From Mesorhizobium ventifaucium (GTDB lineage: Bacteria; Pseudomonadota; Alphaproteobacteria; Rhizobiales; Rhizobiaceae): a stretch of 64,000 bases of DNA. Below are positions 1 through 64,000 of this stretch, in pieces. The stretch is from NCBI RefSeq assembly GCF_935822925.1, contig NZ_CAKXZS010000015.1, positions 1-64,000 on the forward strand, given 5' to 3'. Below the pieces are notes generated by a model that was not told where the DNA came from, searched no databases, and saw nothing but the letters and a program-made list of their open reading frames with translations. The translations under genes and the position numbers were made by a program. How positions within the stretch are numbered: the first letter of the stretch is position 1; every line of letters begins with the position of its first letter.

Positions 1-158
1 GCCTTCTCCTCGGGCGCCGCATCGATCTGGTCGTAGCGCTTGTATTCGCCAAAATACTTGGTGATCGCCGCCGTCAGCGACGTCTTGCCATGATCGACAT
101 GGCCAATCGTGCCGATGTTCACATGAGGCTTTGTACGCTCAAATTTACCTTTTGCCAT
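1..158 (-). CDS. tuf: Elongation factor Tu, 5' part only
   Basis: EF-Tu is the GTPase that carries aminoacyl-tRNA to the ribosome. Only the first 52 or so residues are inside the window; the gene runs off the left edge. The reading starts [20 protein letters not shown] and continues with the P-loop [14 protein letters not shown], which is diagnostic of EF-Tu. Two tRNA genes (Tyr, Gly) lie upstream on the same strand, an order reminiscent of tRNA-tufB clusters, but two genes on the opposite strand now separate them from tuf. Confidence 0.97.
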
Positions 159-464
159 AGTCTCTTTCCTTGGACGGCCTGGACCTTCAGTTCGGTCGAA
201 TGCGGGGCGATTAGCGACTGCGGCCGAAAAACACAAGTGTCTTGTGGCCGGGCGCTTTCTCACCCGGTCTGAACCCATGATCCGGTTTTCGGGGATGTCG
301 CGCGGATATAGGAATGAACAAGAAGAAATGGAATGGCCGAAGATAGGTTCCGCGGCTACCGGCATTCAGCGGACGGATATCGCCGCTCCCGCCTGTCCGC
401 CTGCCGGATTTACAGCCGGATCTGGCCCATTGCCGGTGTGACGCCGGTCTGATTTCCTGATCCG
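159..464. other. Intergenic region upstream of tuf and the EamA gene
   Basis: About 300 bases between the divergent tuf and EamA genes. It must hold the tuf promoter and leader. Short reading frames here have no recognisable product or good ribosome-binding site, and I see no strong hairpin. Confidence 0.5.
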
Positions 465-1352
465 ATGCATTTCATTCCGATCGCCATCCGCGGCCCGCTG
501 TTCATGATCCTGTCGACCGGGTCCTATGTCGCCAACGACACCATGTTGAAGCTCGCCACGGCGGGGCTGCCGCCTTATGAAGTGCTGTTTCTGCGCGGGA
601 CGGCAGCAACGCTGTGGGGCATCCCGTTGCTGTTTGCGCTGGGATACGCCAAGCAGATCCCGCTGATCCTCGACAGGAGAGTGTTGCAAAGAAACCTGCT
701 CGAGTTGGCGGCAATCCTTTGCTACGTGGTGTCGCTCGCCAACATGCAGATCGCCGATTCGACCGCCCTGGGGCAGATCACGCCCCTGCTCATGCTGATT
801 GGATCCTCTGTCCTGTTCGGCGAACGCATCGGCGGCTTGCGCATGGCGCTGATCGGGCTCGGCTTCATCGGCGCGGTGATGGTGGCGCAGCCGACCATGC
901 AGGGCATCTCGGTCTACGCCTTGCTGGCGCTCGGCAATGCGGCGTTCGCCGCCGCGCGCGATCTGGCCGGGCGGCGGGTTACTGCCGACGTGCCTGGCAT
1001 GATCGTTGCAATTTCCGCGGTGGTGGTGGTGTTGTTTGGCTCAGGCGTTGCGCATCTGATGTCGGAGCGTTGGGTGATGCCCGAGACACATCATTTGCTG
1101 CTGATGGCCGGGGCAGGATTGTTCCTGATCTTCGGCCATTTCTTCATCTTCATGGCCTATCGCGCCGGACCAACCGGCGTCGTGGCGCCGTTCTATTACT
1201 GCTTCACCGTCTGGGCGGTCATTTCCGGCCTGGTGGTGTTCCAGCAATTGCCGAACGCGCTGGCGATCGGCGGTATCCTGCTGGTGGTGGCCAGCGGGCT
1301 GACCATCGTGTCGCTCGACGAGCGCCTGCGCCGGCTGACCGTCGTCGCATAA
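465..1352 (+). CDS. EamA/DMT-superfamily transporter
   Basis: A 295-residue, very hydrophobic protein with about ten predicted membrane segments and the internal duplication typical of EamA (formerly DUF6) permeases of the drug/metabolite transporter superfamily. The inner-membrane position is clear from composition. The substrate cannot be read from sequence; family members move amino acids, nucleotides or other small metabolites. The ATG at 465 opens just before the first membrane segment, but its ribosome-binding site is weak. The gene faces away from tuf and is followed at about 65 bases by a GFA-type gene on the same strand. Confidence 0.85.
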   Translation: MHFIPIAIRGPLFMILSTGSYVANDTMLKLATAGLPPYEVLFLRGTAATLWGIPLLFALGYAKQIPLILDRRVLQRNLLELAAILCYVVSLANMQIADSTALGQITPLLMLIGSSVLFGERIGGLRMALIGLGFIGAVMVAQPTMQGISVYALLALGNAAFAAARDLAGRRVTADVPGMIVAISAVVVVLFGSGVAHLMSERWVMPETHHLLLMAGAGLFLIFGHFFIFMAYRAGPTGVVAPFYYCFTVWAVISGLVVFQQLPNALAIGGILLVVASGLTIVSLDERLRRLTVVA

Positions 1353-1416
1353 TTTGGGCTGTGGTGACCAAGCAACAGTTACACCACAAATTTCAACTTG
1401 GCCGCTGCCGCAAAAA

Positions 1417-1863
1417 ATGGAGAAACCTGTGACAAGCCAGGAGAATGCCGGCAACCGCATGCTTGCCGGAAAATGCCTGTGCGGCGCCGTGCAATACGCG
1501 GTGGCCGACGAGTTCATCTACGCCGCCAACTGCCACTGCTCGAACTGCCGGCGCACCACCGGTTCGGCCTTCAAGCCGTTTGCCGGCATCGAGCGTGAGA
1601 GATTGAGCCTGACCAAGGGGGAGGACAACGTCCTGATCTTTGGCGAGGAGACCGGCCACGACGCGCACTGCAAGACCTGCGGCTCATTGCTCTATTCGGT
1701 CGTAAGCGACGGCGCCTTCGTCCACGTCACCATGGGAACCCTCGTCGACGAGCCGGCCATCCGTCCGACGCAGCACATCTTTGTCGGCTCCAAGGCGAAG
1801 TGGTTCACGATCGCCGACGACCTGCCTCAATATGAAGAGCATGTCGCCGGAGGTGCCGACTGA
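1417..1863 (+). CDS. GFA (glutathione-dependent formaldehyde-activating) family protein
   Basis: A 148-residue small zinc protein of the GFA/CENP-V fold. The ligands are visible as CLCGAVQY near the N-terminus, then CHCSNCRRTTGSAF, and later CKTCGSLLYS, the usual CxC...CxxC...CxxC layout. Founding members bind glutathione and were proposed to promote its reaction with formaldehyde, but most paralogues have no known substrate. The ATG at 1417 is preferred over the TTG at 1354 because it leaves a normal length and does not crowd the upstream gene. A second GFA gene lies at 25968-26336. Confidence 0.85.
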   Translation: MEKPVTSQENAGNRMLAGKCLCGAVQYAVADEFIYAANCHCSNCRRTTGSAFKPFAGIERERLSLTKGEDNVLIFGEETGHDAHCKTCGSLLYSVVSDGAFVHVTMGTLVDEPAIRPTQHIFVGSKAKWFTIADDLPQYEEHVAGGAD

Positions 1864-1988
1864 AGACCTGGCGATGTGGCTGACGGCATTGCCGGCAAGG
1901 CACTACAAAACCGCCACAGACAATGACACGCAGTGACACGGCGCATTTTCAAGGAAGTTATTTTCGATAATGACTTCAACAGCATGCT

Positions 1989-2062
1989 TGGAGCGGGTAG
2001 CGGGAATCGAACCCGCATATTCAGCTTGGAAGGCTGCTGCTCTACCACTGAGCTATACCCGC
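1989..2062 (-). tRNA. tRNA-Gly (anticodon UCC)
   Basis: On the minus strand a 74-nt cloverleaf starts GCGGGTATAGCTCAGTGGTA, has the loop CTTCCAA (anticodon TCC), a standard T-arm and an encoded CCA. It is the downstream partner of tRNA-Tyr on the same strand. Confidence 0.96.
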
Positions 2063-2133
2063 GCCTCTCGCCCGAAAACCGCTATGCACTTTTCGGTCCG
2101 ATGCTTTGCGTTTCAGGGCTTCCGGGCCGGCAG

Positions 2134-2218
2134 TGGTGGAGAGGGTTGGATTTGAACCAACGTAGGCATAGCCAACGGATTTACAGTCCGTCCCCTTTAA
2201 CCACTCGGGCACCTCTCC
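2134..2218 (-). tRNA. tRNA-Tyr (anticodon GUA)
   Basis: An 85-nt type II cloverleaf on the minus strand starting GGAGAGGTGCCCGAGTGGTT, with anticodon GTA, a long variable arm and encoded CCA. It lies 71 bases upstream of tRNA-Gly and is probably cotranscribed with it. Confidence 0.96.
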
Positions 2219-2417
2219 AGTCTGCCGCCGGAGCCATGCAACGAGGTATCGACGCGTCGCGACCGCGTGAGCAGCCCTTCGCGAAGCGCCTTATGGCGGC
2301 AGCGCCCAAAACTGTCAACCGCAACATCCCGGCAAAACGCGCTGAATTTCTTGACGACCCGCCGAGCGGGGTATCCGGCTGTATCCATAGACAGACGACA
2401 CGGCTATAGAACCGGCC

Positions 2418-3266
2418 ATGAGCAACGATAACAAGCCCAAGACCCCGAAAGACACCCACTACGCCAAGCTGCGGCGTGCGCATCGCGACGAGAAAAGCGG
2501 CGGCGCGCCGGCGTTCAGGCCGCGCCAGCCGGTGCCGCCAGGAGAGACAGCCGCGGACGGCCTGGTGCGGCTTTACGGCCTGCACACGGTGCGGGCGGCA
2601 CTCGACAATCCGCGCCGGCGGATCAAGAAGATGCTGGTGACGCGCAACGCCGCCGAGCGGCTGGCGATTGCCGACCTCGCCGCCCTGCCCTTTGAGACAG
2701 AGATGGTCGAACCGAAAGACATCGACAAGGTCACCGGCTCCGATGCCGTGCATCAGGGCGTGCTGATCGAAGCCGAGCCGCTAAAACCGAAGCGCCTCGA
2801 TGCGCTCGGCGATACAACGCTGGTGCTGGTGCTCGACCAGGTTACCGACCCGCACAATGTCGGCGCGATCCTGCGCTCGGCGGTCGCCTTCGGCGCCGGC
2901 GCGCTGATCACCACGGCGCGCCACAGCCCGCATGAATCCGGCGTGCTGGCGAAGTCGGCCTCCGGCGCGCTGGAGCATATCGACCAGATCGAGGTAAAGA
3001 ACCTTGCCGACGCGCTCGGCCAGCTGCACGAGGCCGGGTTCCAGACCATCGGCCTCGATTCGGACGGACCGGCGGAACTCGAAAAGAGTTTTTCGGGAGA
3101 AAAGATCGCATTGGTGCTGGGCGCCGAAGGCAAGGGCCTGCGCCAGAAGACCCGCGAAACGGTGACGACGCTCGCCCGCCTCAACATGCCCGGCGCCATC
3201 CGTTCGCTGAACGTGTCGAACGCCGCGGCGGTGAGCCTTTATGCGGCGAGGAAGTTCTTAGGGTAG
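2418..3266 (+). CDS. rlmB: 23S rRNA (guanosine-2251-2'-O)-methyltransferase
   Basis: A SpoU/TrmH-family (SPOUT) methyltransferase of 282 residues that methylates the ribose of G2251 in the peptidyl-transferase P loop using SAM. The N-terminal substrate-binding domain contains LVRLYGLHTVRAALDN (residues about 49-64). The knotted catalytic domain shows motif 1 DPHNVGAILRSAVAFG (about 147-162), motif 2 LVLGAEGKGLRQ (about 233-244) and motif 3 IRSLNVSNAAAVSLY near the C-terminus. Length is normal. The stop codon lies at the start of a G-rich 8-bp repeat that once continued towards glxR before the IS256 element inserted. Confidence 0.93.
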   Translation: MSNDNKPKTPKDTHYAKLRRAHRDEKSGGAPAFRPRQPVPPGETAADGLVRLYGLHTVRAALDNPRRRIKKMLVTRNAAERLAIADLAALPFETEMVEPKDIDKVTGSDAVHQGVLIEAEPLKPKRLDALGDTTLVLVLDQVTDPHNVGAILRSAVAFGAGALITTARHSPHESGVLAKSASGALEHIDQIEVKNLADALGQLHEAGFQTIGLDSDGPAELEKSFSGEKIALVLGAEGKGLRQKTRETVTTLARLNMPGAIRSLNVSNAAAVSLYAARKFLG

Positions 3267-3290
3267 GGAGTAGGGGAGTTGGGGAGTATA
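3264..3290 (+). repeat. Degenerate 8-bp G-rich repeats (left arm)
   Basis: Three to four degenerate units of the form GTAGGGGA begin at the rlmB stop codon. They are roughly complementary to the CCCTACTC/CCCTACTG units at 4705-4728, so the two arms could have paired before the IS split them. Confidence 0.6.
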
Positions 3291-3303
3291 GCACTTGCTG
3301 CGA

Positions 3304-4641
3304 GGTTGTGTGCGTCAAGTTCTGCAAAAGGGCGGCCCTGGTGCTGGTCATGCGGCTTGGCGCAGAGCGAGCTTCTTGTGCTCGCGCAGGTCGTCCATGT
3401 TGATGTAGCGGTTGGCCTCCATCCAGTTTTCGTTGGTTTCGACGGCCAGTGCCCTGACCAGGCGCAGGCAGCTCTGTGAGTTTGGAAAGATGCGCACGAC
3501 ATAGGTGCGGCGGCGGATTTCCTCGTTGAGGCGTTCGAGCATGTTGGTGGACTTCAAGTGCTTGTGGTGCTGGCGCGGCAGACGGAAGAAGGTCAGCGTG
3601 TATTCGATAGTTTCCTCCCCCCATGTCGTCAGTCGTGGGTAGCGGGCCGACCATTTGGAAAGCCATGCGGCGAGATCGGCCTTGGCCTCGGCGAGATCGC
3701 GCCGGTCGTAAAGCCATCTGAGTTCCTGCAGGCAATCGTCGCCGTGCTTGCGCGGCAGGTGATCGAGCGCGTTCCTGAGGAAGTGCACGTAGCAGCGCTG
3801 CCATGCCGCTTCCGGGATCACCTCGCCGATCGCCGCGACCAGGCCGGCATGATCGTCGGACACGACCAGCTCGACGCCCTTGAGGCCGCGCGCCTTCAAG
3901 CCGACGAGAAAGTCCCTCCAGGCCGAGCGGCTCTCGCGATTGGCCATCTCCACGGCCAGGATCTGACGCCGGCCGTCCCAGTCGATGCCAACCGCGATCA
4001 GCACCGCCTGGCTCATGACGATGCCGGCTTCGCGCACCTTCTCGTAGCGGGCATCGAGGATGAGGTAGGCAAACGGCTCTTGAAGCGGGCGCTCGGCAAA
4101 CGCTTTCAGGCTCTCGTCCAGGCGTTTGTTGATGGCCGAGATCGATGAGGCCGAGAAGGCATGGCCGCACAGCTCTTCCGTGATCGCCTTGACCTTGCGG
4201 GTCGAAACGCCCTGCACATACATCTCCGCAAGCGTCGCCACCAAGGCCCGCTCCGAACGCTGGTAACGCTCGAACAGCTCGGTGGAGAAGCGGCCGGCCG
4301 GTCCTGCGGAACCCGCAGCTCAAGCTTGCCGACACGGGTGACAAGAGTGCGGCCACAATAACCCGAGCGGTAGCCGAGCCGATCCGGTGTGCGCTCGCCC
4401 TTCGAAGCACCAAGCGCCTCGTCCATCTCGGCCTCGAGCACCTCCTGCATCACCGCACGGATCACTTCGTGCAGACCTTGCGGGTCCGAAAGCAGAATGT
4501 CTTTGACGGCGGCGCTGGCGGTCTTACTTTCAGTCTTGGTCATGGTGGCGTTCCTTCGCGGGAATCAGGTGACGTTGAACATCACCAGCCTGCCATGACC
4601 GCCCCCTCTCAGCGAATTTGCAGAACTCTCAGCACACGACC
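3304..4641 (-). mobile_element. IS256-family insertion sequence (1338 bp)
   Basis: The element is bounded by 25-bp imperfect inverted repeats, GGTTGTGTGC...AGTTCTGCAAA at 3304-3328 and its counterpart at 4617-4641, identical at 20 of 25 positions. An 8-bp direct repeat TGCTGCGA abuts both ends (3296-3303 and 4642-4649), matching the 8-9 bp target duplications of IS256 elements. The only gene is a frameshifted Mutator-type transposase on the minus strand. The intact target duplication suggests a fairly recent insertion into the rlmB-glxR spacer. Confidence 0.92.
3348..4543 (-). pseudogene. IS256/Mutator-family transposase, frameshifted
   Basis: Two overlapping frames together make one transposase of about 398 residues. 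The N-terminal part starts MTKTESKTASAAVKDILLSD and reads through GYCGRTLVTRVGKLELRVPQDR. The rest (RFSTELFERYQRSE, then LVATLAEMYVQGVSTRKV and on to the C-terminus) continues in another frame. The catalytic DDE region is present: VVSDDHAGLVAAIGEVIPEA, then CYVHFLRNALDHL, and a late ETIEYTLTFFRLP. Adding one base near 4291-4302, inside a GGCCGGCC stretch, restores one open frame. The break may be a real inactivation or a sequence error; IS256 elements are not known to need frameshifting. Confidence 0.88.
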
Positions 4642-4664
4642 TGCTGCGAGCCGCATCCGCCTTC

Positions 4665-4728
4665 CCTTACTGCCTTACTGCCTTACTGCCTTACTGCCTT
4701 ACTGCCCTACTGCCCTACTGCCCTACTC
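4665..4728 (+). repeat. 8-bp tandem repeat array (right arm)
   Basis: Eight consecutive 8-bp units: five CCTTACTG, two CCCTACTG and one CCCTACTC. The last unit overlaps the stop codon of glxR (minus strand, 4723-4725). The array lies just outside the right end of the IS and mirrors the G-rich repeats after rlmB. Confidence 0.9.
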
Positions 4729-5610
4729 CCTCACTTGATGTCCCGCCATTCGCTCCAGCGCCCTGACCAGCGCCGAATGATCCTCCTTGGCGCCGTCATT
4801 GGCCGCGCAGGAGTTGAACAATTGCTGCGTCGTCGAGGTGTTGGGTAGTGCCACGCCGAGCGCTTTCGCCCCTTCCAGCGCGAGATTAAGATCCTTCTGG
4901 TGTAGTTCGATGCGAAAACCCGGCGCGAAGCTGCGCTTGATCATGCGCTCGCCATGCACTTCGAGGATGCGCGAGGCCGCCAGCCCGCCCATCAGCGCTT
5001 GTCTCACCTTGGCCGGATCGGCGCCGGCTTTCGATGCAAAAACAAGCGCTTCCGCGACTGCTTCAATGGTCAGCGCGACGACGATCTGGTTGGCGACCTT
5101 GGTGGTCTGGCCGACGCCGTTCGGGCCGACCAGCGTGATGTTCTTGCCCATTTTTTCGAACACCGGCCTGGCGCGCTCGAAGATTTTTTCCTCGCCGCCG
5201 ACCATGATGGTCAGCGATGCGGCCTTGGCGCCGACCTCGCCGCCCGACACCGGCGCATCGAGATAGTCGCAGCCGAGCGCATTGATTTTTGTGGCGAATT
5301 CCTTGGTCTCGATCGGCGAGATCGAGCTCATATCAATGACCAGCTTGCCCGCGGTCAGGCCCGAGGCGACACCGTTGTCGCCGAACAGCACGTCGGCCAC
5401 CTCAGGCGTGTCGGGAACCATGGTGATGATGACGTCGGCCGTTTTCGCCACGGCGTGATGGCCGGAGACGGTCTTCAAACCCTTGGCGACAAGATCGGCC
5501 GGCGGTTTCGACCGATGGTGGCTGGCGACGACTTGATAGCCCGCGTCGAGCAGATGCCCCGCCATCGGCGCGCCCATGATGCCGAGGCCGATGAAGCCGA
5601 TGGTGTCCAT
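4723..5610 (-). CDS. glxR: 2-hydroxy-3-oxopropionate (tartronate semialdehyde) reductase
   Basis: A 295-residue beta-hydroxyacid dehydrogenase that reduces tartronate semialdehyde to D-glycerate with NAD(P)H. The Rossmann fingerprint GFIGLGIMGAPMA is at residues 5-17, the family substrate motif DAPVSGGEVGA near 118-128, and the catalytic lysine lies in TTKVANQ near 170. It is the last gene of the gcl-hyi-glxR group and converts the product of glyoxylate carboligase; hydroxypyruvate isomerase lies immediately upstream. The symbols garR and glxR are used interchangeably for such proteins; glxR fits this gene context. Confidence 0.9.
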   Translation of the reverse strand: MDTIGFIGLGIMGAPMAGHLLDAGYQVVASHHRSKPPADLVAKGLKTVSGHHAVAKTADVIITMVPDTPEVADVLFGDNGVASGLTAGKLVIDMSSISPIETKEFATKINALGCDYLDAPVSGGEVGAKAASLTIMVGGEEKIFERARPVFEKMGKNITLVGPNGVGQTTKVANQIVVALTIEAVAEALVFASKAGADPAKVRQALMGGLAASRILEVHGERMIKRSFAPGFRIELHQKDLNLALEGAKALGVALPNTSTTQQLFNSCAANDGAKEDHSALVRALERMAGHQVRE

Positions 5611-5645
5611 TTCTGTCTCCCTGGTGTTTTCGTTGTTGAGGCCGC

Positions 5646-5700
5646 GTTCCCTCGCGCCCCCCTCTGGCCTGCCGGCAGGCCAGAGGGGGCGCGAGGGAAC
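5646..5700. repeat. 55-bp palindromic element between hyi and glxR
   Basis: An almost perfect inverted repeat: the arms GTTCCCTCGCGCCCC and CTCTGGCCTGCC are mirrored as GGCAGGCCAGAG and GGGGCGCGAGGGAAC, with one extra C in the left arm. It lacks a T-run, so it looks more like a REP/RIME-type intergenic palindrome than a classical terminator. It lies inside a presumed operon and may affect mRNA stability. Confidence 0.85.
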
Positions 5701-5723
5701 TCGACTTCAATAATCCTTGACCC

Positions 5724-6515
5724 CTACGCCGCCGCCTGCCCGGCAAACTCCCGGAACCAGCCCAGCCCGGTTTCCGTGCCAGCCTTCGGCTTGTATTCCG
5801 CCCCGATCCAACCGGTATAGCCGATACCGTCGATGTGGCTGTACAGAAAAGGAAAATTGATCTCGCCCGTCCCCGGCTCATGACGGCCGGGATTGTCCGC
5901 AAGCTGGATATGCGCAATGCGGCCGAGGTTGGCCTCGATGGTGCGGGCGAGATCCCCCTCCATGATCTGCATGTGATAGATGTCGTATTGCAGGAACAGG
6001 TTCTTCGAGCCGACGCGGTCGATGAGCGCCAGGGCCTGGTCCGAATAGTTGAGGAAGAAGCCGGGAATATCGCGGGTGTTGATTGGCTCGATCAGCAGTC
6101 TGATGCCGGCCTGCTCCAGCTTCTCGGCGGCGAAAGCCAGGTTTTCGGCGAAGACATCTTCCAGCACTGAACGCTCGACGCCTCGCGGCGCGATGCCGGC
6201 GAGGCAGTTGACCTGTTCGCAACCCAGCGCATGCGCGTAGGTGATCGCCTTGGCGACGCCTTGCCGGAATTCCGGAACGCGATTCGGCAACACCGCAATG
6301 CCGCGCTCGCCCTTGACCCAGTCGCCGGCCGGCAGGTTGAATAGAACCTGGGTCAGGCTGCTCTTCTTCAACCTCGCCGCAACCGCCTCCGGCGCATGAT
6401 CATAAGGGCCGATATATTCGACACCCCTAAAGCCGGCGCGGGCGGCGGCCTCGAAGCGGTCGAGGAATTCATGCTCGCCAAAGAGCATCGAAAGGTTGGC
6501 CGAAAACCGCGGCAT
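5724..6515 (-). CDS. hyi: Hydroxypyruvate isomerase
   Basis: A 263-residue TIM-barrel protein of the xylose-isomerase-like family that interconverts hydroxypyruvate and tartronate semialdehyde. The family start PRFSANLSMLFGEHEFLDRF, the strand GVEYIGPYD, the metal-site segment LLIEPINTRDIPGF and the C-terminal GYTGWIGAEYKP are all recognisable. Length is normal. It lies 19 bases downstream of gcl and 113 bases upstream of glxR, all on one strand, so one operon for glyoxylate use is likely. Confidence 0.9.
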   Translation of the reverse strand: MPRFSANLSMLFGEHEFLDRFEAAARAGFRGVEYIGPYDHAPEAVAARLKKSSLTQVLFNLPAGDWVKGERGIAVLPNRVPEFRQGVAKAITYAHALGCEQVNCLAGIAPRGVERSVLEDVFAENLAFAAEKLEQAGIRLLIEPINTRDIPGFFLNYSDQALALIDRVGSKNLFLQYDIYHMQIMEGDLARTIEANLGRIAHIQLADNPGRHEPGTGEINFPFLYSHIDGIGYTGWIGAEYKPKAGTETGLGWFREFAGQAAA

Positions 6516-6534
6516 GGCAGCAGGTCCTTATGAT

Positions 6535-8327
6535 CTAATCGAGCATCACGATCGCCGTCGGCGCGTCTTCATGGCTCTCGGCAAGCTCCTCGAATTCGGT
6601 GATCTTGTCGATCTCGGTGCCCATCGAAATGTTGGTGACGCGCTCGAGAATGAATTCCAGCACGACGGGAACCTGGTGCTCCTTCATCAGGCGCTGCGCC
6701 TGCCTGAAGGCGCCGGCGAATTCCTCCGGCCTGCGCACCCGGAGCGCCTTGCAGCCCATCGCCTCGGCGACAGCGACATGGTCGACGCCATAGCCAGCCT
6801 CGGGATCGTCTTTCCGGTTGACGTTCTCGAAGGCGAGGCTGACCTCGAAATCCATCGAAAAGCCGCGCTGCGCCTGGCGGATCAGGCCGAGATAGGCATT
6901 GTTCACGACGACATGGATATAGGGCAATCTGTGCTGCGCGCCGGCCGCCAGCTCCTCGATCATGAACTGGAAATCATAGTCGCCGGACAGCGCCACGATG
7001 TTGCGCTGCGGGTCGGCGGCGCGAACGCCAAGTGCTGCCGGCAGCGTCCAGCCGAGCGGGCCGGCCTGGCCGCAATTGATCCAGTTGCGCGGCTTGTAGA
7101 CATGCAGGAATTGCGCGCCGGCGATCTGTGAAAGCCCGATCGTGGTGACATAGGTGGTGTCGCGGCCGAATGCCTTGTTCATCTCCTCATAGACGCGCTG
7201 CGGCTTCAGCGGCACCTGGTCGAAATGCGTCTTGCGCTTCATCGTCTTCTTGCGGCCCTGGCATTCTCTGGTCCAACCCGACCAGTCGCGCAGTTTCCCA
7301 GCGTTTTCCACTCGGTGGCGACGTCGAGCAGCATTTTCAGCGCCGCACCGGCATCCGAGACAACACCGAGATCCGGCGCGAAGACGCGGCCTATTTGAGT
7401 AGGCTCGATGTCAACATGGATGAATTTTTTTCCCCTGGTGTAGACATCGACGGAGCCGGTGTGGCGGTTGGCCCAGCGGTTGCCGATGCCGAAGACGAAG
7501 TCGGCCTCGAGCATGGTTGCGTTGCCGTAGCGATGCGATGTCTGCAGCCCGCACATGCCGGCCATCAGCCGGTGGTCGTCGGGGATCGCGCCCCAGCCCA
7601 TCAGCGTCGGGATCACGGGCACGCCGGTGACTTCGGCGAACTCGATCAGCAGATCCGAGGCATCCGCATTGATGATGCCGCCGCCCGCAACGATGACAGG
7701 CTTTTCCGCCGCGTTGAGCATTTTCAGCGCTTTCTCCGCCTGGCCGCGCGACATTGCCGGCTTGAACGGCACCAGCGGCTCATAGGCATCGATGTCGAAC
7801 TCGATCTCGGCCAGCTGCACGTCGACCGGCAGATCGATGAGAACCGGCCCCGGCCGCGACGAGCGCATCAGGTGGAACGCCTTCTGCAGTGCCATCGGCA
7901 CGAGATAGGGTTCCATCACGGTGACCGCCCATTTGGCGACCGGCGCGGCGATGGCGGCGATGTCGACGGCCTGGAAATCCTCCTTGCTGAGACGCGCCCG
8001 TGGCGCCTGGCCGGTGATGCAGAGGATCGGGATGGAATCGGCCGCGGCGGAATAGAGGCCGGTGATCATGTCGGTGCCGGCCGGGCCGGAAGTGCCGACG
8101 CACAGGCCGATATTGTCTGACTTGGCGCGGGTATAGCCTTCGGCCATGTGCGAGGCCGCCTCGACATGGCGTGCGAGAATGTGGCGGATGGTGCGCCTCG
8201 CCTTCAGCGCCGAATAAAACGGGTTGATCGCCGCACCCGGCACGCCAAACGCGCAGGAAATGCCTTCCTTTTCGAGAACGAGAACCGCTGCGTCGACTGC
8301 GCGCATCCTGGCCATGTTAGCCTCCAC
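6535..8327 (-). pseudogene. gcl: Glyoxylate carboligase, split by a one-base frameshift
   Basis: A thiamine-diphosphate enzyme that condenses two glyoxylates to tartronate semialdehyde and CO2. The N-terminal frame (7239-8327) runs [20 protein letters not shown] through the TPP and central domains to DVATEWK. The C-terminal frame (6535-7311) continues [16 protein letters not shown] through the TPP-binding segment [15 protein letters not shown] and [10 protein letters not shown] to the end. Joined they give a normal protein of about 595 residues. The change of frame falls at the four-T run 7304-7307; one extra T (an A in the mRNA) restores it. A sequencing error is at least as likely as a true mutation because the rest of the gene is pristine. 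Confidence 0.9.
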
Positions 8328-8365
8328 GGAATTGTTGAGGGCCGAGAATGGCAGCGCGCCGGCTA

Positions 8366-8483
8366 TTTTTCAATTTTTTCAAAATATTTTTTCATTTCGA
8401 AGAACCGGCAACTACATTCTGATTTCATTGTGTTTTCCGTTTTCCATAAAACTGCCTTGGCAAATTAGTGAAAAACTTTTTCA
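8366..8483. promoter_or_regulatory. AT-rich operator/promoter region between gcl and its IclR regulator
   Basis: The divergent spacer is strikingly AT-rich. It holds three direct TTTTTCA motifs (8366-8372, 8374-8381, 8387-8394) and one perfect palindrome TGAAAAACTTTTTCA at 8469-8483, 35 bases before the regulator's ATG. The half-sites match each other, so this is a plausible binding region for the IclR protein, controlling gcl and itself. Function is inferred. Confidence 0.6.
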
Positions 8484-8517
8484 TTGCCCGTTTGGCGAAA
8501 TCGGCAAGAATGCCGCC

Positions 8518-9402
8518 ATGGAAACCACCGAAAAACGCCAGCGCGGGCGGCCGCGTGCCTTCCACGGTCCGTCCGACGCCGCTTCGGTGCAGTCGCTCGA
8601 CCGGGCGCTGCGCATCCTCGCCATCGTCGCCGACGGCAGCGGTCTGTCGCTGAGCGAGATCGCCGCGCAGAGCGGCCTCCCCGCCTCCACCGCCTACCGC
8701 ATGCTGACGACGCTGGAAAACCACGGCGTGGTCGAGTTCGACAGCACCGACCAGCTGTGGTCGATCGGCGTCGAGACCTATCGCATGGGCGCGGCGTTCC
8801 TGCGCCGCCGCAAGCTGGTCGACCGCGCCCGCATCGTCATGCAGGAATTGATGGAGAAGACCGGCGAGACCGCCAATCTCGGCGTCGCCGAGGACGATTG
8901 CGTCGTCTTCGTCAGCCAGGTCGAGACGCATCAGGCGATCCGCGCCTTCTTCCGGCCGGGCACGCGCAGCTCCTTCCATGCATCGGGCATCGGCAAGGCG
9001 GTGCTGGCGCATCTCGAGCCGCAGCGCGTCGGCGCCGTCCTGCGCCGGACCGGGCTGGAGCGCTTCACCGAAAAGACGCTGTCCGACGTCTCGGCGGTGG
9101 CCCGTGATCTGGTGACGATCAAGCTGCGCGGCTGGTCAGTCGACGACGAGGAACGGCACCCCGGCATGCGCTGCGTTGCCGCGGCCATCTTCAACGAGTT
9201 CGGCGAGCCGATTGGCGGCGTGTCGGTTTCGGGACCGACAGTGCGGGTGACGCCGGAGCGGCTGGCCGAGATCGGCCCCCTGGTGCGCGAAGCCGCAACG
9301 GAAATAACCAGGATGATTGGTGGTCTGCCGCCCCCTTCTTCACCAAGCCGCGCCGCCGAACCGGGTTCACTCTTCGAGATTGGCGCTGCGCGCTCACCTT
9401 GA
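8518..9402 (+). CDS. IclR-family transcriptional regulator
   Basis: A 294-residue regulator with an N-terminal winged helix (SLDRALRILAIVADGSGLSL, then LPASTAYRMLTTLENHGVV, about residues 24-75) and a C-terminal IclR effector domain containing HASGIGKAVLAHL and the segment RCVAAAIFNEFGEPIGGVSVSGP. The ATG at 8518 is chosen because it precedes the basic RQRGRPRAF tail and gives a normal length; the longer frame from 8224 would run back through the divergent gcl start. Divergence from gcl suggests it represses the glyoxylate operon, as AllR/GclR-type proteins do with glyoxylate or related ligands. Confidence 0.9.
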   Translation: METTEKRQRGRPRAFHGPSDAASVQSLDRALRILAIVADGSGLSLSEIAAQSGLPASTAYRMLTTLENHGVVEFDSTDQLWSIGVETYRMGAAFLRRRKLVDRARIVMQELMEKTGETANLGVAEDDCVVFVSQVETHQAIRAFFRPGTRSSFHASGIGKAVLAHLEPQRVGAVLRRTGLERFTEKTLSDVSAVARDLVTIKLRGWSVDDEERHPGMRCVAAAIFNEFGEPIGGVSVSGPTVRVTPERLAEIGPLVREAATEITRMIGGLPPPSSPSRAAEPGSLFEIGAARSP

Positions 9403-9463
9403 CAGCCGCCCGGCTACGGCCAAGTTTGCGTCCACCTTCCGCCAGCCGACGCCCGAAAGACGC

Positions 9464-9958
9464 ATGAGCCTCCAATCCGTCAAAGCCTTCTTCGCCGAAT
9501 ATGCCCCCGACATCGAGGTGATCGAAACGCCGACAAGCTCGGCGACCGTCGCGCTCGCGGCCGAGGCGCACGGCGTCGAGCCGGGGCAGATCGCCAAGAC
9601 CATCTGCCTGCGCGTCGGTGACCGGGTCATGCTGGTCGTCGCCCGCGGCGACGCGCGCATCGACAATCGCAAATCGCGCGATGCATTCGGCGGCAAGCCG
9701 CGCATGCTCGATGCCGAGCAGGTGGCCGAAATCACTGGCCATCCGATTGGCGGCGTCTGCCCCTTCGGCCTCGCCTCGCCGTTGCCGGTCTATTGCGACG
9801 TATCGCTGCGCGCCTACGATCAGGTCGTGCCAGCGGCCGGCGCAACCAATGCAGCGGTGAAAATAGGCGTCGAGCGCATGGCAGCGCTGACCGGCGCCGA
9901 ATGGTGCGACATCTGTCAGGATGAGCTAGGCCCCGGGCACCGCGCTCTTGGTCGATAG
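9464..9958 (+). CDS. YbaK/ProX-type aminoacyl-tRNA deacylase
   Basis: A 164-residue single-domain protein of the YbaK/EbsC family, which hydrolyses mischarged tRNAs such as Cys-tRNA(Pro) or Ala-tRNA(Pro). The sequence shows AKTICLRVGDRVMLVVARGD, the lysine-containing segment NRKSRDAFGGKPRMLDAEQV, GHPIGGVCPFGLASPLPVYC and the C-terminal PAAGATNAAVKIGVERM. The ATG at 9464 follows RCGCCCGAAAGACGC-like purine-rich sequence and fits the family start. The exact tRNA substrate cannot be assigned. Its 3' end overlaps a small minus-strand gene by about 33 bases. Confidence 0.85.
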   Translation: MSLQSVKAFFAEYAPDIEVIETPTSSATVALAAEAHGVEPGQIAKTICLRVGDRVMLVVARGDARIDNRKSRDAFGGKPRMLDAEQVAEITGHPIGGVCPFGLASPLPVYCDVSLRAYDQVVPAAGATNAAVKIGVERMAALTGAEWCDICQDELGPGHRALGR

Positions 9959-10281
9959 GTCGTAGAAATCAAGCAGCATCGCCAGCCCAACTCCGCAGGC
10001 GGTGAAGATGAGGCCGGCGATGAAGATGCGGGTGGCGCGTTCATAGACGCGTCGCTGTAGAGACGTTGTGTCGAGCAGCAACCGCAGCGCTCGTATCTGC
10101 AAGGCAATGCCTATCAAAATCGGCACGACGGCTGCGAGGTGATAGATTTCCCAAGGGAGCGGGTTGGCGGCCCAATGCGTGATGAAGCCCAGCGAGAAAG
10201 CCAGTAGAATGCCGACGGTGGTGATCTGCCGTTGCGGAAATCCGTCTCAATCTGCTCTTCCTTGGGTTCGTGCTCGTCCAA
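9926..10281 (-). pseudogene. Small membrane protein, frameshifted
   Basis: Two frames combine into one protein of about 118 residues: a hydrophilic start DEHEPKEEQIETDF, then QRQITTVGILLAFSLGFITH, a segment WEIYHLAAVVPILIGIALQI, and a last hydrophobic stretch RIFIAGLIFTACGVGLAMLL. The frames join at the AAA run 10238-10240 if one base is added. The TTG at 10281 is preferred as start because GAGGGAGAGG lies just upstream. Three membrane segments are likely; no function is recognised. Confidence 0.6.
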
Positions 10282-10395
10282 GCGTCCCTCTCCCTCTGGT
10301 GCCTTCACGCCAGACTAAGCTGTCGAAAAATCCCTGTACATCCCTCGCTGGAACCGGTTGCGGTGCCGGGTTCAATTTTGCAAACCAGACAGCTG

Positions 10396-10421
10396 AAAAG
10401 GGGCAGTGGGTGCCCCTTTTT
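10396..10421. terminator. Bidirectional rho-independent terminator
   Basis: Stem AAAAGGGGCA, a 5-base loop and TGCCCCTTTT, with T-runs on both sides. It follows the BA14K gene on the minus strand. Confidence 0.8.
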
Positions 10422-10448
10422 CCCTTGCCTGAAACGGTTCACCTCCCC

Positions 10449-10757
10449 TCAAAGCCGGCAATAGTGGCGATAGCCGTCGTAGCCGACATAGGTATCGGAG
10501 TACGGATCGTAGCTCTGATAGCGGTTGAGGCAGCGCCGGACGTGCCATGAGCCGCCGTTCTCATCGATGTAGACGGTGCGCGGCTGGGCCAGCGCGCTGC
10601 CGAGCAGGAAGCCGCCGACGCCGGCGGCGATGCCGATGCCAAGATGCTTGTTGTGATGGTGCTTGTGATGGGCGGCCGAAGGCTGAACGGAGCCGGCCAG
10701 CATGGCGGCGGCGACAGTGGTGGCGATGAGGCCGGAAACGATGGTGCGCTTGAACAT
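10449..10757 (-). CDS. BA14K-family exported protein
   Basis: A 102-residue protein with a signal peptide (MFKRTIVSGLIATTVAAAML...AAH), a His-rich patch HHKHHHNKHLG, a glycine-rich hydrophobic segment GIAAGVGGFLLGSALA and the BA14K C-terminal signature RYQSYDPYSDTYVGYDGYRH. BA14K proteins are small envelope proteins known from Brucella as immunoreactive, lectin-like antigens and are common in Rhizobiales. The ATG at 10757 follows GGGAG at a good distance, so the longer frame to 10865 is not used. The His cluster could bind metal, but that is a guess. Confidence 0.85.
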   Translation of the reverse strand: MFKRTIVSGLIATTVAAAMLAGSVQPSAAHHKHHHNKHLGIGIAAGVGGFLLGSALAQPRTVYIDENGGSWHVRRCLNRYQSYDPYSDTYVGYDGYRHYCRL

Positions 10758-10951
10758 GACGATCTCCCTGCTGCGTTGTGAGAGCCGATCCATCCGCCTC
10801 TTGACCATCAGTCGTTGCGGCAGGGAAAAAGGTTCGATGGTTTTTTGAATTTTTCGAAAGTGCAAAGCTGCGGTCTGAACAGGGTTTTGCCGTCAGGCGC
10901 GCAATTACGGCCGGCGAGGAGCACCGGTCGGCAGTCCGCCGGCGGGAGGCC

Positions 10952-11119
10952 TCAGCCCATGCCGGTAATATGGCGCAGCCAGAAGGCGAGCGCGATGAAG
11001 CCGATGATGGTGGTGATGCCGGTCCAGTTGACGTTGGCGCTCTTCAAAACCTTGATGAGCTTCACCAGGAGAAACCAGGCCACGACGACGATCAGGGCAA
11101 TGACGACAAGTCTGATCAT
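10952..11119 (-). CDS. Small membrane protein (55 aa), unknown function
   Basis: A short protein with two hydrophobic segments, RLVVIALIVVVAWFLLVKLI and ITTIIGFIALAFWLRHI, separated by a short polar loop. The ATG at 11119 begins immediately before the first segment. No family or function is recognised. It sits between the BA14K gene and tRNA-Thr. Confidence 0.6.
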   Translation of the reverse strand: MIRLVVIALIVVVAWFLLVKLIKVLKSANVNWTGITTIIGFIALAFWLRHITGMG

Positions 11120-11266
11120 GCGATACCTTCGCCCATGCGATTGCACCTTCGAACGATATAGGAAGCCAATTGGCCGTTTTCAGGATGCCTGCGCCGGCTC
11201 CTCCGGCGCGCTCAAAACGGAGTTTTGTCTTTACTGGCGCACCAAATATGCTAACCGGAGCGCCGT

Positions 11267-11342
11267 GCCCTTGTAGCTCAGCTGGTAGAGCAGCGGTTTT
11301 GTAAACCGAAGGTCGGCGGTTCGATTCCGTCCGGGGGCACCA
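11267..11342 (+). tRNA. tRNA-Thr (anticodon UGU)
   Basis: A 76-nt cloverleaf starting GCCCTTGTAGCTCAGCTGGT with loop TTTGTAA (anticodon TGT), acceptor pairing GCCCTTG/CGGGGGC and encoded CCA. Its 3' end, 11324-11343, is repeated almost exactly at 15616-15634, marking it as the integration site of a genomic island. Confidence 0.95.
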
Positions 11343-11757
11343 GTTAATCTGGAAAATCGACATAAAATCAATCGGTTAGGGATTTCCAGATTGGCGCTTT
11401 ACACACTTCAATATACACTTAGATCGTCGCTGGACGCCCATTTGCAGCCGCCCGCCAGAGAAGGGTCGCGCCATGACGGAGCCTCAGCGCTTCCCGCAGG
11501 TAGCTTATCCGTATCTGCTCCACCGCTCCCCTGTCCGCTTCCGGCAAGCCCTCCAGGTCTTGCAAGCGCACCAACGCCTAGAACGATTAGCCCCGAGAGC
11601 GGTCGCGGCATCCGCCGTGACGGCATTCTTCTACCGGCGCGCTTTCGCCAGCGGTCAGCCTGATTGGCGCCTTGATAACGGTGGTCTTTGCCCACGCCCT
11701 CTCTCCCGAAGAGAGAATGCGTCCATTGCGGAGGAGAGTCCAGCTTTGCGGCGTGGC
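11343..11757. other. Gene-poor stretch at the left end of the island
   Basis: Frames of about 90-107 codons exist on both strands but none has a recognisable domain, a good ribosome-binding site or protein-like composition. I see no integrase remnant here. Confidence 0.5.
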
Positions 11758-11916
11758 TTACGCGGTCTGAAGCTGTTCGACAGAACTCGAGCCTGACATT
11801 GCAATCAACCGTCTAGCGGCGAATGCGGCCAAAACCATGAAGGCAGCCGTGACGGTAAGGAAGATCGAGGACGCGAGAACAGTCCCGTCCTGCACATAAC
11901 AACTTGCGAATTCCAT
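11758..11916 (-). CDS. Possible small membrane protein (52 aa)
   Basis: A short minus-strand frame reads MEFASCYVQDGTVLASSIFL, then a hydrophobic run TVTAAFMVLAAFAA and a polar tail ending SSSVEQLQTA. AGGGG lies about 10 bases upstream of the ATG. The single membrane span and ribosome-binding site are the only support; no family is recognised. Confidence 0.4.
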   Translation of the reverse strand: MEFASCYVQDGTVLASSIFLTVTAAFMVLAAFAARRLIAMSGSSSVEQLQTA

Positions 11917-12104
11917 AACGCTCTACCCCTTCAAACCCACCTGACAGCTTGCATGATGATCCTGCTTCGGGCGAAATACAAGCGCGTGCTAATGCACGAT
12001 GACGCGAGAGTGAGCCGAATTAGTTTCCTTCGCCCAAGACCCAAGCCGAAGCGCCCGCTCCCGCAGCGCTTGCGCCGTCATATCAGATAAGCCTAATGTA
12101 ATTC

Positions 12105-12461
12105 ATGATCTGGCCATTTAGGGGGCGCGGCTGCGCATTCGGGTTGGGCGCTAGCATCGCCGCAGCCTGCGCTTTCGGAACTCCTTTGGCATCGGCACAT
12201 GATGACTGGTACGAAAAACAGTGCTGCCATGACGAGCATTGCGAGCCGATGGCAGACGGTGCCGTTCGCGAAACAAGCAAGGGCTTCAAGGTGCCGTCAG
12301 GCGAATTGCTGCGTTACGCGGACGGCAGGGTGCGTCAGTCGCACGACATGCGTTTTCATTGGTGCCATGCCCAAAAAGTAACGGCAGGCCGGCATCGTGA
12401 ATTCCCATCTCGCAACCCTGACATTACGATCTGCCTCTACGTGCCGCCTAAGTCATTCTGA
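12105..12461 (+). CDS. Secreted Cys-rich protein, paralogue of 26557-26943
   Basis: A 118-residue protein with a signal peptide (GLGASIAAACAFGTPLASA) followed by HDDWYEKQCCHDEHCEPM, a middle segment SGELLRYADGRVRQSHDMRF and the end HWCHAQK...DITICLYVPPKSF. The paired Cys-Cys, the later Cys residues and the ICLYVPP ending recur in the protein at 26557-26943 (SCCSGYDC...HWCSV...ICLFVPPSSF). The pattern suggests disulphide bonds in the periplasm. The function is unknown; I do not recognise a named domain. Confidence 0.75.
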   Translation: MIWPFRGRGCAFGLGASIAAACAFGTPLASAHDDWYEKQCCHDEHCEPMADGAVRETSKGFKVPSGELLRYADGRVRQSHDMRFHWCHAQKVTAGRHREFPSRNPDITICLYVPPKSF

Positions 12462-12677
12462 CGTTCGGTCACGGGCTCACTGCTGCTTCGCGTGGGTAGC
12501 GCAGGGTATCCTGATTGGAGACGCACAATCCAGTCCAGCGCGTCTGAAGCGACATCCTCGTGGTCGGTCAACTCGCTCACCTAGGCTACAATTGGGCGTC
12601 GCTTATGCGAGAAGCCCGCTTTCTGGTTCGGAAACGCTAGTCGCGAGGTGCCCGGGCATGGGCGAGCCGTCTGACGT

Positions 12678-12872
12678 TCAGCGGCTCAGCCTTCCGACGG
12701 TCTCAATGATGGCTTTGGCCAGCGCTTCGCCCTCATAGACCGGCTCGGGACCATAGAGCAGCAAGACAGCTTCTTCGCTCGGCAACACGCCAGCGGGGCA
12801 GGTCTGTTCGATCGCCATGCGAACCAGTTTGAGGGCGGCCCAGGCGTTGCGGATGCTATCTTGGGCTTGCAT
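12678..12872 (-). CDS. Small protein of unknown function (64 aa)
   Basis: A 64-residue, mostly helical soluble protein starting MQAQDSIRNAWAALKLVRMA and ending EGEALAKAIIETVGRLSR. The ATG at 12872 follows GAGGAAGC, a good ribosome-binding site, and is preferred over the start at 12920. No family is recognised. Confidence 0.55.
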   Translation of the reverse strand: MQAQDSIRNAWAALKLVRMAIEQTCPAGVLPSEEAVLLLYGPEPVYEGEALAKAIIETVGRLSR

Positions 12873-13063
12873 GCTTCCTCGCTGAGATGGTCGGCCCGAC
12901 AGCCGCTGCGGAGTAGGCAACCGACCGCCGGGCCTAACCGGCGGGGGTTTGGGGCGGTACGCCGGCTAGTTCTAACATAAGCCTCTCATGCATCATTGCT
13001 AATTTAGTAAAATGGTCACGTTCCGTTCCCCTGGCTGTCAAATCGGATGAGCCTAGAGTCAAT

Positions 13064-13954
13064 TTGGTGGCTAAACGAGTGAGTGCCGGCGGCCGGCTTG
13101 AGTTCATTCCTCCGATGATGCCGACCTTGGTAGCCAAGCCGCCCCAAGGCGATGACTGGATGCATGAAGCCAAATTCGACGGCTACCGCTCCCAGATCAT
13201 CATCTACGCCGACGGTGTGCGGATCTTCACTCGCCGCGGACTAGACTGGACATCGAAGTACCGCGATCTCGCGGCGGCGGCCAATACGCTGGACGTCGAG
13301 AATGCCATCATCGATGGCGAAGTCGTCGTCTTGAATGACGCTGGCCTTTCGGATTTTGCCGCGCTGCGCAAGGCAATCACCAGGCGCCAGCACGACCTCT
13401 ATTTCGTCGCGTTCGATCTGCTGCATCTCAATGGCCACGACTTGCGCGACATGGCGCTTGAGGATCGGCGGGAAATCCTGGCCGGCCTTATAGGGTCCGA
13501 CAGCCGCATCCAGTTCAGCGAGACAATGCCAGGCGAGGCTAATGCGATCTATCATCTGATCGACGCGGCCGGCCTGGAACGGATGGTATCGAAGCGTCGA
13601 GACAGCAAATACCGCAGCGGGCCGACTACCAATTGGCTGAAAACAAAATCCCTCACCGAAAGCGAGTTTGAACTTCTCGGAGTTGAACGCGAGCGGGGCA
13701 AGCCAGCCTTCGCTCTGATGGCCGAGCCGGCGAGCCGCAAATATGTCGGCAGTGCCTTCGTCAGCGTCAATCGCGAGATGCGGGAGCGGCTGTGGAAGCG
13801 TGTCCAGGAACGCGCCGGGCCACCGCCCAAGGACATGCCAAAGCTGCCAGCAACGCAGTGGGTCAAGCCGGGCATCAAAGCCCGCGTAAAGCATCTAAGG
13901 GGCGAGGAAGACCTTCGCCACGCATCGTTGCAGGGTTTGTGGGACGAGGGATAA
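13064..13954 (+). CDS. ATP-dependent DNA ligase (LigC/LigD ligase-domain type)
   Basis: A 296-residue stand-alone ligase with the nucleotidyltransferase and OB domains but no polymerase or phosphoesterase domain. Motif I HEAKFDGYR (lysine nucleophile, about residue 37), motif III-like FVAFDLLHLNG, a motif IV-like LERMVSKRRDSKYRSG, motif V WLKTK and the C-terminal KHLRGEEDLRHASLQG are visible. Related enzymes seal breaks in bacterial non-homologous end joining with Ku, but no ku gene is in this window. Motif IV reads LERMVSK where relatives have LEGIVSK, a notable change. The TTG at 13064 gives the usual N-terminus. It lies within the tRNA-Thr island. Confidence 0.88.
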   Translation: MVAKRVSAGGRLEFIPPMMPTLVAKPPQGDDWMHEAKFDGYRSQIIIYADGVRIFTRRGLDWTSKYRDLAAAANTLDVENAIIDGEVVVLNDAGLSDFAALRKAITRRQHDLYFVAFDLLHLNGHDLRDMALEDRREILAGLIGSDSRIQFSETMPGEANAIYHLIDAAGLERMVSKRRDSKYRSGPTTNWLKTKSLTESEFELLGVERERGKPAFALMAEPASRKYVGSAFVSVNREMRERLWKRVQERAGPPPKDMPKLPATQWVKPGIKARVKHLRGEEDLRHASLQGLWDEG

Positions 13955-13963
13955 TCGGGACCT

Positions 13964-14200
13964 CTAGATCCCATACATCAGGGCAATGAAGAATACCGGT
14001 GCAAAGATCAGGAAGATCGCCATTACTATGATCACGGCCAGGGCCAGGCGCTCTGTTCGCCTGACGATTGCAACGACGTCGTCGTCGCTCGACGAAACAA
14101 GATCAACCACCGACCAATCTGTTGGGTCAGGAGCTTGATTGTCATTGGCGGGTCGGCTTGCGACCGCATCGACATTCTGTTTGCTCTGGATAATGGTCAC
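13964..14200 (-). CDS. Small membrane protein (78 aa), unknown function
   Basis: The frame from the GTG at 14200 reads TIIQSKQNVDAVASRPANDN, a polar Asp-rich middle and one C-terminal membrane span LALAVIIVMAIFLIFAPVFF. GGAAAG lies just upstream of the GTG. The layout (cytosolic head, one C-terminal span) resembles tail-anchored small proteins, but no family is recognised. It converges with the ligase gene, ending 9 bases from it. Confidence 0.5.
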   Translation of the reverse strand: MTIIQSKQNVDAVASRPANDNQAPDPTDWSVVDLVSSSDDDVVAIVRRTERLALAVIIVMAIFLIFAPVFFIALMYGI

Positions 14201-14457
14201 AGTTCTTTCCGCCGTTAGGGTGCCACATCGGGTGCCCGCCGACGAGTATACAGCGGGCAGCCCGAACCGCCGATGAAGGGACTTTGCTCGGCGGCCAAAT
14301 ACCAATCCTTTGCCAAGATCTTGGTTGCCAGCCTCAGCCCTCTGTCTTTAACGCACAGACTTCAGTCTTACTGCGTCATGGACCATAGCCCGGCGCCGGA
14401 ACTAAGTGCCCGCCGGTCCCGTTGCCGACCAGTGATAATTCAGAATAGGAGATAGTC

Positions 14458-14772
14458 ATGGCTGACGGTCCCACCGTTGTTAACTCAGGCGGAAATGGCG
14501 CCGGCACCGCTGTCGCCGTCGTTCTCGCAATTATCGCAATCGTGATCCTACTGTTGTTCACCGGCGTTATCAACATCAACGGCGGGGGCACTGGAAAGGA
14601 CGTCGACGTAAAGGTTGAAGCGCCTACGGTCGAAGCGCCCAACGTCGAAGCGCCAGCTGCGTCCGCTCCGGCTGAGCCGAGCGCACCTGCCCCAGCCGCG
14701 CCCGCTCCGGCAGAACCGGCCGCACCTGCTCCGGCAGCACCCGCTCCGGCAGCACCTGCTAACGGCGGCTGA
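14458..14772 (+). CDS. Membrane-anchored Pro/Ala-rich repeat protein
   Basis: A 104-residue protein: a short polar start, one membrane span AVAVVLAIIAIVILLLF (about residues 18-34), then a tail made of Ala-Pro-Ala-Glu repeats (EAPTVEAPNVEAPAASAPAE and similar). The tail is probably an extended periplasmic linker. AGGAG lies 7 bases before the ATG. The DNA of the tail is itself repetitive, so length may vary between strains. Function unknown. Confidence 0.78.
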   Translation: MADGPTVVNSGGNGAGTAVAVVLAIIAIVILLLFTGVININGGGTGKDVDVKVEAPTVEAPNVEAPAASAPAEPSAPAPAAPAPAEPAAPAPAAPAPAAPANGG

Positions 14773-14923
14773 TTGTGACATCGGATATCGGGCCCGGCGG
14801 GATGCGCTTCCGGGCTTGATGAAAACGTTGAGGGCCGTCCACACTCCGCAAAGCGGCCCACGCAACGGAAAGCCGTTCGACGGAGTTTCAATCAGTTGCG
14901 GGACCTGCAAAGAAGGATCGCTT

Positions 14924-15202
14924 ATGAAGATGCTCGTTACCCTCGTGGCCGGCATTGCAATGGCCGGATGCATCAGCGTGGCCGCTGCCGATCCGTGGAA
15001 GGACGAGAGCGGTCATGGCAAATGGCAGGGCCGCTACCAAGACGAAGATGATTATGAGCGGAAGCGCGAACGCTACAGCAACAAAAAAGAATTCCGGCGC
15101 GGCAATTGCAAGATTGAGCGCAAGTGGGAAGGCGATGAATACAAGGAAGAGGTGAAGTGCAAGCGCGGCTTCAGGAGGCCGCGTTACATCTATCGCTATT
15201 GA
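14924..15202 (+). CDS. Exported highly charged small protein
   Basis: A 92-residue protein with a signal sequence MKMLVTLVAGIAMAGC, whose last residues could form a lipobox, followed by a charged stretch rich in Lys, Arg, Glu and Tyr (WQGRYQDEDDYERKRERY) and a pair of cysteines in GNCKIERKW and EVKCKRGF. AAGGA precedes the ATG. It resembles small rhizobial periplasmic proteins with no assigned role. The ATG at 14924 is chosen because the longer frame upstream overlaps the previous gene in Pro/Ala-coding DNA. Confidence 0.65.
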   Translation: MKMLVTLVAGIAMAGCISVAAADPWKDESGHGKWQGRYQDEDDYERKRERYSNKKEFRRGNCKIERKWEGDEYKEEVKCKRGFRRPRYIYRY

Positions 15203-15244
15203 ACCCAGACGCCTTCGGAAGGGCGGCCGGCCAACGCGGATCAG

Positions 15245-15569
15245 TGCGCCTGGCGGCCGCCGCGGGCATTCTGGCAGTCGAGGCTTACCACATGGGGATG
15301 GCACGATCGTCGCTTTACCGAATGGGCGAGGATGCCTGGAACGCGGCCAATGCGGTTTCCGACGCCCGTGACAAGATTGATGGATCCGGAAGACAAGGAC
15401 CAAGGCATCCGATTGGAGGACAAGGCCAATATCGCTCCATCGACCCCGGATGCGATCGCACTCACCAGGACACCGTAAGAAGTGCTTCGGATCGTCTATC
15501 TGACCGATCAGTCCGGCGTCAGCAAGGGCGGATTTGAACGGAATGAACGGAACGCTCAAAAGCACCTGA
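15245..15569 (+). pseudogene. Ferritin-like domain protein, truncated and frameshifted
   Basis: The first frame reads AAAAGILAVEAYHMGMARSS then LYRMGEDAWNAANAVSDARD, the helix-rich C-terminal half of a secreted ferritin-like (DUF4439/ferritin_2-like) protein. The next part, DKDQGIRLEDKANIAPSTPD and then EVLRIVYLTDQSGVSKGGF, is in a second frame with an in-frame TAA near 15476-15478, and the end NGMNGTLKST is in a third. The N-terminal half is missing. It is a decayed fragment at the right end of the island. Confidence 0.7.
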
Positions 15570-15615
15570 GCGGACTGCAAACGAGGCGATCGACGCGTGC
15601 TACTGGCAATCAGGA

Positions 15616-15634
15616 ATTCCGTCCGGGGCACCAG
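15616..15634 (+). repeat. Putative att site: copy of the tRNA-Thr 3' end
   Basis: ATTCCGTCCGGGGCACCAG matches tRNA-Thr 11324-11343 except for one missing G in the G-run. It includes the encoded CCA. Confidence 0.7.
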
Positions 15635-15740
15635 CATACAGCTTCTTGTGATAACCTGCCGGGATCGGTGCTCATCCCCGATTTCCACAGGCCGGGGCCA
15701 TAGCCCGTCAGCTTCAATGCATATATTCGCTAGCGGACCA

Positions 15741-15809
15741 CAGATATTCCCCTTGTGGAACCAAAGGTATTCCGTAGTGGAAACCACAGGTATTCCGTAG
15801 TGGAAACCA
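15741..15809 (+). promoter_or_regulatory. Three tandem 23-bp repeats with TTCC-N5/6-GGAA palindromes
   Basis: Three adjacent 23-bp units (15741-15763, 15764-15786, 15787-15809). The last two differ by one base and read AGGTATTCCGTAGTGGAAAC; the first is diverged. Each carries TTCC and GGAA separated by 5 or 6 bases, a dyad like a transcription-factor site. They end 12 bases before the start of the small membrane protein at 15822 and could be operators for it. Confidence 0.6.
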
Positions 15810-15821
15810 GAGGAGTCGCCG

Positions 15822-16067
15822 TTGGAGCAGAAACGCACGATCGCCCCCTTAATTGGTGGCATGTATGGTGGTCTTGCTGCCCTCGCGTTCGCGTTCGGTT
15901 TCCGCTTCCTGATGATTCCCGATCCCGATCCGACCTCGCAAGCAACGATAGCCCTTGCGGGAGTGGCCTTTTCGATCTGTTTCAACCTGGCCTTCCTTCG
16001 CGAGCATCGACGCCAGATTGCTGCCGCCAGAGAATTTCTAAGCCGTCCAAGATCGTATCAGCAGTAA
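15822..16067 (+). CDS. Small membrane protein (81 aa) behind tandem repeats
   Basis: Starts at a TTG preceded by GAGGAG. The protein begins EQKRTIAPLIGGMYGGLAAL, has two hydrophobic segments (AALAFAFGFRFLMI and ATIALAGVAFSICFNLAFL) and a basic tail REHRRQIAAAREFLSRPRSY. Two membrane spans with both ends in the cytosol are likely. No family is recognised. Its position immediately after three tandem palindromic repeats suggests tight control. Confidence 0.6.
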   Translation: MEQKRTIAPLIGGMYGGLAALAFAFGFRFLMIPDPDPTSQATIALAGVAFSICFNLAFLREHRRQIAAAREFLSRPRSYQQ

Positions 16068-16267
16068 TCCCCGCGTTCGCAAAGCAAAGCGCCCCCGCCT
16101 CCGGTCCGGCGCATCAGAACCAATGGATGCAACAGGGATGCGGACCGGCATCTCCCGCTCCCGGCCATTTAATGCCATTCGATTAAAATGCCCATGTGTA
16201 TATTAGCAATCGCTCAATTTAGCGCGCTGACAATGTCCGGGCGGTGGGCTAAACAACGGGTGGTGTC

Positions 16268-16465
16268 ATGCGAAGCGACTTCGCTGCAGCGCGCGAGCTC
16301 TTGGAGTGTGCCCAAAACCGGCTCTGCGGCATGGACGAAACGAGCCAACGCGTCAGCGAGGCATTGGACTCGCTGATTGAAGAAATAGCCATCGCGGAAT
16401 TCCGTAAGGCGCCCTTGACCGTCGTGCCGTTTCCACGTGCGCGGCCACCCAGGCATGCTCGGTAG
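16268..16465 (+). CDS. Small protein of unknown function (65 aa)
   Basis: Reads MRSDFAAARELLECAQNRLC followed by an acidic helical segment (DETSQRVSEALDSLIEEIAI) and a Pro/Arg-rich tail. The composition is protein-like, with GGTGG before the ATG. Such short helical proteins are common in rhizobial accessory DNA. Function unknown. Confidence 0.45.
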   Translation: MRSDFAAARELLECAQNRLCGMDETSQRVSEALDSLIEEIAIAEFRKAPLTVVPFPRARPPRHAR

Positions 16466-16578
16466 AACACCGCCGATGTGGTCGACAGCGGAAGTGCTCC
16501 ACGCGCCACCAGCGGAATTGAACCTGCGCGATTGCGGCTTAGCGGCGTCCGGGCCACCAGAAATCCCATCGGGAGCCC

Positions 16579-17193
16579 TCACACCGCGATCGCCGCCACC
16601 AGAATCCGGTTCTGCCTTCGTATCGCGGCGCGCAGTTCGGCAATCCTCGCCTCGTCGCGCTTCACGAACTCGATGAACATCATGTTCATGTTGTTGAACA
16701 CCAGTTCGCCGAGCGCCTGCCCGTCGATATCCCGGCGGACCAGGCCGATCGCCTGCAGCCGGGCGATCAGCGCGCGGATCTGCTCCGTCAGCGCCCGGTC
16801 GAGCGCTGTGTAAGCCTGGCCGAACGGGCTGTCGGGCAGTTGCGTCGAGATCGCCATCGCCTGCCGCCACATCCCCTTGCTGAGATAATGCAGCGAATGC
16901 TCGATATAGATGCCGAGCAGCGTGTCGAGCGCATCGCCGACATTGGCCGGCGGGTTGGCGACGACGCCCTGCCCGGCATTGAGCACCTCATGGACCTCCA
17001 TCGAGACGATGGCGCCGAGGATGTCGCCCTTGTTCTGGTAATAATTGTAGATCGTACCGACCGAGACTTCCGCCTGCGCCGCTATCGTCTCGATCTTGGC
17101 GCCTTCATAGCCGGTGTCGCGAAAAAGCGCCGCCGCCGCCTCGATGATGCGGCGATGCCGATCCGCCTTTTGCCTTGCCCGCAATCCGCTCAT
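16579..17193 (-). CDS. TetR/AcrR-family regulator
   Basis: A 204-residue repressor-type protein. The N-terminal helix-turn-helix domain is complete: RRIIEAAAALFRDTGYEGAK (about 14-33), then IETIAAQAEVSVGTIYNYYQ (about 34-53) and NKGDILGAIV. The C-terminal ligand domain is diverged as usual. It is divergent from the ABC transporter operon starting at 17285, with two palindromes between them, so it most likely controls that operon and itself. The ligand is unknown. Confidence 0.9.
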   Translation of the reverse strand: MSGLRARQKADRHRRIIEAAAALFRDTGYEGAKIETIAAQAEVSVGTIYNYYQNKGDILGAIVSMEVHEVLNAGQGVVANPPANVGDALDTLLGIYIEHSLHYLSKGMWRQAMAISTQLPDSPFGQAYTALDRALTEQIRALIARLQAIGLVRRDIDGQALGELVFNNMNMMFIEFVKRDEARIAELRAAIRRQNRILVAAIAV

Positions 17194-17217
17194 GACGGCT
17201 ATCTGCCATAAAAACAG

Positions 17218-17247
17218 AATTGACTCAATTTTAGAATTGGTTCAATT
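17218..17247. promoter_or_regulatory. Two palindromic operator candidates between tetR and the ABC operon
   Basis: AATTGACTCAATT (17218-17230) is a perfect palindrome around a central C. AATTGGTTCAATT (17235-17247) is a near copy 17 bases away. Both lie between the two divergent starts and are good candidates for the TetR binding sites. Confidence 0.65.
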
Positions 17248-17284
17248 TTTTGGCAGAAGCCAGAAAGGCAAGGGAGAACACTCG

Positions 17285-18391
17285 ATGACCATCAATCCAA
17301 ACGCCCCGCATCCAACGACCAGGAAGCCGATTTCCGTTCTGAAGAGCCACCTCCACGCCGCGTGTGCTGCGACAGCGCTGCTGCTGGCGACGGGCAGCCT
17401 CGCTCAGGCTGCTGATCTCAACGCTCTGATCTGGTGCGATCACGCCGACCCGGCGCTGCTGCAGCCCTTCGAAGAGGCCAATGGCGTCAAGGTCAATGTC
17501 AAGGAATTCGAAGGCACCGGCGCCGGCATGGCCATTGTCGAGCAGTCGCAGCCCGGCGACTGGGACGTCATGGTGATCGACAGCATCGACATACCGCGCG
17601 GCGTCGAAAAAGGCCTGTTCGAGCCGCTGCCGGAGGACAAGCTGCCGCTGGCCGACCTCTTTCCCCAGGTGAAGATGGACAGCTCCACCGTGGTCGACGG
17701 CAAGCGCTACGGCATCACCGAAAAATTCGGCTACAACACCATCGGCTACAACAAGACCAAGGTCGATCCGGCCGACATGCAGTCGCTGGCCGCGCTGACC
17801 GGCGACAAATACAAGGGCAAGATCGCCATCTACGACTATTACCTGCCGGTCATCGGCATGGCAGCGCTGGCGATCGGCAAGAAGACCACTGAGCTGACCG
17901 AAGCCGACCTTCCGGACATCAAGCAAGAGTTGCTCAAGATGAAGGCCAATGCCAAGCTGGTCGGCGAAGTGACCGCCAGCCAGACCGCGCTGGCGACCGG
18001 CGAGGTCGACATTCTGGTCGGCGGCGGCGAATGGGTGACGGCCGGGCTGGCCAAGGAGAACCCTGCCCTCGATTTCTCGATCCCCAGAGAAGGTGCTGTG
18101 CTGTGGTCGCAGTCGCTGGCTATGTTCAAGGATTCCAAAAACAAGGACACGGCGCTAAAATTCATCCAGTACATTATGAGCCCTGAAGGCCAGGCGCGGC
18201 TTGCCACCTCTGCCTGCTATTGGGGCATGCCGGCGAATACCAAGGCGGCTCTGACCGATGAGCAGAAGAAGATCCTGCGCTTCGACGAGCAGCCGGATTT
18301 CCTCGCCCGTGCCCAGCCCTACCCGGCGCCGGACGCCGATCTCGACAAGAAGATGCAGGACGTCTGGACCGAAATGCTGCAGGCGCAGTGA
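17285..18391 (+). CDS. ABC transporter substrate-binding protein (polyamine/PotD type)
   Basis: A 368-residue periplasmic binding protein (family 1, spermidine/putrescine-like). A long signal region ends LLLATGSLAQAADLNALIW. The mature part has the fold markers GDWDVMVIDS, GYNTIGYNKTKVDP, GKIAIYDYYLPVIGMAALAI and GEVDILVGGGEWVTAGLAKE. The ATG at 17285 follows GGGAGAA. It heads an operon with two permeases, an ATPase and an MBL-fold hydrolase. The classic polyamine-binding acidic residues cannot be assigned confidently, so the ligand is open. Confidence 0.9.
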   Translation: MTINPNAPHPTTRKPISVLKSHLHAACAATALLLATGSLAQAADLNALIWCDHADPALLQPFEEANGVKVNVKEFEGTGAGMAIVEQSQPGDWDVMVIDSIDIPRGVEKGLFEPLPEDKLPLADLFPQVKMDSSTVVDGKRYGITEKFGYNTIGYNKTKVDPADMQSLAALTGDKYKGKIAIYDYYLPVIGMAALAIGKKTTELTEADLPDIKQELLKMKANAKLVGEVTASQTALATGEVDILVGGGEWVTAGLAKENPALDFSIPREGAVLWSQSLAMFKDSKNKDTALKFIQYIMSPEGQARLATSACYWGMPANTKAALTDEQKKILRFDEQPDFLARAQPYPAPDADLDKKMQDVWTEMLQAQ

Positions 18392-18404
18392 CCGGTCGCC
18401 GGTC

Positions 18405-19250
18405 GTGAACTCCGCCACGAACAGCGGGCGTGCCCTGCCCTGGGCGTTGGTCACGCCGGCGCTCGGCTGGACGCTGCTGTTCTTCGTGCTGCCGTTCGTC
18501 GCGATGGGATTTTCCAGCCTGACGGCGCATGACGGTGGCGGCTTTACGCGCGCCAACTACAGCCAGTTCTTCACCAATCCGGCCTATTGGCAGGCGTTGG
18601 TGAATTCGCTGCAGGTTACAGCGATCGTCACAGTGATTTCGGTGCTGCTCGCCTACCCCTTCGCCTGGATCCTGGCCGAACAGGTGCCGGAACGCTGGCA
18701 GCGGCTGGCGCTGATGCTGGCGGTGCTGCCGTTCTGGACTTCCTATGTCGTGCGCTCCTATTCCTGGCTGCTGGTGCTGGCGCAGAACGGCGTGATCAAC
18801 CGCGCGCTGACCGGCTCCGGCCTGTTCAGCGAGCCGCTGCAGCTCGCCAACACACGGCTGGCCACGGTCACCGGCTTCGTGCATTTCTTCGTCATGCTTT
18901 TGACGCTGACGATCTTCGCCAATCTGAAGCAGCTCAGCCCGAGCTACCGCAAGGCAGCCGCCGATCTCGGCGCCGGGCCGGTGCGCACGTTCCTGCATGT
19001 CGTCCTGCCGCTGACTTTGCCCGGCATCATGGTCGGCGCCTTCCTCACCTTCGTGCTGTGCATCGGCGACTACATCACGCCGCAGATCCTCGGCGGCAAC
19101 AACGAGCTTTTGATGCCGCAGCTGGTGATGATGCAGATCGGCCGGCGCGGCGATTTTCCGCTCGCCTCGGCGCTGTCGATCATCCTGATGGCGGTTGTCA
19201 CCATTGCCTATCTCGCCTGCGCCCGCTGGCTCAAGATCGAGCGGGCCTGA
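18405..19250 (+). CDS. ABC transporter permease (PotB type)
   Basis: A 281-residue inner-membrane permease with about six spans and the EAA-type cytoplasmic loop YRKAAADLGAGPVRTFLHVV that contacts the ATPase. The start GTG at 18405 reads NSATNSGRALPWALVTPALG and lies 13 bases after the binding-protein stop. The first membrane span is LGWTLLFFVLPFVAMGF. It pairs with the next permease. Confidence 0.9.
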   Translation: MNSATNSGRALPWALVTPALGWTLLFFVLPFVAMGFSSLTAHDGGGFTRANYSQFFTNPAYWQALVNSLQVTAIVTVISVLLAYPFAWILAEQVPERWQRLALMLAVLPFWTSYVVRSYSWLLVLAQNGVINRALTGSGLFSEPLQLANTRLATVTGFVHFFVMLLTLTIFANLKQLSPSYRKAAADLGAGPVRTFLHVVLPLTLPGIMVGAFLTFVLCIGDYITPQILGGNNELLMPQLVMMQIGRRGDFPLASALSIILMAVVTIAYLACARWLKIERA

Positions 19251-19252
19251 CC

Positions 19253-20035
19253 GTGCGCGCCCTTGTCCGCATCGTCTCCTGGCTCTACGCCGTCGCCATC
19301 TATGGCTTCATCTTCCTGCCGGTGGTCGTGCTGGTGCTGTTTTCGCTGCAGGCGACGTCGTTTCCGATCCCGCCCTTCACCGGGCCGTCGCTGCGCTGGT
19401 ACGACGCCGTGCTCGCCGACACGCGGCTGACCTCGGCGCTGGTCAATTCGCTTCTAGTCGCGGCCCTCTCCTCGGCTGCCGCCGTCACGCTCGGATTCCT
19501 CTCTGCCTGGGGTTTTGCGCGTTTCGCGCTGCCGGGCTCGGCCCTGCTGCGCGGGCTGATCACGCTGCCGCTGACCGTGAGCTATCTCATCATCGGCATG
19601 GGATTGCTGGTGCTGTTCAACTGGGCCGGCGTGCCAAAATCGCTGCTTGCCGCCGGCATCGGCCATGTCGTTATCAACCTGCCGCTGTGCTTTGCCATCA
19701 TCTACAGCCAGATGGGCGACCACCAGATCAATATCGAGCGTGCCGCGCGCGACCTCGGTGCGCCCGAATGGAAGGTGCTGCTGCTGATCACCGTGCCTGT
19801 CATGGCGCCGGCGATCTTCGCCGGTTTCTTCCTGTCGATGACCTTCTCCTGGGACGAGTTCGTGATCTCGTTCCTCCTGACGCGCTTCGACACGACGCTG
19901 CCGGTCGAGATCTGGAACCTGCTGCGCTCAGGTCTCAATCCCAAGACCAACGCCGTCGGCTCGCTGGTCTTCGCCGTCTCCATCGTGCTGGTGGTGTTTT
20001 TTGAACTGATGCTGTTGCGGAGGAAGCCGGCATGA
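19253..20035 (+). CDS. ABC transporter permease (PotC type)
   Basis: A 260-residue permease starting at a GTG two bases after the previous stop. It has six spans (first: YAVAIYGFIFLPVVVLVLFS) and the EAA loop IERAARDLGAPEWKVLLLIT. The stop overlaps the ATPase start by four bases, so translation of the two is coupled. Confidence 0.92.
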   Translation: MRALVRIVSWLYAVAIYGFIFLPVVVLVLFSLQATSFPIPPFTGPSLRWYDAVLADTRLTSALVNSLLVAALSSAAAVTLGFLSAWGFARFALPGSALLRGLITLPLTVSYLIIGMGLLVLFNWAGVPKSLLAAGIGHVVINLPLCFAIIYSQMGDHQINIERAARDLGAPEWKVLLLITVPVMAPAIFAGFFLSMTFSWDEFVISFLLTRFDTTLPVEIWNLLRSGLNPKTNAVGSLVFAVSIVLVVFFELMLLRRKPA

Positions 20036-21096
20036 CCGCGCCACTGGTCGATATAAGCTCTGTCTCGCACCGCTTCGGCCAGCATACCGTGCTGAAGAAT
20101 GTCTCGCTGACGATCGAGCCGGGCAGCTACACCATCCTGCTCGGCCCGTCGGGCTCAGGCAAGACGACGCTTTTGTCCATTCTCGGCGGCTTCGTCACGC
20201 CGAGCCAAGGCAAGGTGCTGATCCGCGGCGAGGACTGCACCGCCGTGCCGCCGGCGAAGCGGCCGACGACGACGGTGTTTCAGGACTATGCGCTGTTTCC
20301 GCATATGAGCGTCGGCAGCAATGTCGGCTTCGGCCTGCGCATGCAAGGCGTCGATGCCGCGACACGGACCGCGCGGGCGCGCGAGGCGCTGGCGCTGGTC
20401 GGGCTGGCCACCGCCTTCGACAAGAAGCCGCACCAGCTTTCCGGCGGCCAGCGGCAGCGCGTCGCGCTGGCCCGCGCCCTTGTCGTCGAGCCGGCCGTGC
20501 TGCTGCTCGACGAACCTCTCGGCGCGCTCGACCTCAAATTGCGCCGGCAGATGCAGGACGAGTTGAAAGCGATCCAGAAGCGGGTCGGCACCGCCTTCAT
20601 CCATGTCACCCACGACCAGGAAGAGGCGATGGCACTGGCCGACCATTGCGTGGTGATGAATGACGGGCGCATCGAGGACGAAGGTCCGCCGGAGCGCGTC
20701 TATGCGCGGCCGGCAACGCGCTTTTCCGCAACCTTCATGGGTGAGAGCACGCTGATTTCAGGAGCGGTGACGGCGGCGAAGGACGGAACAATCACTGTTG
20801 CTACGCAGGTCGGATCGCTTTTGCTGACCGGCACATTGCCGGCCGGGACGACTGTCGCACTCGCCGTCCGTCCGGAGCATCTTGTCCTCGGCGCGGCCGG
20901 CGGCGCTGTAGGGTTCGGCACGGCCAAGGTGACCGACGTTGTGTTTCAAGGCAGCTTCAAGCGCGTGCTTGCTGTCTCCGAGAAAGACCCGGCGCTGCAC
21001 TTCATCGCCAGGGTTCCCGCTGCTGCGGCCGTCCAGCCGGGCGACATCGTTGCGGTTTCGTGCGACGCTGGCGACATCATCCTTTTGGCGAGTTGA
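20032..21096 (+). CDS. ABC transporter ATP-binding protein (PotA type)
   Basis: A 354-residue ATPase. Walker [10 protein letters not shown] (about 39-47), Q-loop [10 protein letters not shown], signature [15 protein letters not shown], Walker [12 protein letters not shown] and the switch histidine in [11 protein letters not shown] are all intact. The C-terminal third is a TOBE/OB regulatory domain, as in polyamine, Fe3+ and sulfate importers. It overlaps the upstream permease by 4 bases and precedes the hydrolase by 4. Confidence 0.94.
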
Positions 21097-21100
21097 GGCC

Positions 21101-21862
21101 ATGGCCATGCTTCCGGTCATCGACGCTCCGAACTGGTACGAAGCCATCCGTATGGGCGATGGCGTGACGCTGATCCACGAGCCATGGATCAAGCCGTTCT
21201 TCCGCTGCAACATCTGGCATGTGCGCGGCCGCGATCGCGATCTTCTGTTCGACACCGGCCTCGGCCATTTCAGCCTGCGGCGCCACGTCCCGCTGGTGAC
21301 GGAGCGAAAACTCGTTTGCGTGGCCAGCCACACGCATTTCGACCATATCGGCTGCCATCACGAATTCCCGGACCGCTGCGTGCATGCGGCCGAAGCAGAA
21401 ATCCTCGCCGATCCGCGCAATGAATGGACGGTCGCCGACCGCTACGCGACCGACGCAATGTTCGACGGCATGCCGCAGGGCTGGGATGCCACGCGCTACC
21501 GGATCCAGCCGGCGCCGGCCGAGCGTTTGCTTGGACAAGGCGATTTCGTCGATCTCGGCGACCGGGCCTTCGAGGTGATCCACACGCCGGGTCATTCACC
21601 CGGCGGCATCGCGCTCTACGAGAGAAAGTCCGGCATCCTGCTTTCCGGCGACATCGTCTATGACGGGCCGCTGATCGACGATGTCTATCATTCCGCTGTC
21701 GACGACTATGTCGAGACGCTGCTGCGGATGCGCGAACTCGATGTTGCGGTCGCGCATGGCGGGCACTTCCCGAGCTTCGGCAAAGTGCGCTACCGCCAGC
21801 TTATCGACGAGTATCTCGCACAAAAGCGGCAGGCCGGCTGCCATCTGCTGCAGGCGCGCTAA
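21101..21862 (+). CDS. MBL-fold metallo-hydrolase
   Basis: A 253-residue metallo-beta-lactamase-fold protein. The metal motif SHTHFDHIG is at residues 76-84, a further ligand lies in TPGHSPGG, then LLSGDIVYDG, and VAHGGHFPSFG near the end supplies the last histidine. It is the fifth gene of the ABC operon, four bases after the ATPase, so it probably acts on the imported compound (hydrolysis of an ester, lactone or amide). The substrate is not predictable. Confidence 0.87.
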   Translation: MAMLPVIDAPNWYEAIRMGDGVTLIHEPWIKPFFRCNIWHVRGRDRDLLFDTGLGHFSLRRHVPLVTERKLVCVASHTHFDHIGCHHEFPDRCVHAAEAEILADPRNEWTVADRYATDAMFDGMPQGWDATRYRIQPAPAERLLGQGDFVDLGDRAFEVIHTPGHSPGGIALYERKSGILLSGDIVYDGPLIDDVYHSAVDDYVETLLRMRELDVAVAHGGHFPSFGKVRYRQLIDEYLAQKRQAGCHLLQAR

Positions 21863-22358
21863 AGCGCTTCGCGTCTGATATCGCGGAAAGTGCCTGGCGA
21901 ATTCACAACGCCCGTTGCGGGCACGGCGTGCCGGCGGCATCGCCGCAGCGTGAAGCCGTCGGTTGGGGTCTCAAACTCGTCTCTTCCGACTGGCGCACCA
22001 GTTGGGCAAAGGCAAGCGCAAAACTTCCCAGCATAAAGACGATGAAAATCAGGCGTGTTACCGGCAATAGATCGGTCCGACTAGCTGGCCCCCACGCCGC
22101 CCATCCACTGCCGGCTAGCATGGTCGATCCGGCTTTACGAGAGCTTAATTCTCGTCTTAACCATCACATTCGCTTGTCACTCGACACGATGCGCGAGCAC
22201 CAGACCTGCGGCTCTTGCCGGCGCTGTATCGAGGGCGCCACTGGGGGCGCCACATGTCGCGCTTTGCAGATCTACCCGCCCATGCTAACCCGGCGCTGGC
22301 GCGGCCCTAGCCACCGGTCGCCACCAACCGGTCGCCATCAACATCGCCATTGGGAGCC
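21863..22358. other. Gene-poor spacer before nadK
   Basis: About 500 bases between the hydrolase and nadK. Apart from the weak minus-strand candidate at 21903-22121 I see no gene, RNA or strong terminator. Confidence 0.5.
21903..22121 (-). CDS. Possible small membrane protein (72 aa)
   Basis: The frame contains one clear hydrophobic segment, RLIFIVFMLGSFALAFAQLV, flanked by polar sequence. A GGA triplet lies 9 bases upstream of the ATG. The C-terminal tail has low-complexity composition typical of spurious frames, so only the membrane segment supports it. Confidence 0.3.
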   Translation of the reverse strand: MLAGSGWAAWGPASRTDLLPVTRLIFIVFMLGSFALAFAQLVRQSEETSLRPQPTASRCGDAAGTPCPQRAL

Positions 22359-23132
22359 ATGAACAAAGCCGCCAGCCGCTTCGCCTTCGTCTCGTCCGAC
22401 ACCGCCGACGCCAAGGCGGCGCTGGAGAGCCTGTCGGCGCGCTATGGCCAGGCGTCCATCGAGGATGCAGAGATCGTCGTGGCGCTGGGCGGCGACGGCT
22501 TCCTGTTGCAGACCTTGCGCGACACGATGAGCACGGGAAAAAAGGTCTACGGCATGAACCGTGGCACAATCGGCTTCCTGATGAACGAATATCGCGCCAG
22601 CGGTTTGACCGGGCGCATCGCGGCGGCCGTTGCCGAAACGATTCGTCCGCTGGAGATGCAGGCGGTGACGGCAGAGGGCGAAACGATCTCGGCGTTGGCA
22701 ATCAACGAGGTTGCGCTGTGGCGCCAGTCCTACCAGACGGCCAAGATCCGCATCACCGTGGACGGGCAAGTGCGGCTGGAGGAATTGAACTGCGACGGTG
22801 TGATGGTCGCGACGCCGGCCGGCTCGACCGCCTACAACCTCTCCGCGCACGGACCGATCCTGCCGCTCGACGCGCCGCTGCTGGCGCTGACCCCGGTCAG
22901 TCCGTTCCGCCCGCGCCGCTGGCGCGGCGCGCTGCTCTCCAACAAGGCGACCGTTCGTTTCGACATTCTGGAGCCGGAAAAGCGGCCGGTGAACGCCGCC
23001 GCCGACCACACCGAGGTGAAGGCCGTAACCTCGGTTACGGTGCAAGAATCGCCAGCGGTAACGGCGACGCTGCTGTTCGATCCGAGCCACTCGTGGAACG
23101 AGCGCATTCTCGCCGAACAGTTCCGCTATTGA
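22359..23132 (+). CDS. nadK: NAD kinase
   Basis: Phosphorylates NAD to NADP with ATP; the only such route in most bacteria. The 257-residue protein has the signature [12 protein letters not shown] (about 43-54), the conserved [14 protein letters not shown], the NE motif in AINEVALWR and the glycine-rich [19 protein letters not shown]. The ATG at 22359 is chosen over a TTG nine bases earlier because it gives the standard N-terminus. It is the short alphaproteobacterial form. Confidence 0.95.
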
Positions 23133-23322
23133 GCCTGCGCAGCGACAGCAGCTCGATTAAGCATCGCGATTAAGCTTACGACTTCACAATCGTGCCGTCC
23201 CCCGCCTGTTTGTGTTGACAAATCGTGGGCTTGCGCCTACCTGCAATACCAATCTTGCAGGCGCGCGGCGCTTGCCGCGACCGCTTGCGTTGCGCCCCCG
23301 AACCAGCCAAAGACAGCCAAAC

Positions 23323-24948
23323 TTGTCCTCGAACACCCAGATCGCTCAAGCAGTGTTGACCTTCGCAGACCTCGGCCTGTCGCCGAAGGTCCTTTCCGCA
23401 GTCACCGACGCCGGTTACACCGAACCGACACCGATCCAGGCCGGCGCCATTCCGCACGCTTTGCTCGGTAAGGATATTTTGGGCATCGCCCAGACCGGCA
23501 CCGGCAAGACGGCCTCGTTCGTGCTGCCGATGCTGACCCGCCTCGAAAAAGGCCGGGCACGCGCCCGCATGCCACGCACGCTGATCCTCGAGCCAACGCG
23601 CGAGCTTGCCGCGCAGGTCGAAGAGAACTTCATCAGATACGGCAAGAACCACAAGCTCAACATCGCGCTGCTGATCGGCGGCGTATCCTTCGACGAGCAG
23701 GACAAGAAGCTGGAGCGCGGCGCCGACGTGCTGATCGCGACGCCAGGCCGCCTGCTCGATCATCGCGAGCGCGGAAAGCTTCTGCTCAACGGCGTCGAGA
23801 TCCTGGTCATCGATGAGGCCGACCGCATGCTCGACATGGGCTTCATTCCCGACATCGAGCGCATCTGCGAGATGATCCCGTTCACCAGGCAGACGCTGTT
23901 CTTCTCGGCGACGATGCCGCCTGAGATCACCAAGCTCACCGAGAAATTCCTGCACGCGCCGGTGCGCGTCGAGGTTTCGAAGGCCGCGTCCGCCGCGACC
24001 AACATCATCCAGCGGTTGGTGAAATCCGGCTCGAAACCCTGGGACAAGCGCGAGACGCTGCGCAATCTGATAAAGGCCGAGGATGCGGAGCTGAAGAACG
24101 CCATCATCTTCTGCAACCGCAAGATCGAGGTCTCGGAGCTTTTCCGCTCGCTGCTGAAATATGATTTCGACGCCGGCGCGCTGCATGGCGACATGGACCA
24201 GCGCGCGCGCATGCAGATGCTGGCCAATTTCCGTGATGGCAAACTGCGCTATCTCGTTGCGTCGGACGTCGCGGCGCGCGGCCTCGACATCCCCGATGTC
24301 AGCCACGTCTTCAATTACGACGTGCCGATCCATGCCGAGGACTATGTCCACCGCATCGGCCGCACCGGCCGCGCCGGCCGCTCGGGCAAATCCTTCACCA
24401 TCGCCACCAAGTCCGACACCAAATACATCGATGCGATCGAACGGCTGATCGGCAACAAGATCGAGTGGCATGACGGCGATCTGTCGACGGTCGTCGCCAG
24501 CGAGGGCGGAGAGGACGATGCTCCCCGCCGTGGCCGCGGTGCCCCGCGCCGCGCCGGCCGCAAGGACGATGGCAAGGAGAGGGGCGAACGTAGACCACGC
24601 GAGCGCCACGCCAAGCAAAGCGAAGCTGCGGCACCGGATGCGGCGCGCGAGGAACAGCCAGTGGCGGCCGAGACCGCAGTCGCCGATGCCGGTGAGCGGC
24701 GCGCGCGCAAGGAAGCGATCCGCTCGGAAAACACCGAGCGCCAGGCTTCACCCGAACGCCAAGCTTCACCCGAACGCAAGGCTTCGCCCGATCGCCATCG
24801 CAACGAACAGCGCGCGCCGGAACGTGGCGACACCAGGCCGCAGCGCGACGGCAATCGCCCGGCCCGCCATCGCCAGGAAGACAACGACGCGACCGTCGGA
24901 TTCGGAGACGACATGCCGGCGTTCATGCGCATCGTCGCCAAGGGCTAA
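23323..24948 (+). CDS. DEAD-box ATP-dependent RNA helicase (RhlE-like)
   Basis: An RNA helicase of about 541 residues that remodels ribosome assembly intermediates or structured mRNAs. All motifs are present in order: Q motif (PTPIQAGAIPHALLGKD), I AQTGTGKT, Ia PTRELAAQ, II DEADRML, III SAT, IV IIFCNRK, V DVAARGLDIP and VI HRIGRTGRAGR. The C-terminal 180 residues are a basic, low-complexity tail with short repeats ERQASPERQASPERKASP, typical of RhlE-like proteins. The start is uncertain: TTG 23323 gives SSNTQIAQAVLTFADLGLSP; a GTG at 23212 would add 37 residues. Confidence 0.9.
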   Translation: MSSNTQIAQAVLTFADLGLSPKVLSAVTDAGYTEPTPIQAGAIPHALLGKDILGIAQTGTGKTASFVLPMLTRLEKGRARARMPRTLILEPTRELAAQVEENFIRYGKNHKLNIALLIGGVSFDEQDKKLERGADVLIATPGRLLDHRERGKLLLNGVEILVIDEADRMLDMGFIPDIERICEMIPFTRQTLFFSATMPPEITKLTEKFLHAPVRVEVSKAASAATNIIQRLVKSGSKPWDKRETLRNLIKAEDAELKNAIIFCNRKIEVSELFRSLLKYDFDAGALHGDMDQRARMQMLANFRDGKLRYLVASDVAARGLDIPDVSHVFNYDVPIHAEDYVHRIGRTGRAGRSGKSFTIATKSDTKYIDAIERLIGNKIEWHDGDLSTVVASEGGEDDAPRRGRGAPRRAGRKDDGKERGERRPRERHAKQSEAAAPDAAREEQPVAAETAVADAGERRARKEAIRSENTERQASPERQASPERKASPDRHRNEQRAPERGDTRPQRDGNRPARHRQEDNDATVGFGDDMPAFMRIVAKG

Positions 24949-24976
24949 TCACAGCAGAAATTCTCAAATACCAGTA

Positions 24977-25004
24977 AAAACGGCCCCCCTTGCGGGGCCG
25001 TTTT
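24977..25004. terminator. Bidirectional rho-independent terminator
   Basis: Stem AAAACGGCCCC, short loop, GGGGCCGTTTT. It serves the convergent helicase and OmpA-family genes. Confidence 0.88.
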
Positions 25005-25036
25005 CATGTGCAATGCGGTCTTCTTGCGTGTCTTGC

Positions 25037-25687
25037 TCAGGTGAGCGGTGAAAGCTGGATTTCGACGCGGCGGTTCTGGGCGCGGCCGGCGGCCGTCGAA
25101 TTGGAAGTGATCGGACGCGACTCGCCGAAGCCGGTGACGGCGAAGCGGCGGGTATCGACGCCCTGCCCGGATAGATAGTTGGCGACCGCCAGCGCGCGGC
25201 GCTGCGACAGGTCGAAATTGTGTTCGTCGCCACCGCTCGAGTCGGTGTGGCCGAACACGTCGACCGTGGTCTGCCGGAACTTGTTCAGCACAAGCGCGAC
25301 CGAATTCAGCACTTGATAGAAGCCGGGCTTGACCGCGTCCTGGTCGATGTTGAAGGTGATGTCGGATGGCATGTTGAGGATGATCTGGTCGCCGCTGCGG
25401 GTGACGCTGACGCCGGAACCCTGAAGCTGCCGGCGCAATTCGGCCTCGTTCTGGTCCATCGTGGCGCCGATGGCGCCGCCAGCCAGCGCGCCGACGCCAG
25501 CGCCGATCAGCGCATTGCGGCGATCGTTGCCACCGGCAAGAAGGCCGAGCCCCGCACCCGCCAGCGCGCCGATGCCGGCGCCGGCCGCAGTGTTGGACAC
25601 TTTCTGCTCTCCGGTATACGGATCGGTGGTGGTGCAGGCGCTCACGAGCACAGCCGTCGCCACGGCGACGAGCACAGTCTTTTTCAT
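25037..25687 (-). CDS. OmpA-family outer-membrane lipoprotein with glycine zipper
   Basis: A 216-residue lipoprotein. The signal peptide ends in the lipobox VSAC (Cys at residue 18). Then come a glycine-zipper region (AGAGIGALAGAGLGLLAGG and a second copy) and a C-terminal OmpA peptidoglycan-binding domain: GHTDSSGGDEHNFDLSQRRA, VANYLSGQGVDTRRF, GFGESRPI and NRRVEI. The protein should tether the outer membrane to peptidoglycan. The family is often annotated YiaD-like. Separated from the convergent helicase gene by a strong terminator. Confidence 0.92.
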   Translation of the reverse strand: MKKTVLVAVATAVLVSACTTTDPYTGEQKVSNTAAGAGIGALAGAGLGLLAGGNDRRNALIGAGVGALAGGAIGATMDQNEAELRRQLQGSGVSVTRSGDQIILNMPSDITFNIDQDAVKPGFYQVLNSVALVLNKFRQTTVDVFGHTDSSGGDEHNFDLSQRRALAVANYLSGQGVDTRRFAVTGFGESRPITSNSTAAGRAQNRRVEIQLSPLT

Positions 25688-25967
25688 TCGGTAGTCCCTC
25701 TCCAGTCCGCGGTCCCACCAGTGGCGCGCCGCATCAGCCCTTCCGTTGCATCGGCCCGAAAATCATCGATTTTCGGAAAGCACGATGCATAGATTCAAAG
25801 TCTTAGAGCGTACTTTTGTGCGTCCAGGCGGACGCACGTCGCTCTTATGCTTGTAACATGAAATGCGGCGAAAAATGGAAGGGGAAAAGCGGCTGGCTAT
25901 GGCTTTTCCCGGTCAATTCAACGGCCGCTCTATTGCGCAATTCTAATCGGCTGGCTGAGACTGTCGG
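25688..25967. other. Intergenic region with two short palindromes
   Basis: It contains CCGAAAATCATCGATTTTCGG at about 25759-25779 and GTGCGTCC-AGGC-GGACGCAC at about 25814-25833. Both look like dispersed rhizobial intergenic repeats rather than terminators. No gene is seen. Confidence 0.55.
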
Positions 25968-26336
25968 CTACCAGAGATTCTTGCCGTCGATGACGACGAC
26001 CTCGACCTGATTGAGGTCGAAATCGTCGAACAGGCGAGAATTCACACTGATTTTCGGATTGTCGAAATCCGGCTTGCCGGTCGACCAGTCCGGCGTTTCG
26101 GTGAAGGTGCCGCAGCCGCAGGTGGCGCAGAAACCATGCTTTACCGTTTTTGAGCCCCATCGATAGAAAGAGACATTCTTGAGCGGGCTGGTGAGCTTGA
26201 ATTGCGAAGGGATGTAATAGGCCCACAACGAGCCGCGTTTCGAGCAGAAGGAGCATGTGCATTGCGTCACGGTTAGCGGCGCTTGCGAAACCTCGAACGT
26301 CGTCGCCCTGCAGTGGCAGCTTGCCTTTATGGTCAT
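25968..26336 (-). CDS. GFA family protein
   Basis: A 122-residue small zinc protein of the GFA/CENP-V fold: SCHCRATTFEVSQ, CTCSFCSKRGSLWAYY, and CATCGCGTFTET supply the Cys ligands. It shares the fold but little sequence with the GFA protein at 1417-1863, so the two are old paralogues. Biochemical role unknown. The gene is isolated, flanked by dispersed repeats on both sides. Confidence 0.85.
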   Translation of the reverse strand: MTIKASCHCRATTFEVSQAPLTVTQCTCSFCSKRGSLWAYYIPSQFKLTSPLKNVSFYRWGSKTVKHGFCATCGCGTFTETPDWSTGKPDFDNPKISVNSRLFDDFDLNQVEVVVIDGKNLW

Positions 26337-26462
26337 TACGCCTCCCTTACGATTGCTTCCCGCCAGCGCGGTAAGGCAACATAAAGAGGCGCTGTTGACA
26401 ACTGTCTGTCAGCAGACTCGCTTGCCTGCATCGGACGCGTGGCGCGCTTCAATCTCGTTGAG

Positions 26463-26555
26463 GCATGTCGCTATCCCAAAACCGCTGCGCACCCTCGGGT
26501 CAGGCCATGGCCCCCTTGGAGCAAGCTTTTGGGAGCAAGCCTATGGGCGACATGC
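26463..26555. repeat. Dispersed palindromic repeat (copy A)
   Basis: Bounded by GCATGTCGC and GCGACATGC, with CAAAACCGCTGCGCA near the left arm and CTTTTGGG near the right. Related copies are at 53759-53826 and 62471-62511, differing mainly in the size of the internal segment. Confidence 0.7.
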
Positions 26556-26556
26556 A

Positions 26557-26943
26557 TTAAAACGACGACGGTGGCACGAACAGGCAGATGGTCTTTCCGT
26601 CATTGGCGCCGGCGACCGAGCACCAGTGATATTCGCCATCGGGCGAATTCTTGATCCGTGCATCGCTGTAGCCTACGACCTCGCCTGTCCCCTTGATGAC
26701 ATAACCCTCCGGACGCTCGCTGATCGACGTCTGCGAGACCGCGCGGCAATCATAACCAGAACAACAGGAGAATGGATAACTCCAGCCTTGCGGCCTCGCC
26801 GCAGTCGGCGTTGCGTCGTGCGCCAAAGCGGGCGCTGCAAATAGAATGGTGGCGGCCGTCAGAGCAACCACCGCAATGATTAAATTCAGGAGGCGGCGCG
26901 CCGTCTGGACGGCTGAGGCCGATCGGGCTGTGAATGCAGGCAT
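26557..26943 (-). CDS. Secreted Cys-rich protein, paralogue of 12105-12461
   Basis: A 128-residue protein with a signal or anchor segment (LLNLIIAVVALTAATILFAA...ALA), then SYPFSCCSGYDCRAV, a middle part YVIKGTGEVVGYSDARI and the end EYHWCSVAG...KTICLFVPPSSF. The Cys pattern and the ICLFVPP tail match the island protein at 12105-12461. AGGA lies about 9 bases before the ATG at 26943. Probably periplasmic and disulphide-bonded; function unknown. This copy is in ordinary chromosome and may be the resident paralogue. Confidence 0.75.
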   Translation of the reverse strand: MPAFTARSASAVQTARRLLNLIIAVVALTAATILFAAPALAHDATPTAARPQGWSYPFSCCSGYDCRAVSQTSISERPEGYVIKGTGEVVGYSDARIKNSPDGEYHWCSVAGANDGKTICLFVPPSSF

Positions 26944-27385
26944 GGGCGCAATTCCTATCACCGAGTTATCAAGCGTTTCGCTTGCCCGTTCTTGGAACGT
27001 ATCTTCCCAGTGGCCGGCTCGTCAGGTCGCAGATACGCCGCGTCCGGCCATAAATGCTTTTTCCCCCAGCCTTCGGATGCTGGGCTGATTCCTTTGTTGG
27101 CGCAAGAAATTGCTGTGCAAACCGAGCGCCGACATCTGCAGCCGGAACCAGCCTGCCGGGGCTGACGAGAGTGACTTCATCAACTCCGACATGGGATCGC
27201 AGATAACGGGAATCGGCTCGCAGTGGTTCCGGGCCAGGCCCCGGCAGGCCTGCAACATCCAACCCGAAGGTGGAAGTCGTCTTGAAAAATTCGATTAAAA
27301 AACAAAGCCATCAAGCGACCGCTCAATTAGCGTGAGAGCCTGTTACTGTAGCGTGATGTTTCCGGCTGCTTAAGTGGTAGGAGCT
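26944..27385. other. Intergenic region without a clear gene
   Basis: About 440 bases between the secreted protein and prfB. Overlapping minus-strand frames of 78-97 codons exist but have no recognisable features. No strong hairpin noted. Confidence 0.5.
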
Positions 27386-28517
27386 TCAGTCGATATCGAC
27401 CACCACTTCGCCGGCGCCGCCCTCGATGCGCTGCGACAGCGACGCCTCCATGAAGTCGTCGAGGTCGCCGTCCAGCACGCTCGACGGGCTTGTGCTCTCG
27501 ACACCCGTGCGCAGATCCTTGACCAGCTGATAGGGCTGCAGAACGTAGGAGCGGATCTGATGGCCCCAGCCGATATCGCTCTTCGACGCTTCGGTGGCGT
27601 TCGCCACCGCCTCGCGCTTCTTCAGTTCTTCCTCGTAGAGCCGCGAACGCAGCATCTCCCAGGCCTTCGCCTTGTTCTTGTGCTGGGAGCGCTCGGCCTG
27701 GCAGGCGACCGCGATGCCGGTGGCGAGATGGGTGATGCGGACCGCTGAATCGGTGGTGTTGACGTGCTGGCCGCCCGAACCGGACGAACGATAGGTGTCG
27801 ATACGGACATCCGATTCGGAAACGTCGATCTCGATCGTATCGTCGATCACCGGATAGACCCAGACGCTGGCGAAGGACGTGTGGCGGCGCGCATTGCTGT
27901 CATAGGGCGAAATACGCACGAGACGGTGAACGCCGGATTCCGTCTTCAGCCAACCATAGGCATTGTGGCCCTTGATCAGCAGCGTGGCGGACTTGATGCC
28001 GGCCTCTTCGCCGTCATGCACTTCCAGCACCTCGACCTTGAAGTGGCGGCGCTCGGCCCAACGCGTGTACATGCGCAGAAGCATCGAGGCCCAGTCCTGG
28101 CTTTCGGTGCCGCCGGCGCCGGCATGGATTTCGAGATAGCTGTCGTTGGCGTCCGCCTCGCCCGAAAGCAGCGTCTCGATCTGGCGGGCCTTTGCTTCGC
28201 CGCGCATCGAGCGGATCGCCGCTTCCGCCTCGGCGACGACGCTCTCATCGCCCTCTTCCTCGCCAAGCTCGATTAAGCCGATATTGTCTTCCAGCGCCTG
28301 GGTGAGGCCTTTGACCGCGGCGATGCCTTCCTCGAGGCCCTGGCGCTCACGCATCAGCTTCTGCGCCTCCAGCGGCTCGTTCCAGAGGCTCGAATCCTCA
28401 GCACGCACATTCAGGTATTCAAGCCGCTTTATGGCTTGATCCCAGTCAAAGATGCCTCCTCAGCAGGGTTATCGCCTGCCTGATTTCGTCGACAATATTC
28501 TGCGTTTCCGCGCGCAT
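27386..28517 (-). CDS. prfB: Peptide chain release factor 2, with programmed +1 frameshift
   Basis: RF2 ends translation at UGA and UAA. The gene starts at 28517 ([20 protein letters not shown]...RHL) and meets an in-frame TGA at 28446-28448. The slippery site CTT-TGA-C is preceded by AGGAGG at the usual 3-base spacing, exactly the autoregulatory frameshift known from E. coli. After the +1 shift the protein continues [20 protein letters not shown] to the GGQ loop ([19 protein letters not shown]) and the normal end. The stop-recognition region [13 protein letters not shown] is present. Total length about 377 residues. Low RF2 favours the shift, so RF2 controls its own level. Confidence 0.96.
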
Positions 28518-28650
28518 GGCTGGCTTCTGTCCTGTGCTGAAATGGTGCCCTGTTGCGTGAACAAAGCTTGGGTTGGCGCGATACATAGGGACGGCACCGC
28601 CGCCTGTAAAGCGAAATGGGCCGGCTCGAAAGCCGGGCCAAATACGCTGG

Positions 28651-28770
28651 AGCGGTTCATCGTTTCACGGAAACGCCGAACGGCTCTATATCTTTTTTTG
28701 CGCAATTCCCTAGGGAAAGCGCTATGCGCTTTTCCCGGGAAAACCGTTTCACACTTTTCGTGGAATTGCT
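28651..28770. repeat. RIME-like intergenic palindromic element
   Basis: Two adjacent palindromes: GAGCGGTTC...GAACGGCTC with inner CGTTTC/GAAACG (28651-28687), and a larger one opening GCAATTCC and closing GGAATTGC (about 28702-28768) with inner CCCGGGA-like pairing. Size and motif resemble the RIME1 elements described in Rhizobiales. Confidence 0.65.
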
Positions 28771-28780
28771 CGAACCTATG

Positions 28781-31237
28781 TCAGTAGAGCCCGCCGCCGC
28801 CGGACTGGATGGCTTGGTTGGCCTGTGGCGACAGCGCGCCGCCGGAGGCGTTGGAGCCGTCCGCACCCATGCCGATCACCCAATAGCTGTCGGCGGGGCC
28901 GGTGCCCGGCTTGAAGGCTTCGATAAAGGCGCCGGCGTCGTCCGGGTTGGCCCGCATGCCGGTTTTGCGATTGATGGCGATCAGCTTCATGCCTTCGGGA
29001 ACCTGGAAATCGACATTGGGCGTGCCGTCCAGCGCCACGCGCATGAAGTCCTTGAAGATCGGCGCGGCGAGGCCGCCCCCGGTCGCGCCCTTGCCAAGAC
29101 CCTTCGGCTGATCATAGCCCATATAAAGGCCGACAACTAGGTTGGGCGTGTAGCCGATGAACCAGGTATCTTTCTCGTCGTTTGTCGTTCCGGTCTTGCC
29201 GGCGATGTGGCGGCCAAGTTCGGCTACGGTAGCGCCGGTACCGCGCTCGACGACGCCCTCCATCATCGAGGTGATCTGATAGGCGGTCATCGGATCGAGC
29301 ACCTGCTCGGAATTGTCGACCAGTTCCGGCTCAGGCTGGTTCTGCCATTCGGCGGCATTGCAATTTTCGCAGCCGCGTTCGTCCTGCCTGTATACCGTCT
29401 TGCCGTAGCGATCCTGGATCCGGTCGATCAGCGTCGGCTTGATCGACTTGCCGCCGTTGGCCATGATCGAATACGCCGATACCATGCGCATCACGGTCGT
29501 TTCGCCCGACCCCAGTGCCATCGGCAGATACGGCGCCAGTCGATCATAGACGCCGAAGCGCTCGGCATATTCGGCGACCAGCTTCATGCCCATGTCGTTG
29601 GCCAGGCGCACAGTCATCAGATTGCGCGACCTCTCGATGCCGGACCGCAAGGTCGCCGGGCCGGCTGTCCTTCCATCGTAGTTTTTCGGCGTCCAGGTCG
29701 TGTTGCCGCTCTTGATGGTGATTGGGCCGTCCATGATCACCGAAGCCGGCGTATAGCCATTGTCGAGGGCGGCCGCATAGACGATCGGCTTGAACGACGA
29801 ACCCGGCTGTCGCATGGCCTGCGTGGCACGGTTGAATTCGGATTGCGAATAGGAGAACCCGCCGACCATGGCCAGAACGCGGCCGGTATGCGGATCCATG
29901 GCGATCAAGCCGCCTTCCACTTCGGGAGCCTGGCGCAAGATATAGGCCCCATCCGTGCCTTCTTTCTTCTGCACGAAGATGACGTCGCCAGGCTTCAGCA
30001 CGTCCGCCGGCGATTTGGCCTTGACGGTCCTGCCGCCGACCACATGACGCATGGCGAAGCTCATGTCCTCGCGGCTGACGGTGCCTTCGATGCGATCCTT
30101 GACGAGTTCGCCCGAGACCTGCCGGGTCGGCCGAAGGCCGATCGACAGGCCGCTCTCCGAGCTGTCGAGCACGACGGCGAGCGACCATTCGGGCACGTCG
30201 TCCAGTCCCTTGACTTCGCTCAAAGGCACGCCCCAGTCGCCGGATACGCTGATGGTCTTCAGCGGCCCGCGATAGCCGCGCAGCGTATCGAACTTCATCA
30301 GGCCGTTCTGCATGGCTTTGCGGGCGATGAGCTGCATCTTGGGATCAAGTGTCGTGCGGACGGACAGGCCGCCTTCGTAGAGCGCATTCTCGCCGTAGCG
30401 GGCGCTGATCTGGCGACGCACTTCCTCGGTGAAATATTCGCCGGCGAACAGATAGGTGCCGGAGCGGCGTGGCTTGACGCCGAGCGGCTCGGCCTTGGCC
30501 TTGGCGCCTTCTTCTTGCGTGACGTAGCCGTTGCCGACCATTTGGTCGATCACCCAGTTGCGGCGCTCGATGGCGCGGTCGGCATATTTGAAGGGATGAT
30601 AGTTGGAGGGGCCCTTCGGCAAAGCCGCCAGATAGGCCGCCTCCGCCACAGTGAGTTCATTCACCGCCTTGTCGAAATAGGTGAGCGCTGCGCCGGCGAC
30701 GCCATAGGCGCCAAGCCCGAAGAAAATCTCGTTAAGGTAGAGCTCGAGGATGCGGTCCTTCGAATAGGCCTGCTCGATGCGGAAGGCGAGGATCATCTCC
30801 TTGATCTTGCGCTCGTAGGTCTGGTCCGAGGACAACAGGAAGTTTTTCGCCACCTGCTGGGTGATCGTCGAGGCGCCGACCTGGCGCTTGCCCGAGCCAA
30901 AATTCTGCAGATTGACCATGACTGCGCGGCCAAGGCCGGTCATATCGATGCCGGGGTGATTGTAGAAGTTTTTGTCCTCGGCCGACAGGAAGGCCGCCTT
31001 GACACGATCCGGCACCGCCTGGATCGGCAAATACAGGCGCCGCTCGCGCGCATATTCGGCCATCAGCGCACCGTCGGACGCATGGATGCGGGTCGTCACC
31101 GGCGGTTCATACTTGGCCAGGACCTCGTAGTCGGGCAAATCCTTCGACAAATGGCTGATATAGATCGCCACGCCCGCCGCGACCAAAAGGGCCAGCGCGG
31201 TGCCGATGCCGAAGAAATAGCCAATAAGACGAATCAT
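28781..31237 (-). CDS. mrcA: Penicillin-binding protein 1A (bifunctional class A PBP)
   Basis: An 818-residue peptidoglycan synthase. One N-terminal membrane span (IGYFFGIGTALALLVAAGVA) is followed by the glycosyltransferase domain with the catalytic EDKNFYNHPGID (about 87-98) and GASTITQQVAKNFLL, an OB-like insert, and the transpeptidase with the SxxK box PGSSFKP (about 480), the second-motif SRN in IERSRNLMTV and the KTG box AGKTGTTND. Length is typical of PBP1A, with a Gly/Ser-rich C-terminus. It lies upstream of prfB and downstream of the amidase gene, all on the minus strand, which is a common alphaproteobacterial order. Confidence 0.95.
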   Translation of the reverse strand: MIRLIGYFFGIGTALALLVAAGVAIYISHLSKDLPDYEVLAKYEPPVTTRIHASDGALMAEYARERRLYLPIQAVPDRVKAAFLSAEDKNFYNHPGIDMTGLGRAVMVNLQNFGSGKRQVGASTITQQVAKNFLLSSDQTYERKIKEMILAFRIEQAYSKDRILELYLNEIFFGLGAYGVAGAALTYFDKAVNELTVAEAAYLAALPKGPSNYHPFKYADRAIERRNWVIDQMVGNGYVTQEEGAKAKAEPLGVKPRRSGTYLFAGEYFTEEVRRQISARYGENALYEGGLSVRTTLDPKMQLIARKAMQNGLMKFDTLRGYRGPLKTISVSGDWGVPLSEVKGLDDVPEWSLAVVLDSSESGLSIGLRPTRQVSGELVKDRIEGTVSREDMSFAMRHVVGGRTVKAKSPADVLKPGDVIFVQKKEGTDGAYILRQAPEVEGGLIAMDPHTGRVLAMVGGFSYSQSEFNRATQAMRQPGSSFKPIVYAAALDNGYTPASVIMDGPITIKSGNTTWTPKNYDGRTAGPATLRSGIERSRNLMTVRLANDMGMKLVAEYAERFGVYDRLAPYLPMALGSGETTVMRMVSAYSIMANGGKSIKPTLIDRIQDRYGKTVYRQDERGCENCNAAEWQNQPEPELVDNSEQVLDPMTAYQITSMMEGVVERGTGATVAELGRHIAGKTGTTNDEKDTWFIGYTPNLVVGLYMGYDQPKGLGKGATGGGLAAPIFKDFMRVALDGTPNVDFQVPEGMKLIAINRKTGMRANPDDAGAFIEAFKPGTGPADSYWVIGMGADGSNASGGALSPQANQAIQSGGGGLY

Positions 31238-31451
31238 GCCCGCTCCAGTCCTTGGTTCGGGAATTGCCTAAACGAAGCCGCCTTTCGCGCAAGCTTTCGA
31301 GACGATCCCGACCGGTAATCGAAAATCCATGTCGCTACCATGTGGGCAAAATGCGGCAGCATGGAATTTCGGCTTCGAATGGCGGAAATAAAAGTGCGGG
31401 GTGTTGTTGCCATGCAACGCTGCCCTCTGGCTGTGGGCGGCGGCGGGCATC

Positions 31452-32729
31452 TCAGCCTCCGGTTCCGGCTCCGGCCTTGGCTGAAGCGAACAGGGCGATG
31501 GCATTGGTTATGCTCTGGGCCGCCTTGCTGCGCCAATCGGCACTGAGCAGTTGCGCCTCGTCCTTGGCATTCGACAGATAGCCGAGTTCGACCAGCACGG
31601 AGGGAACATCCGGCGCCTTCAACACCTTGAAGCTGGCCGAACGCTGCGGATTGTTGATCAGGCCGACACTGGTGGAAAGCTGGCCGACCAGCGTTTGGGC
31701 AAAACTCATAGAGAAACTGTGCGTCTCGCGGCGAATCAGGTCGATCAGGATGTCGGTTACTTCCTTGTTGTCGTCCTTGATTTCCATGCCGGCGAATTGG
31801 TCGGAAAGGTTTTCTCGGTCGGCGAGCGCCTGCGCTTCGGGATCGGAAGCCTTGTCGGAGACGGTGTAGACGGTTGCGCCGCGAAGGCCCTTGACCCTGA
31901 TCGTGTCGGCGTGGATCGAAATGAGCAGATCTGCCTCGTGCTGGCGGGCAATGCGCACGCGGTCGTCCAGCCGCAGGAATTGGTCCGTCTCGCGCGTCAT
32001 GAACACGTCGTATTTGCCGACTGCGGCGAGTTTGTCCCGCAATTCGATGGCGAAAGCGAGCGTGACGTTCTTCTCGACGGTGCCGTTCATGCCCTCGGCG
32101 CCGCCGTCGATGCCGCCGTGGCCTGGATCGATGACGACGGTGAAGCGATGGCCTGGATTGGAGACCGGGCCGGTGCCGACCCTGCCACCCTTGTCGGAGG
32201 AGACCGTCGAGCCGGTGGTCAACGCCTGATTGGCAAGAGCGGCGTCGAACTCCCGCACGGACGCCGCCGACATGTCGATGGCGATGCGGTAGCCGTTGCC
32301 GTCATCATTCTTGAGCACGTCAAGCCCGTCGATGGCGAACGGGACCTTGCCGGTGAGAATCAGCCGCGATACCCCCTCGCCGAGATCGCCGTAACGCACG
32401 CTCCTGACCAGGCCGCGCGCCTTCACATCCTTGGCATTGATGGCAAATCTCGTGCTTGGCAGGTCGATGACCAGACGGTGGGGGCCGCGCAGCAGGAACC
32501 ATTTGACGTCGGGCTCGCGATCGAAATTCATGACGATGCGCATCTTGGTGGCGTCACCCGCCATTTTGTAGCTCGTCATGGCGAGCGGCGCGTCGGCGGC
32601 AAAGGAAGCTGGCGAAAAGGCCAGGCAAGCGACAACCAGCAACAGCAGACGAGCAGCGTGGAAATAGGCAGCGTGGAAGAAAGTGCCTCCGGCACGACCA
32701 CTCTTGTGCGTGAAGACTGCCAGTCCCAT
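31452..32729 (-). CDS. N-acetylmuramoyl-L-alanine amidase (AmiC type)
   Basis: A 425-residue periplasmic hydrolase that cuts the amide between MurNAc and the stem peptide during cell separation. The export signal is LLLLVVACLAFSPASFAA. An N-terminal AMIN domain (MRIVMNFDREPDVKWFLLRG) for septal targeting is followed by the amidase_3 zinc domain: DPGHGGIDGGAEG, NVTLAFAIELRDKL, LLISIHADTI and the glutamate in VLVELGYLSN. It is probably cotranscribed with mrcA, 214 bases downstream. Confidence 0.93.
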   Translation of the reverse strand: MGLAVFTHKSGRAGGTFFHAAYFHAARLLLLVVACLAFSPASFAADAPLAMTSYKMAGDATKMRIVMNFDREPDVKWFLLRGPHRLVIDLPSTRFAINAKDVKARGLVRSVRYGDLGEGVSRLILTGKVPFAIDGLDVLKNDDGNGYRIAIDMSAASVREFDAALANQALTTGSTVSSDKGGRVGTGPVSNPGHRFTVVIDPGHGGIDGGAEGMNGTVEKNVTLAFAIELRDKLAAVGKYDVFMTRETDQFLRLDDRVRIARQHEADLLISIHADTIRVKGLRGATVYTVSDKASDPEAQALADRENLSDQFAGMEIKDDNKEVTDILIDLIRRETHSFSMSFAQTLVGQLSTSVGLINNPQRSASFKVLKAPDVPSVLVELGYLSNAKDEAQLLSADWRSKAAQSITNAIALFASAKAGAGTGG

Positions 32730-33401
32730 CTCTTTCCAGTTGCTCCGGTTTGGCGCCAGGCGCCCAATCCTGCGTGTCGGAGTGTCGTCGTCTTGTCGAA
32801 ATGCCGGTCAGGCCGCGAACTCGATTAACGATTGGTATCCAGAGAAGGTTAACCAAGTCTTTTCACGCAACGCTTAAAGCCGAGCTTCCGTTGCGGAACT
32901 GCATTTTGCCGGCATCGGAAATCGGGGTTGCCTTCCAACCCGCCAAATCATAAAAGCGATGGTGGATCACTGCAATCCTGGAACCGTCCTTCTCCGCAGC
33001 ATCCTGCTACAGGTGAGATGAACGACGGCTCCTTTCGCGTCAGGCGAAAAAGGCAACAGGTGATCGCGACGAATTTCGCAGGTGTGAGCCCGTGGCGGGG
33101 GAAGCGCCTGCGTGAGGAAAACGGCCGGGATTGTCCCGCGCCGGCTCTGTACGAGCAACAAGCTGGTCCGGTTTTCCCGGGCTTTGGTTCAAAAAGGTTC
33201 TGCTGGTTACGATGGCTTCAAGCGCAATCATGGAAGGGTCCGCAGCAAACCGCGCCATTATGGCTGCGGGCGGCACCGCCATGGCGCTCAGGCAGCGGCC
33301 GGCGGACATTCAATTGCCCGGCACCCATGTTCATCCACACTCACAGCGGCGGGCTTTGCCCCGCAAGCTGCGGCTGACGGCTGCCGGGGGGAAACGAAAT
33401 A
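32730..33401. promoter_or_regulatory. Long leader and promoter region of rne
   Basis: About 670 bases without a gene between the divergent amidase and rne. Much of it is likely the 5' leader of rne. In E. coli the rne leader lets RNase E limit its own mRNA; whether this unrelated sequence does so is inference. Several frames of 65-150 codons cross it but none looks coding. Confidence 0.45.
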
Positions 33402-36400
33402 ATGCCCAACAAAATGCTGATAGACGCCTCCCACCCGGAGGAAACACGAGTTGTCGTCGTTCGCGGTAACCGTATTGAAGAATTCGACTTTGAATCTCAG
33501 GACAAGAAGCAACTCAAAGGAAACATCTACCTCGCCCGCGTAACCCGCGTCGAACCCTCGCTTCAGGCAGCCTTTGTCGAATATGGCGGCAACCGTCACG
33601 GTTTCCTCGCCTTCAGTGAAATTCATCCCGACTACTACCAGATTCCGGTCGCCGACCGTCAGGCGCTGCTGCGCGCGGAAGCGCAGGAGGCTGAAGACGA
33701 GGACGATGAGGACGGCGATGGCGACGATCGCCAGAACCGTGATCGCGGCCGGCGCGGACGCCGCCGTGGCGGCAAGAGCCGCGACCGAGGCGAGCACAAG
33801 CGTGATGCTGGTGCGGCCGATTCGGACGATTCTGTCGATTCCAACGACAGCGGGTCCAACGACAGCGGGTCCAATGACAGCCGTTCCAACGAGGGCGGCG
33901 AACACGACGAGGATGCGGTCGCGCAGAACGTCGATGCCGTTTCCGAAAAAGTCGACACGCCGTCCGCTACTTCGGAAACTGGCGAGGATGTCGCCAGTCA
34001 TAGCGAGGCAAGTCGTGACGAGGCAAGTCGTGATGAGACGAGGCATGACGAGACTGGCCATGACGAGACTGGCCATGACGAGACTGGCCATGATGAGATC
34101 GGGCCTTCCGAAGGCGGTCCGAATTCCATCGCCGCCAGCGTCGAATCGGATGTGATTTCCGAAGCCGTGCCGCAGGCTGAGGCGGCCGGCGAAGCCACGT
34201 CCACCGACAATGATCGCGGCATGCTGGAAGAGGTGCAGTCATCGCATCCGGATGACCATGAGGTCGAATCGGTCGGCGCCGAGGATGCGCTGGAAGAAGC
34301 GCGCAACCGCCGCAAGCCGGTGCGCCGCCAGTACAAGATCCAGGAAGTGATCAAGCGCCGGCAAATCCTTCTGGTGCAGGTCGTGAAGGAAGAGCGCGGC
34401 AACAAGGGCGCGGCGCTCACCACCTACCTGTCGCTTGCCGGCCGCTATTCGGTGCTGATGCCGAACACGGCGCGCGGCGGCGGCATCTCGCGCAAGATCA
34501 CCAACGCACAGGACCGCAAGCGGCTGAAGGAGGTCGTCGCCGATCTCGAAGTGCCGCAGGGCATGGGCGTAATCCTGCGCACGGCCGGCGAAAGCCGCAC
34601 CAAGGCCGAGATCAAGCGCGACTACGAATATCTGATGCGGCTCTGGGAAAACGTCCGCAACCTGACGCTGCAGTCGACGGCCCCTGCCCTCGTCTACGAG
34701 GAAGGCAGCTTGATCAAGCGCTCGGTGCGCGACCTCTACAACAAGGACATCGACGAGATCCTGGTCTCCGGCGAAGAGGGCTATCGCGAGGCCAAGGACT
34801 TCATGCGCATGCTGATGCCGAGCCACGCCAAGGTCGTGCAGCCGTTCCGCGACACGACGCCAATCTTTGTGCGCAACGGCATCGAGGCGCAGCTCGACCG
34901 CATGCTGCAGCCGCAGGTGACGCTGAAGAGCGGCGGCTACATCATCATCAACCAGACCGAAGCGCTGGTCGCCATCGACGTCAATTCGGGCCGCTCCACC
35001 AAGGAGCACTCGATCGAGGACACAGCGCTTCACACCAATCTGGAAGCAGCCGAGGAGGTCGCACGGCAGCTGAGGCTGCGCGATCTCGCCGGCCTGATCG
35101 TTATCGACTTCATCGACATGGAGGAGAACCGCAACAACCGCTCCGTCGAGAAGCGGCTGAAGGACCACCTCAAGAACGATCGCGCCCGCATCCAGGTCGG
35201 CCGCATCTCGCATTTCGGCCTGATGGAGATGTCGCGCCAGCGCATCCGTGCCAGCGTGCTGGAATCGACGATGAAGCCTTGCCCGCATTGCGGCGGCACC
35301 GGCCATGTGCGGTCCGATTCGTCCGTCGCGCTGATGGTGGTGCGGGCGATCGAGGAATTCCTGCTCAAGGATTCGCGCAGCCACATCACGGTGCGGACGC
35401 CGGCGGCGACCGCGCTCTATGTGCTCAACCACAAGCGCGGCACGCTGGTGGAGCTCGAAAACCGCTTCGGCCTGACCATCACCGTCGAGGCCGACGACAC
35501 GGTCGGCGCCCAGCACTATGCGATCTTCCGCGGCGCGCTGGCCGAAAAGCCTGAAGGCTTCGTTGAGGTGCGGACCTTGCCCGCCTATGTCGAGCCGGAA
35601 GAGCCCGCCGACGAAATCGTCATCGAGGAGGAGGAAGACGAGGCCGTTGCACCGGCGGAACAACCCCGCCAAGCTCAGCAGCCGCAGCAGCCAAGGCCCA
35701 GCGAGGAAGGCGAAGGCCGCGACCGCAAGCGCCGCAAGCGCCGCAGACGGCGCGGCGGCAAGGATCGCGACCGCGAGCATGGCGCCCAAATGGAAGGTGC
35801 ATCCCTCTCCACCGCTGCCGATGGCATCTCCGAAGCCTCAAGCGATGAAGGCGCCGAAGCAGACCACGAGGACCAGGTCGGCGTCGCTGATGTGGTGGAA
35901 GCGTCGGATGACGGCCAAGAGCCTGGTGAAGATCGGGAGCCTGATGAAGGTCAAGAGCCTGATGAAGGTCGGGGGCCGGATGAAGGTCTGGGCAAGAAGC
36001 GTCGGCGCGGCAAGCGCGGCGGCAAGCGCAATCGCCGTGAAGACGGCGAAGGCGAGGTCGATGCAGGCACTGCCGAATCGGCTGACCGTCCCGAGGTCTT
36101 GGAGGGCGTAGCCTTCTCAGACGAACCGGCAGCAGCAACGCCGGTCGAAGCAATGCCGGTCGAAGAGCCTGTGGACCTTGCTCCGGCCAATGACGACATG
36201 CCAAGCGCTGAAAAGCCGAAGAAGCCGCACCGCGTCGCCAGGCCGAAGAAGGCTGCGGCGGACGTCGTTGCCGAGACGCCGCTAGCCGAGCCGGAAATTT
36301 CTGCCGAGGCTCCCGCACCTGTTTCAGCGGAAACAGCCGTGGCCGCCGCCGACGAACCGAAGCTCCGCCTATCGCGACGCAAGCCCGTACCGGCGGATGC

Positions 36401-36500
36401 TCCGGTTGAGCCGATCGTGTCCTCGACTGTTGCCGAAGAGGAAAAGACCGAAGAGAAGCCGAAGCGTGCCGGCTGGTGGCAGCGGAAAGGCTTTTTCTAA
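33402..36500 (+). CDS. rne: Ribonuclease E
   Basis: A 1032-residue endoribonuclease, core of the RNA degradosome. The S1 domain begins LKGNIYLARVTRVEPSLQAA and is interrupted after about residue 90 by an acidic, repetitive insert of about 220 residues with tandem pentamers (SNDSGSNDSGSNDS and RDETRHDETGHDETGHDE). The S1 domain then resumes (YKIQEVIKRRQILLVQVVKE). The catalytic DNase I-like part has VAIDVNSGRS and LIVIDFIDMEENRNNR with the metal-binding aspartates, and the zinc link PCPHCGG. The C-terminal 300 residues are low-complexity Arg-, Glu- and Ala-rich scaffold ending WWQRKGFF. A terminator follows. Confidence 0.95.
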   Translation: MPNKMLIDASHPEETRVVVVRGNRIEEFDFESQDKKQLKGNIYLARVTRVEPSLQAAFVEYGGNRHGFLAFSEIHPDYYQIPVADRQALLRAEAQEAEDEDDEDGDGDDRQNRDRGRRGRRRGGKSRDRGEHKRDAGAADSDDSVDSNDSGSNDSGSNDSRSNEGGEHDEDAVAQNVDAVSEKVDTPSATSETGEDVASHSEASRDEASRDETRHDETGHDETGHDETGHDEIGPSEGGPNSIAASVESDVISEAVPQAEAAGEATSTDNDRGMLEEVQSSHPDDHEVESVGAEDALEEARNRRKPVRRQYKIQEVIKRRQILLVQVVKEERGNKGAALTTYLSLAGRYSVLMPNTARGGGISRKITNAQDRKRLKEVVADLEVPQGMGVILRTAGESRTKAEIKRDYEYLMRLWENVRNLTLQSTAPALVYEEGSLIKRSVRDLYNKDIDEILVSGEEGYREAKDFMRMLMPSHAKVVQPFRDTTPIFVRNGIEAQLDRMLQPQVTLKSGGYIIINQTEALVAIDVNSGRSTKEHSIEDTALHTNLEAAEEVARQLRLRDLAGLIVIDFIDMEENRNNRSVEKRLKDHLKNDRARIQVGRISHFGLMEMSRQRIRASVLESTMKPCPHCGGTGHVRSDSSVALMVVRAIEEFLLKDSRSHITVRTPAATALYVLNHKRGTLVELENRFGLTITVEADDTVGAQHYAIFRGALAEKPEGFVEVRTLPAYVEPEEPADEIVIEEEEDEAVAPAEQPRQAQQPQQPRPSEEGEGRDRKRRKRRRRRGGKDRDREHGAQMEGASLSTAADGISEASSDEGAEADHEDQVGVADVVEASDDGQEPGEDREPDEGQEPDEGRGPDEGLGKKRRRGKRGGKRNRREDGEGEVDAGTAESADRPEVLEGVAFSDEPAAATPVEAMPVEEPVDLAPANDDMPSAEKPKKPHRVARPKKAAADVVAETPLAEPEISAEAPAPVSAETAVAAADEPKLRLSRRKPVPADAPVEPIVSSTVAEEEKTEEKPKRAGWWQRKGFF

Positions 36501-36537
36501 GCTTTTCAGTAGTTTAGCCTAATCTTTTGACCAAAAG

Positions 36538-36574
36538 AATCCCGCGCTGTCCTGTCGATAGCGCGGGATTTTTC
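36538..36574 (+). terminator. Rho-independent terminator of rne
   Basis: Stem AATCCCGCGCT and AGCGCGGGATT around an 11-base loop, followed by a T-run (TTTCTT). Confidence 0.88.
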
Positions 36575-36596
36575 TTGTCTGAAGCGCCACAATCTC

Positions 36597-36660
36597 TATG
36601 GCGCCCAAATCTTTATGGCGCCCCCAAATCTTTATGGCGCCCCCAACTCTTTATGGCGCG
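36597..36660. repeat. Tandem 19-bp repeats at the end of glsA
   Basis: Four copies of a unit containing CTTTATGGCGCC run back to back; the copy nearest glsA contains its stop codon and last residues (..FAP), so the gene end has been duplicated in tandem downstream. Confidence 0.75.
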
Positions 36661-37580
36661 AAGACCGACCAGTTCATCGTCTTCGCCAGCCTTTCCAGCG
36701 CAATCGACCCCAGCCTGGAATTGCCGTTGGCGTTGAGGCCGGGCGACCAGACGGCGAGCGAAGCCACGCCCGGCACGATCGCCAGAATGCCGCCGCCGAC
36801 GCCGCTCTTGCCGGGAATGCCGACGCGAAAGGCGAAATCGCCTGAGCCGTCATAGTGGCCGCAGGTCAGCATCATCGCGCCGATGCGGCGCGCGCGCTCG
36901 GCCGACACCACGGAATGGCCAGTCGCCGGGTTCTTGCCGCCATTGGCGAGGAAGCGGCCGGCCAAAGCCAGTTGTCGGCAGCTCATGGCGATGGCGCAAT
37001 GATGGAAATAGACGCCCAACGCCAGGTCCGGCGCGTGGTTGAGATTGCCGAAGGATTTCATATAGTTGGCGAGCGCCAGGTTGCGAAAACCGGTAGCACG
37101 TTCCGAAGCCGCGACCTCGCGGTCGATGATGATGGTCTCGTCGTCGGCCAGGAACTGGATGAAGCGCAGGATCTCGCCGATCGCCTCGCGCGGCTGGTGG
37201 CCGGCGAGCAGAATGTCGGAAATGACGATGGCGCCGGCATTGATGAACGGATTGCGCGGAATGCCGTTCTCGTGCTCGAGCTGGACGATCGAGTTGAACG
37301 GGTTGCCCGAAGGCTCTCGCCCGACACGCTGCCACAGCGCGTCGCCGACATTGCCGAGCGCCAGTGTCAGCGTGAACACCTTCGAAATGCTCTGGATCGA
37401 AAACAACTCATCGGCGTCGCCCGCCATGAGCACGCAACCGTCATTGGTAACCGCGGCAATGCCGAACTTTTTCGGATCGACCTTGCCGAGTTGCGGAATG
37501 TAGGTCGCGACGTCGCCGCGATCCGTGCGCTCGGCCATTTCGGCGGCAATCTCGGTCAAAGCCTGCTCGAGTTCCGGCAT
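36651..37580 (-). CDS. glsA: Glutaminase
   Basis: A 309-residue serine-dependent glutaminase of the beta-lactamase-like fold that converts glutamine to glutamate and ammonia. The catalytic Ser-x-x-Lys is in [12 protein letters not shown] (about residues 60-71). [15 protein letters not shown], the tyrosine in [10 protein letters not shown] and [15 protein letters not shown], with the second catalytic region, are all present. Length is typical of the short bacterial GlsA. It follows the aminotransferase gene on the same strand with a 4-base gap, so the two are probably cotranscribed. Confidence 0.94.
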
Positions 37581-37584
37581 CGCG

Positions 37585-38733
37585 CTACTTCAGCCAGCGT
37601 TCGATGCGCATCATCGCCTCGACCATCTCGTCGTGGCTGCCGGCGTAGGAAAAGCGCATGGCTCGATGGCCTTGAAGCGGATCGAAATCGCGGCCGGGCG
37701 TCGCCGCCACATGCGCCTCGGCCAGCATCTTGCGCGCGAAGGCCATGCTGTCGTTGGTGTGCCTGGTGACATCGCAGAAGGCGTAGAACGCCCCGTCCAT
37801 CGGTGCCGCCAGGGTAAAGCCGAGTTCGGGCAGACGTTTCATCAAAAGCTCGCGATTGCCCGCGTAACGCGCCTTCACCGCCTCCAATTCCGCGGTTGCC
37901 TTGAACGCCTCGATCGCGGCGATCTGGGACAGTTCCGGCGGTGAGATGTAGAGACTCTGGGCGATGCGCTCGACCGGCCGCACCAATGCTTCCGGCAGCA
38001 CCATCCAGCCGATGCGCCAACCGGTCATGCAGTAGTATTTCGAGAAGGAATTGATCACCGTCACGTCCGGGCCGTAGGCAAGTGCTGTGGTGTCCGGCGC
38101 AGCGTAAGCCAGCCGGTGGTAGATCTCGTCGGAGATCACCGCGATGCCGAGTTCTTGCGCCGTCGTCACCAGCGCCGACAGCTCGTCGGCGGGGATAATC
38201 GCCCCGGTCGGATTGGCGGGGCTGCCAAACAACACGCCCTTCAGCTTCTTTTCGCGATGCGCAGCCTTCAGATGTTCGGCGTGGAGATAGGCATCACCGT
38301 CGAGCTCGATCTCGACGATCTCGATGCCGAGCGCGGCCATGATGTTGCGATAGGCCGGATAACCGGGGGCGGCGATGGCGACACGATCGCCCGGATCGAA
38401 CATCGCCAGAAATGCCAGGTTGAAGGCGGCCGACGATCCGGTGGTGACGGCGGTCCGGCCGGGCGAAACGACAAATCCGTAGTGGTCGGCATAGTGCTGC
38501 GCGATCGCTTCGCGCAGGCCCGCAAGACCCAATGCGTCGGTGTAGCCGATGCGCCCCATCTTCAATGCGTTCGTCGCCGCTTGCCTGACTCCGGCCGGCG
38601 CCGGATCGGACGGCTGGCCAACGGCCATGGAAACAACCGGCACGCCCTTGGCCTTCAGCCGATTCGCTTCCGCCAGAATGTCCATGGCGTGGAACGGCTC
38701 GACGTCGCCGCGACGCGAAAGCGATACAACCAT
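37585..38733 (-). CDS. Class I/II pyridoxal-phosphate aminotransferase
   Basis: A 382-residue aminotransferase of fold type I. PLP-site landmarks: [46 protein letters not shown] and the Schiff-base lysine in [20 protein letters not shown] (about 235-254). The family resembles aspartate or aromatic aminotransferases; substrate choice cannot be read. The neighbouring glutaminase supplies glutamate, a common amino donor, which would fit a shared operon. Confidence 0.9.
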
Positions 38734-38913
38734 TTGACCTCATTCCTTGTCGCCCCTTGGGTCGGCCCTCGGGCCGGCGCTTGCCGGCTGCCGGAGCCGA
38801 GCTTTGGCGTCCCGCGCCGCACAAATGCCCGATTGATGTGAGGATCACAAGTTCTGTAAAGTTTCAGTGCCGACTTTTCATCCTCCACCCGCTCGTCTAC
38901 CAGTGGACCTGCC

Positions 38914-40308
38914 ATGTTGAGCCGACCCAGATCGACGATAGCCCGGGCAGCGCGCGCCTTCGCGACGCTTTCGCTTGCCGCGACACTCGCTGTGACCAGC
39001 ACAGTCAGCGCCTTCGCGCAAAACGTGCCGGTGGTGCGCGATGCCGAGATCGAGGCGCTGGTGCGCGACTATGCGCGGCCGATCTTCAGGGCCGCGGGCC
39101 TGCCTGAAGACGGCGTCGACATCGTGCTGGTCAACGACCAGAGTTTCAACGCCTTCGTTGCCGGGTCCCGCCTGTTCATCAACACCGGCGCCCTGATGTC
39201 GGCGGAGACGCCCAACGAGATCATCGGCGTCATCGCCCATGAAGCCGGCCACATCGCCGGCGGCCACCAGCAAAAATTGCGCAACCAGCTCGAACGCGCC
39301 AAGACGATGGCCATCATCGCGACGCTGCTTGGCGCCGGTGCCATCGTTGCCGGCGCCACCAGCAAAAGCCGGGGCCTGGCCGGCGCCGGCATGGGGGTTG
39401 CGGCCGGCGGCGGCGAGATGGCGCAGCGCAGTATCCTCGCCTATCAGCGCACCGAAGAGATGACCGCCGACCGCTCGGCGATAACCTATCTCAATGCCAC
39501 CGGCCAGTCCGGCCTGGGCATGCTGAAGACCTTCGGCCGCTTTCAGAGCGCGCTCTCGCTGTCAGGGGCGCAGGTCGACCCCTACCGGATCAGCCATCCG
39601 CTGCCGCGCGAACGCATCGCCAACCTCGAAGTGCTGGTCAAGAAGAGCCCCCATGTCGACAAGGTCGATGCGCCGGCGCTGCAGCAGCGGCATGACATGA
39701 TGCGCGTCAAGATCGCCGCCTATATGGGAGGCCAGGCCGCCGCATCGCGGCTGATGCGCAAGATGCCGGGTAGCCTCGCCTCGCAATATGGCGACGCGCA
39801 GACGAGCTATCTTTTCGGCGATCTGGCCGGGGCGCTCGCCAAGGCCAACGCGCTGATCAAGGCACAGCCGAAGAACCCCTATTTCCAGGAGTTGCGCGGC
39901 GACATCCTGATGAAGGCGAACAGACCGAAAGCTGCCGCGGAAGCCTATGCCAAGGCGGTCAGCCTCGACCCAGCGCGATCCGGGCTGCTGCCGGTTTCCC
40001 ACGGCCAGGCGCTGATGGCCGTCGGCACGCCCGATTCCCTGGAGAAAGCGGTGGTGCAGATAAACAAGGGTCTCGGGCGCGACCGAGAAAACGCCGTCGG
40101 TTACCGCCACCTCGCGCAGGCCTATGGCGAGCTTGGCAACATACCGGCCGCCGACCTTGCGACCGCCGAAGGCCATTTCTATTCCGGCGCCTACAAGGAT
40201 GCCAAGATCTTCGCAATGCGCGCGCAGATGAAAATGAAGCGCGGCGAGCCGGGCTGGATCCGCGCGCAGGACATCATAAACTACGCACCATCAGGCAAGA
40301 AAAAGTGA
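38914..40308 (+). CDS. M48-family periplasmic metalloprotease with TPR repeats (BepA-like)
   Basis: A 464-residue exported zinc protease. The signal peptide (LSLAATLAVTSTVSAFA) is followed by the M48 domain with HEAGH in IGVIAHEAGHIAGGHQQKLR (about 110) and the third ligand region EEMTADRSAITYL. After a flexible loop come TPR-like helices (SYLFGDLAGALAKANALIK, AAAEAYAKAVSLDPA). E. coli BepA/YfgC, with the same layout, degrades misfolded outer-membrane proteins such as LptD and BamA; the same role is likely here. It precedes a DsbA-like gene that could work on the same clients. Confidence 0.92.
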   Translation: MLSRPRSTIARAARAFATLSLAATLAVTSTVSAFAQNVPVVRDAEIEALVRDYARPIFRAAGLPEDGVDIVLVNDQSFNAFVAGSRLFINTGALMSAETPNEIIGVIAHEAGHIAGGHQQKLRNQLERAKTMAIIATLLGAGAIVAGATSKSRGLAGAGMGVAAGGGEMAQRSILAYQRTEEMTADRSAITYLNATGQSGLGMLKTFGRFQSALSLSGAQVDPYRISHPLPRERIANLEVLVKKSPHVDKVDAPALQQRHDMMRVKIAAYMGGQAAASRLMRKMPGSLASQYGDAQTSYLFGDLAGALAKANALIKAQPKNPYFQELRGDILMKANRPKAAAEAYAKAVSLDPARSGLLPVSHGQALMAVGTPDSLEKAVVQINKGLGRDRENAVGYRHLAQAYGELGNIPAADLATAEGHFYSGAYKDAKIFAMRAQMKMKRGEPGWIRAQDIINYAPSGKKK

Positions 40309-40335
40309 ACCGTCCGGCCGTGCGCGGCGACAAGT

Positions 40336-40375
40336 AGTCGGACCAATCGGGTAGTCGGACCCAATCGGGTCGGAC
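40336..40375 (+). repeat. Short tandem repeat before the DsbA-like gene
   Basis: Two adjacent copies of GTAGTCGGACC(C)AATCGG and a partial third (GTCGGACAACCGG) lie in the spacer. Confidence 0.6.
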
Positions 40376-40410
40376 AACCGGGCCGGAACCAGGCAAGAGG
40401 ATTAGCGATT

Positions 40411-41214
40411 ATGAACAAGGCAATTCTGCTGGGCACCACGGGCGTGGCGGTCGCTCTCGCCATGCTGGGTTTCGGGTTCGTGACCGGAAGTCCGCAGACG
40501 GCAAAGGCCGATGCCACGCAGATCGCCCAGGCAGCCTCCGCCGACACCAAGATCGACCGGGCTGAAGTCGAAGGCATCATCCGCGATTATCTCCTGAAGA
40601 ACCCGGAAGTGCTGCTGGAAGCTCAGGAAGCGCTCGAGGCCAAGCAGAAGGAGGCGCAGCGCGTCGCCAGTCTCGGCGTCATCAAAGATGCCAAGGACCA
40701 GATCTTCAATTCGGCCTTCGACGGCGTCGTCGGCAATCCGAACGGCAAGGTCACCATCGTCGAATTCTACGATTACAATTGCGGCTACTGCAAACGCGCC
40801 ATGGAGGACATGCAGACGCTGACGACAGCGGATCCGGAGCTGCGCTTCGTGCTCAAGGAGTTCCCGATCCTCGGCCCGGATTCGCAGAAGGCGAGCGTCG
40901 TCTCGATGGCCTTCCACCTGATGATGCCGGAGAAATACGGCGAGTTCCACAACGCGCTGCTCGGCGCCCAGGGACGCGCCACCGAAGCGGCGGCGATCAA
41001 GGTAGCGCTTTCGCTCGGCGCCAACGAAGCGACGCTGCGCGACAAGATGAAGGATCCCTCGATCGCCGAGGCGCTCTCCAAGACCTATGATCTTGCCAAC
41101 AAGCTGGCCATCACCGGAACGCCCTCCTATGTGGTCGGCAATGAGGTGGTGTTCGGTGCGCTCGGCCAGGACGTGCTGGCGGAGAAGATCGAGGCGGCCA
41201 AGGCCGCACTCTGA
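40411..41214 (+). CDS. DsbA-family thiol-disulfide oxidoreductase
   Basis: A 267-residue periplasmic thioredoxin-fold protein. The signal segment is LLGTTGVAVALAMLGFGFV. A helical linker (IIRDYLLKNPEVLLEAQEAL, found in ScsC/BcfH-type relatives) precedes the fold with the CxxC site in YDYNCGYCKRAM (about 126-137) and the cis-proline loop ITGTPSYVVG. AAGAGG lies before the ATG. The N-terminal helix resembles trimerisation stalks of DsbC/ScsC-like isomerases, so it may isomerise or oxidise disulphides. Confidence 0.92.
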   Translation: MNKAILLGTTGVAVALAMLGFGFVTGSPQTAKADATQIAQAASADTKIDRAEVEGIIRDYLLKNPEVLLEAQEALEAKQKEAQRVASLGVIKDAKDQIFNSAFDGVVGNPNGKVTIVEFYDYNCGYCKRAMEDMQTLTTADPELRFVLKEFPILGPDSQKASVVSMAFHLMMPEKYGEFHNALLGAQGRATEAAAIKVALSLGANEATLRDKMKDPSIAEALSKTYDLANKLAITGTPSYVVGNEVVFGALGQDVLAEKIEAAKAAL

Positions 41215-41357
41215 TCGGCCGCTGGCTTTCGGCGCAGGCCATTTTCCGGCTGTTGTGGACAGCGAAAGAACCCACTTGCGCTCTTTTCGCAGGCGTTTAA
41301 GCCCATTATAGAGGTCCGGCGCGCCGACTGATGCCGGCGTGGGGAAAGGTCGGCATT

Positions 41358-41792
41358 TTGAAAACGGTTTTCGTCCTGAACGGTCCCAACCTCAACGCGC
41401 TCGGCAAGCGCGAGCCTGGTATCTATGGCGGCAAGACGCTGGCCGCGATCGCCGACGATTGCAAGCAGGCAGGTGCGGCACTTGGGCTCGAGATCGATTT
41501 CCGTCAGTCGAACCATGAGGGCGACCTCGTCGACTGGATACAGGAAGCCGCCGACAAGGCTGTCGGCATCGTCATCAATCCGGGCGCCTACAGCCACACC
41601 TCGATCGCTATCCACGACGCCATCCGCTCCGTCGCGCCATTGCCCGTCGCCGAAGTTCATCTTTCCAACATCCATGCGCGGGAATCATTCCGCCACGTCT
41701 CCATGGTCTCGCCGGTCGCCGTCGGCGTGATCTGCGGGTTCGGGCCGCTCGGCTACACACTGGCGCTGCAGGCGCTGGTCGCACGCCTATGA
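41358..41792 (+). CDS. aroQ: 3-dehydroquinate dehydratase, type II
   Basis: A 144-residue shikimate-pathway enzyme. The catalytic tyrosine and neighbours are in [18 protein letters not shown] (about 8-25), the Asn/His region in [14 protein letters not shown] and the conserved [13 protein letters not shown]. The TTG at 41358 is preferred because GGGGAAAGG lies 9 bases upstream; the ATG at 41331 has no ribosome-binding site. It precedes accB closely, an order usual in Rhizobiales. Confidence 0.94.
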
Positions 41793-41818
41793 CCGGCCAA
41801 CAAACAGAAGGCTCGAAA

Positions 41819-42277
41819 ATGTCGATAAAGAAGAATGGTGTTGACCAGCAGCTTATCCGTGATCTGGCGGGCATACTGAACGACACCAACCTCACCGAGA
41901 TCGAGGTCGAGCTGGGCGACTTGAAGGTGCGGGTGTCGCGACAGGCGCCGGCCGTTCATGCGGTCGCCGCACCGCAGCCGGCCTATGCGCCGCCGGCAGC
42001 GCAGCCGGCTGGCGCAGCCGCCCCGGCAGCGGCCGACGTGTCGAAGAATGCAGTGACCTCGCCCATGGTCGGCACCGCCTACCTGGCGCCATCGCCCGAC
42101 GCCAAGGCGTTTATCGAGGTCGGCCAACAAGTCAAGGAAGGCCAGACGCTGCTGATCATCGAGGCGATGAAGACGATGAACCAGATCCCCTCGCCCCGTG
42201 CCGGAACGGTGACGGCGATCCTGTTCGAGGATGCGCAGCCGGTCGAATATGGCATGCCGCTCGTCGTGATCGAGTAG
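41819..42277 (+). CDS. accB: Acetyl-CoA carboxylase biotin carboxyl carrier protein
   Basis: A 152-residue carrier. The N-terminal helical part ([20 protein letters not shown]) is followed by an Ala/Pro-rich linker and the biotinyl domain with the biotin lysine in [14 protein letters not shown] (about residue 117). It accepts carboxylate from AccC and passes it to the carboxyltransferase for fatty-acid synthesis. It lies 26 bases after aroQ and 19 before accC. Confidence 0.96.
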
Positions 42278-42296
42278 AGCCGGGAACAGCCGAAAA

Positions 42297-43640
42297 ATGT
42301 TCCAGAAAATCCTCATCGCCAATCGCGGCGAAATCGCTCTGAGGGTGCTGCGCGCCTGTAAGGAGCTCGGCATCCAGACGGTGGTGGTGCATTCCACCGC
42401 CGACGCCGACGCCATGCATGTGCGGCTCGCCGACGAGAGCGTCTGCATCGGCCCGCCGCCGTCGCGCGACAGCTATCTCAACATCCACCAGATCGTCGCG
42501 GCGTGCGAGATCACCGGCGCCGACGCGGTGCATCCGGGCTACGGGTTCCTGTCGGAGAATGCCAAATTCGCCGATATCCTCGCCGCTCACAATATCACAT
42601 TCATCGGCCCGTCCGGCGATCACATCCGCATCATGGGTGACAAGATCGAGGCCAAGCGCACCGCAAAGCACCTTGGCATTCCGGTGGTGCCCGGCTCCGA
42701 CGGGGCGGTCACCGAGGAAAAGGAAGCCAGACGCATCGCCGGCGAGATCGGCTATCCCGTGATCATCAAGGCGTCGGCCGGCGGCGGCGGACGCGGCATG
42801 AAGGTGGCGCGCAGCGAAGCCGATCTTGTGGTGGCGCTGCAGACAGCGCGCTCGGAAGCCGGTGCCGCTTTTGGCGACGACGCCGTTTACATCGAAAAAT
42901 ATCTCGAAAAGCCGCGCCACATCGAGGTCCAGGTGTTCGGCGACGGAGCCGGCCGCGGCGTGCATTTCGGCGAACGCGACTGTTCGCTGCAGCGCCGCCA
43001 CCAGAAAGTCTGGGAAGAGGCGCCCTCGCCAGCGCTCAATGCCGAGGAGCGCGCGCATATCGGCGGCGTCTGTGCCAGGGCGATCGCCGATCTCGGCTAC
43101 TCCGGGGCTGGCACCATCGAATTCCTCTACGAGAACGGCGAGTTCTACTTCATCGAGATGAACACGCGCCTGCAGGTCGAGCATCCGGTGACGGAGGCAA
43201 TCACCGGCATCGACCTCGTGCACGAGCAGATCCGCGTCGCCTCGGGCGGCGGGCTTTCCATGCGCCAGGAAGAGATCCGCTTTCAGGGCCACGCCATCGA
43301 ATGCCGCATCAATGCCGAGGATCCGCGCACCTTCACCCCCTCGCCCGGCACGATCACCCACTTCCACACGCCGGGCGGCCTCGGCATCCGTGTCGATTCC
43401 GGCGTCTATTCCGGCTACAAGATCCCGCCCTACTACGACAGTTTGATCGGCAAGCTGATCGTGCACGGCCGCAATCGCGTCGAATGCATGATGCGGCTGC
43501 GGCGGGCGCTCGACGAATTCGTCGTCGACGGCATCAAGACGACGCTGCCGCTGTTTCGCGATCTCGTCGGCAATGCCGATATCGCCAACGGCGAATATGA
43601 CATCCACTGGCTGGAAAAATATCTGGCTGATAAGGATTAG
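42297..43640 (+). CDS. accC: Biotin carboxylase subunit of acetyl-CoA carboxylase
   Basis: A 447-residue ATP-grasp enzyme that carboxylates the biotin on AccB. The N-terminal domain starts [20 protein letters not shown]. The glycine-rich ATP loop is [16 protein letters not shown] (about 157-172), the bicarbonate/biotin site [14 protein letters not shown] (about 287-300), and the C-terminal domain contains [13 protein letters not shown]. Length and motifs are standard. Confidence 0.97.
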
Positions 43641-43669
43641 GACGTGAACTTATAGAATATAATGTCGCG

Positions 43670-44287
43670 ATGACCCGTCCCTACGCGCCAGGCTATCGCA
43701 TCCCGACCGACCTGTTGCTCAAGGCCTACGCCTCGGGCGTCTTTCCGATGGCCGAAAGCGCCACCGATCCCGAAGTGTTCTGGGTGCGGCCGGAGACGCG
43801 CGGCATCATCCCGCTGGATGGTTTTCACACGCCCAAAAGCCTGAGGAAGGCGATCCGGAAAGACCTGTTCGATATCCGTTTCGATTTTGATTTCGAGGCG
43901 ACGATCGACGGCTGTGCCGAGAGGCGCGAGGAACGCCGGTCGACCTGGATCAACGCGCCGATCCGCGAGGCCTACGTCGAACTCCATCGGATGGGCCATT
44001 GCCATTCGGTCGAAGCCTGGCGCGAGGGTCGGCTGGTTGGCGGCCTCTACGGCGTGTCTCTCGGCCGGGTGTTCTTCGGCGAAAGCATGTTCGCCAGGGA
44101 AACGGACGCGTCGAAGGTCTGCCTGGTGCACCTGGTCGAACGCCTCAAGCAACGACACTTCGCGTTGCTCGACACGCAGTTCACCACCGAGCACCTCAAA
44201 CGCTTCGGCGCGGTCGACGTGCCAAGGGGCAAATACGAAAAGATGCTGGCCGACGCGCTGAAGGGCGAGGCGGTCTTTTTCCCATGA
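43670..44287 (+). CDS. aat: Leucyl/phenylalanyl-tRNA-protein transferase
   Basis: A 205-residue enzyme that adds Leu or Phe to N-terminal Arg or Lys, marking proteins for ClpAP in the N-end rule pathway. Family motifs are [47 protein letters not shown], the segment [20 protein letters not shown] and [14 protein letters not shown]. It starts 29 bases after accC. Confidence 0.94.
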
Positions 44288-44312
44288 TCTGCGCCAAAGG
44301 TCAGGTTCTTGG

Positions 44313-44681
44313 TCAGGTTTTTGCGGCAGGCTCAAGCGGCGTCTGCGCGTGGAACATCATCTTCCAGCCATTGACGCGATGGACATAGCCGGTGCTGACC
44401 AGCGCCGCATAAGGCTCGCCATTCTCGCGAGTGGCATGGGCCTCATAGGTCAGCATGACAATGTCGCTGCCCGGCTCGATGATGCCCTTGAGGTCGATGT
44501 CGAGATCGCGCCAGCGATTTGGGTCCGTCGCGGTTTCGGCCAGATCGGCATTGCTCATCGTTTGCGCCATCTGTGGGAAAGCCACCAGGCACTCGGTGTC
44601 GGCATTGGCTTTGAAATAGGCAGCGTCGCCGGTCCAGAACCCTTTTTCGAGTTCGAGAAGCTCGCTTTTGTTAGCCATCAT
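44313..44681 (-). CDS. SnoaL-like/DUF4440-type protein
   Basis: A 122-residue single-domain protein of the NTF2-like fold: a first helix LLELEKGFWTGDAAYFKANA, then the strands FPQMAQTMSNADL, DIVMLTYEAHATRENGEPYA and ALVSTGYVHRVNGWKMMFHA. Such proteins are cyclases, isomerases or binding proteins; no catalytic assignment is possible. It lies between aat and the DUF2155 gene. Confidence 0.7.
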   Translation of the reverse strand: MMANKSELLELEKGFWTGDAAYFKANADTECLVAFPQMAQTMSNADLAETATDPNRWRDLDIDLKGIIEPGSDIVMLTYEAHATRENGEPYAALVSTGYVHRVNGWKMMFHAQTPLEPAAKT

Positions 44682-44802
44682 GGGTACATCCTCCGAACCG
44701 CCAGTGATGACAAACGCACGGACAAACAGTGCGGTTCCGGAAGGCTCAGTGTGTGATTGCGAACAGGCGATCCCGCACGCCAGGCATTATAATTGGTCCT
44801 GG

Positions 44803-45432
44803 CTAATTGGTTTTGGCCGCGTCGGGTGCCGGCACCTCCGACTTCTGCTTGCAGCCCTTCAGCCAGACGTCGTAGACCGCGTGCTCGACGGCGTTGAGGC
44901 CGGGGCTTTCGGCAAACATCCAGCCGGTGAAGATACGGCGGATCTTGCGATCGAGCGTGATCTCGTCGACCTCGACGAAGGAATCGGTTTTCGGCTCTTC
45001 GGTCTGCGGCCGCGAATAGCAGATGCGCGGCGTCACCTGCAAAGCGCCGAACTGCACCGTCTCGTCGATATAGACATCGAAGGTGATGATGCGGCCGGTG
45101 ATCTTGTCGATGCCGGCGAATTCGGCGACGGGATTGGTGATGCGTTGCGGCGCCGCCGGCGCCGCTGGAGCCACGGTCGCATCCGGTTCCAATGGCGAAC
45201 CCGGTTCCATTGTCGCATCCGGCTCCATCGGCGCCTCAAATTCCGTCGGCGCCCCCGGGTCCACTGGTGCCTCGAATTCCGTCGGCGCCCCCGGATCCAC
45301 TGGTGCCTCAAACTCCGACGGCGCCCCCGGGTCCACTGGCGCCTCCAGCGTCTGTGCGGCGGCGATGCTAAAAGCCGCAAAAGCGGCGGCCACCGTCAGT
45401 CCGCCCATCGAAATTCGGCTGAAAATGCTCAT
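44803..45432 (-). CDS. DUF2155 protein with Pro/Ala repeats
   Basis: A 209-residue exported protein. The signal peptide (GGLTVAAAFAAFSIAAAQTL) is followed by repeats of EAPVDPGAPTEF and then the DUF2155 domain: FAGIDKITGRIITFDVYIDE, VQFGALQVTPRICYSRPQTE, VDEITLDRKIRRIFTGWMFA and HAVYDVWLKGCK. DUF2155 proteins are widespread in alphaproteobacteria and of unknown function. The repeat part is short, rich in Pro and Asp/Glu, and probably spans the periplasm. Confidence 0.9.
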   Translation of the reverse strand: MSIFSRISMGGLTVAAAFAAFSIAAAQTLEAPVDPGAPSEFEAPVDPGAPTEFEAPVDPGAPTEFEAPMEPDATMEPGSPLEPDATVAPAAPAAPQRITNPVAEFAGIDKITGRIITFDVYIDETVQFGALQVTPRICYSRPQTEEPKTDSFVEVDEITLDRKIRRIFTGWMFAESPGLNAVEHAVYDVWLKGCKQKSEVPAPDAAKTN

Positions 45433-45554
45433 GCAAGGATCCGGTGGTTTGCGCCCGGGGTGATTCTGTCGCGCCCAAGGCTAGTCGCTGCTGTCAGATC
45501 GACAAGCAGCTAAACGCCAATTGTGGCGATAAAGGACCGATCCCCGGCGAGCGG

Positions 45555-45953
45555 TTACGACCCCGGCGTCCAGGCGTCGTAATCGCCGGTCACCTGCGGG
45601 CGGTGCTGATTGCTGAGTATGGAGCCCTTGGGGCGATAGGCCGCGGCACTTCCGGTGAGGTTCGGCTGATGCGGCTTCTGCCAGTCGCGTGGCTTGTAGT
45701 TTTCGCTCGGCGGCGGCGTATCGACCCGGTGATGCATCCAGCCATGCCAGCCGGGCGGAATCATCGAAGCTTCCGAATAGTCGCGATAGATGACCCAGCG
45801 GCGTGTGCGGCCTTCCGAATCGACACCGCCCTCGTAATAGACGTTGCCAGCCTCGTCCTGCCCGACTTCCTTGCCATGCCGCCAGGTGTGGAAGCGCGTG
45901 CCCAGCGTCTGGCTGTTCCACCAGGTGAAAAACTGCAGAAGGAAAGTCTTCAT
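45555..45953 (-). CDS. NDUFA12-family NADH:ubiquinone oxidoreductase accessory subunit
   Basis: A 132-residue homologue of the mitochondrial complex I subunit NDUFA12 (B17.2). The features TWWNSQTLGTRFHTWRHGKE, GQDEAGNVYYEGG, RRWVIYRDYSEASMIPPGWH and GWMHHRVDTPP are conserved. Alphaproteobacterial complex I carries this subunit, encoded away from the nuo operon. The ATG at 45953 opens MKTFLLQFFTWW; the longer frame upstream crosses a tandem repeat. Confidence 0.92.
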   Translation of the reverse strand: MKTFLLQFFTWWNSQTLGTRFHTWRHGKEVGQDEAGNVYYEGGVDSEGRTRRWVIYRDYSEASMIPPGWHGWMHHRVDTPPPSENYKPRDWQKPHQPNLTGSAAAYRPKGSILSNQHRPQVTGDYDAWTPGS

Positions 45954-45961
45954 CCAAATCC

Positions 45962-46006
45962 TCGCGGCAAGTCCTAGTGGCAAGTCCTAGTGGCAAGTCC
46001 TCGCGG
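45962..46006. repeat. Tandem 13-bp repeat upstream of the NDUFA12-like gene
   Basis: GTGGCAAGTCCTA occurs twice in tandem, flanked by the variants GCGGCAAGTCCTA and GTGGCAAGTCCTC. Confidence 0.6.
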
Positions 46007-46225
46007 CGACAGCGGCGGCGCCCGTTTCCTGCTTATGGCGTCAGGCCATCGCCAAGGCAAGGGTTTTGCCGCACGAGCCGCCCAAATGGCCGTCGGAAAA
46101 GCGACGCACCGTGGCAAGCCTTTCGCGTCCTGTCGAGGCATGCCTTGCCAAGGCTGCCCCGTCTTTCTAAAGCTCTGCGCGCCGCATGCAGGTACCCAGC
46201 CTGGTTGACGGTTGAGGAGGTAAAG

Positions 46226-47068
46226 ATGACCCCGGATGCATCCGACCCTGAGTTGCGGATAAGTGCCAGCTCCATTCGCCTGCGCAAGGGCGGCGTGCCG
46301 GTCGTCTGCCTCACCGCCTATACCTATCCCGTCGCTCGCCTGCTCGATGATCATGTCGACCTGCTTCTGGTCGGCGACAGCGTCGCCATGGTTCTCCATG
46401 GCCACAAGACCACGCTGGGCGCCTCGCTGGAGATGATGATCGCCCATGGACAAGCGGTGATGCGAGGGTCAGCCAGGGCCTGTGTGGTGGTCGACATGCC
46501 GGCCGGAAGCTACGAGGCAACGCCGCGCCAAGCCGTCGCCTCGGCGCGGCGGGTCGTCGGCGAAACCGGTTGTCAGGCCGTCAAGCTGGAGGGTGGCGTC
46601 ACGGTTGCCCGACAGATTGCGGCGATTGTCGCTGCCGGCATTCCGGTCATGGGGCATATCGGCTTGCAGCCGCAATCGGTGGAAAGCGAGGGGGGCTACA
46701 GGATCAAGGGCCGGACCGAGGAGAATGTGGATGCGCTTTATCGCGACGCCGAAGCGGTCGAAAAGGCCGGCGCGTTTTCGGTAGTCATAGAAGGCACCGT
46801 CGAGACCGTCGCCGCCGACCTCACCCGGCACATTTCCATCCCAACCATCGGCATCGGCGCCAGCGGCGACTGCGACGGCCAGATCCTGGTCATCGACGAC
46901 ATGGTCGGCCTGACCGTCGACCGGGTGCCGAAATTCGTCAAGCAATATGCCAACCTGCGCAGCGTCATATCGCAGGCAGCAGCCAGCTATGCAGCGGAGG
47001 TGCGAAGCCGGACTTTTCCGAGCCCGGACCACGTCTTTTCCGCCACAGCCGACAAGAACAAAGAATGA
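46226..47068 (+). CDS. panB: 3-methyl-2-oxobutanoate hydroxymethyltransferase
   Basis: The first committed enzyme of pantothenate synthesis; it transfers a hydroxymethyl from methylene-THF to ketoisovalerate. The 280-residue TIM barrel shows VCLTAYTYPVARLLDDHVDL, LLVGDSVAMVLHGH (metal Asp), VVDMPAGSY, QAVKLEGG, GHIGLQPQS and the Glu in VVIEGTVE. The ATG at 46226 is preceded by GAGGAGG. The stop overlaps panC by 4 bases, so translation is coupled. Confidence 0.95.
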   Translation: MTPDASDPELRISASSIRLRKGGVPVVCLTAYTYPVARLLDDHVDLLLVGDSVAMVLHGHKTTLGASLEMMIAHGQAVMRGSARACVVVDMPAGSYEATPRQAVASARRVVGETGCQAVKLEGGVTVARQIAAIVAAGIPVMGHIGLQPQSVESEGGYRIKGRTEENVDALYRDAEAVEKAGAFSVVIEGTVETVAADLTRHISIPTIGIGASGDCDGQILVIDDMVGLTVDRVPKFVKQYANLRSVISQAAASYAAEVRSRTFPSPDHVFSATADKNKE

Positions 47069-47916
47069 GCCGGCCTCTCGTCGTCCACAGCGTCGCCGCC
47101 CTTCGCGCGCAAATCCGCGACTGGCGTCGCGAGGGCCTTAGCCTTGCCATGGTGCCGACCATGGGTGCGCTGCATGACGGCCATATCTCGCTGATCAGGA
47201 TCGCGCTGGAAAAGGCCGATCGCTGCGTCGTCTCGATCTTCGTCAACCCAACCCAGTTCGCGCCGAGCGAAGACCTCGACAAATATCCGCGCCAGCTCGG
47301 CCGCGACCTTGATCGGCTGGCCGAGGCCGGCGCACAACTCGCCTTCACCCCTGGTGTGGCGGAGATGTACCCGGCCGGCTTCGCCACCACGATCGCGGTC
47401 GGCGGGCCAGCCGCCGGGCTGGAATCGGATTTCCGGCCGACCTTCTTCGACGGCGTCGCGACGGTCGTGGCAAAGCTTTTCCTGCAGGCATCGCCCGACT
47501 GCGCGGTCTTCGGCGAGAAAGACTACCAGCAGCTTTGCGTCGTCAGGCAACTCTGCCGCGATCTTGATCTGGCGGTGGACATCATCGGCGCGCCAACAAT
47601 ACGCGACGCGCACGGCCTCGCCATGTCGTCCCGCAACGCCTATCTCGGCGATGCCGAGCTCAAGGCGGCGCGCCAGCTCAACGCCATATTGCGCCGGGCG
47701 GCGGCGGCACTTGCGGCAGGCGCGGATGAAGGCAGCGCGACCGCCGAGGCCAGCCGCGCGCTCGTCGAGGCCGGCTTCGACAAAGTCGACTATGTCGCGG
47801 CGCGCGAGAGCCTGACGCTCGCCCCGTGGCGGCGAAACCGCGACGGGCGCCTGCTCGCAGCCGCCTGGCTGGGCAAGACCAGGCTGATCGACAATGTGGA
47901 AGTTCCCTCCGCCTAG
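47065..47916 (+). CDS. panC: Pantoate-beta-alanine ligase
   Basis: Joins pantoate and beta-alanine with ATP to give pantothenate. The 283-residue protein has the HIGH-type motif MVPTMGALHDGHISLI (about 29-44), FVNPTQFAPSEDLDKYPR, CAVFGEKDYQQL, IRDAHGLAMSSRN and the C-terminal half that closes over the site. The start overlaps the panB stop as ATGA. Confidence 0.95.
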   Translation: MSRPLVVHSVAALRAQIRDWRREGLSLAMVPTMGALHDGHISLIRIALEKADRCVVSIFVNPTQFAPSEDLDKYPRQLGRDLDRLAEAGAQLAFTPGVAEMYPAGFATTIAVGGPAAGLESDFRPTFFDGVATVVAKLFLQASPDCAVFGEKDYQQLCVVRQLCRDLDLAVDIIGAPTIRDAHGLAMSSRNAYLGDAELKAARQLNAILRRAAAALAAGADEGSATAEASRALVEAGFDKVDYVAARESLTLAPWRRNRDGRLLAAAWLGKTRLIDNVEVPSA

Positions 47917-47921
47917 GCCAA

Positions 47922-48374
47922 TCAGGCGACCTTGAGGTTCTTCATCGCCTTCTCGTAGACATCTTTGATCGGCTTGGATACGTCTTCTGCGGCTTTCGTC
48001 GCCGCCGCCTGAAACTCTTTGCCCTGCTCGATTGTCTTTTCCACTTGCTGGCGCAAGAAGGCAGTCTGCAGTTCGATGAACTCGGAGGGCGATTTCACGG
48101 CAACCAGGGCTTCGAGGTGAGAAAAACTGGCCTCAACATTTGCGCGCACAGCGGCGATCGTCTTCAGCGACAGTTCATCGCTGGCGGCCTTGGCTGTTTC
48201 AATGGACGATTTGAGGGCCTTCTGGGTCGCCTCGGCGCCGGTCGCAAATTTCGATAAGGCTTCTTTCGACTGCTCGACGCCCTTTTCGGCGACAGCGCGG
48301 AACTGATCGGTTACCTCGGTCGGGACTTCCACGTTCTCGATGACTTCAGCAGTTTTATCAGCGGTCTTGGTCAT
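47922..48374 (-). CDS. Phasin-family protein
   Basis: A 150-residue, almost wholly helical protein (MTKTADKTAEVIENVEVPTE, EKGVEQSKEALSKFATGAEA, EFIELQTAFLRQQVEKTIEQ). Phasins coat polyhydroxyalkanoate granules and help granule number and size. The ATG at 48374 is preferred because AAGGA lies about 9 bases upstream; an ATG 9 bases earlier is possible. TGC-N3-GCA motifs upstream suggest control by a PhaR-type regulator. It converges with panC. Confidence 0.9.
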   Translation of the reverse strand: MTKTADKTAEVIENVEVPTEVTDQFRAVAEKGVEQSKEALSKFATGAEATQKALKSSIETAKAASDELSLKTIAAVRANVEASFSHLEALVAVKSPSEFIELQTAFLRQQVEKTIEQGKEFQAAATKAAEDVSKPIKDVYEKAMKNLKVA

Positions 48375-48822
48375 AGTTTCCATCCTTTGCGGCGGGCGAC
48401 CTTTGTAAAAAAGCCGTCTCGTTCATCTAGGACCCTGACGTTACGGTATCTGCATTGCATTGCAACATTTTTGTGCGTCGCACCATGCTTTTTTGCCGCA
48501 GCGTTAGCCACTGGTGAATTCATGCCTGCGAGCATCTTTGCGCACCCCAGCCGAGAAAGAAATTCAGGCAAGAATTGCAGAACAGTGGCCCCGCCTCAAA
48601 CACGCCTGCCCGATACAATGGTTCGCCCCGACGATGTGGAGGACTTGGCCTCTGCCACGGCGGAATATCGGGTGTGACACCGTCCCTCGGATTTCTGGCA
48701 CAAGATGCATGGCTGATTGCCAAAATCCGGAGAACCGAGCCGATTCCGTTACAATTCGGCCAAAATCATGATGCGGTGCTGCGCGCTCCAGGAGCGCAGC
48801 ATCATTGCTCGGCTGGAAGGAC
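48375..48822. other. Spacer between phasin and glycosyltransferase genes
   Basis: About 450 bases holding the phasin promoter with its TGC-N3-GCA motifs. The rest shows no gene-like frame, RNA or strong hairpin. Confidence 0.5.
48451..48482. promoter_or_regulatory. TGC-N3-GCA motifs upstream of the phasin gene
   Basis: Two overlapping TGCATTGCA copies (48451-48459 and 48456-48464) and one TGCGTCGCA (48474-48482) lie about 75-110 bases before the phasin start. This dyad matches what is described for PhaR-type repressors of PHA genes in alphaproteobacteria. Binding is inferred. Confidence 0.5.
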
Positions 48823-50265
48823 ATGCTCGGCTTGAACGACAATGATTTCTGGCGCGGATCCCCAATCTTGAACCCGGCACAAGTCGAGCGGCTGCTCCCC
48901 TATCTGTTCCTGCTTGCGTTGATCTGCATCGCGCTCGGCTTTCGGCCGCTCCTGCCTGTCGATGAAACGCGATATCTCAGCGTCACCTGGGAGATGTATC
49001 TGAGCGGCCAGATCTTCGTTCCGACGATGAATTTCGCGCCCTATCTGCAAAAGCCGCCGCTGCTGTTCTGGCTTATCGACCTGGCCTGGGGCATTTTCGG
49101 CGCAAGCCGGGTTGCCGCGATGCTCGTCATCATCGTCGCCTCGTCACTCGTCATCTGGCTGACGACGCGTCTGGCTAAAACCCTCTTTCCCGGGCGCGAC
49201 GACATCGCAAGCCGTATCCCCTGGCTCGTCGCCGGCAGCACCGTCTTCGTGATTTATTCGACGCTGATCCTGTTCGACATGCTGCTGACGGTCTTCGTGC
49301 TCGCCGCGCTTTTGTCGTTGCTTGCCTTTGCCAGGAGCGGCAACCGTTGGCACGCCGTGCTGGCGGGCCTGTTCATCGGACTGGGTGTCTTGACGAAAGG
49401 TCCGGTGGTGCTGATCCATGTCGGCGCGCCAATCCTGCTCTATCCGTTCTGGCGCGATCGGCAGGCCGGGCTGACGACCCCGACATTCCTCGCCGGGGCA
49501 GGTCTGGCAATTCTCGCTGCATTGATCCCGGTGGCGATCTGGCTGGTGCCGGCGACCATCCAGACGAAAGGCAACTTCGTCTATGACCTTGTCTGGAACC
49601 AGTCGGCAGGGCGTGTCACCGGCAACCTGCACAACTCCCATGGCCGGCCGTTCTATTTCTATATCGTGCTGCTGCCGATCATGCTCATGCCGTGGATCTT
49701 CATACCCGAAGTGCGGCGGCTGAAGCTGGGCGCCCGGATACGTGGCCTGATCGACACGAGATCGCCGGACCTGCGGGCGCTGCGCCTGCTGTCGTTCTCG
49801 TTCGTCGCGGTTTTATTGGTTTTCAGCGCCATATCTGGCAAGCAGCCTCACTATGTGGTGCCGATGTTGCCGTTTGCGACCATCCTGTTTGGGTATTTCA
49901 TGGCGGAGATTCCCCTCGCGAAGCTCAGAAACTCGGCTTTCGTCCTGCTCGCCATTTTCGGCATCGGTCATGCCGCGGCATCAGCGACCGCTTTCAAACG
50001 CGAAGATCTCATGCCGCTGGCCAACTTCATCGACGAGCGAAAGAATGCGGACTGGGCTATCGCCTTCGACTATCAGGACGAGGTCGGCTTTCTTGCCCGG
50101 CTGCAGAAGCCGCTCGAAAGAACAGACAATCCCGAGGAATGGCTTCGCTCCCATCCTGTCGGCTATGTCATCGACAAATCCAAGGACGCCGGGATTTCAG
50201 AGCAAATCGCTTTCCGCCTTCACGTCGAGCGCGGCTATCTTGTCGTCCTCAAAAGCCAGCATTGA
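48823..50265 (+). CDS. ArnT-like GT39/83-family glycosyltransferase
   Basis: A 480-residue integral membrane protein with about eleven spans, of the polyprenyl-phosphate-sugar glycosyltransferase family that includes ArnT. The first periplasmic loop has the catalytic acidic residue context LLPVDETRYLSVTWEMYLSG, then NFAPYLQKPPLLFWLIDLAW. The later GVLTKGPVVLIHVGAPILLY is also typical. It probably modifies lipid A or another envelope glycan with a lipid-linked sugar. GGAAGG lies just before the ATG. The donor and acceptor are unknown. Confidence 0.88.
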   Translation: MLGLNDNDFWRGSPILNPAQVERLLPYLFLLALICIALGFRPLLPVDETRYLSVTWEMYLSGQIFVPTMNFAPYLQKPPLLFWLIDLAWGIFGASRVAAMLVIIVASSLVIWLTTRLAKTLFPGRDDIASRIPWLVAGSTVFVIYSTLILFDMLLTVFVLAALLSLLAFARSGNRWHAVLAGLFIGLGVLTKGPVVLIHVGAPILLYPFWRDRQAGLTTPTFLAGAGLAILAALIPVAIWLVPATIQTKGNFVYDLVWNQSAGRVTGNLHNSHGRPFYFYIVLLPIMLMPWIFIPEVRRLKLGARIRGLIDTRSPDLRALRLLSFSFVAVLLVFSAISGKQPHYVVPMLPFATILFGYFMAEIPLAKLRNSAFVLLAIFGIGHAAASATAFKREDLMPLANFIDERKNADWAIAFDYQDEVGFLARLQKPLERTDNPEEWLRSHPVGYVIDKSKDAGISEQIAFRLHVERGYLVVLKSQH

Positions 50266-50339
50266 CGTCATGGCTACCCGCAGCCGACCGGCGTAGCCCG
50301 TAAAGCGCTGCTGACCTCGACGTGGCCGGGCAGTCAGAT

Positions 50340-50828
50340 CTATCCGATCGCCTTTTCCAAAATCAGCGCCGGCAGCCCTGAGCCACCGCCACAGTCGGCG
50401 GTGTTCCCGGCGGGCAAAAACCCTTTCGAGCGGTAGAAGGCGACGGCCGGAGCGTTTGCCTCTTCCACTTCGACACGCAGCGTCAGCGCCTCCGGAAAGC
50501 TGGCCTCGACCTCTTCCAGCAGCGAATGGCCTATCCCTTGCCTCTGTAAGTTCGGATGCACGTAGAGCTGGTTCAGCATGACGATCTTCGCATCCGTAGT
50601 GGCTGCGGCGAAAGCCATGCCGCCGATGCGCTTGCCGTCGTCTGCGACCAGGAATTCGGAGTTCGGCCGTGTCAGCCGCGCCTTGAGCGAAGCGATCGAA
50701 TGCCACTCATTTGTCATCTCGGTGACTTTGGCAGCACCATAGATGGCGTCATAGGTGGCATGCCACGTTTCGACCAGCAGCGCCCGGATGGCAACCAGAT
50801 CGCGTTCGCTGGCAGTGCGGACGAACAT
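50340..50828 (-). CDS. GNAT-family N-acetyltransferase
   Basis: A 162-residue acetyltransferase. The acetyl-CoA pocket is in QLYVHPNLQRQGIGHSLLEE (about 91-110), with the N-terminal VRTASERDLVAIRALLVETW and the C-terminal APAVAFYRSKGFLPAGNT typical of GNATs. Substrate unknown. It is convergent with the glycosyltransferase gene. Confidence 0.88.
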   Translation of the reverse strand: MFVRTASERDLVAIRALLVETWHATYDAIYGAAKVTEMTNEWHSIASLKARLTRPNSEFLVADDGKRIGGMAFAAATTDAKIVMLNQLYVHPNLQRQGIGHSLLEEVEASFPEALTLRVEVEEANAPAVAFYRSKGFLPAGNTADCGGGSGLPALILEKAIG

Positions 50829-50852
50829 CGGTTTTCTCGCTGACGGCTCGCC

Positions 50853-51548
50853 TTATGCTTCGACAGGCTTGCGTTTGAGTTCGATCACGGCAAGCAGCAC
50901 GACCCAAATGAGGAGCACCAGGCTGCCCGGGATGTTGGCCGCCATGGCGATATCGGAGAAACCGGTTGCCGCCGTGGCGACGCCGCCAATCAAGACGCCA
51001 ACGGCCCCCGCGCTGCCGAGCAACGACATCCAGACTGGACAGTGCTTCGCCTGCTGCAACGCGATGTTGGCGAGCAGGACGGTCAGGCCGAGCAGCACGG
51101 CGCTCACCGCGGCAAAGCCGATTTCGATCTGCCGCACCGCAAAGGTAGCGTTGAACAGCGATGCCTTTGCGGCATCGTCGGCCACGGCCCATGCGTCGAC
51201 CATGGCCTTCAGCGCGATGCCGTCGACTGCCTGCAAAGCCGCCGCAGCCGCAAGCGACGCCGCGCCAAATACAATGGTGAGCAGAGCAAAATCCCGCGCC
51301 GGACCGTCGAACAGACGGCCAATGATCAACAGCATGCCGGCGACCATCGCCACGACACCGGCAAGTTGAGCCATGTGACTAAAAAGCCAATTGTGATCGG
51401 CGGAATACTCACCGAAGGCGCGAAGCGCATCATTCGGGTCCTCATGCATCGGATGCAGCAGCGTGCCGACGAAAAGCAGCACGGCACCTGCGACCAGCAG
51501 CGCCGACGAGACGCCTGCCTGATTGCGCGGCCGTGGTCTTGCGTTCAT
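50853..51548 (-). CDS. Multi-span membrane protein of unknown function
   Basis: A 231-residue protein with about seven membrane segments (ALLVAGAVLLFVGTLLHPMH, LAGVVAMVAGMLLIIGRLFD, AAVSAVLLGLTVLLANIALQ and others). The His-containing loop HPMHEDPNDALRAF between the first two spans could be functional. I do not recognise the family. It ends 24 bases from GNAT and starts 4 bases from the gatB stop; all three are on one strand. Confidence 0.75.
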   Translation of the reverse strand: MNARPRPRNQAGVSSALLVAGAVLLFVGTLLHPMHEDPNDALRAFGEYSADHNWLFSHMAQLAGVVAMVAGMLLIIGRLFDGPARDFALLTIVFGAASLAAAAALQAVDGIALKAMVDAWAVADDAAKASLFNATFAVRQIEIGFAAVSAVLLGLTVLLANIALQQAKHCPVWMSLLGSAGAVGVLIGGVATAATGFSDIAMAANIPGSLVLLIWVVLLAVIELKRKPVEA

Positions 51549-51552
51549 TGCG

Positions 51553-53052
51553 CTATTCGATCCCGAGCTTGGCCTTGACGAGGTCGTTGACCGCTTGCGG
51601 GTTGGCCTTGCCGCCTGTCGCCTTCATCACCTGGCCGACGAACCAGCCGGCCATGCTCGGCTTGGCGCGCGCCTGCTCGACCTTATCGGGATTGGCTGAT
51701 ATCACCTCATCGACCGCCTTTTCGATGGCACCGGTGTCGGTGACCTGTTTCATGCCGCGGCTTTCGACCAGCTGGCGCGGATCGCCGCCTTCGTTCCAGA
51801 CGATCTCGAACAGATCCTTGGCGATCTTGCCGGAGATGATGCCCTCCTTGATCAGGTCGATGACCGCGCCGAGCTGATCGGGCGAAACCGGAGCGTTTTC
51901 AATGCCCTTGCCGGCTCTGTTCAATGCACCGAGCAGATCGTTGATGACCCAATTGGCGGCGAGCTTGCCGTCGCGACCAGCGGCCACCTTCTCGAAATAG
52001 TCGGCGACCGCCTTTTCCGACACCAGGATCGAGGCGTCGTAGGTCGACAGGCCGAGCGAGGAGATCAGCCGCGCCTTCTTGGCGTCGGGCAGTTCAGGCA
52101 GATCCTTTGCCAGCGCATCGACATAGGCCTGGTCGAATTCCAGCGGCAGAAGGTCGGGATCCGGGAAATAGCGGTAGTCGTGCGCTTCTTCCTTGGACCG
52201 CATCGAGCGCGTCTCGCCCTTGTTGGGGTCGAACAGCCGCGTTTCCTGGTCAATCTTGCCGCCGTCCTCGAGGATGGCGATCTGGCGGCGCGCCTCGTAG
52301 TCGATAGCCTGGCCGATGAAGCGGATCGAGTTGACGTTCTTGATCTCGCAGCGCGTGCCGAATTCGCCGCCGGGCCTGCGCACCGAGACGTTGACATCGG
52401 CACGCAGCGAGCCTTCGTCCATATTGCCGTCGCAAGTGCCGAGATAGCGCACGATGGTGCGCAGCTTGGTGACATAGGCCTTTGCCTCATCGGCGGAGCG
52501 CATGTCGGGCTTGGAGACGATCTCCATCAGCGCCACGCCGGAGCGGTTGAGATCGACATAGGACATCGTCGCATGCTGGTCGTGCATCGACTTGCCGGCA
52601 TCCTGCTCCAGATGCAGCCGCTCGATGCCGACCTCGATGTCCTCGAACTCGCCCTGCCGGTCCGGGCCGACAGAGACGATCACCTTGCCCTCGCCGACGA
52701 TCGGCTGCTTGAACTGCGAGATCTGGTAGCCCTGCGGCAAATCGGGATAAAAATAATTTTTGCGGTCGAAGACCGACTTGTGGTTGATCTCGGCTTTCAG
52801 TCCGAGGCCGGTGCGGATCGCCTGCTTGACGCATTCCTCGTTGATGACCGGCAGCATGCCCGGCATCGCCGCATCGACGAGGCTGACATTTGCGTTTGGC
52901 GGCGCGCCGAAAGCCGTCGAGGCGCCGGAGAACAGTTTTGCTTGCGAGGTCACCTGCGCATGGACCTCGAGGCCGATGATGATCTCCCAATCGCCGGTGG
53001 CGCCTGATATCAGGCGCTTGGCGTCGGGCGTGCGGGTGTCGATGAGGGTCAT
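51553..53052 (-). CDS. gatB: Aspartyl/glutamyl-tRNA amidotransferase subunit B
   Basis: The 499-residue kinase/transferase subunit of GatCAB, which turns Glu-tRNA(Gln) and Asp-tRNA(Asn) into Gln-tRNA and Asn-tRNA. The cradle domain starts [20 protein letters not shown] and has the metal and substrate residues in [18 protein letters not shown] and the family motif [20 protein letters not shown]; the tail is a helical YqeY-like domain ([20 protein letters not shown]). The ATG at 53052 gives the normal rhizobial start; a GTG 33 bases earlier is possible. A 15-bp perfect inverted repeat lies immediately upstream. Confidence 0.95.
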
Positions 53053-53071
53053 AATGGCCTGCGAGTTATCG

Positions 53072-53107
53072 GTGACGGAATTCACGTCAAGGCGTGAATT
53101 CCGTCAC
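53072..53107. promoter_or_regulatory. Perfect 15-bp inverted repeat before gatB
   Basis: GTGACGGAATTCACG and CGTGAATTCCGTCAC flank a 6-base spacer (TCAAGG). The repeat starts 19 bases upstream of the gatB ATG. No T-run follows in either direction, so it is more likely an operator or a structured leader than a terminator. Confidence 0.7.
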
Positions 53108-53214
53108 GTCGGACGTGAAAGTCACTCGCTAGTGCAAACCACAAAAAGAGACAAGCGCAAAGCCGAAGCTGGCGCTTTCATATCAAATCGCCAGCCGGCC
53201 GAAGAAACAAGTTG

Positions 53215-53646
53215 TCAGGCCGTCGCTATATAGGCCCTGATCTCCGCTGCCTCGCGCTCGACATCCTCGATGCGCCGTTTGACCACGTCGCCTATCGATA
53301 CGATGCCGTCGAGCAGGCCGTCCTTTTCCACAGGCAGATGGCGGAAACGGCCACTGGTCATGATCTCCATGACCTCGTTGACGGTGTGGTTCTCATTGCA
53401 GATCTTCACCTTGGGCGTCATCGCCGAACGGACCGCGATATCCAATGCTGCGGCCCCTTCCCTGGCGAGGACCCGCACGACGTCGCGCTCGGAAAGAATG
53501 CCGACGATCTTGTGATCGCCATTGGTGATGACCAGCGCACCGATCCTGTGCTCGGCCAGGATACGAATGGCCTCGCTCAGCTTTTCGTTCGGCCCGAGCG
53601 TCAACACGTCGTGGCCTTTCTGCTCGAGAATTGCCTTAACAGTCAT
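53215..53646 (-). CDS. Tandem CBS-domain protein
   Basis: A 143-residue protein made of two CBS domains: VLTLGPNEKLSEAIRILAEH...GILSERDVVRVLA and KICNENHTVNEVMEIMTSGR...GIVSIGDVVKRRI. CBS pairs bind adenine nucleotides or NAD and act as energy sensors. GAGGAGG precedes the ATG at 53646. Free-standing CBS-pair proteins like this one are common in rhizobia; the partner is unknown. Confidence 0.92.
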   Translation of the reverse strand: MTVKAILEQKGHDVLTLGPNEKLSEAIRILAEHRIGALVITNGDHKIVGILSERDVVRVLAREGAAALDIAVRSAMTPKVKICNENHTVNEVMEIMTSGRFRHLPVEKDGLLDGIVSIGDVVKRRIEDVEREAAEIRAYIATA

Positions 53647-53758
53647 GGCGTCCTCCTCAGTTTTACTTGCCGGTTCCTGCCCTGACCGGCTTTTCCTAGT
53701 GCCAGACATCGTGCGCCGCGATCGATTGGTTTTCAAGTGCGGCGCCTTAATGCGCATC

Positions 53759-53826
53759 GCATGTCGTTGTCGCAAACCGCGGCGCAGCCTCGGTTCAAAA
53801 CCGAGGGCATGCTTTTGGGCGACATA
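53759..53826. repeat. Dispersed palindromic repeat (copy B)
   Basis: Begins GCATGTCG and ends CGACATAC with an internal hairpin CCTCGGTT-CAAA-ACCGAGG. It is a relative of the repeats at 26463 and 62471 and abuts the end of the rhomboid gene. Confidence 0.65.
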
Positions 53827-53828
53827 CT

Positions 53829-54583
53829 TCAGGCCCTGAACTCATCCGCCTGCTGCCGCCGATCGAAAGCCCGCAGGCCGAAGAAACCGGCGACGAAACC
53901 GCCAATATGGGCCTCCCAGGCGATCTGGCTGTCGATGCCGGGCGCGAAGGCAACGAGGCCGGTGGCGAGATTGATCACCATCCAGATGACAAGAAAAGTC
54001 ACAACGCCGCGCGAGCGGAACACTGCCGCCATCGGCAGCGGCGCGCCGGCGAAGGCGGCCTTGCCGGACGAGCGGTCGATGCGGAAGCCGAAGCGGGCGG
54101 CGGCCCCCATCATGCCGGAAATCGCCCCCGATGCGCCGACCAGCGGCGTCTGGCCGAGCGGATGCACCGCCCAGAACAGCAGTACCGCCGCCAGCCCCGT
54201 CGCCCCGAAGAACTGAAACGAAGCGCGCCGAAGCGGTTCGCCAGCGGTGAGCCGAAAGCCGCCAGCCACACCATGTTGATGGCTAGATGTGCAAAGCCAC
54301 CATGCAGGAAGGCATAGGTGAATGGGCTCGAAAACGCGTAGAAATCGAGGTCGAAGCGACCGGAATAGCGGATCGGAATGAAGGCGGTCCGGATCAGCAG
54401 GGAGAAATCCTGGTCGTCGGTGAGCCAGTAGAACCGGATCAGGTGAACGACGACGCAGATGCCGATCACCGCCAGCACAACGGGCGGCATGTTGAACACC
54501 GGCTCGCGGCGCGGCTCCGGCTCGCGGTCGACAGGTCCGCCCTCGCCCTGTTCGATTTCCGAGGGGCTTGCTGGTTCGCTCAT
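53829..54583 (-). pseudogene. Rhomboid-family intramembrane serine protease, frameshifted
   Basis: The N-terminal frame (from 54583) has a polar tail, a span PPVVLAVIGICVVVHLI and the motif LHGGFAHLAINMVWLAAFGS, then loses sense after FGALRF. The other frame continues QFFGATGLAAVLLFWAVHPL, the catalytic serine motif LVGASGAISGMMGAA, and the catalytic histidine region EAHIGGFVAGFFGLRAFD. Adding one base at the AAA run 54216-54218 joins them into a normal protein of about 252 residues. Both catalytic motifs are intact, so a sequence error is quite possible. Confidence 0.88.
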
Positions 54584-55004
54584 ATGGCTCGCACTCAGTC
54601 GCTGGATTCGACTTCGCGAGCATGTAGATCACGGTCACCCGATTCACAAAGGGGCGAATCGCCCCACGCAAATCAAAATGGCGCGAATCAAAATTGGCGC
54701 GAATCAAAAAGAAGCCGTCCAAGGTTGCCCTTGAACGGCTGGTCGAGCCCCCGTGCTCCCCAAAACTCTTGACTGAAATGCTGCCGATCGCTGCGAAACG
54801 ACCGCTTCTGGAGTGGTTTTAACGTGCCACGGGCCTGGGCGGAGCGCAACGTAAACCACTTGTTAACCTTAACGGCCCCGACCCGTGAACAAGTGTTAAC
54901 GATGCTGGCACGCATCCTGCTCCGCAACGCATGTAGGTCCTCGGAGGGCGCCCTTCTGTTCACCGATGGGACATCAGACGACAGATTGCGCGGAGCAGCA
55001 TAGC
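54584..55004. other. Spacer between rhomboid and PAS genes
   Basis: About 420 bases. It holds two to three copies of TGGCGCGAATCAAAA (about 54679-54710) and a CACTTGTT/AACAAGTG inverted repeat at 54857-54895 with GTTAAC next to both arms, likely part of the PAS-gene promoter. No gene seen. Confidence 0.55.
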
Positions 55005-55643
55005 ATGAACCAGAACGGATCGATCACGCTGTTCCATTATTGGAACCGGCTGCGTGACGGGCGCCCTGCCCCGAAGCGTTCGGAAGTCGAGCCAGCCGAC
55101 ATCAAGTCGCTGCTGGCCGACACATTCATCCTGGAAAAGGATACGCGCGGCGAAGCGGTATTCCGGCTCGCCGGCACCAGGCTTTGCGCGGTCTATGGCC
55201 GTGAACTCAAGGGGTTTTCCTTTCCCTCGCTGTGGCGCGAGAAGGACCAGCGGCTTATCTCGAAACTGATCCACGGCGTCTTCGATCAGAAATCCGTAGT
55301 GCTCATCACCTATGAAGGTTTCAGCCGCACCGACCGTTCCAGCAAGTTCGAGCTGCTCGCCCTGCCGCTCGACGGCGGCGTCGAAAATCCGCGCTGCCTT
55401 GGCGTGATAAGCGCCGCTGAAAAACCCTTCTGGCTGGGCGCGGATCCGATCGCCGACTCCCTGATCGATTCGATCCGTGTCGTCGATCCGGACAAGGAAC
55501 CGATATTCCTCAAGAACCGGCCGGCCATCGACGTTCCCTCGCTTGTCCCGTCGGAACTCGATCCGCCCCAGACGATTTCGGCGCTCGGCCAGGCGCGCCG
55601 CATCCGTCATCTGGTCGTATTCGACGGCGGGCGCGGGGAATAA
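55005..55643 (+). CDS. PAS-domain protein (PAS_5 type)
   Basis: A 212-residue protein with a PAS-like fold: LFHYWNRLRDGRPAPKRSEV, DIKSLLADTFILEKDTRGEA, VFRLAGTRLCAVYGRELKGF and LLALPLDGG. The PAS_5 (DUF1488-unrelated) family is common in Rhizobiales and Caulobacterales, often with the ending ARRIRHLVVFDGGRG. There is no output domain, so it probably acts through a partner. The ATG at 55005 is chosen over the 39-base longer start for its position after an A-rich stretch. Confidence 0.85.
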   Translation: MNQNGSITLFHYWNRLRDGRPAPKRSEVEPADIKSLLADTFILEKDTRGEAVFRLAGTRLCAVYGRELKGFSFPSLWREKDQRLISKLIHGVFDQKSVVLITYEGFSRTDRSSKFELLALPLDGGVENPRCLGVISAAEKPFWLGADPIADSLIDSIRVVDPDKEPIFLKNRPAIDVPSLVPSELDPPQTISALGQARRIRHLVVFDGGRGE

Positions 55644-55760
55644 TCCAAAATCCTAAAGTAGCGGCGTCAGGTTTTCCCCTTTGTTAACCCGCTTCGCTGT
55701 AGCTTTCCGACGAAGTTCCTCGCATCACCGCGCGGAATGCCAAACGGGGTGTAGGCAGTC

Positions 55761-56378
55761 ATGAGGTCAGCGGCGGTCGACACCGCGCCGTCCCAAGCTG
55801 AAAGGCGTAACTTTCAGCGCGTCCGCGTGAAGATCTACGGACGCTTCATGCTGGAGGATCGCACCGAACATCCGTGCCAGGTGGTCGACATGTCGCCGGG
55901 CAATGTAGCGCTTCGCACCGAGCGCATCGGCATGCCGGGCGAGAAAGTCATCGCTTATATCGATCACATCGGCCGCATCGAAGGCGTCGTCACCCGCATC
56001 TTGCAGGACGGTTTCGCGATGACGGTCATCGCGTCGGAACGCAAGAAGGACAAGCTTGCAGCGCAATTGACCTGGCTTGCCAACAAGCACGAGCTCGATC
56101 TGCCGGAAGACCGCCGCCACGAACGCGTGTCGCCGCGCAATCCGAACAGCGTGCTTCAACTCGGCGATGGGCGCCAATACCAGTGCCGCATCATCGACCT
56201 GTCGCTTTCGGGCGCCGCCGTCGAGATCGACGTCAAGCCGGCGATCGGCATCCAGGTCATGCTGGGCACCATGCGCGGCCAGGTGGTGCGCCATTTCGAG
56301 GACGGCATCGCCATCGAGTTCGCGGTCATCCAGCGGCCAGAAACGCTCGATTCCGAATTCAACGCATCCGGCACCTGA
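55761..56378 (+). CDS. Protein with two PilZ domains
   Basis: A 205-residue cytosolic protein with two PilZ-like domains: QAERRNFQRVRVKIYGRFML...CQVVDMSPGNVALRTE, and DRRHERVSPRNPNSVLQLGD...CRIIDLSLSGAAVEID. In the second domain RRHER and DLSLSGA approximate the RxxxR and (D/N)xSxxG c-di-GMP-binding signatures; the first has RRNFQR and DMSPGNV. So it is a likely c-di-GMP effector. It follows the PAS gene on the same strand. Confidence 0.88.
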   Translation: MRSAAVDTAPSQAERRNFQRVRVKIYGRFMLEDRTEHPCQVVDMSPGNVALRTERIGMPGEKVIAYIDHIGRIEGVVTRILQDGFAMTVIASERKKDKLAAQLTWLANKHELDLPEDRRHERVSPRNPNSVLQLGDGRQYQCRIIDLSLSGAAVEIDVKPAIGIQVMLGTMRGQVVRHFEDGIAIEFAVIQRPETLDSEFNASGT

Positions 56379-56403
56379 CAAACAACAAACATTCCCGCAA
56401 TCG

Positions 56404-56432
56404 AACCGGCCCATTTCGGGTGGTTTTTTTGT
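56404..56432 (+). terminator. Possible rho-independent terminator after the PilZ gene
   Basis: AACCGGCCC-ATTT-CGGGTGGTT with mismatches, followed by seven Ts. Confidence 0.45.
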
Positions 56433-56642
56433 TGTCTCGCGCCGGCCGACGCGGCCTGCCACCGATGCCGCGCCAAGGCGCCGCGCCGCTGTAATCCCCG
56501 CGAAAACGCCTCAAAAATTTTATACTGAAATGTTTCAAATTTTATGTTTATTCTATAGGCGTTTTACTTAATGTCTACTTCGAGCCTTTGCGTCGAATAA
56601 ATCCAATCGTGTCATTGTCTCCTCAAACGGGGAGACTGGACG

Positions 56643-57251
56643 ATGAAGAAGACAAGGGGCAAGCTGTTGCTCTTGGCAATGGCGACGCAGCTTACCGCCT
56701 GGGGAACAGCGTATGCAGCGGGACCTGCCTTCATGCACACCGGCAGCCGCACCACACAGCCGGTCGGCCATTACGAGTTCTGCCAGAAGATTCCGCAGGA
56801 ATGCAATCAGCGGACGCCGAAGCGGGCGCCAATCGAGCTGACCCGCAAGCTGTGGGCGAAGATCGTGAGCATCAACAATTCGGTCAACACCAGAATCACG
56901 CCGCGCACCGATATGGAACTGTGGGGCAAGGAAGAGGTCTGGTCCTATTCCAACAGCGAATTCGGCGACTGCGAGGACTATGCGCTGGAAAAGCGCCGCG
57001 CGTTGATGAGCATCGGCGTTCCGGCCGGCGACCTGCTGATGACGGTTGCGCGCCAGCCGAACGGAGACGGCCACGCGGTGCTGACCGTGCGCACCAGCCT
57101 CGGAGAGTTCATCCTCGATAATCTCGAAACCAGGGTGCTGTCCTGGACCAATACCGACTACACCTACCTGAAGCGCCAATCGAGCCAGAATTCGGGCGCT
57201 TGGGTAACGATCAACGACGGCCGCTCCGGCGCGGTTGCCAGCGTCCGCTAA
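56643..57251 (+). CDS. Bacterial transglutaminase-like cysteine proteinase (BTLCP, DUF920)
   Basis: A 202-residue periplasmic protein. The signal peptide (LLLLAMATQLTAWGTAYA) is followed by the BTLCP fold: the catalytic Cys in SEFGDCEDYALEKRRAL (about residue 115), His in NGDGHAVLTVRT and Asp in EFILDNLETRVLSW. Such proteins sit near adhesin or c-di-GMP systems (LapG relatives), and the PilZ gene immediately upstream fits this. Two terminators follow. Confidence 0.9.
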   Translation: MKKTRGKLLLLAMATQLTAWGTAYAAGPAFMHTGSRTTQPVGHYEFCQKIPQECNQRTPKRAPIELTRKLWAKIVSINNSVNTRITPRTDMELWGKEEVWSYSNSEFGDCEDYALEKRRALMSIGVPAGDLLMTVARQPNGDGHAVLTVRTSLGEFILDNLETRVLSWTNTDYTYLKRQSSQNSGAWVTINDGRSGAVASVR

Positions 57252-57263
57252 GGACGCGACGCA

Positions 57264-57309
57264 AAAACCCGGTCGAGCCCCACCTCCCCGTCCCCAACGA
57301 CCGGGTTTT
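57264..57309 (+). terminator. Terminator hairpin after the BTLCP gene
   Basis: AAAACCCGGTCG and CGACCGGGTTTT pair around a 22-base loop. Confidence 0.75.
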
Positions 57310-57310
57310 A

Positions 57311-57345
57311 GGAGCCGGCCCCGTCCCCGGGCCGGCTCCACTTTT
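57311..57345 (+). terminator. Second, stronger terminator
   Basis: GGAGCCGGCCC-CGTCCCC-GGGCCGGCTCC followed by ACTTTT. Confidence 0.85.
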
Positions 57346-57360
57346 CGGGGGCAAGCAGTC

Positions 57361-57528
57361 CTATCGCCCGGCAAGAGCGTCCAACAGTGCCCTCATTTCG
57401 CTACTCAGATTTTCGCGGCTTTCAAGCCAGGTGCGTTGATTGCAGTAGAGATGCTCTTCGACGACAACTTCTTCCCGCATAAACCCATTGTCACGCAAAA
57501 CTGCCATCCAAAACACAAAGTCACGCAT
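57361..57528 (-). CDS. Possible small protein of the HEPN cluster (55 aa)
   Basis: The frame from the ATG at 57528 reads MRDFVFWMAVLRDNGFMREE, then LYCNQRTWLESRENLSSEMR and ends ALLDALAGR, with protein-like composition. No ribosome-binding site is seen and an opposing plus-strand frame exists. It would be the third gene of the accessory cluster. Confidence 0.35.
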   Translation of the reverse strand: MRDFVFWMAVLRDNGFMREEVVVEEHLYCNQRTWLESRENLSSEMRALLDALAGR

Positions 57529-57675
57529 GGACACTTGGCGCGAAGCCGACAAATGGGACAAAGAGCAACGCACGAATGAAATCCAGTCCTACCGGTTCGA
57601 CCGTCCGCTGATTGACGAAGGATGGCAGAAATTAGTTTCAGGTGATGTCAGCCGTGACGTTCAGGCAATTTGGCT

Positions 57676-58104
57676 TCACTCGGACCTCCGCGCAAGCCTG
57701 CACATCAAAATTGCGGTGGGGCGCTTTGCTCGGTAACGCTGGTAGTAGGGTTGCCAGCGCGGAGACAGACGCTGTTCTGCTGAGACGTATGGCCCTTCCC
57801 AATCAGCAGTCCCTGCTGCGTAGTATAGAGCTTGGGCGAGTTCTACCCAGGTGGCTTCCATTCGCTCTTTATTGTCGTGCTCCACGAATATCGTATCGGC
57901 AATGTCTTCAAAGGCCCGATAAACGGCTTGGCTTGGGCTAAGCTGCATTCGCTTTCCATGCACTCGCCAGTAAGCCTTTTTCTCGTCAATCCGTCTTCCC
58001 CGACGCCAGCCGATGTCTGGCAGCTTCAAGAACATTGAATTATGCTGCCAAGTCTGATCGAACTTGTCGTGCCAAAAGACCGAGTTGCGAATGCGCTCAA
58101 ACAT
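57676..58104 (-). CDS. Unknown protein next to the HEPN gene (142 aa)
   Basis: A 142-residue soluble protein with many aromatic and charged residues: FERIRNSVFWHDKFDQTWQH, KLPDIGWRRGRRIDEKKAYW, AVYRAFEDIADTIFVEHDNK and MEATWVELAQALYYAAGTAD. It starts two bases after the HEPN-type gene and is almost surely cotranscribed with it. I recognise no family. The helical middle part and tight linkage could mean it is an antitoxin, substrate adaptor or second effector, but that is speculation. Confidence 0.6.
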   Translation of the reverse strand: MFERIRNSVFWHDKFDQTWQHNSMFLKLPDIGWRRGRRIDEKKAYWRVHGKRMQLSPSQAVYRAFEDIADTIFVEHDNKERMEATWVELAQALYYAAGTADWEGPYVSAEQRLSPRWQPYYQRYRAKRPTAILMCRLARRSE

Positions 58105-58106
58105 GA

Positions 58107-58891
58107 TCAGATCAAGGTCTTTGTAATCTTGCGAACCCCTTCGATTAATACCAGCACTTCCTCTTTAGTGGGTTCCGCTTGCTTCTTGTGATCGCATTTG
58201 TTCCGCAAATCGCCGAGATGTTGAACAAAGCGCCACTGCGCCACATCCGCTATTGAGGCCGCTTTCAGCGCATCGTTAAGGTCGAAAATTGCAGGATCTT
58301 TCTTTTTGGGAGAAACCTCGTGGCGGTCGCAAACTGCCGACAAGTGTCCCTCCAACACCACTCCGGCCATGGCGCCGGCCCCCGCTGGAAGCCATTTTTG
58401 TTCAGTATCTCAGCTTGTTCAAGCTCATCGTCCAACAGGTCAGCGTGAAGCAAAGTCTTGATATCGTAGAGCGTTGATGCGAACCGTCCCAACAGGCCAG
58501 CAACCATGTTGTACTGCTGGTACATCGGATTGATCCCGTGTTTTGGCTCTGCCAAGATATTTCCACCCCGGCCAACTGAGGTTCCCCGAAGGGCATCGCT
58601 GATCGTATAGTTCGACCATAGTATCTCTTTTCGTGCCGTTTTTGGCGAGTAGTAAGCTCGAAAGTCGTCCATTCGCTCGGGCAAAATCTGCGAAATCAGT
58701 GCGAGGCTTTCTGAATACCAACCTTGATAGGCAGAGTGAAAATCAGGAAGCTTCTTTAGTTCGTCTTCCGACATGTCAGTGATTGAGGGAATTTCTTTTT
58801 CATAAAGCCTCTGCATGGACAGTGTCAGTTTCCCGCCTTGCCTGACCAGCCTCTCCAAGTCTTTTTGATATCGCTCAATATTGGATGGCAC
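58107..58891 (-). pseudogene. HEPN-type protein, frameshifted
   Basis: Two frames join into one protein of about 260 residues. The first starts at GTG 58891 (GGGGAGGA upstream), reads PSNIERYQKDLERLVRQGGK, and runs through LPDFHSAYQGWYSESLALIS to ILNKNGFQRG. The second continues AMAGVVLEGHLSAVCDRHEV to the end HLGDLRNKCDHKKQAEPTKE and KITKTLI. RNKCDH fits the Rx4-6H motif of HEPN ribonucleases. One base is missing at the five-C run 58379-58383. HEPN proteins are common in toxin and phage-defence loci; here the ligand and partner are unknown. The gene abuts the end of the gamma-carbonic anhydrase gene. Confidence 0.7.
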
Positions 58892-58908
58892 CTGCGTTCC
58901 TCCCCATA

Positions 58909-59460
58909 TCACGATCTGGCACTGAGGCTGACCACAGACTTTTTTAATCCCGCCTTGAAGCGTTTGCCGTTGGCAACGTAGTGCGCGGCCGAAGCGCGCA
59001 GGCTTGCGACCGCGGCATCGTCCAGCTCTCGCATCAAACGCGCGGGCGAGCCGATGATCAGCGAATTATCGGGAAATTCCATGCCTTCGGTGATCAGTGC
59101 GCCGGCGCCGACCAGCGAGTTCTTGCCGATCTTCGCGCCGTTCAGCACGATGGCGCCCATGCCGATCAGGCTGTTGTCGCCGATCGTGCACCCATGCAGC
59201 AAGGCGCGATGGCCGATCGTGCAGCCTTGCCCGATGGTCAGGGGAAAGCCTTCATCGGTGTGCATGACCGTGTTCTCCTGCACATTGGTGTCGGCGCCGA
59301 TAACGATCGGCTCGTTGTCGCCGCGAATGACGACGCCGAACCAGAAGCCTGCGTTGCGGCCGACCCTGATATCGCCGATCAGGGTGGCGTCGGGCGCGAT
59401 CCAATTGCTGTCCGTGTCCTCGAAAACGGGGGCTTTTCCGTCGATTGCATAGAGCGGCAT
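58909..59460 (-). CDS. Gamma-carbonic anhydrase-family protein
   Basis: A 183-residue left-handed beta-helix protein. The hexapeptide repeats (WIAPDATLIGDIRVGRNAGF, TIGHRALLHGCTIGDNSLIG, AIVLNGAKIGKNSLVGAGAL) and the zinc histidines in NTVMHTDEG and IGHRALLHGC are present. Members are often annotated as YrdA/PaaY or gamma-carbonic anhydrase; activity varies. GGGAG precedes the ATG at 59460. The HEPN gene follows downstream. Confidence 0.92.
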   Translation of the reverse strand: MPLYAIDGKAPVFEDTDSNWIAPDATLIGDIRVGRNAGFWFGVVIRGDNEPIVIGADTNVQENTVMHTDEGFPLTIGQGCTIGHRALLHGCTIGDNSLIGMGAIVLNGAKIGKNSLVGAGALITEGMEFPDNSLIIGSPARLMRELDDAAVASLRASAAHYVANGKRFKAGLKKSVVSLSARS

Positions 59461-59479
59461 TTTTCTCTCCCGATTCGTC

Positions 59480-59824
59480 TCACGCTGAAAAGTCACCCGA
59501 ACCTAGGAGCATGCCCGCCCGGGATCCAATGTCGATCAGCACGACGCCCAACGCCAACGCCCAGATCGTCGCGGTGCAACCGCAAGAGATCAGCGCCGGG
59601 GCGGAAATGCGGCCTCGCCGCCAGGCGTCGAGGGCTTCATTGGCGAACATCAAAGGTCCGGCGCAAGCCGTCGCGACGAGCGAGCGCAGTACATGCGCCG
59701 GCGACACATAGGGCTCGACGAAGGCGAGTCGGCGGCCCGATATCAGTTCCATAGCCGATCCGGCCAGGCCGCACGCCGTCAGCCCAACCATAAAAGCAAA
59801 GAGTGTGTGTTCGACCGGACCCAT
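59480..59824 (-). CDS. Small membrane protein (114 aa), unknown function
   Basis: Three or four hydrophobic segments: TLFAFMVGLTACGLAGSAME, LRSLVATACAGPLMFANEAL and ATIWALALGVVLIDIGS. GGAAGG precedes the ATG at 59824. A long upstream extension of this frame overlaps the next gene and is not coding. I do not recognise a characterised family. It is 19 bases from the gamma-carbonic anhydrase start. Confidence 0.7.
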   Translation of the reverse strand: MGPVEHTLFAFMVGLTACGLAGSAMELISGRRLAFVEPYVSPAHVLRSLVATACAGPLMFANEALDAWRRGRISAPALISCGCTATIWALALGVVLIDIGSRAGMLLGSGDFSA

Positions 59825-59965
59825 CTTTACCTTCCATTTACCATGAAATCGCACAGTCGTGTTCGACAGGCCCCGTTGCAAGAGCCGTGCCGCGCCACAT
59901 GTGCCGCCTAAGGACACCGCAAGGGACAGACGCCCTGGGGCAGGCGGCCGAAATTGGGGATCGTG

Positions 59966-60745
59966 ATGAAGCAGGCAGCCACCGCCAACGGTCCGCAACT
60001 CACCGTCGTCGATTCCAAGCTGATGAAGCGGGTGTTCTACGTGTTCGCGGCGCTGGCAGTGCTTTCGGTGACGATCAGCCTTGGCGGCAAATGGTTGGGC
60101 CGCTCGATCGCCATGGCCGGATACACCGACGACACGACCATCCACGAGGTCGTGATCGGCAACAATGTCATCGCCGTGCCGGCTAATGTTATCCGCTTCG
60201 ACGAGGCCCGGCGCGACGGTATCGCCTCGCGCCTCGACCTTTATCTGCGCTATCCCGAGATGGACGGCTACAGCGAGGCTGCCCGCGACGATTTCAACCA
60301 CACCGGATCGAGCAAGAGCATCATCTTTCTGTCGTTCGAACGACAGGTCATGTCGCGTGACATGAGCGGCCGCTTCGCGCCGATCTACAGCGCACTGATC
60401 GTGCAGCCCGGCACACCCGGCCCGGGCGGCACGACGCTCTACGGCTTCAGTGAAAAATCAGGTTATTTCAACGAGGTGCTGGCGGTCGGCAATCGCCGGG
60501 GCAAGGACCCGTTCGTGGCCCGCTGCCTGAGCGGCCCGAGTGGCGCGCAATCGCTGGCGCCCTGCGAACGCGACATTCTGGTCGGCGACAGTCTCAGCCT
60601 CACCTACCGCTTTCCCATGGAATTTCTGGGCGGCTGGCAGGCGCTGGACGCAGCCATCGCCGCCGAGGCTACGCGTATGCTGGAGACAGGGCGCCAGGAT
60701 GATGGGCGAAGCGAACCGCGCGAGGATCCGCTCAGTGACTTTTGA
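59966..60745 (+). CDS. Single-span membrane protein, unknown function
   Basis: A 259-residue protein with one N-terminal span ([19 protein letters not shown], about residues 23-41) and a large periplasmic domain ([57 protein letters not shown]). GGGGA precedes the ATG at 59966; the TTG four codons earlier is less likely. Two cysteines ([18 protein letters not shown]) may form a disulphide. The family looks rhizobial but has no known role. Confidence 0.72.
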
Positions 60746-61055
60746 GCGCCGTAGCAGCGCATAAGTTGCGCGACGCTGGCGGGACAGCGCCCTGGACAGC
60801 GCCCCCTCTGTCCTGCCGGACATCTCCCCCACAAGGGGGGAGATTGGCAGCTTCGGCGCCCTGCCACACCTACGACGGTGGATATTGGCGAAAGCGGTGG
60901 TGACAGCCGATCTCCCCCCTCGTGGGGGAGATGTCAAGTGGTGGCAAAGAGGGCAGGACAGAGGGGGCGCTGTCCCTCCGGCATCTCGCAAAGTTCCGCA
61001 CCGCCGCAGCGCCTGGAGGTATGGGGCTGCCTGCCGCCAGTCGCAAACTCCCGGC
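60746..61055. repeat. Composite palindromic repeat element (60795-60974)
   Basis: Outer 23-bp arms are perfect (60795-60817 and 60952-60974: GACAGCGCCCCCTCTGTCCT... and its complement). Inner 29-bp arms (60820-60848 and 60906-60934) match with two mismatches. It is a roughly 180-bp hairpin-forming intergenic element. The rest of this spacer shows no gene. Fragments of the same arms occur at 63272-63303 and a variant at 5646-5700. Confidence 0.85.
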
Positions 61056-61259
61056 TCAGGCCAGATCGATGTCAAGGATCGCCATCGAGAAATTATAGTC
61101 GCCGTCGTCCTCGTCCTTGAAGACGATGCCGAGGAATTCGTCGCCGACATAGACCTCGGCCGAATCGTCCTTGCGCGGCCGCGCCTTCACTTCAAGCTTG
61201 GGGTTCTGGAAGACGCGCTTGAAATAGGCGTCCAGCTTTCTGATTTCGTCCGGCTTCAA
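61056..61259 (-). CDS. DUF3126 family protein
   Basis: A 67-residue protein of the alphaproteobacterial DUF3126 family: [40 protein letters not shown] and the ending MAILDIDLA. The TTG at 61259 is preceded by GGAGAAG at a good distance and gives the family start; the ATG-like longer frame would add about 30 residues without homology. It lies downstream of cysE on the same strand. Function unknown. Confidence 0.88.
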
Positions 61260-61394
61260 AAGTCTTCTCCGATCGTCGGTCTTGCTCGTTGAGCGCGCTT
61301 CTGGCACGTCGACAATGGCGATGTAAAGGCAAGCTGGCGAGAGAACCAAGGCAATCGCTTGAGGTTTGCGCGCCCCTCATTGCCCTGCCGGGCA

Positions 61395-61422
61395 TTTCTC
61401 CCCGTATAGTGACGGGGAGAAA
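61395..61422. repeat. Short perfect palindrome between cysE and the DUF3126 gene
   Basis: TTTCTCCCCGT-ATAGTG-ACGGGGAGAAA, 11-bp arms. It has no T-run and resembles dispersed rhizobial intergenic palindromes. Confidence 0.75.
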
Positions 61423-61541
61423 GACGCCTTTGCAAAGGATTTCGCCAATCTGCAGCGCTGCGGAAAGGATGCCGACGTCGCGGCCAGCCCCTTCTCTCCC
61501 TATGCGCCGACGTCCGACGCGATGAGCCCCTGCCCGAGCGT

Positions 61542-62393
61542 TCAGATATCGAAGCTGACGACGTGGTCCATCGACTGCGACGGCAAAAGCTGGTCCATCT
61601 GCCGCGAAGGCTGGTCGCAGCCGGTCTCACCGACGACGCGGGCCGGCACGCCGGCAACCGTCTTGTTGTGCGGCACCGGCGACAGCACCACCGAGCCTGC
61701 CGCGATCTTCGAGCAATGGCCGACTTCGATGTTGCCGAGGATCTTGGCGCCGGCGCCGATCAGCACGCCATAGCGGATCTTGGGATGGCGATCGCCGCCG
61801 GCCTTGCCGGTGCCGCCCAGCGTAACGCCGTGCAGGATCGACACGTCGTCCTCGATTACCGCCGTCTGGCCGACGACGAGGCCGGTGGCGTGGTCGAGGA
61901 AGATGCCCTTGCCGATCCGGGCGGCCGGGTTGATGTCGGTCTGGAACACCGAGGAAGACCGGCTCTGCAGATAGAGGGCGAAATCCTGGCGGCCCTGGTT
62001 CCATAGCCAATGCGCCAGCCGGTGGGTCTGGATGGCATGAAATCCCTTGAAATAGAGCACCGGCATGATGAAGCGGTCGCAGGCCGGATCGCGGTCGTAA
62101 TAGGCCTGAATGTCGACACGCACCGTCGACGCCCAATCCTTGTCATCGGCTGCCATCGCCTTGAACGTCTGGCGGATGAGATCGGAACCGATATCCTGAT
62201 GGGCGAGCCGCTCTGCCAGCCGATGGATGACCGCTTCCTCCAGGCTTTCCTGGTTGAGGATGGTCGAATAGAGAAACGCCGCCAGCAGCGGATCGCGGTT
62301 GACCGCCTCCATCGCTTCGTCGCGGATCGAGCGCCAGATCGGGTCGATCGGCTTCACCATGGACGGGCGGGTAATCGTAACGCTGTTCATCAA
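61542..62393 (-). CDS. cysE: Serine O-acetyltransferase
   Basis: A 283-residue enzyme making O-acetylserine from serine and acetyl-CoA, the first step of cysteine synthesis. The N-terminal helical domain (DPIWRSIRDEAMEAVNRDPL) is followed by the hexapeptide left-handed helix with DINPAARIGKGIFLDHATGL, the catalytic His regions and VSILHGVTLGGTGKAGGDRH. The tail ends ..SFDI, consistent with the CysK-binding Ile terminus. Length is normal for the longer rhizobial form. Confidence 0.95.
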   Translation of the reverse strand: MMNSVTITRPSMVKPIDPIWRSIRDEAMEAVNRDPLLAAFLYSTILNQESLEEAVIHRLAERLAHQDIGSDLIRQTFKAMAADDKDWASTVRVDIQAYYDRDPACDRFIMPVLYFKGFHAIQTHRLAHWLWNQGRQDFALYLQSRSSSVFQTDINPAARIGKGIFLDHATGLVVGQTAVIEDDVSILHGVTLGGTGKAGGDRHPKIRYGVLIGAGAKILGNIEVGHCSKIAAGSVVLSPVPHNKTVAGVPARVVGETGCDQPSRQMDQLLPSQSMDHVVSFDI

Positions 62394-62470
62394 TGGTCTC
62401 CGGCCATCTGGTGTCTCCGGCTTGGCGCTTGCCTATTCTCCGGCCGCATTCTGCGTATGATACAGACGAT

Positions 62471-62511
62471 GCGCATGTGCCAAAACCGCTGCGCGCTTTT
62501 GGGCGACATGC
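62471..62511. repeat. Dispersed palindromic repeat (copy C, short form)
   Basis: GCGCATGTGCCAAAACCGCTGCGCGCTTTTGGGCGACATGC pattern: CATGT...CCAAAA and TTTTGG...ACATG pair. It lacks the internal segment of the copies at 26463 and 53759. Confidence 0.7.
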
Positions 62512-62566
62512 TCTATAAGCCAGATCATAGCACGGTTGAACTCAATTTTCCTTAGTGCTTTGTCAA

Positions 62567-63196
62567 ATGGATTTGGTTCACGGAAATTCAAGCGGCCATG
62601 GAAACGAAGCCTTGATCGACGAGCCGCTGAAGAATGAGCTTTCCGCGCTCTACCGGGCCGAAGGCCGCCACTATCACAGCCTTGCCCATATCGAGGCGAT
62701 GCTGGTGCTGGCCGGCCATTATCGGGCATCGTTGCACGACCCCGAGGCGGTCGAGGCGGCGATCTGGTTCCACGACGCCATCTACGACAGCCGGGCCAAG
62801 GACAACGAGGCCAGGAGTGCCGCCCTTGCCGAGAAAAAGCTCGCCGGCCGCACCGATGAACAGCGCCTTGGCCGCGTCACGGCGATGATATCAGCCACCG
62901 CCACGCATGAATTGCCGCAGTTTGACGACGAGAATGCCGTCCGCGACGCAGCGCTGTTCCTCGACATGGACCTGGCGATCCTGGGTGCGCCGCCTGATGC
63001 GTTCGACGCCTATGAACAGGCGGTGCGCCGCGAATATGGCTGGGTGGAGGAGCCGATGTGGCGCGCCGGCCGCAGTGCTGTTCTGAAGGGCTTCCTAGCC
63101 CGCCCGCATATCTTCCACACCGAGGAATTCCGGCATCGGTTCGAGGCTCAGGCTCGGCAAAACATGGCGCGGTCGATCGAAGCGCTCGGGGCATGA
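62567..63196 (+). CDS. HD-domain-like metal-dependent phosphohydrolase family protein
   Basis: A 209-residue protein of the predicted metal-dependent HD superfamily. YHSLAHIEAMLVLAGHYR, EAAIWFHDAIYDSRAKDNEA with the His-Asp pair, and AMISATATHEL carry the expected ligands; the later LFLDMDLAILGAPPDAFDAY is family-typical. Substrates are unknown. ATG 62567 is the likely start, though a GTG 12 bases earlier is possible and neither has a clear ribosome-binding site. Confidence 0.82.
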   Translation: MDLVHGNSSGHGNEALIDEPLKNELSALYRAEGRHYHSLAHIEAMLVLAGHYRASLHDPEAVEAAIWFHDAIYDSRAKDNEARSAALAEKKLAGRTDEQRLGRVTAMISATATHELPQFDDENAVRDAALFLDMDLAILGAPPDAFDAYEQAVRREYGWVEEPMWRAGRSAVLKGFLARPHIFHTEEFRHRFEAQARQNMARSIEALGA

Positions 63197-63271
63197 CCTT
63201 ACGCAACTGCTAAAGCGCGTCGCAACCACCGGATCAGCGCGCTGCGATGCAGAACCTTTGATGCCAGAAGG

Positions 63272-63306
63272 ACAGCCCCCTCTGTCCTGCCGGACAGTGG
63301 GGGGCG
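63272..63306. repeat. Fragment of the composite palindrome family
   Basis: CCCCCTCTGTCCTGCCGGACA matches the left arm at about 60802-60822; the following GTGGGGGGCGC is a degenerate right arm. Confidence 0.6.
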
Positions 63307-63335
63307 CGACGGATCGCTACAGATCGGCTTTGCCC

Positions 63336-64000
63336 TCACAGCGGATTTTCGGCATAGAACTCCAGCACCCGCTGCTTGAAGGTCTTGTCGCCGACGGCCA
63401 GCATATGGTCGCGGCCTTCGATGTGAAAGGCCCTGGCGTTCGGCATCAAGGCGGCCAGTTCTTCGGGCGAGCCGCCGATGTCGTCCTTGGTGCCGACGGC
63501 AATCAATGTCGGCTGGGCAATGCGCGCAATGTCGGCCTCGGCCAGCAATTCCCGCGAGGTGGCAATGCAGGCGGCCAGCGCCCGGCGGTCACTGCGGGTC
63601 TGATCGGCGAAGGCGCGAAACGAGCGGCCGCGCGGATGGCTGGTGGCATCAGGGTCGTCGGCCAGAAGGGCGGCGGCGATCGGATCCCAGTCGCCAACGC
63701 CGTCGACCATGCCGACGCCGAGACCGCCGAAGACCAGCGTCGCCACCTTGTCCGGATCGGAAAGCGCCAGGAAAGCCGATATCCGCGCGCCCATCGAATA
63801 GCCCATGACATGGGCGCGTTCGATGCCGAGATGGTTCAGCAACGCTGCCCCGTCGGAAGCCATTCTTGCCGGCGTATAATCTGCCTCTTGATAGCTCTTC
63901 GACGAGGCGCCATGGCCGCGATTGTCGAAGGCGATGGCGCGGTAGCCGGCATCGTTCAGCACCCTGAACCAGCCCGGCGACACCCAGTTGACGTAATGGG
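63336..64000 (-). CDS. Alpha/beta hydrolase, 5' end outside the window
   Basis: The visible 221 residues hold most of an alpha/beta-hydrolase fold. The segment GYRAIAFDNRGHGASSKSYQ is followed by the nucleophile elbow HVMGYSMGARISAFLAL, the acid in LIAVGTKDDIGGSPEEL and the catalytic His in IEGRDHMLAVGDKTF. The oxyanion-loop region near the N-terminus runs off the right edge. It resembles haloperoxidase-like or 3-oxoadipate enol-lactonase-like hydrolases; substrate open. Confidence 0.9.
   Translation of the reverse strand, partial: HYVNWVSPGWFRVLNDAGYRAIAFDNRGHGASSKSYQEADYTPARMASDGAALLNHLGIERAHVMGYSMGARISAFLALSDPDKVATLVFGGLGVGMVDGVGDWDPIAAALLADDPDATSHPRGRSFRAFADQTRSDRRALAACIATSRELLAEADIARIAQPTLIAVGTKDDIGGSPEELAALMPNARAFHIEGRDHMLAVGDKTFKQRVLEFYAENPL

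Follow-up and report, generated by a model that had tools for sequence, protein, structure and literature searches.

A probable remnant of an integrative element at the 3' end of a tRNA-Thr(TGT) gene in Mesorhizobium ventifaucium

We analyzed a stretch of 64,000 nucleotides from Mesorhizobium ventifaucium (the window), which carries an intact tRNA-Thr gene with the anticodon TGT at 11267-11342 on the forward strand, as identified by ARAGORN. This gene or part of it, together with its upstream flank, is matched in all 146 genomes of the genus, the window's own included (among the matches listed). The 3' end of the tRNA plus one further base, ATTCCGTCCGGGGGCACCAG (11324-11343, 20 bases), recurs on the same strand as ATTCCGTCCGGGGCACCAG (15616-15634, 19 bases). 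The original prediction had described such a repeat with a single base difference; the repeat is present, and the difference is the deletion of one G from a G run. We assign the left copy as attL core, based on direct reading, a repeat test, and the same core at the islands of relatives, and the right copy as attR core, one G short, based on direct reading, the repeat test, and a search of the own assembly. No third copy of the core with three edits or fewer was found on either strand of the 64 kb, in which just attL and attR match, and 3.6 Mb of first-order Markov sequence contained no core match at up to one edit and one at up to three. The 6.7 Mb of the own assembly contain one exact copy of CCGTCCGGGGCACCA and one copy with a single mismatch; the control pattern, CCGTCCGGGGCACCA read backwards, gave one match. 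An att-like repeat that recurs widely had been named as an argument against an island; the exact repeat is unique in its own genome.

To the right of attR, the segment 15635-16545 (forward strand) is a flank found in the clade described below, with frames of 81 aa (15822-16067) and 65 aa (16268-16465), and is possibly an older insertion layer. Adjoining it is CGTCCGGGCCACCAG (16546-16560, forward strand), the only further match at up to two edits in the window and a possible third, decayed core. This weak site is suggestive only, given that random sequence yields six such matches per 3.0 Mb. The gene of a TetR-family regulator (16579-17193, reverse strand) marks the chromosomal right boundary.

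The left part of the 4.3 kb between the two att cores begins with a fragment of accessory sequence (11562-11743, without strand assignment) that is also present elsewhere in the genome and the genus: contig C34 of the same genome bears an 83% copy of 11562-11759, and the genus matches listed include repeated matches at 203-384. It is followed by a 52-aa frame with one hydrophobic stretch (11758-11916, reverse strand), recognized by its translation and with similar genus DNA near 399-634 among the matches listed. A 118-aa frame with a signal-peptide-like start and without a known family lies at 12105-12461 (forward strand); an 87% identical protein is encoded, in inverted orientation, in the stretch behind the same tRNA-Thr in the related genome G037. 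An 80-aa frame (12678-12920, reverse strand) showed no Pfam family above the cut-off and has similar DNA elsewhere in the genome and, among the matches listed, in the genus. Because its pieces occur singly elsewhere in the genome and the genus (for the latter, among the matches listed), the left part looks like a patchwork drawn from the accessory pool.

The next gene encodes a stand-alone ATP-dependent DNA ligase of 296 aa (13064-13954, forward strand, open frame), and the PF01068 domain (E 3e-26) agrees with this earlier reading. The own genome contains 17 whole or partial ligase matches including the window copy, which is therefore not a singleton and has a 91% paralog on contig C1, and at least one match was found in each of the 146 genomes (among the matches listed). 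At the level of titles and abstracts, a literature search returned nothing on point on the many ligase copies in Mesorhizobium. The low Ka/Ks values of the window ligase against three kin (0.11-0.17) tell more about the past of the family than about the condition of this copy today. The window ligase reads LERMVSKR, a Gly-to-Arg change in the LEG(M/I) stretch, while LEG is kept in the five own paralogs examined and in the copy of G040 (LEGMVSKR, LEGIVSKR, or LEGMMSKR). The change falls into a region which we take to be ligase motif IV, presumably E-G-x-V-x-K. The ligase was also considered as the mark of an NHEJ operon, a reading that was dropped on finding no Ku family match among the island frames scanned. 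The window ligase should not be read as a core gene, and the island reading explains the gene-poor stretch.

Three small frames follow the ligase. The first encodes 113 aa with a C-terminal hydrophobic stretch (13964-14305, reverse strand) and belongs to the part of the remnant common to G034, G040, and G087. The second is a Pro/Ala-rich frame of 104 aa with an N-terminal hydrophobic stretch (14458-14772, forward strand), common to G034 and partly to G087; its weak PHROGs match to a Zot-like family (E 0.0038) covers the Pro/Ala-rich part and is probably compositional. The third encodes 92 aa with a signal-peptide-like start (14924-15202, forward strand) and is common to G034 and shortened in G040. 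Judged from their hydrophobic stretches rather than by a predictor, the small frames may encode exported or membrane proteins. Next to attR lies a broken ferritin-like gene (PF13668; 15249-15571, forward strand), of which the C-terminal part with indels is left. The Ferritin_2 match (E 0.0022, 18.6 bits) is below the Pfam cut-off of 24.7, and the piece corresponds to the C-terminal end of a 287-aa frame on contig C46 of the same genome, with 78% DNA identity and one 1-base as well as one 5-base gap. The gene had been called broken from its letters, and the comparison with C46 agrees with this.

As originally noted, the window lacks an integrase. The window frames scanned showed neither an integrase family nor any similarity to one, two profiles detected no integrase fragments in the six frames of the window, and tblastn of the window, queried with four site integrases, yielded background only (best island match, E 9.8). 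No relaxase or conjugation family was found among the window frames scanned. A search of the own genome with the G134-type integrase gave two weak partial matches (26% and 31%), and the Arm-domain types of G033 and G037, here called P4-type, gave three and four matches with 25-34% identity, several of them nearly full length and one with an internal stop. Hence, with recombinases 25-34% identical, the own genome contains no near kin of the integrases of the site, and the remnant is without a recombinase of its own. The remnant might still be mobilized by a second element that shares its core and inserts next to it, as the anatomy of G040, which is spread over two contigs, would suggest.

Behind the attL core, we noticed a possible recombinase-binding (arm) motif, TAAAATCAATCGGTTAGG (11363-11380, forward strand), by its matrix score. 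The matrix was derived from 14 junctions of 13 other genomes, hand-picked for an AAATCA-like start and excluding the window. With 18.0 bits against 13.3 for the next site, 11363-11380 ranks first on both strands of the 64 kb; a score above 6 was reached by 50 of 5000 random places in the window. Among the 20 junctions above 6 bits, the motif starts 2 bases behind the core in 13, of which 11 belonged to the training set, 20-21 bases behind it in six including the window, and at -1 in one. Its exact form was counted zero to two times per genome in seven genomes (control, 0), and three copies are located away from tRNA-Thr, one of them behind the tRNA-Gln of G054. It was first thought likely that the G134-type integrase uses the motif as its arm site, but this was weakened by low scores at the integrase loci, including -4.9 in G090. 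With -1.3 in both G134 and G027 and 6.0 in G014, the motif cannot be assigned to their integrase. It is possible that 11363-11380 binds a recombinase.

We compared 116 of the 146 loci at this variable site, the window's own and 115 others. A downstream ABC gene has some match in at least 128 of the 146 genomes, not all of them to the orthologue. Its distance from the tRNA ranges from 0.73 to 34 kb in 100 of the 111 genomes entered (both genes on one contig and strand) and is 5.9 kb in the window; some of these gaps are measured from a partial or decayed tRNA match (e.g., in G034, G037, and G033). The other 11 genomes gave no gap, with the flanks on different contigs in eight, no ABC entry in G004, and opposite strands in G048 and G075. 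DNA matching 15635-16130 is present at the tRNA-Thr site in 15 other genomes, and in seven of these it follows the tRNA directly or almost so. The window match passes through the core and on into the bases after 15634 in G088, G101, G132, and G052; in G098, G055, and G141, it starts at 15669, and 28-49 bases separate it from the tRNA. Such a joining of the tRNA end to the sequence after 15634 had been predicted. The matches are 74-100% identical by piece, and the motif score at these seven junctions was never above -0.2. Several of the seven carry other DNA further right, before TetR; they are empty for the island of the window, not bare. In the remaining eight genomes, other DNA intervenes, or the tRNA lies on a different contig (G145, G040).

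A longer island with an integrase at this site, the other expectation, was found in G014, G134, and G027. These islands share the tRNA-Thr and the 16-base core at the far end with the remnant, but differ in their size (15.7-16.7 kb), a full-length tyrosine integrase adjoining the tRNA, other cargo, and a weak or absent window motif. PF00589 was detected in the integrases of G014 and G134, and that of G027 is 94% identical to the latter. G090 contains a broken integrase of the same family. Arm-domain integrases occupy the site in G033 and G037, with kin of the G033 type in G078, a fragment in G071, and a weak match in G006. The G037 integrase was missed by a regular expression for tyrosine recombinases and is detected by Pfam; a second expression gave nothing. 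A partial core copy within one edit was found at 10 of the 116 loci and a second, longer tRNA-like end at five others, counts that do not include the looser second ends of G017, G033, and G010. At most other fetched loci, no second end could be recognized, so that recognizable islands account for only a minority of the size differences at the site. G037 shows a series of cores, one after another. The inner flank of the window attR is unlike the flank GGATTTGGCCnTTAGCG common to G134, G027, G037, G040, and G090; since this attR is also one base short, the two ends may stem from different elements.

The remnant itself is shared by three of the 115 other fetched genomes (G034, G040, and G087), rather than by most relatives, as would be expected of ordinary gene content. 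It is shorter there than in the window and trimmed differently in each of the three, with 13325-13373 joined to 13941 onward and 88-96% identity by piece. G037 has three stretches in common with the window remnant, and G006 has one. In a tree computed from some 700 bases on one flank, the window, G034, G040, and G087 form a clade (support, 97/90), with G014 next (98/95). In G040, whose tRNA and remnant sit on two contigs, the shared remnant lies between two cores, an intact one in front and a decayed one behind. In G034, the core GACGCCGTCCGGGGGCACCA comes directly after the 92-aa gene, and the right flank comes next. The corresponding place of the window, 15210, shows GACGCCTTCGGAAGGGCGG plus about 400 further bases. 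No intact ancestor with the same cargo was found among the genus matches listed and the 115 other fetched loci.

The empty sites, the integrase-bearing islands of relatives, and a repeat beyond chance support the original prediction of a decayed island at tRNA-Thr(UGU), and we consider it very probable that an integrative element inserted at the 3' end of tRNA-Thr(TGT), later decayed, and left 11343-15634 as its remnant. Site-specific recombination into the 3' end of the gene would have kept the tRNA complete and put a displaced copy of that end at the far border, as the empty and occupied sites of relatives show. It would have entered, or been kept in, the ancestor of the four-species clade. 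Its recombinase and most of its genes would then have been lost by separate deletions in each lineage; the deletions are seen in the kin, and their order is our reconstruction. What would remain in the window are both att cores, the possible binding motif, the open ligase gene, the small frames, and the broken ferritin-like gene.

The stretch fits best as a CIME-like remnant, flanked by att cores and devoid of an integrase, at a hotspot of integration; remnants of this type are already known. CIMEs are defined as att-flanked, devoid of integration and transfer genes, and located at the end of a target gene (PMC5704250, PMC7563491). The remnant resembles this description: it lies between two candidate att sites, whose cores are both present, with attR one base short, and it has no integrase, no relaxase or conjugation family in the frames scanned, a position at the end of its target gene, and relatives in tandem with other elements. 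For the remnant, a conjugative or mobilizable ancestor, excision, and transfer are hypothetical. The tRNA islands of the Islander database are delimited by a regenerated tRNA gene and a displaced fragment (PMC4383910). The end marks of the remnant are alike, with a direct repeat at the far border and empty sites in seven relatives, but an internal integrase gene is absent; therefore, it is filed as a remnant and not as an intact island. In the same genus, IMEMsp.M2A.F.02-2, an integrative mobilizable element of 40,024 bp, also adjoins a tRNA-Thr (PMC8627217). It differs from the remnant in its size and in being mobilizable, and its tRNA-Thr may be a different one.

The stretch could also consist of two or three elements in tandem, an older one ending near 15210, a second from the ferritin piece to attR, and a third and oldest one at 15635-16560. 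We give this a considerable chance, somewhat short of even. It would accommodate the core that G034 has right after the 92-aa gene, where the window carries its 400 extra bases, as well as the weak third core at 16546-16560, the serial cores of G037, and the core preceding the G040 remnant. However, the window stretch at 15210 is too unlike the core to count as one, and the deletion ends of G040 and G087 lie elsewhere. Plain drift of intergenic DNA, the second tRNA end being a coincidence, would be in line with the partly degenerate, gene-poor content, but is extremely improbable, because the repeat is unexpected by chance and placed where the empty genomes join.

Instead of a decayed autonomous element, the stretch might be a naturally non-autonomous one, moved in trans by recombinases encoded elsewhere. 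The motif stands right after the tRNA without an integrase in the fetched stretch in G022, G049, G060, G054, and G083, and its copy behind tRNA-Gln in G054 as well as own tyrosine recombinases 29-34% identical to the Arm-domain integrases of the site would suit such an origin. We nevertheless regard it as distinctly unlikely: no close relative of the site's integrases was found in the own genome, some of the cargo is broken, and the fetched stretches of G054 and G083 stop at a contig end, so that an integrase at the far end could be missed. A related and improbable idea is that the site hosts a whole family of elements, many without a visible integrase, which share the 18-base motif next to the tRNA core and are moved in trans by a further recombinase. 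The remnant would then be a usable substrate, and the motif at tRNA-Gln would point to more than one target.

Regarding the remnant of a decayed element as the preferred reading, one site in one genus shows the empty state, occupation with an integrase, a broken integrase, a remnant, and one preceded by a core. The tRNA-Thr site is therefore a usable case for timing island decay. A literature search on defence cargo of the tRNA-Thr site turned up, in the records seen, Sinorhizobium work only. We scanned ten proteins chosen for their size against anti-phage defence models and obtained matches in three of nine genomic picks, all encoded at the tRNA-Thr site of relatives, namely to Dsr1 in G054 and G037 and to Old/GajA in G134.

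Behind the same tRNA-Thr in related genomes of the genus, we observed genes matching defence models, namely Dsr1 in G054 (L215:599-4417) and G037 (L047:13730-15718) and Old/GajA in G134 (L058:12282-14003). The first tRNA-Thr copy carries substitutions in G037 (L047:324-416) and G141 (L050:358-447), the second copy being intact in both genomes, and is cut in the anticodon region in G034. In G010, tRNA-Thr is adjoined by one uninterrupted frame of 6041 amino acids (L082:775-18900), which may be a large adhesin.

M. huakuii NBRC 15243 harbors one integrase of the family adjoining tRNA-Thr in G134, together with the N-terminal piece of another (L156:9888 and L159:9888). Both are preceded by a tRNA-Thr 3' end at which ARAGORN called no tRNA, an arrangement that resembles a tandem array or a displaced one. 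On contig C34 of the window's own genome, a match to the Arm-domain integrase type (115779-116927) adjoins a tRNA-like match (117149-117217), which probably represents another tRNA island of this genome.

In the genus Mesorhizobium, stand-alone ATP-dependent ligases are multicopy and accompanied by numerous fragments. Besides the copy in the window (13064-13954), its own genome encodes further stand-alone ligases on contigs C1, C11, C18, C14, and C5, as well as fragments on C56, C30, C31, and C44.
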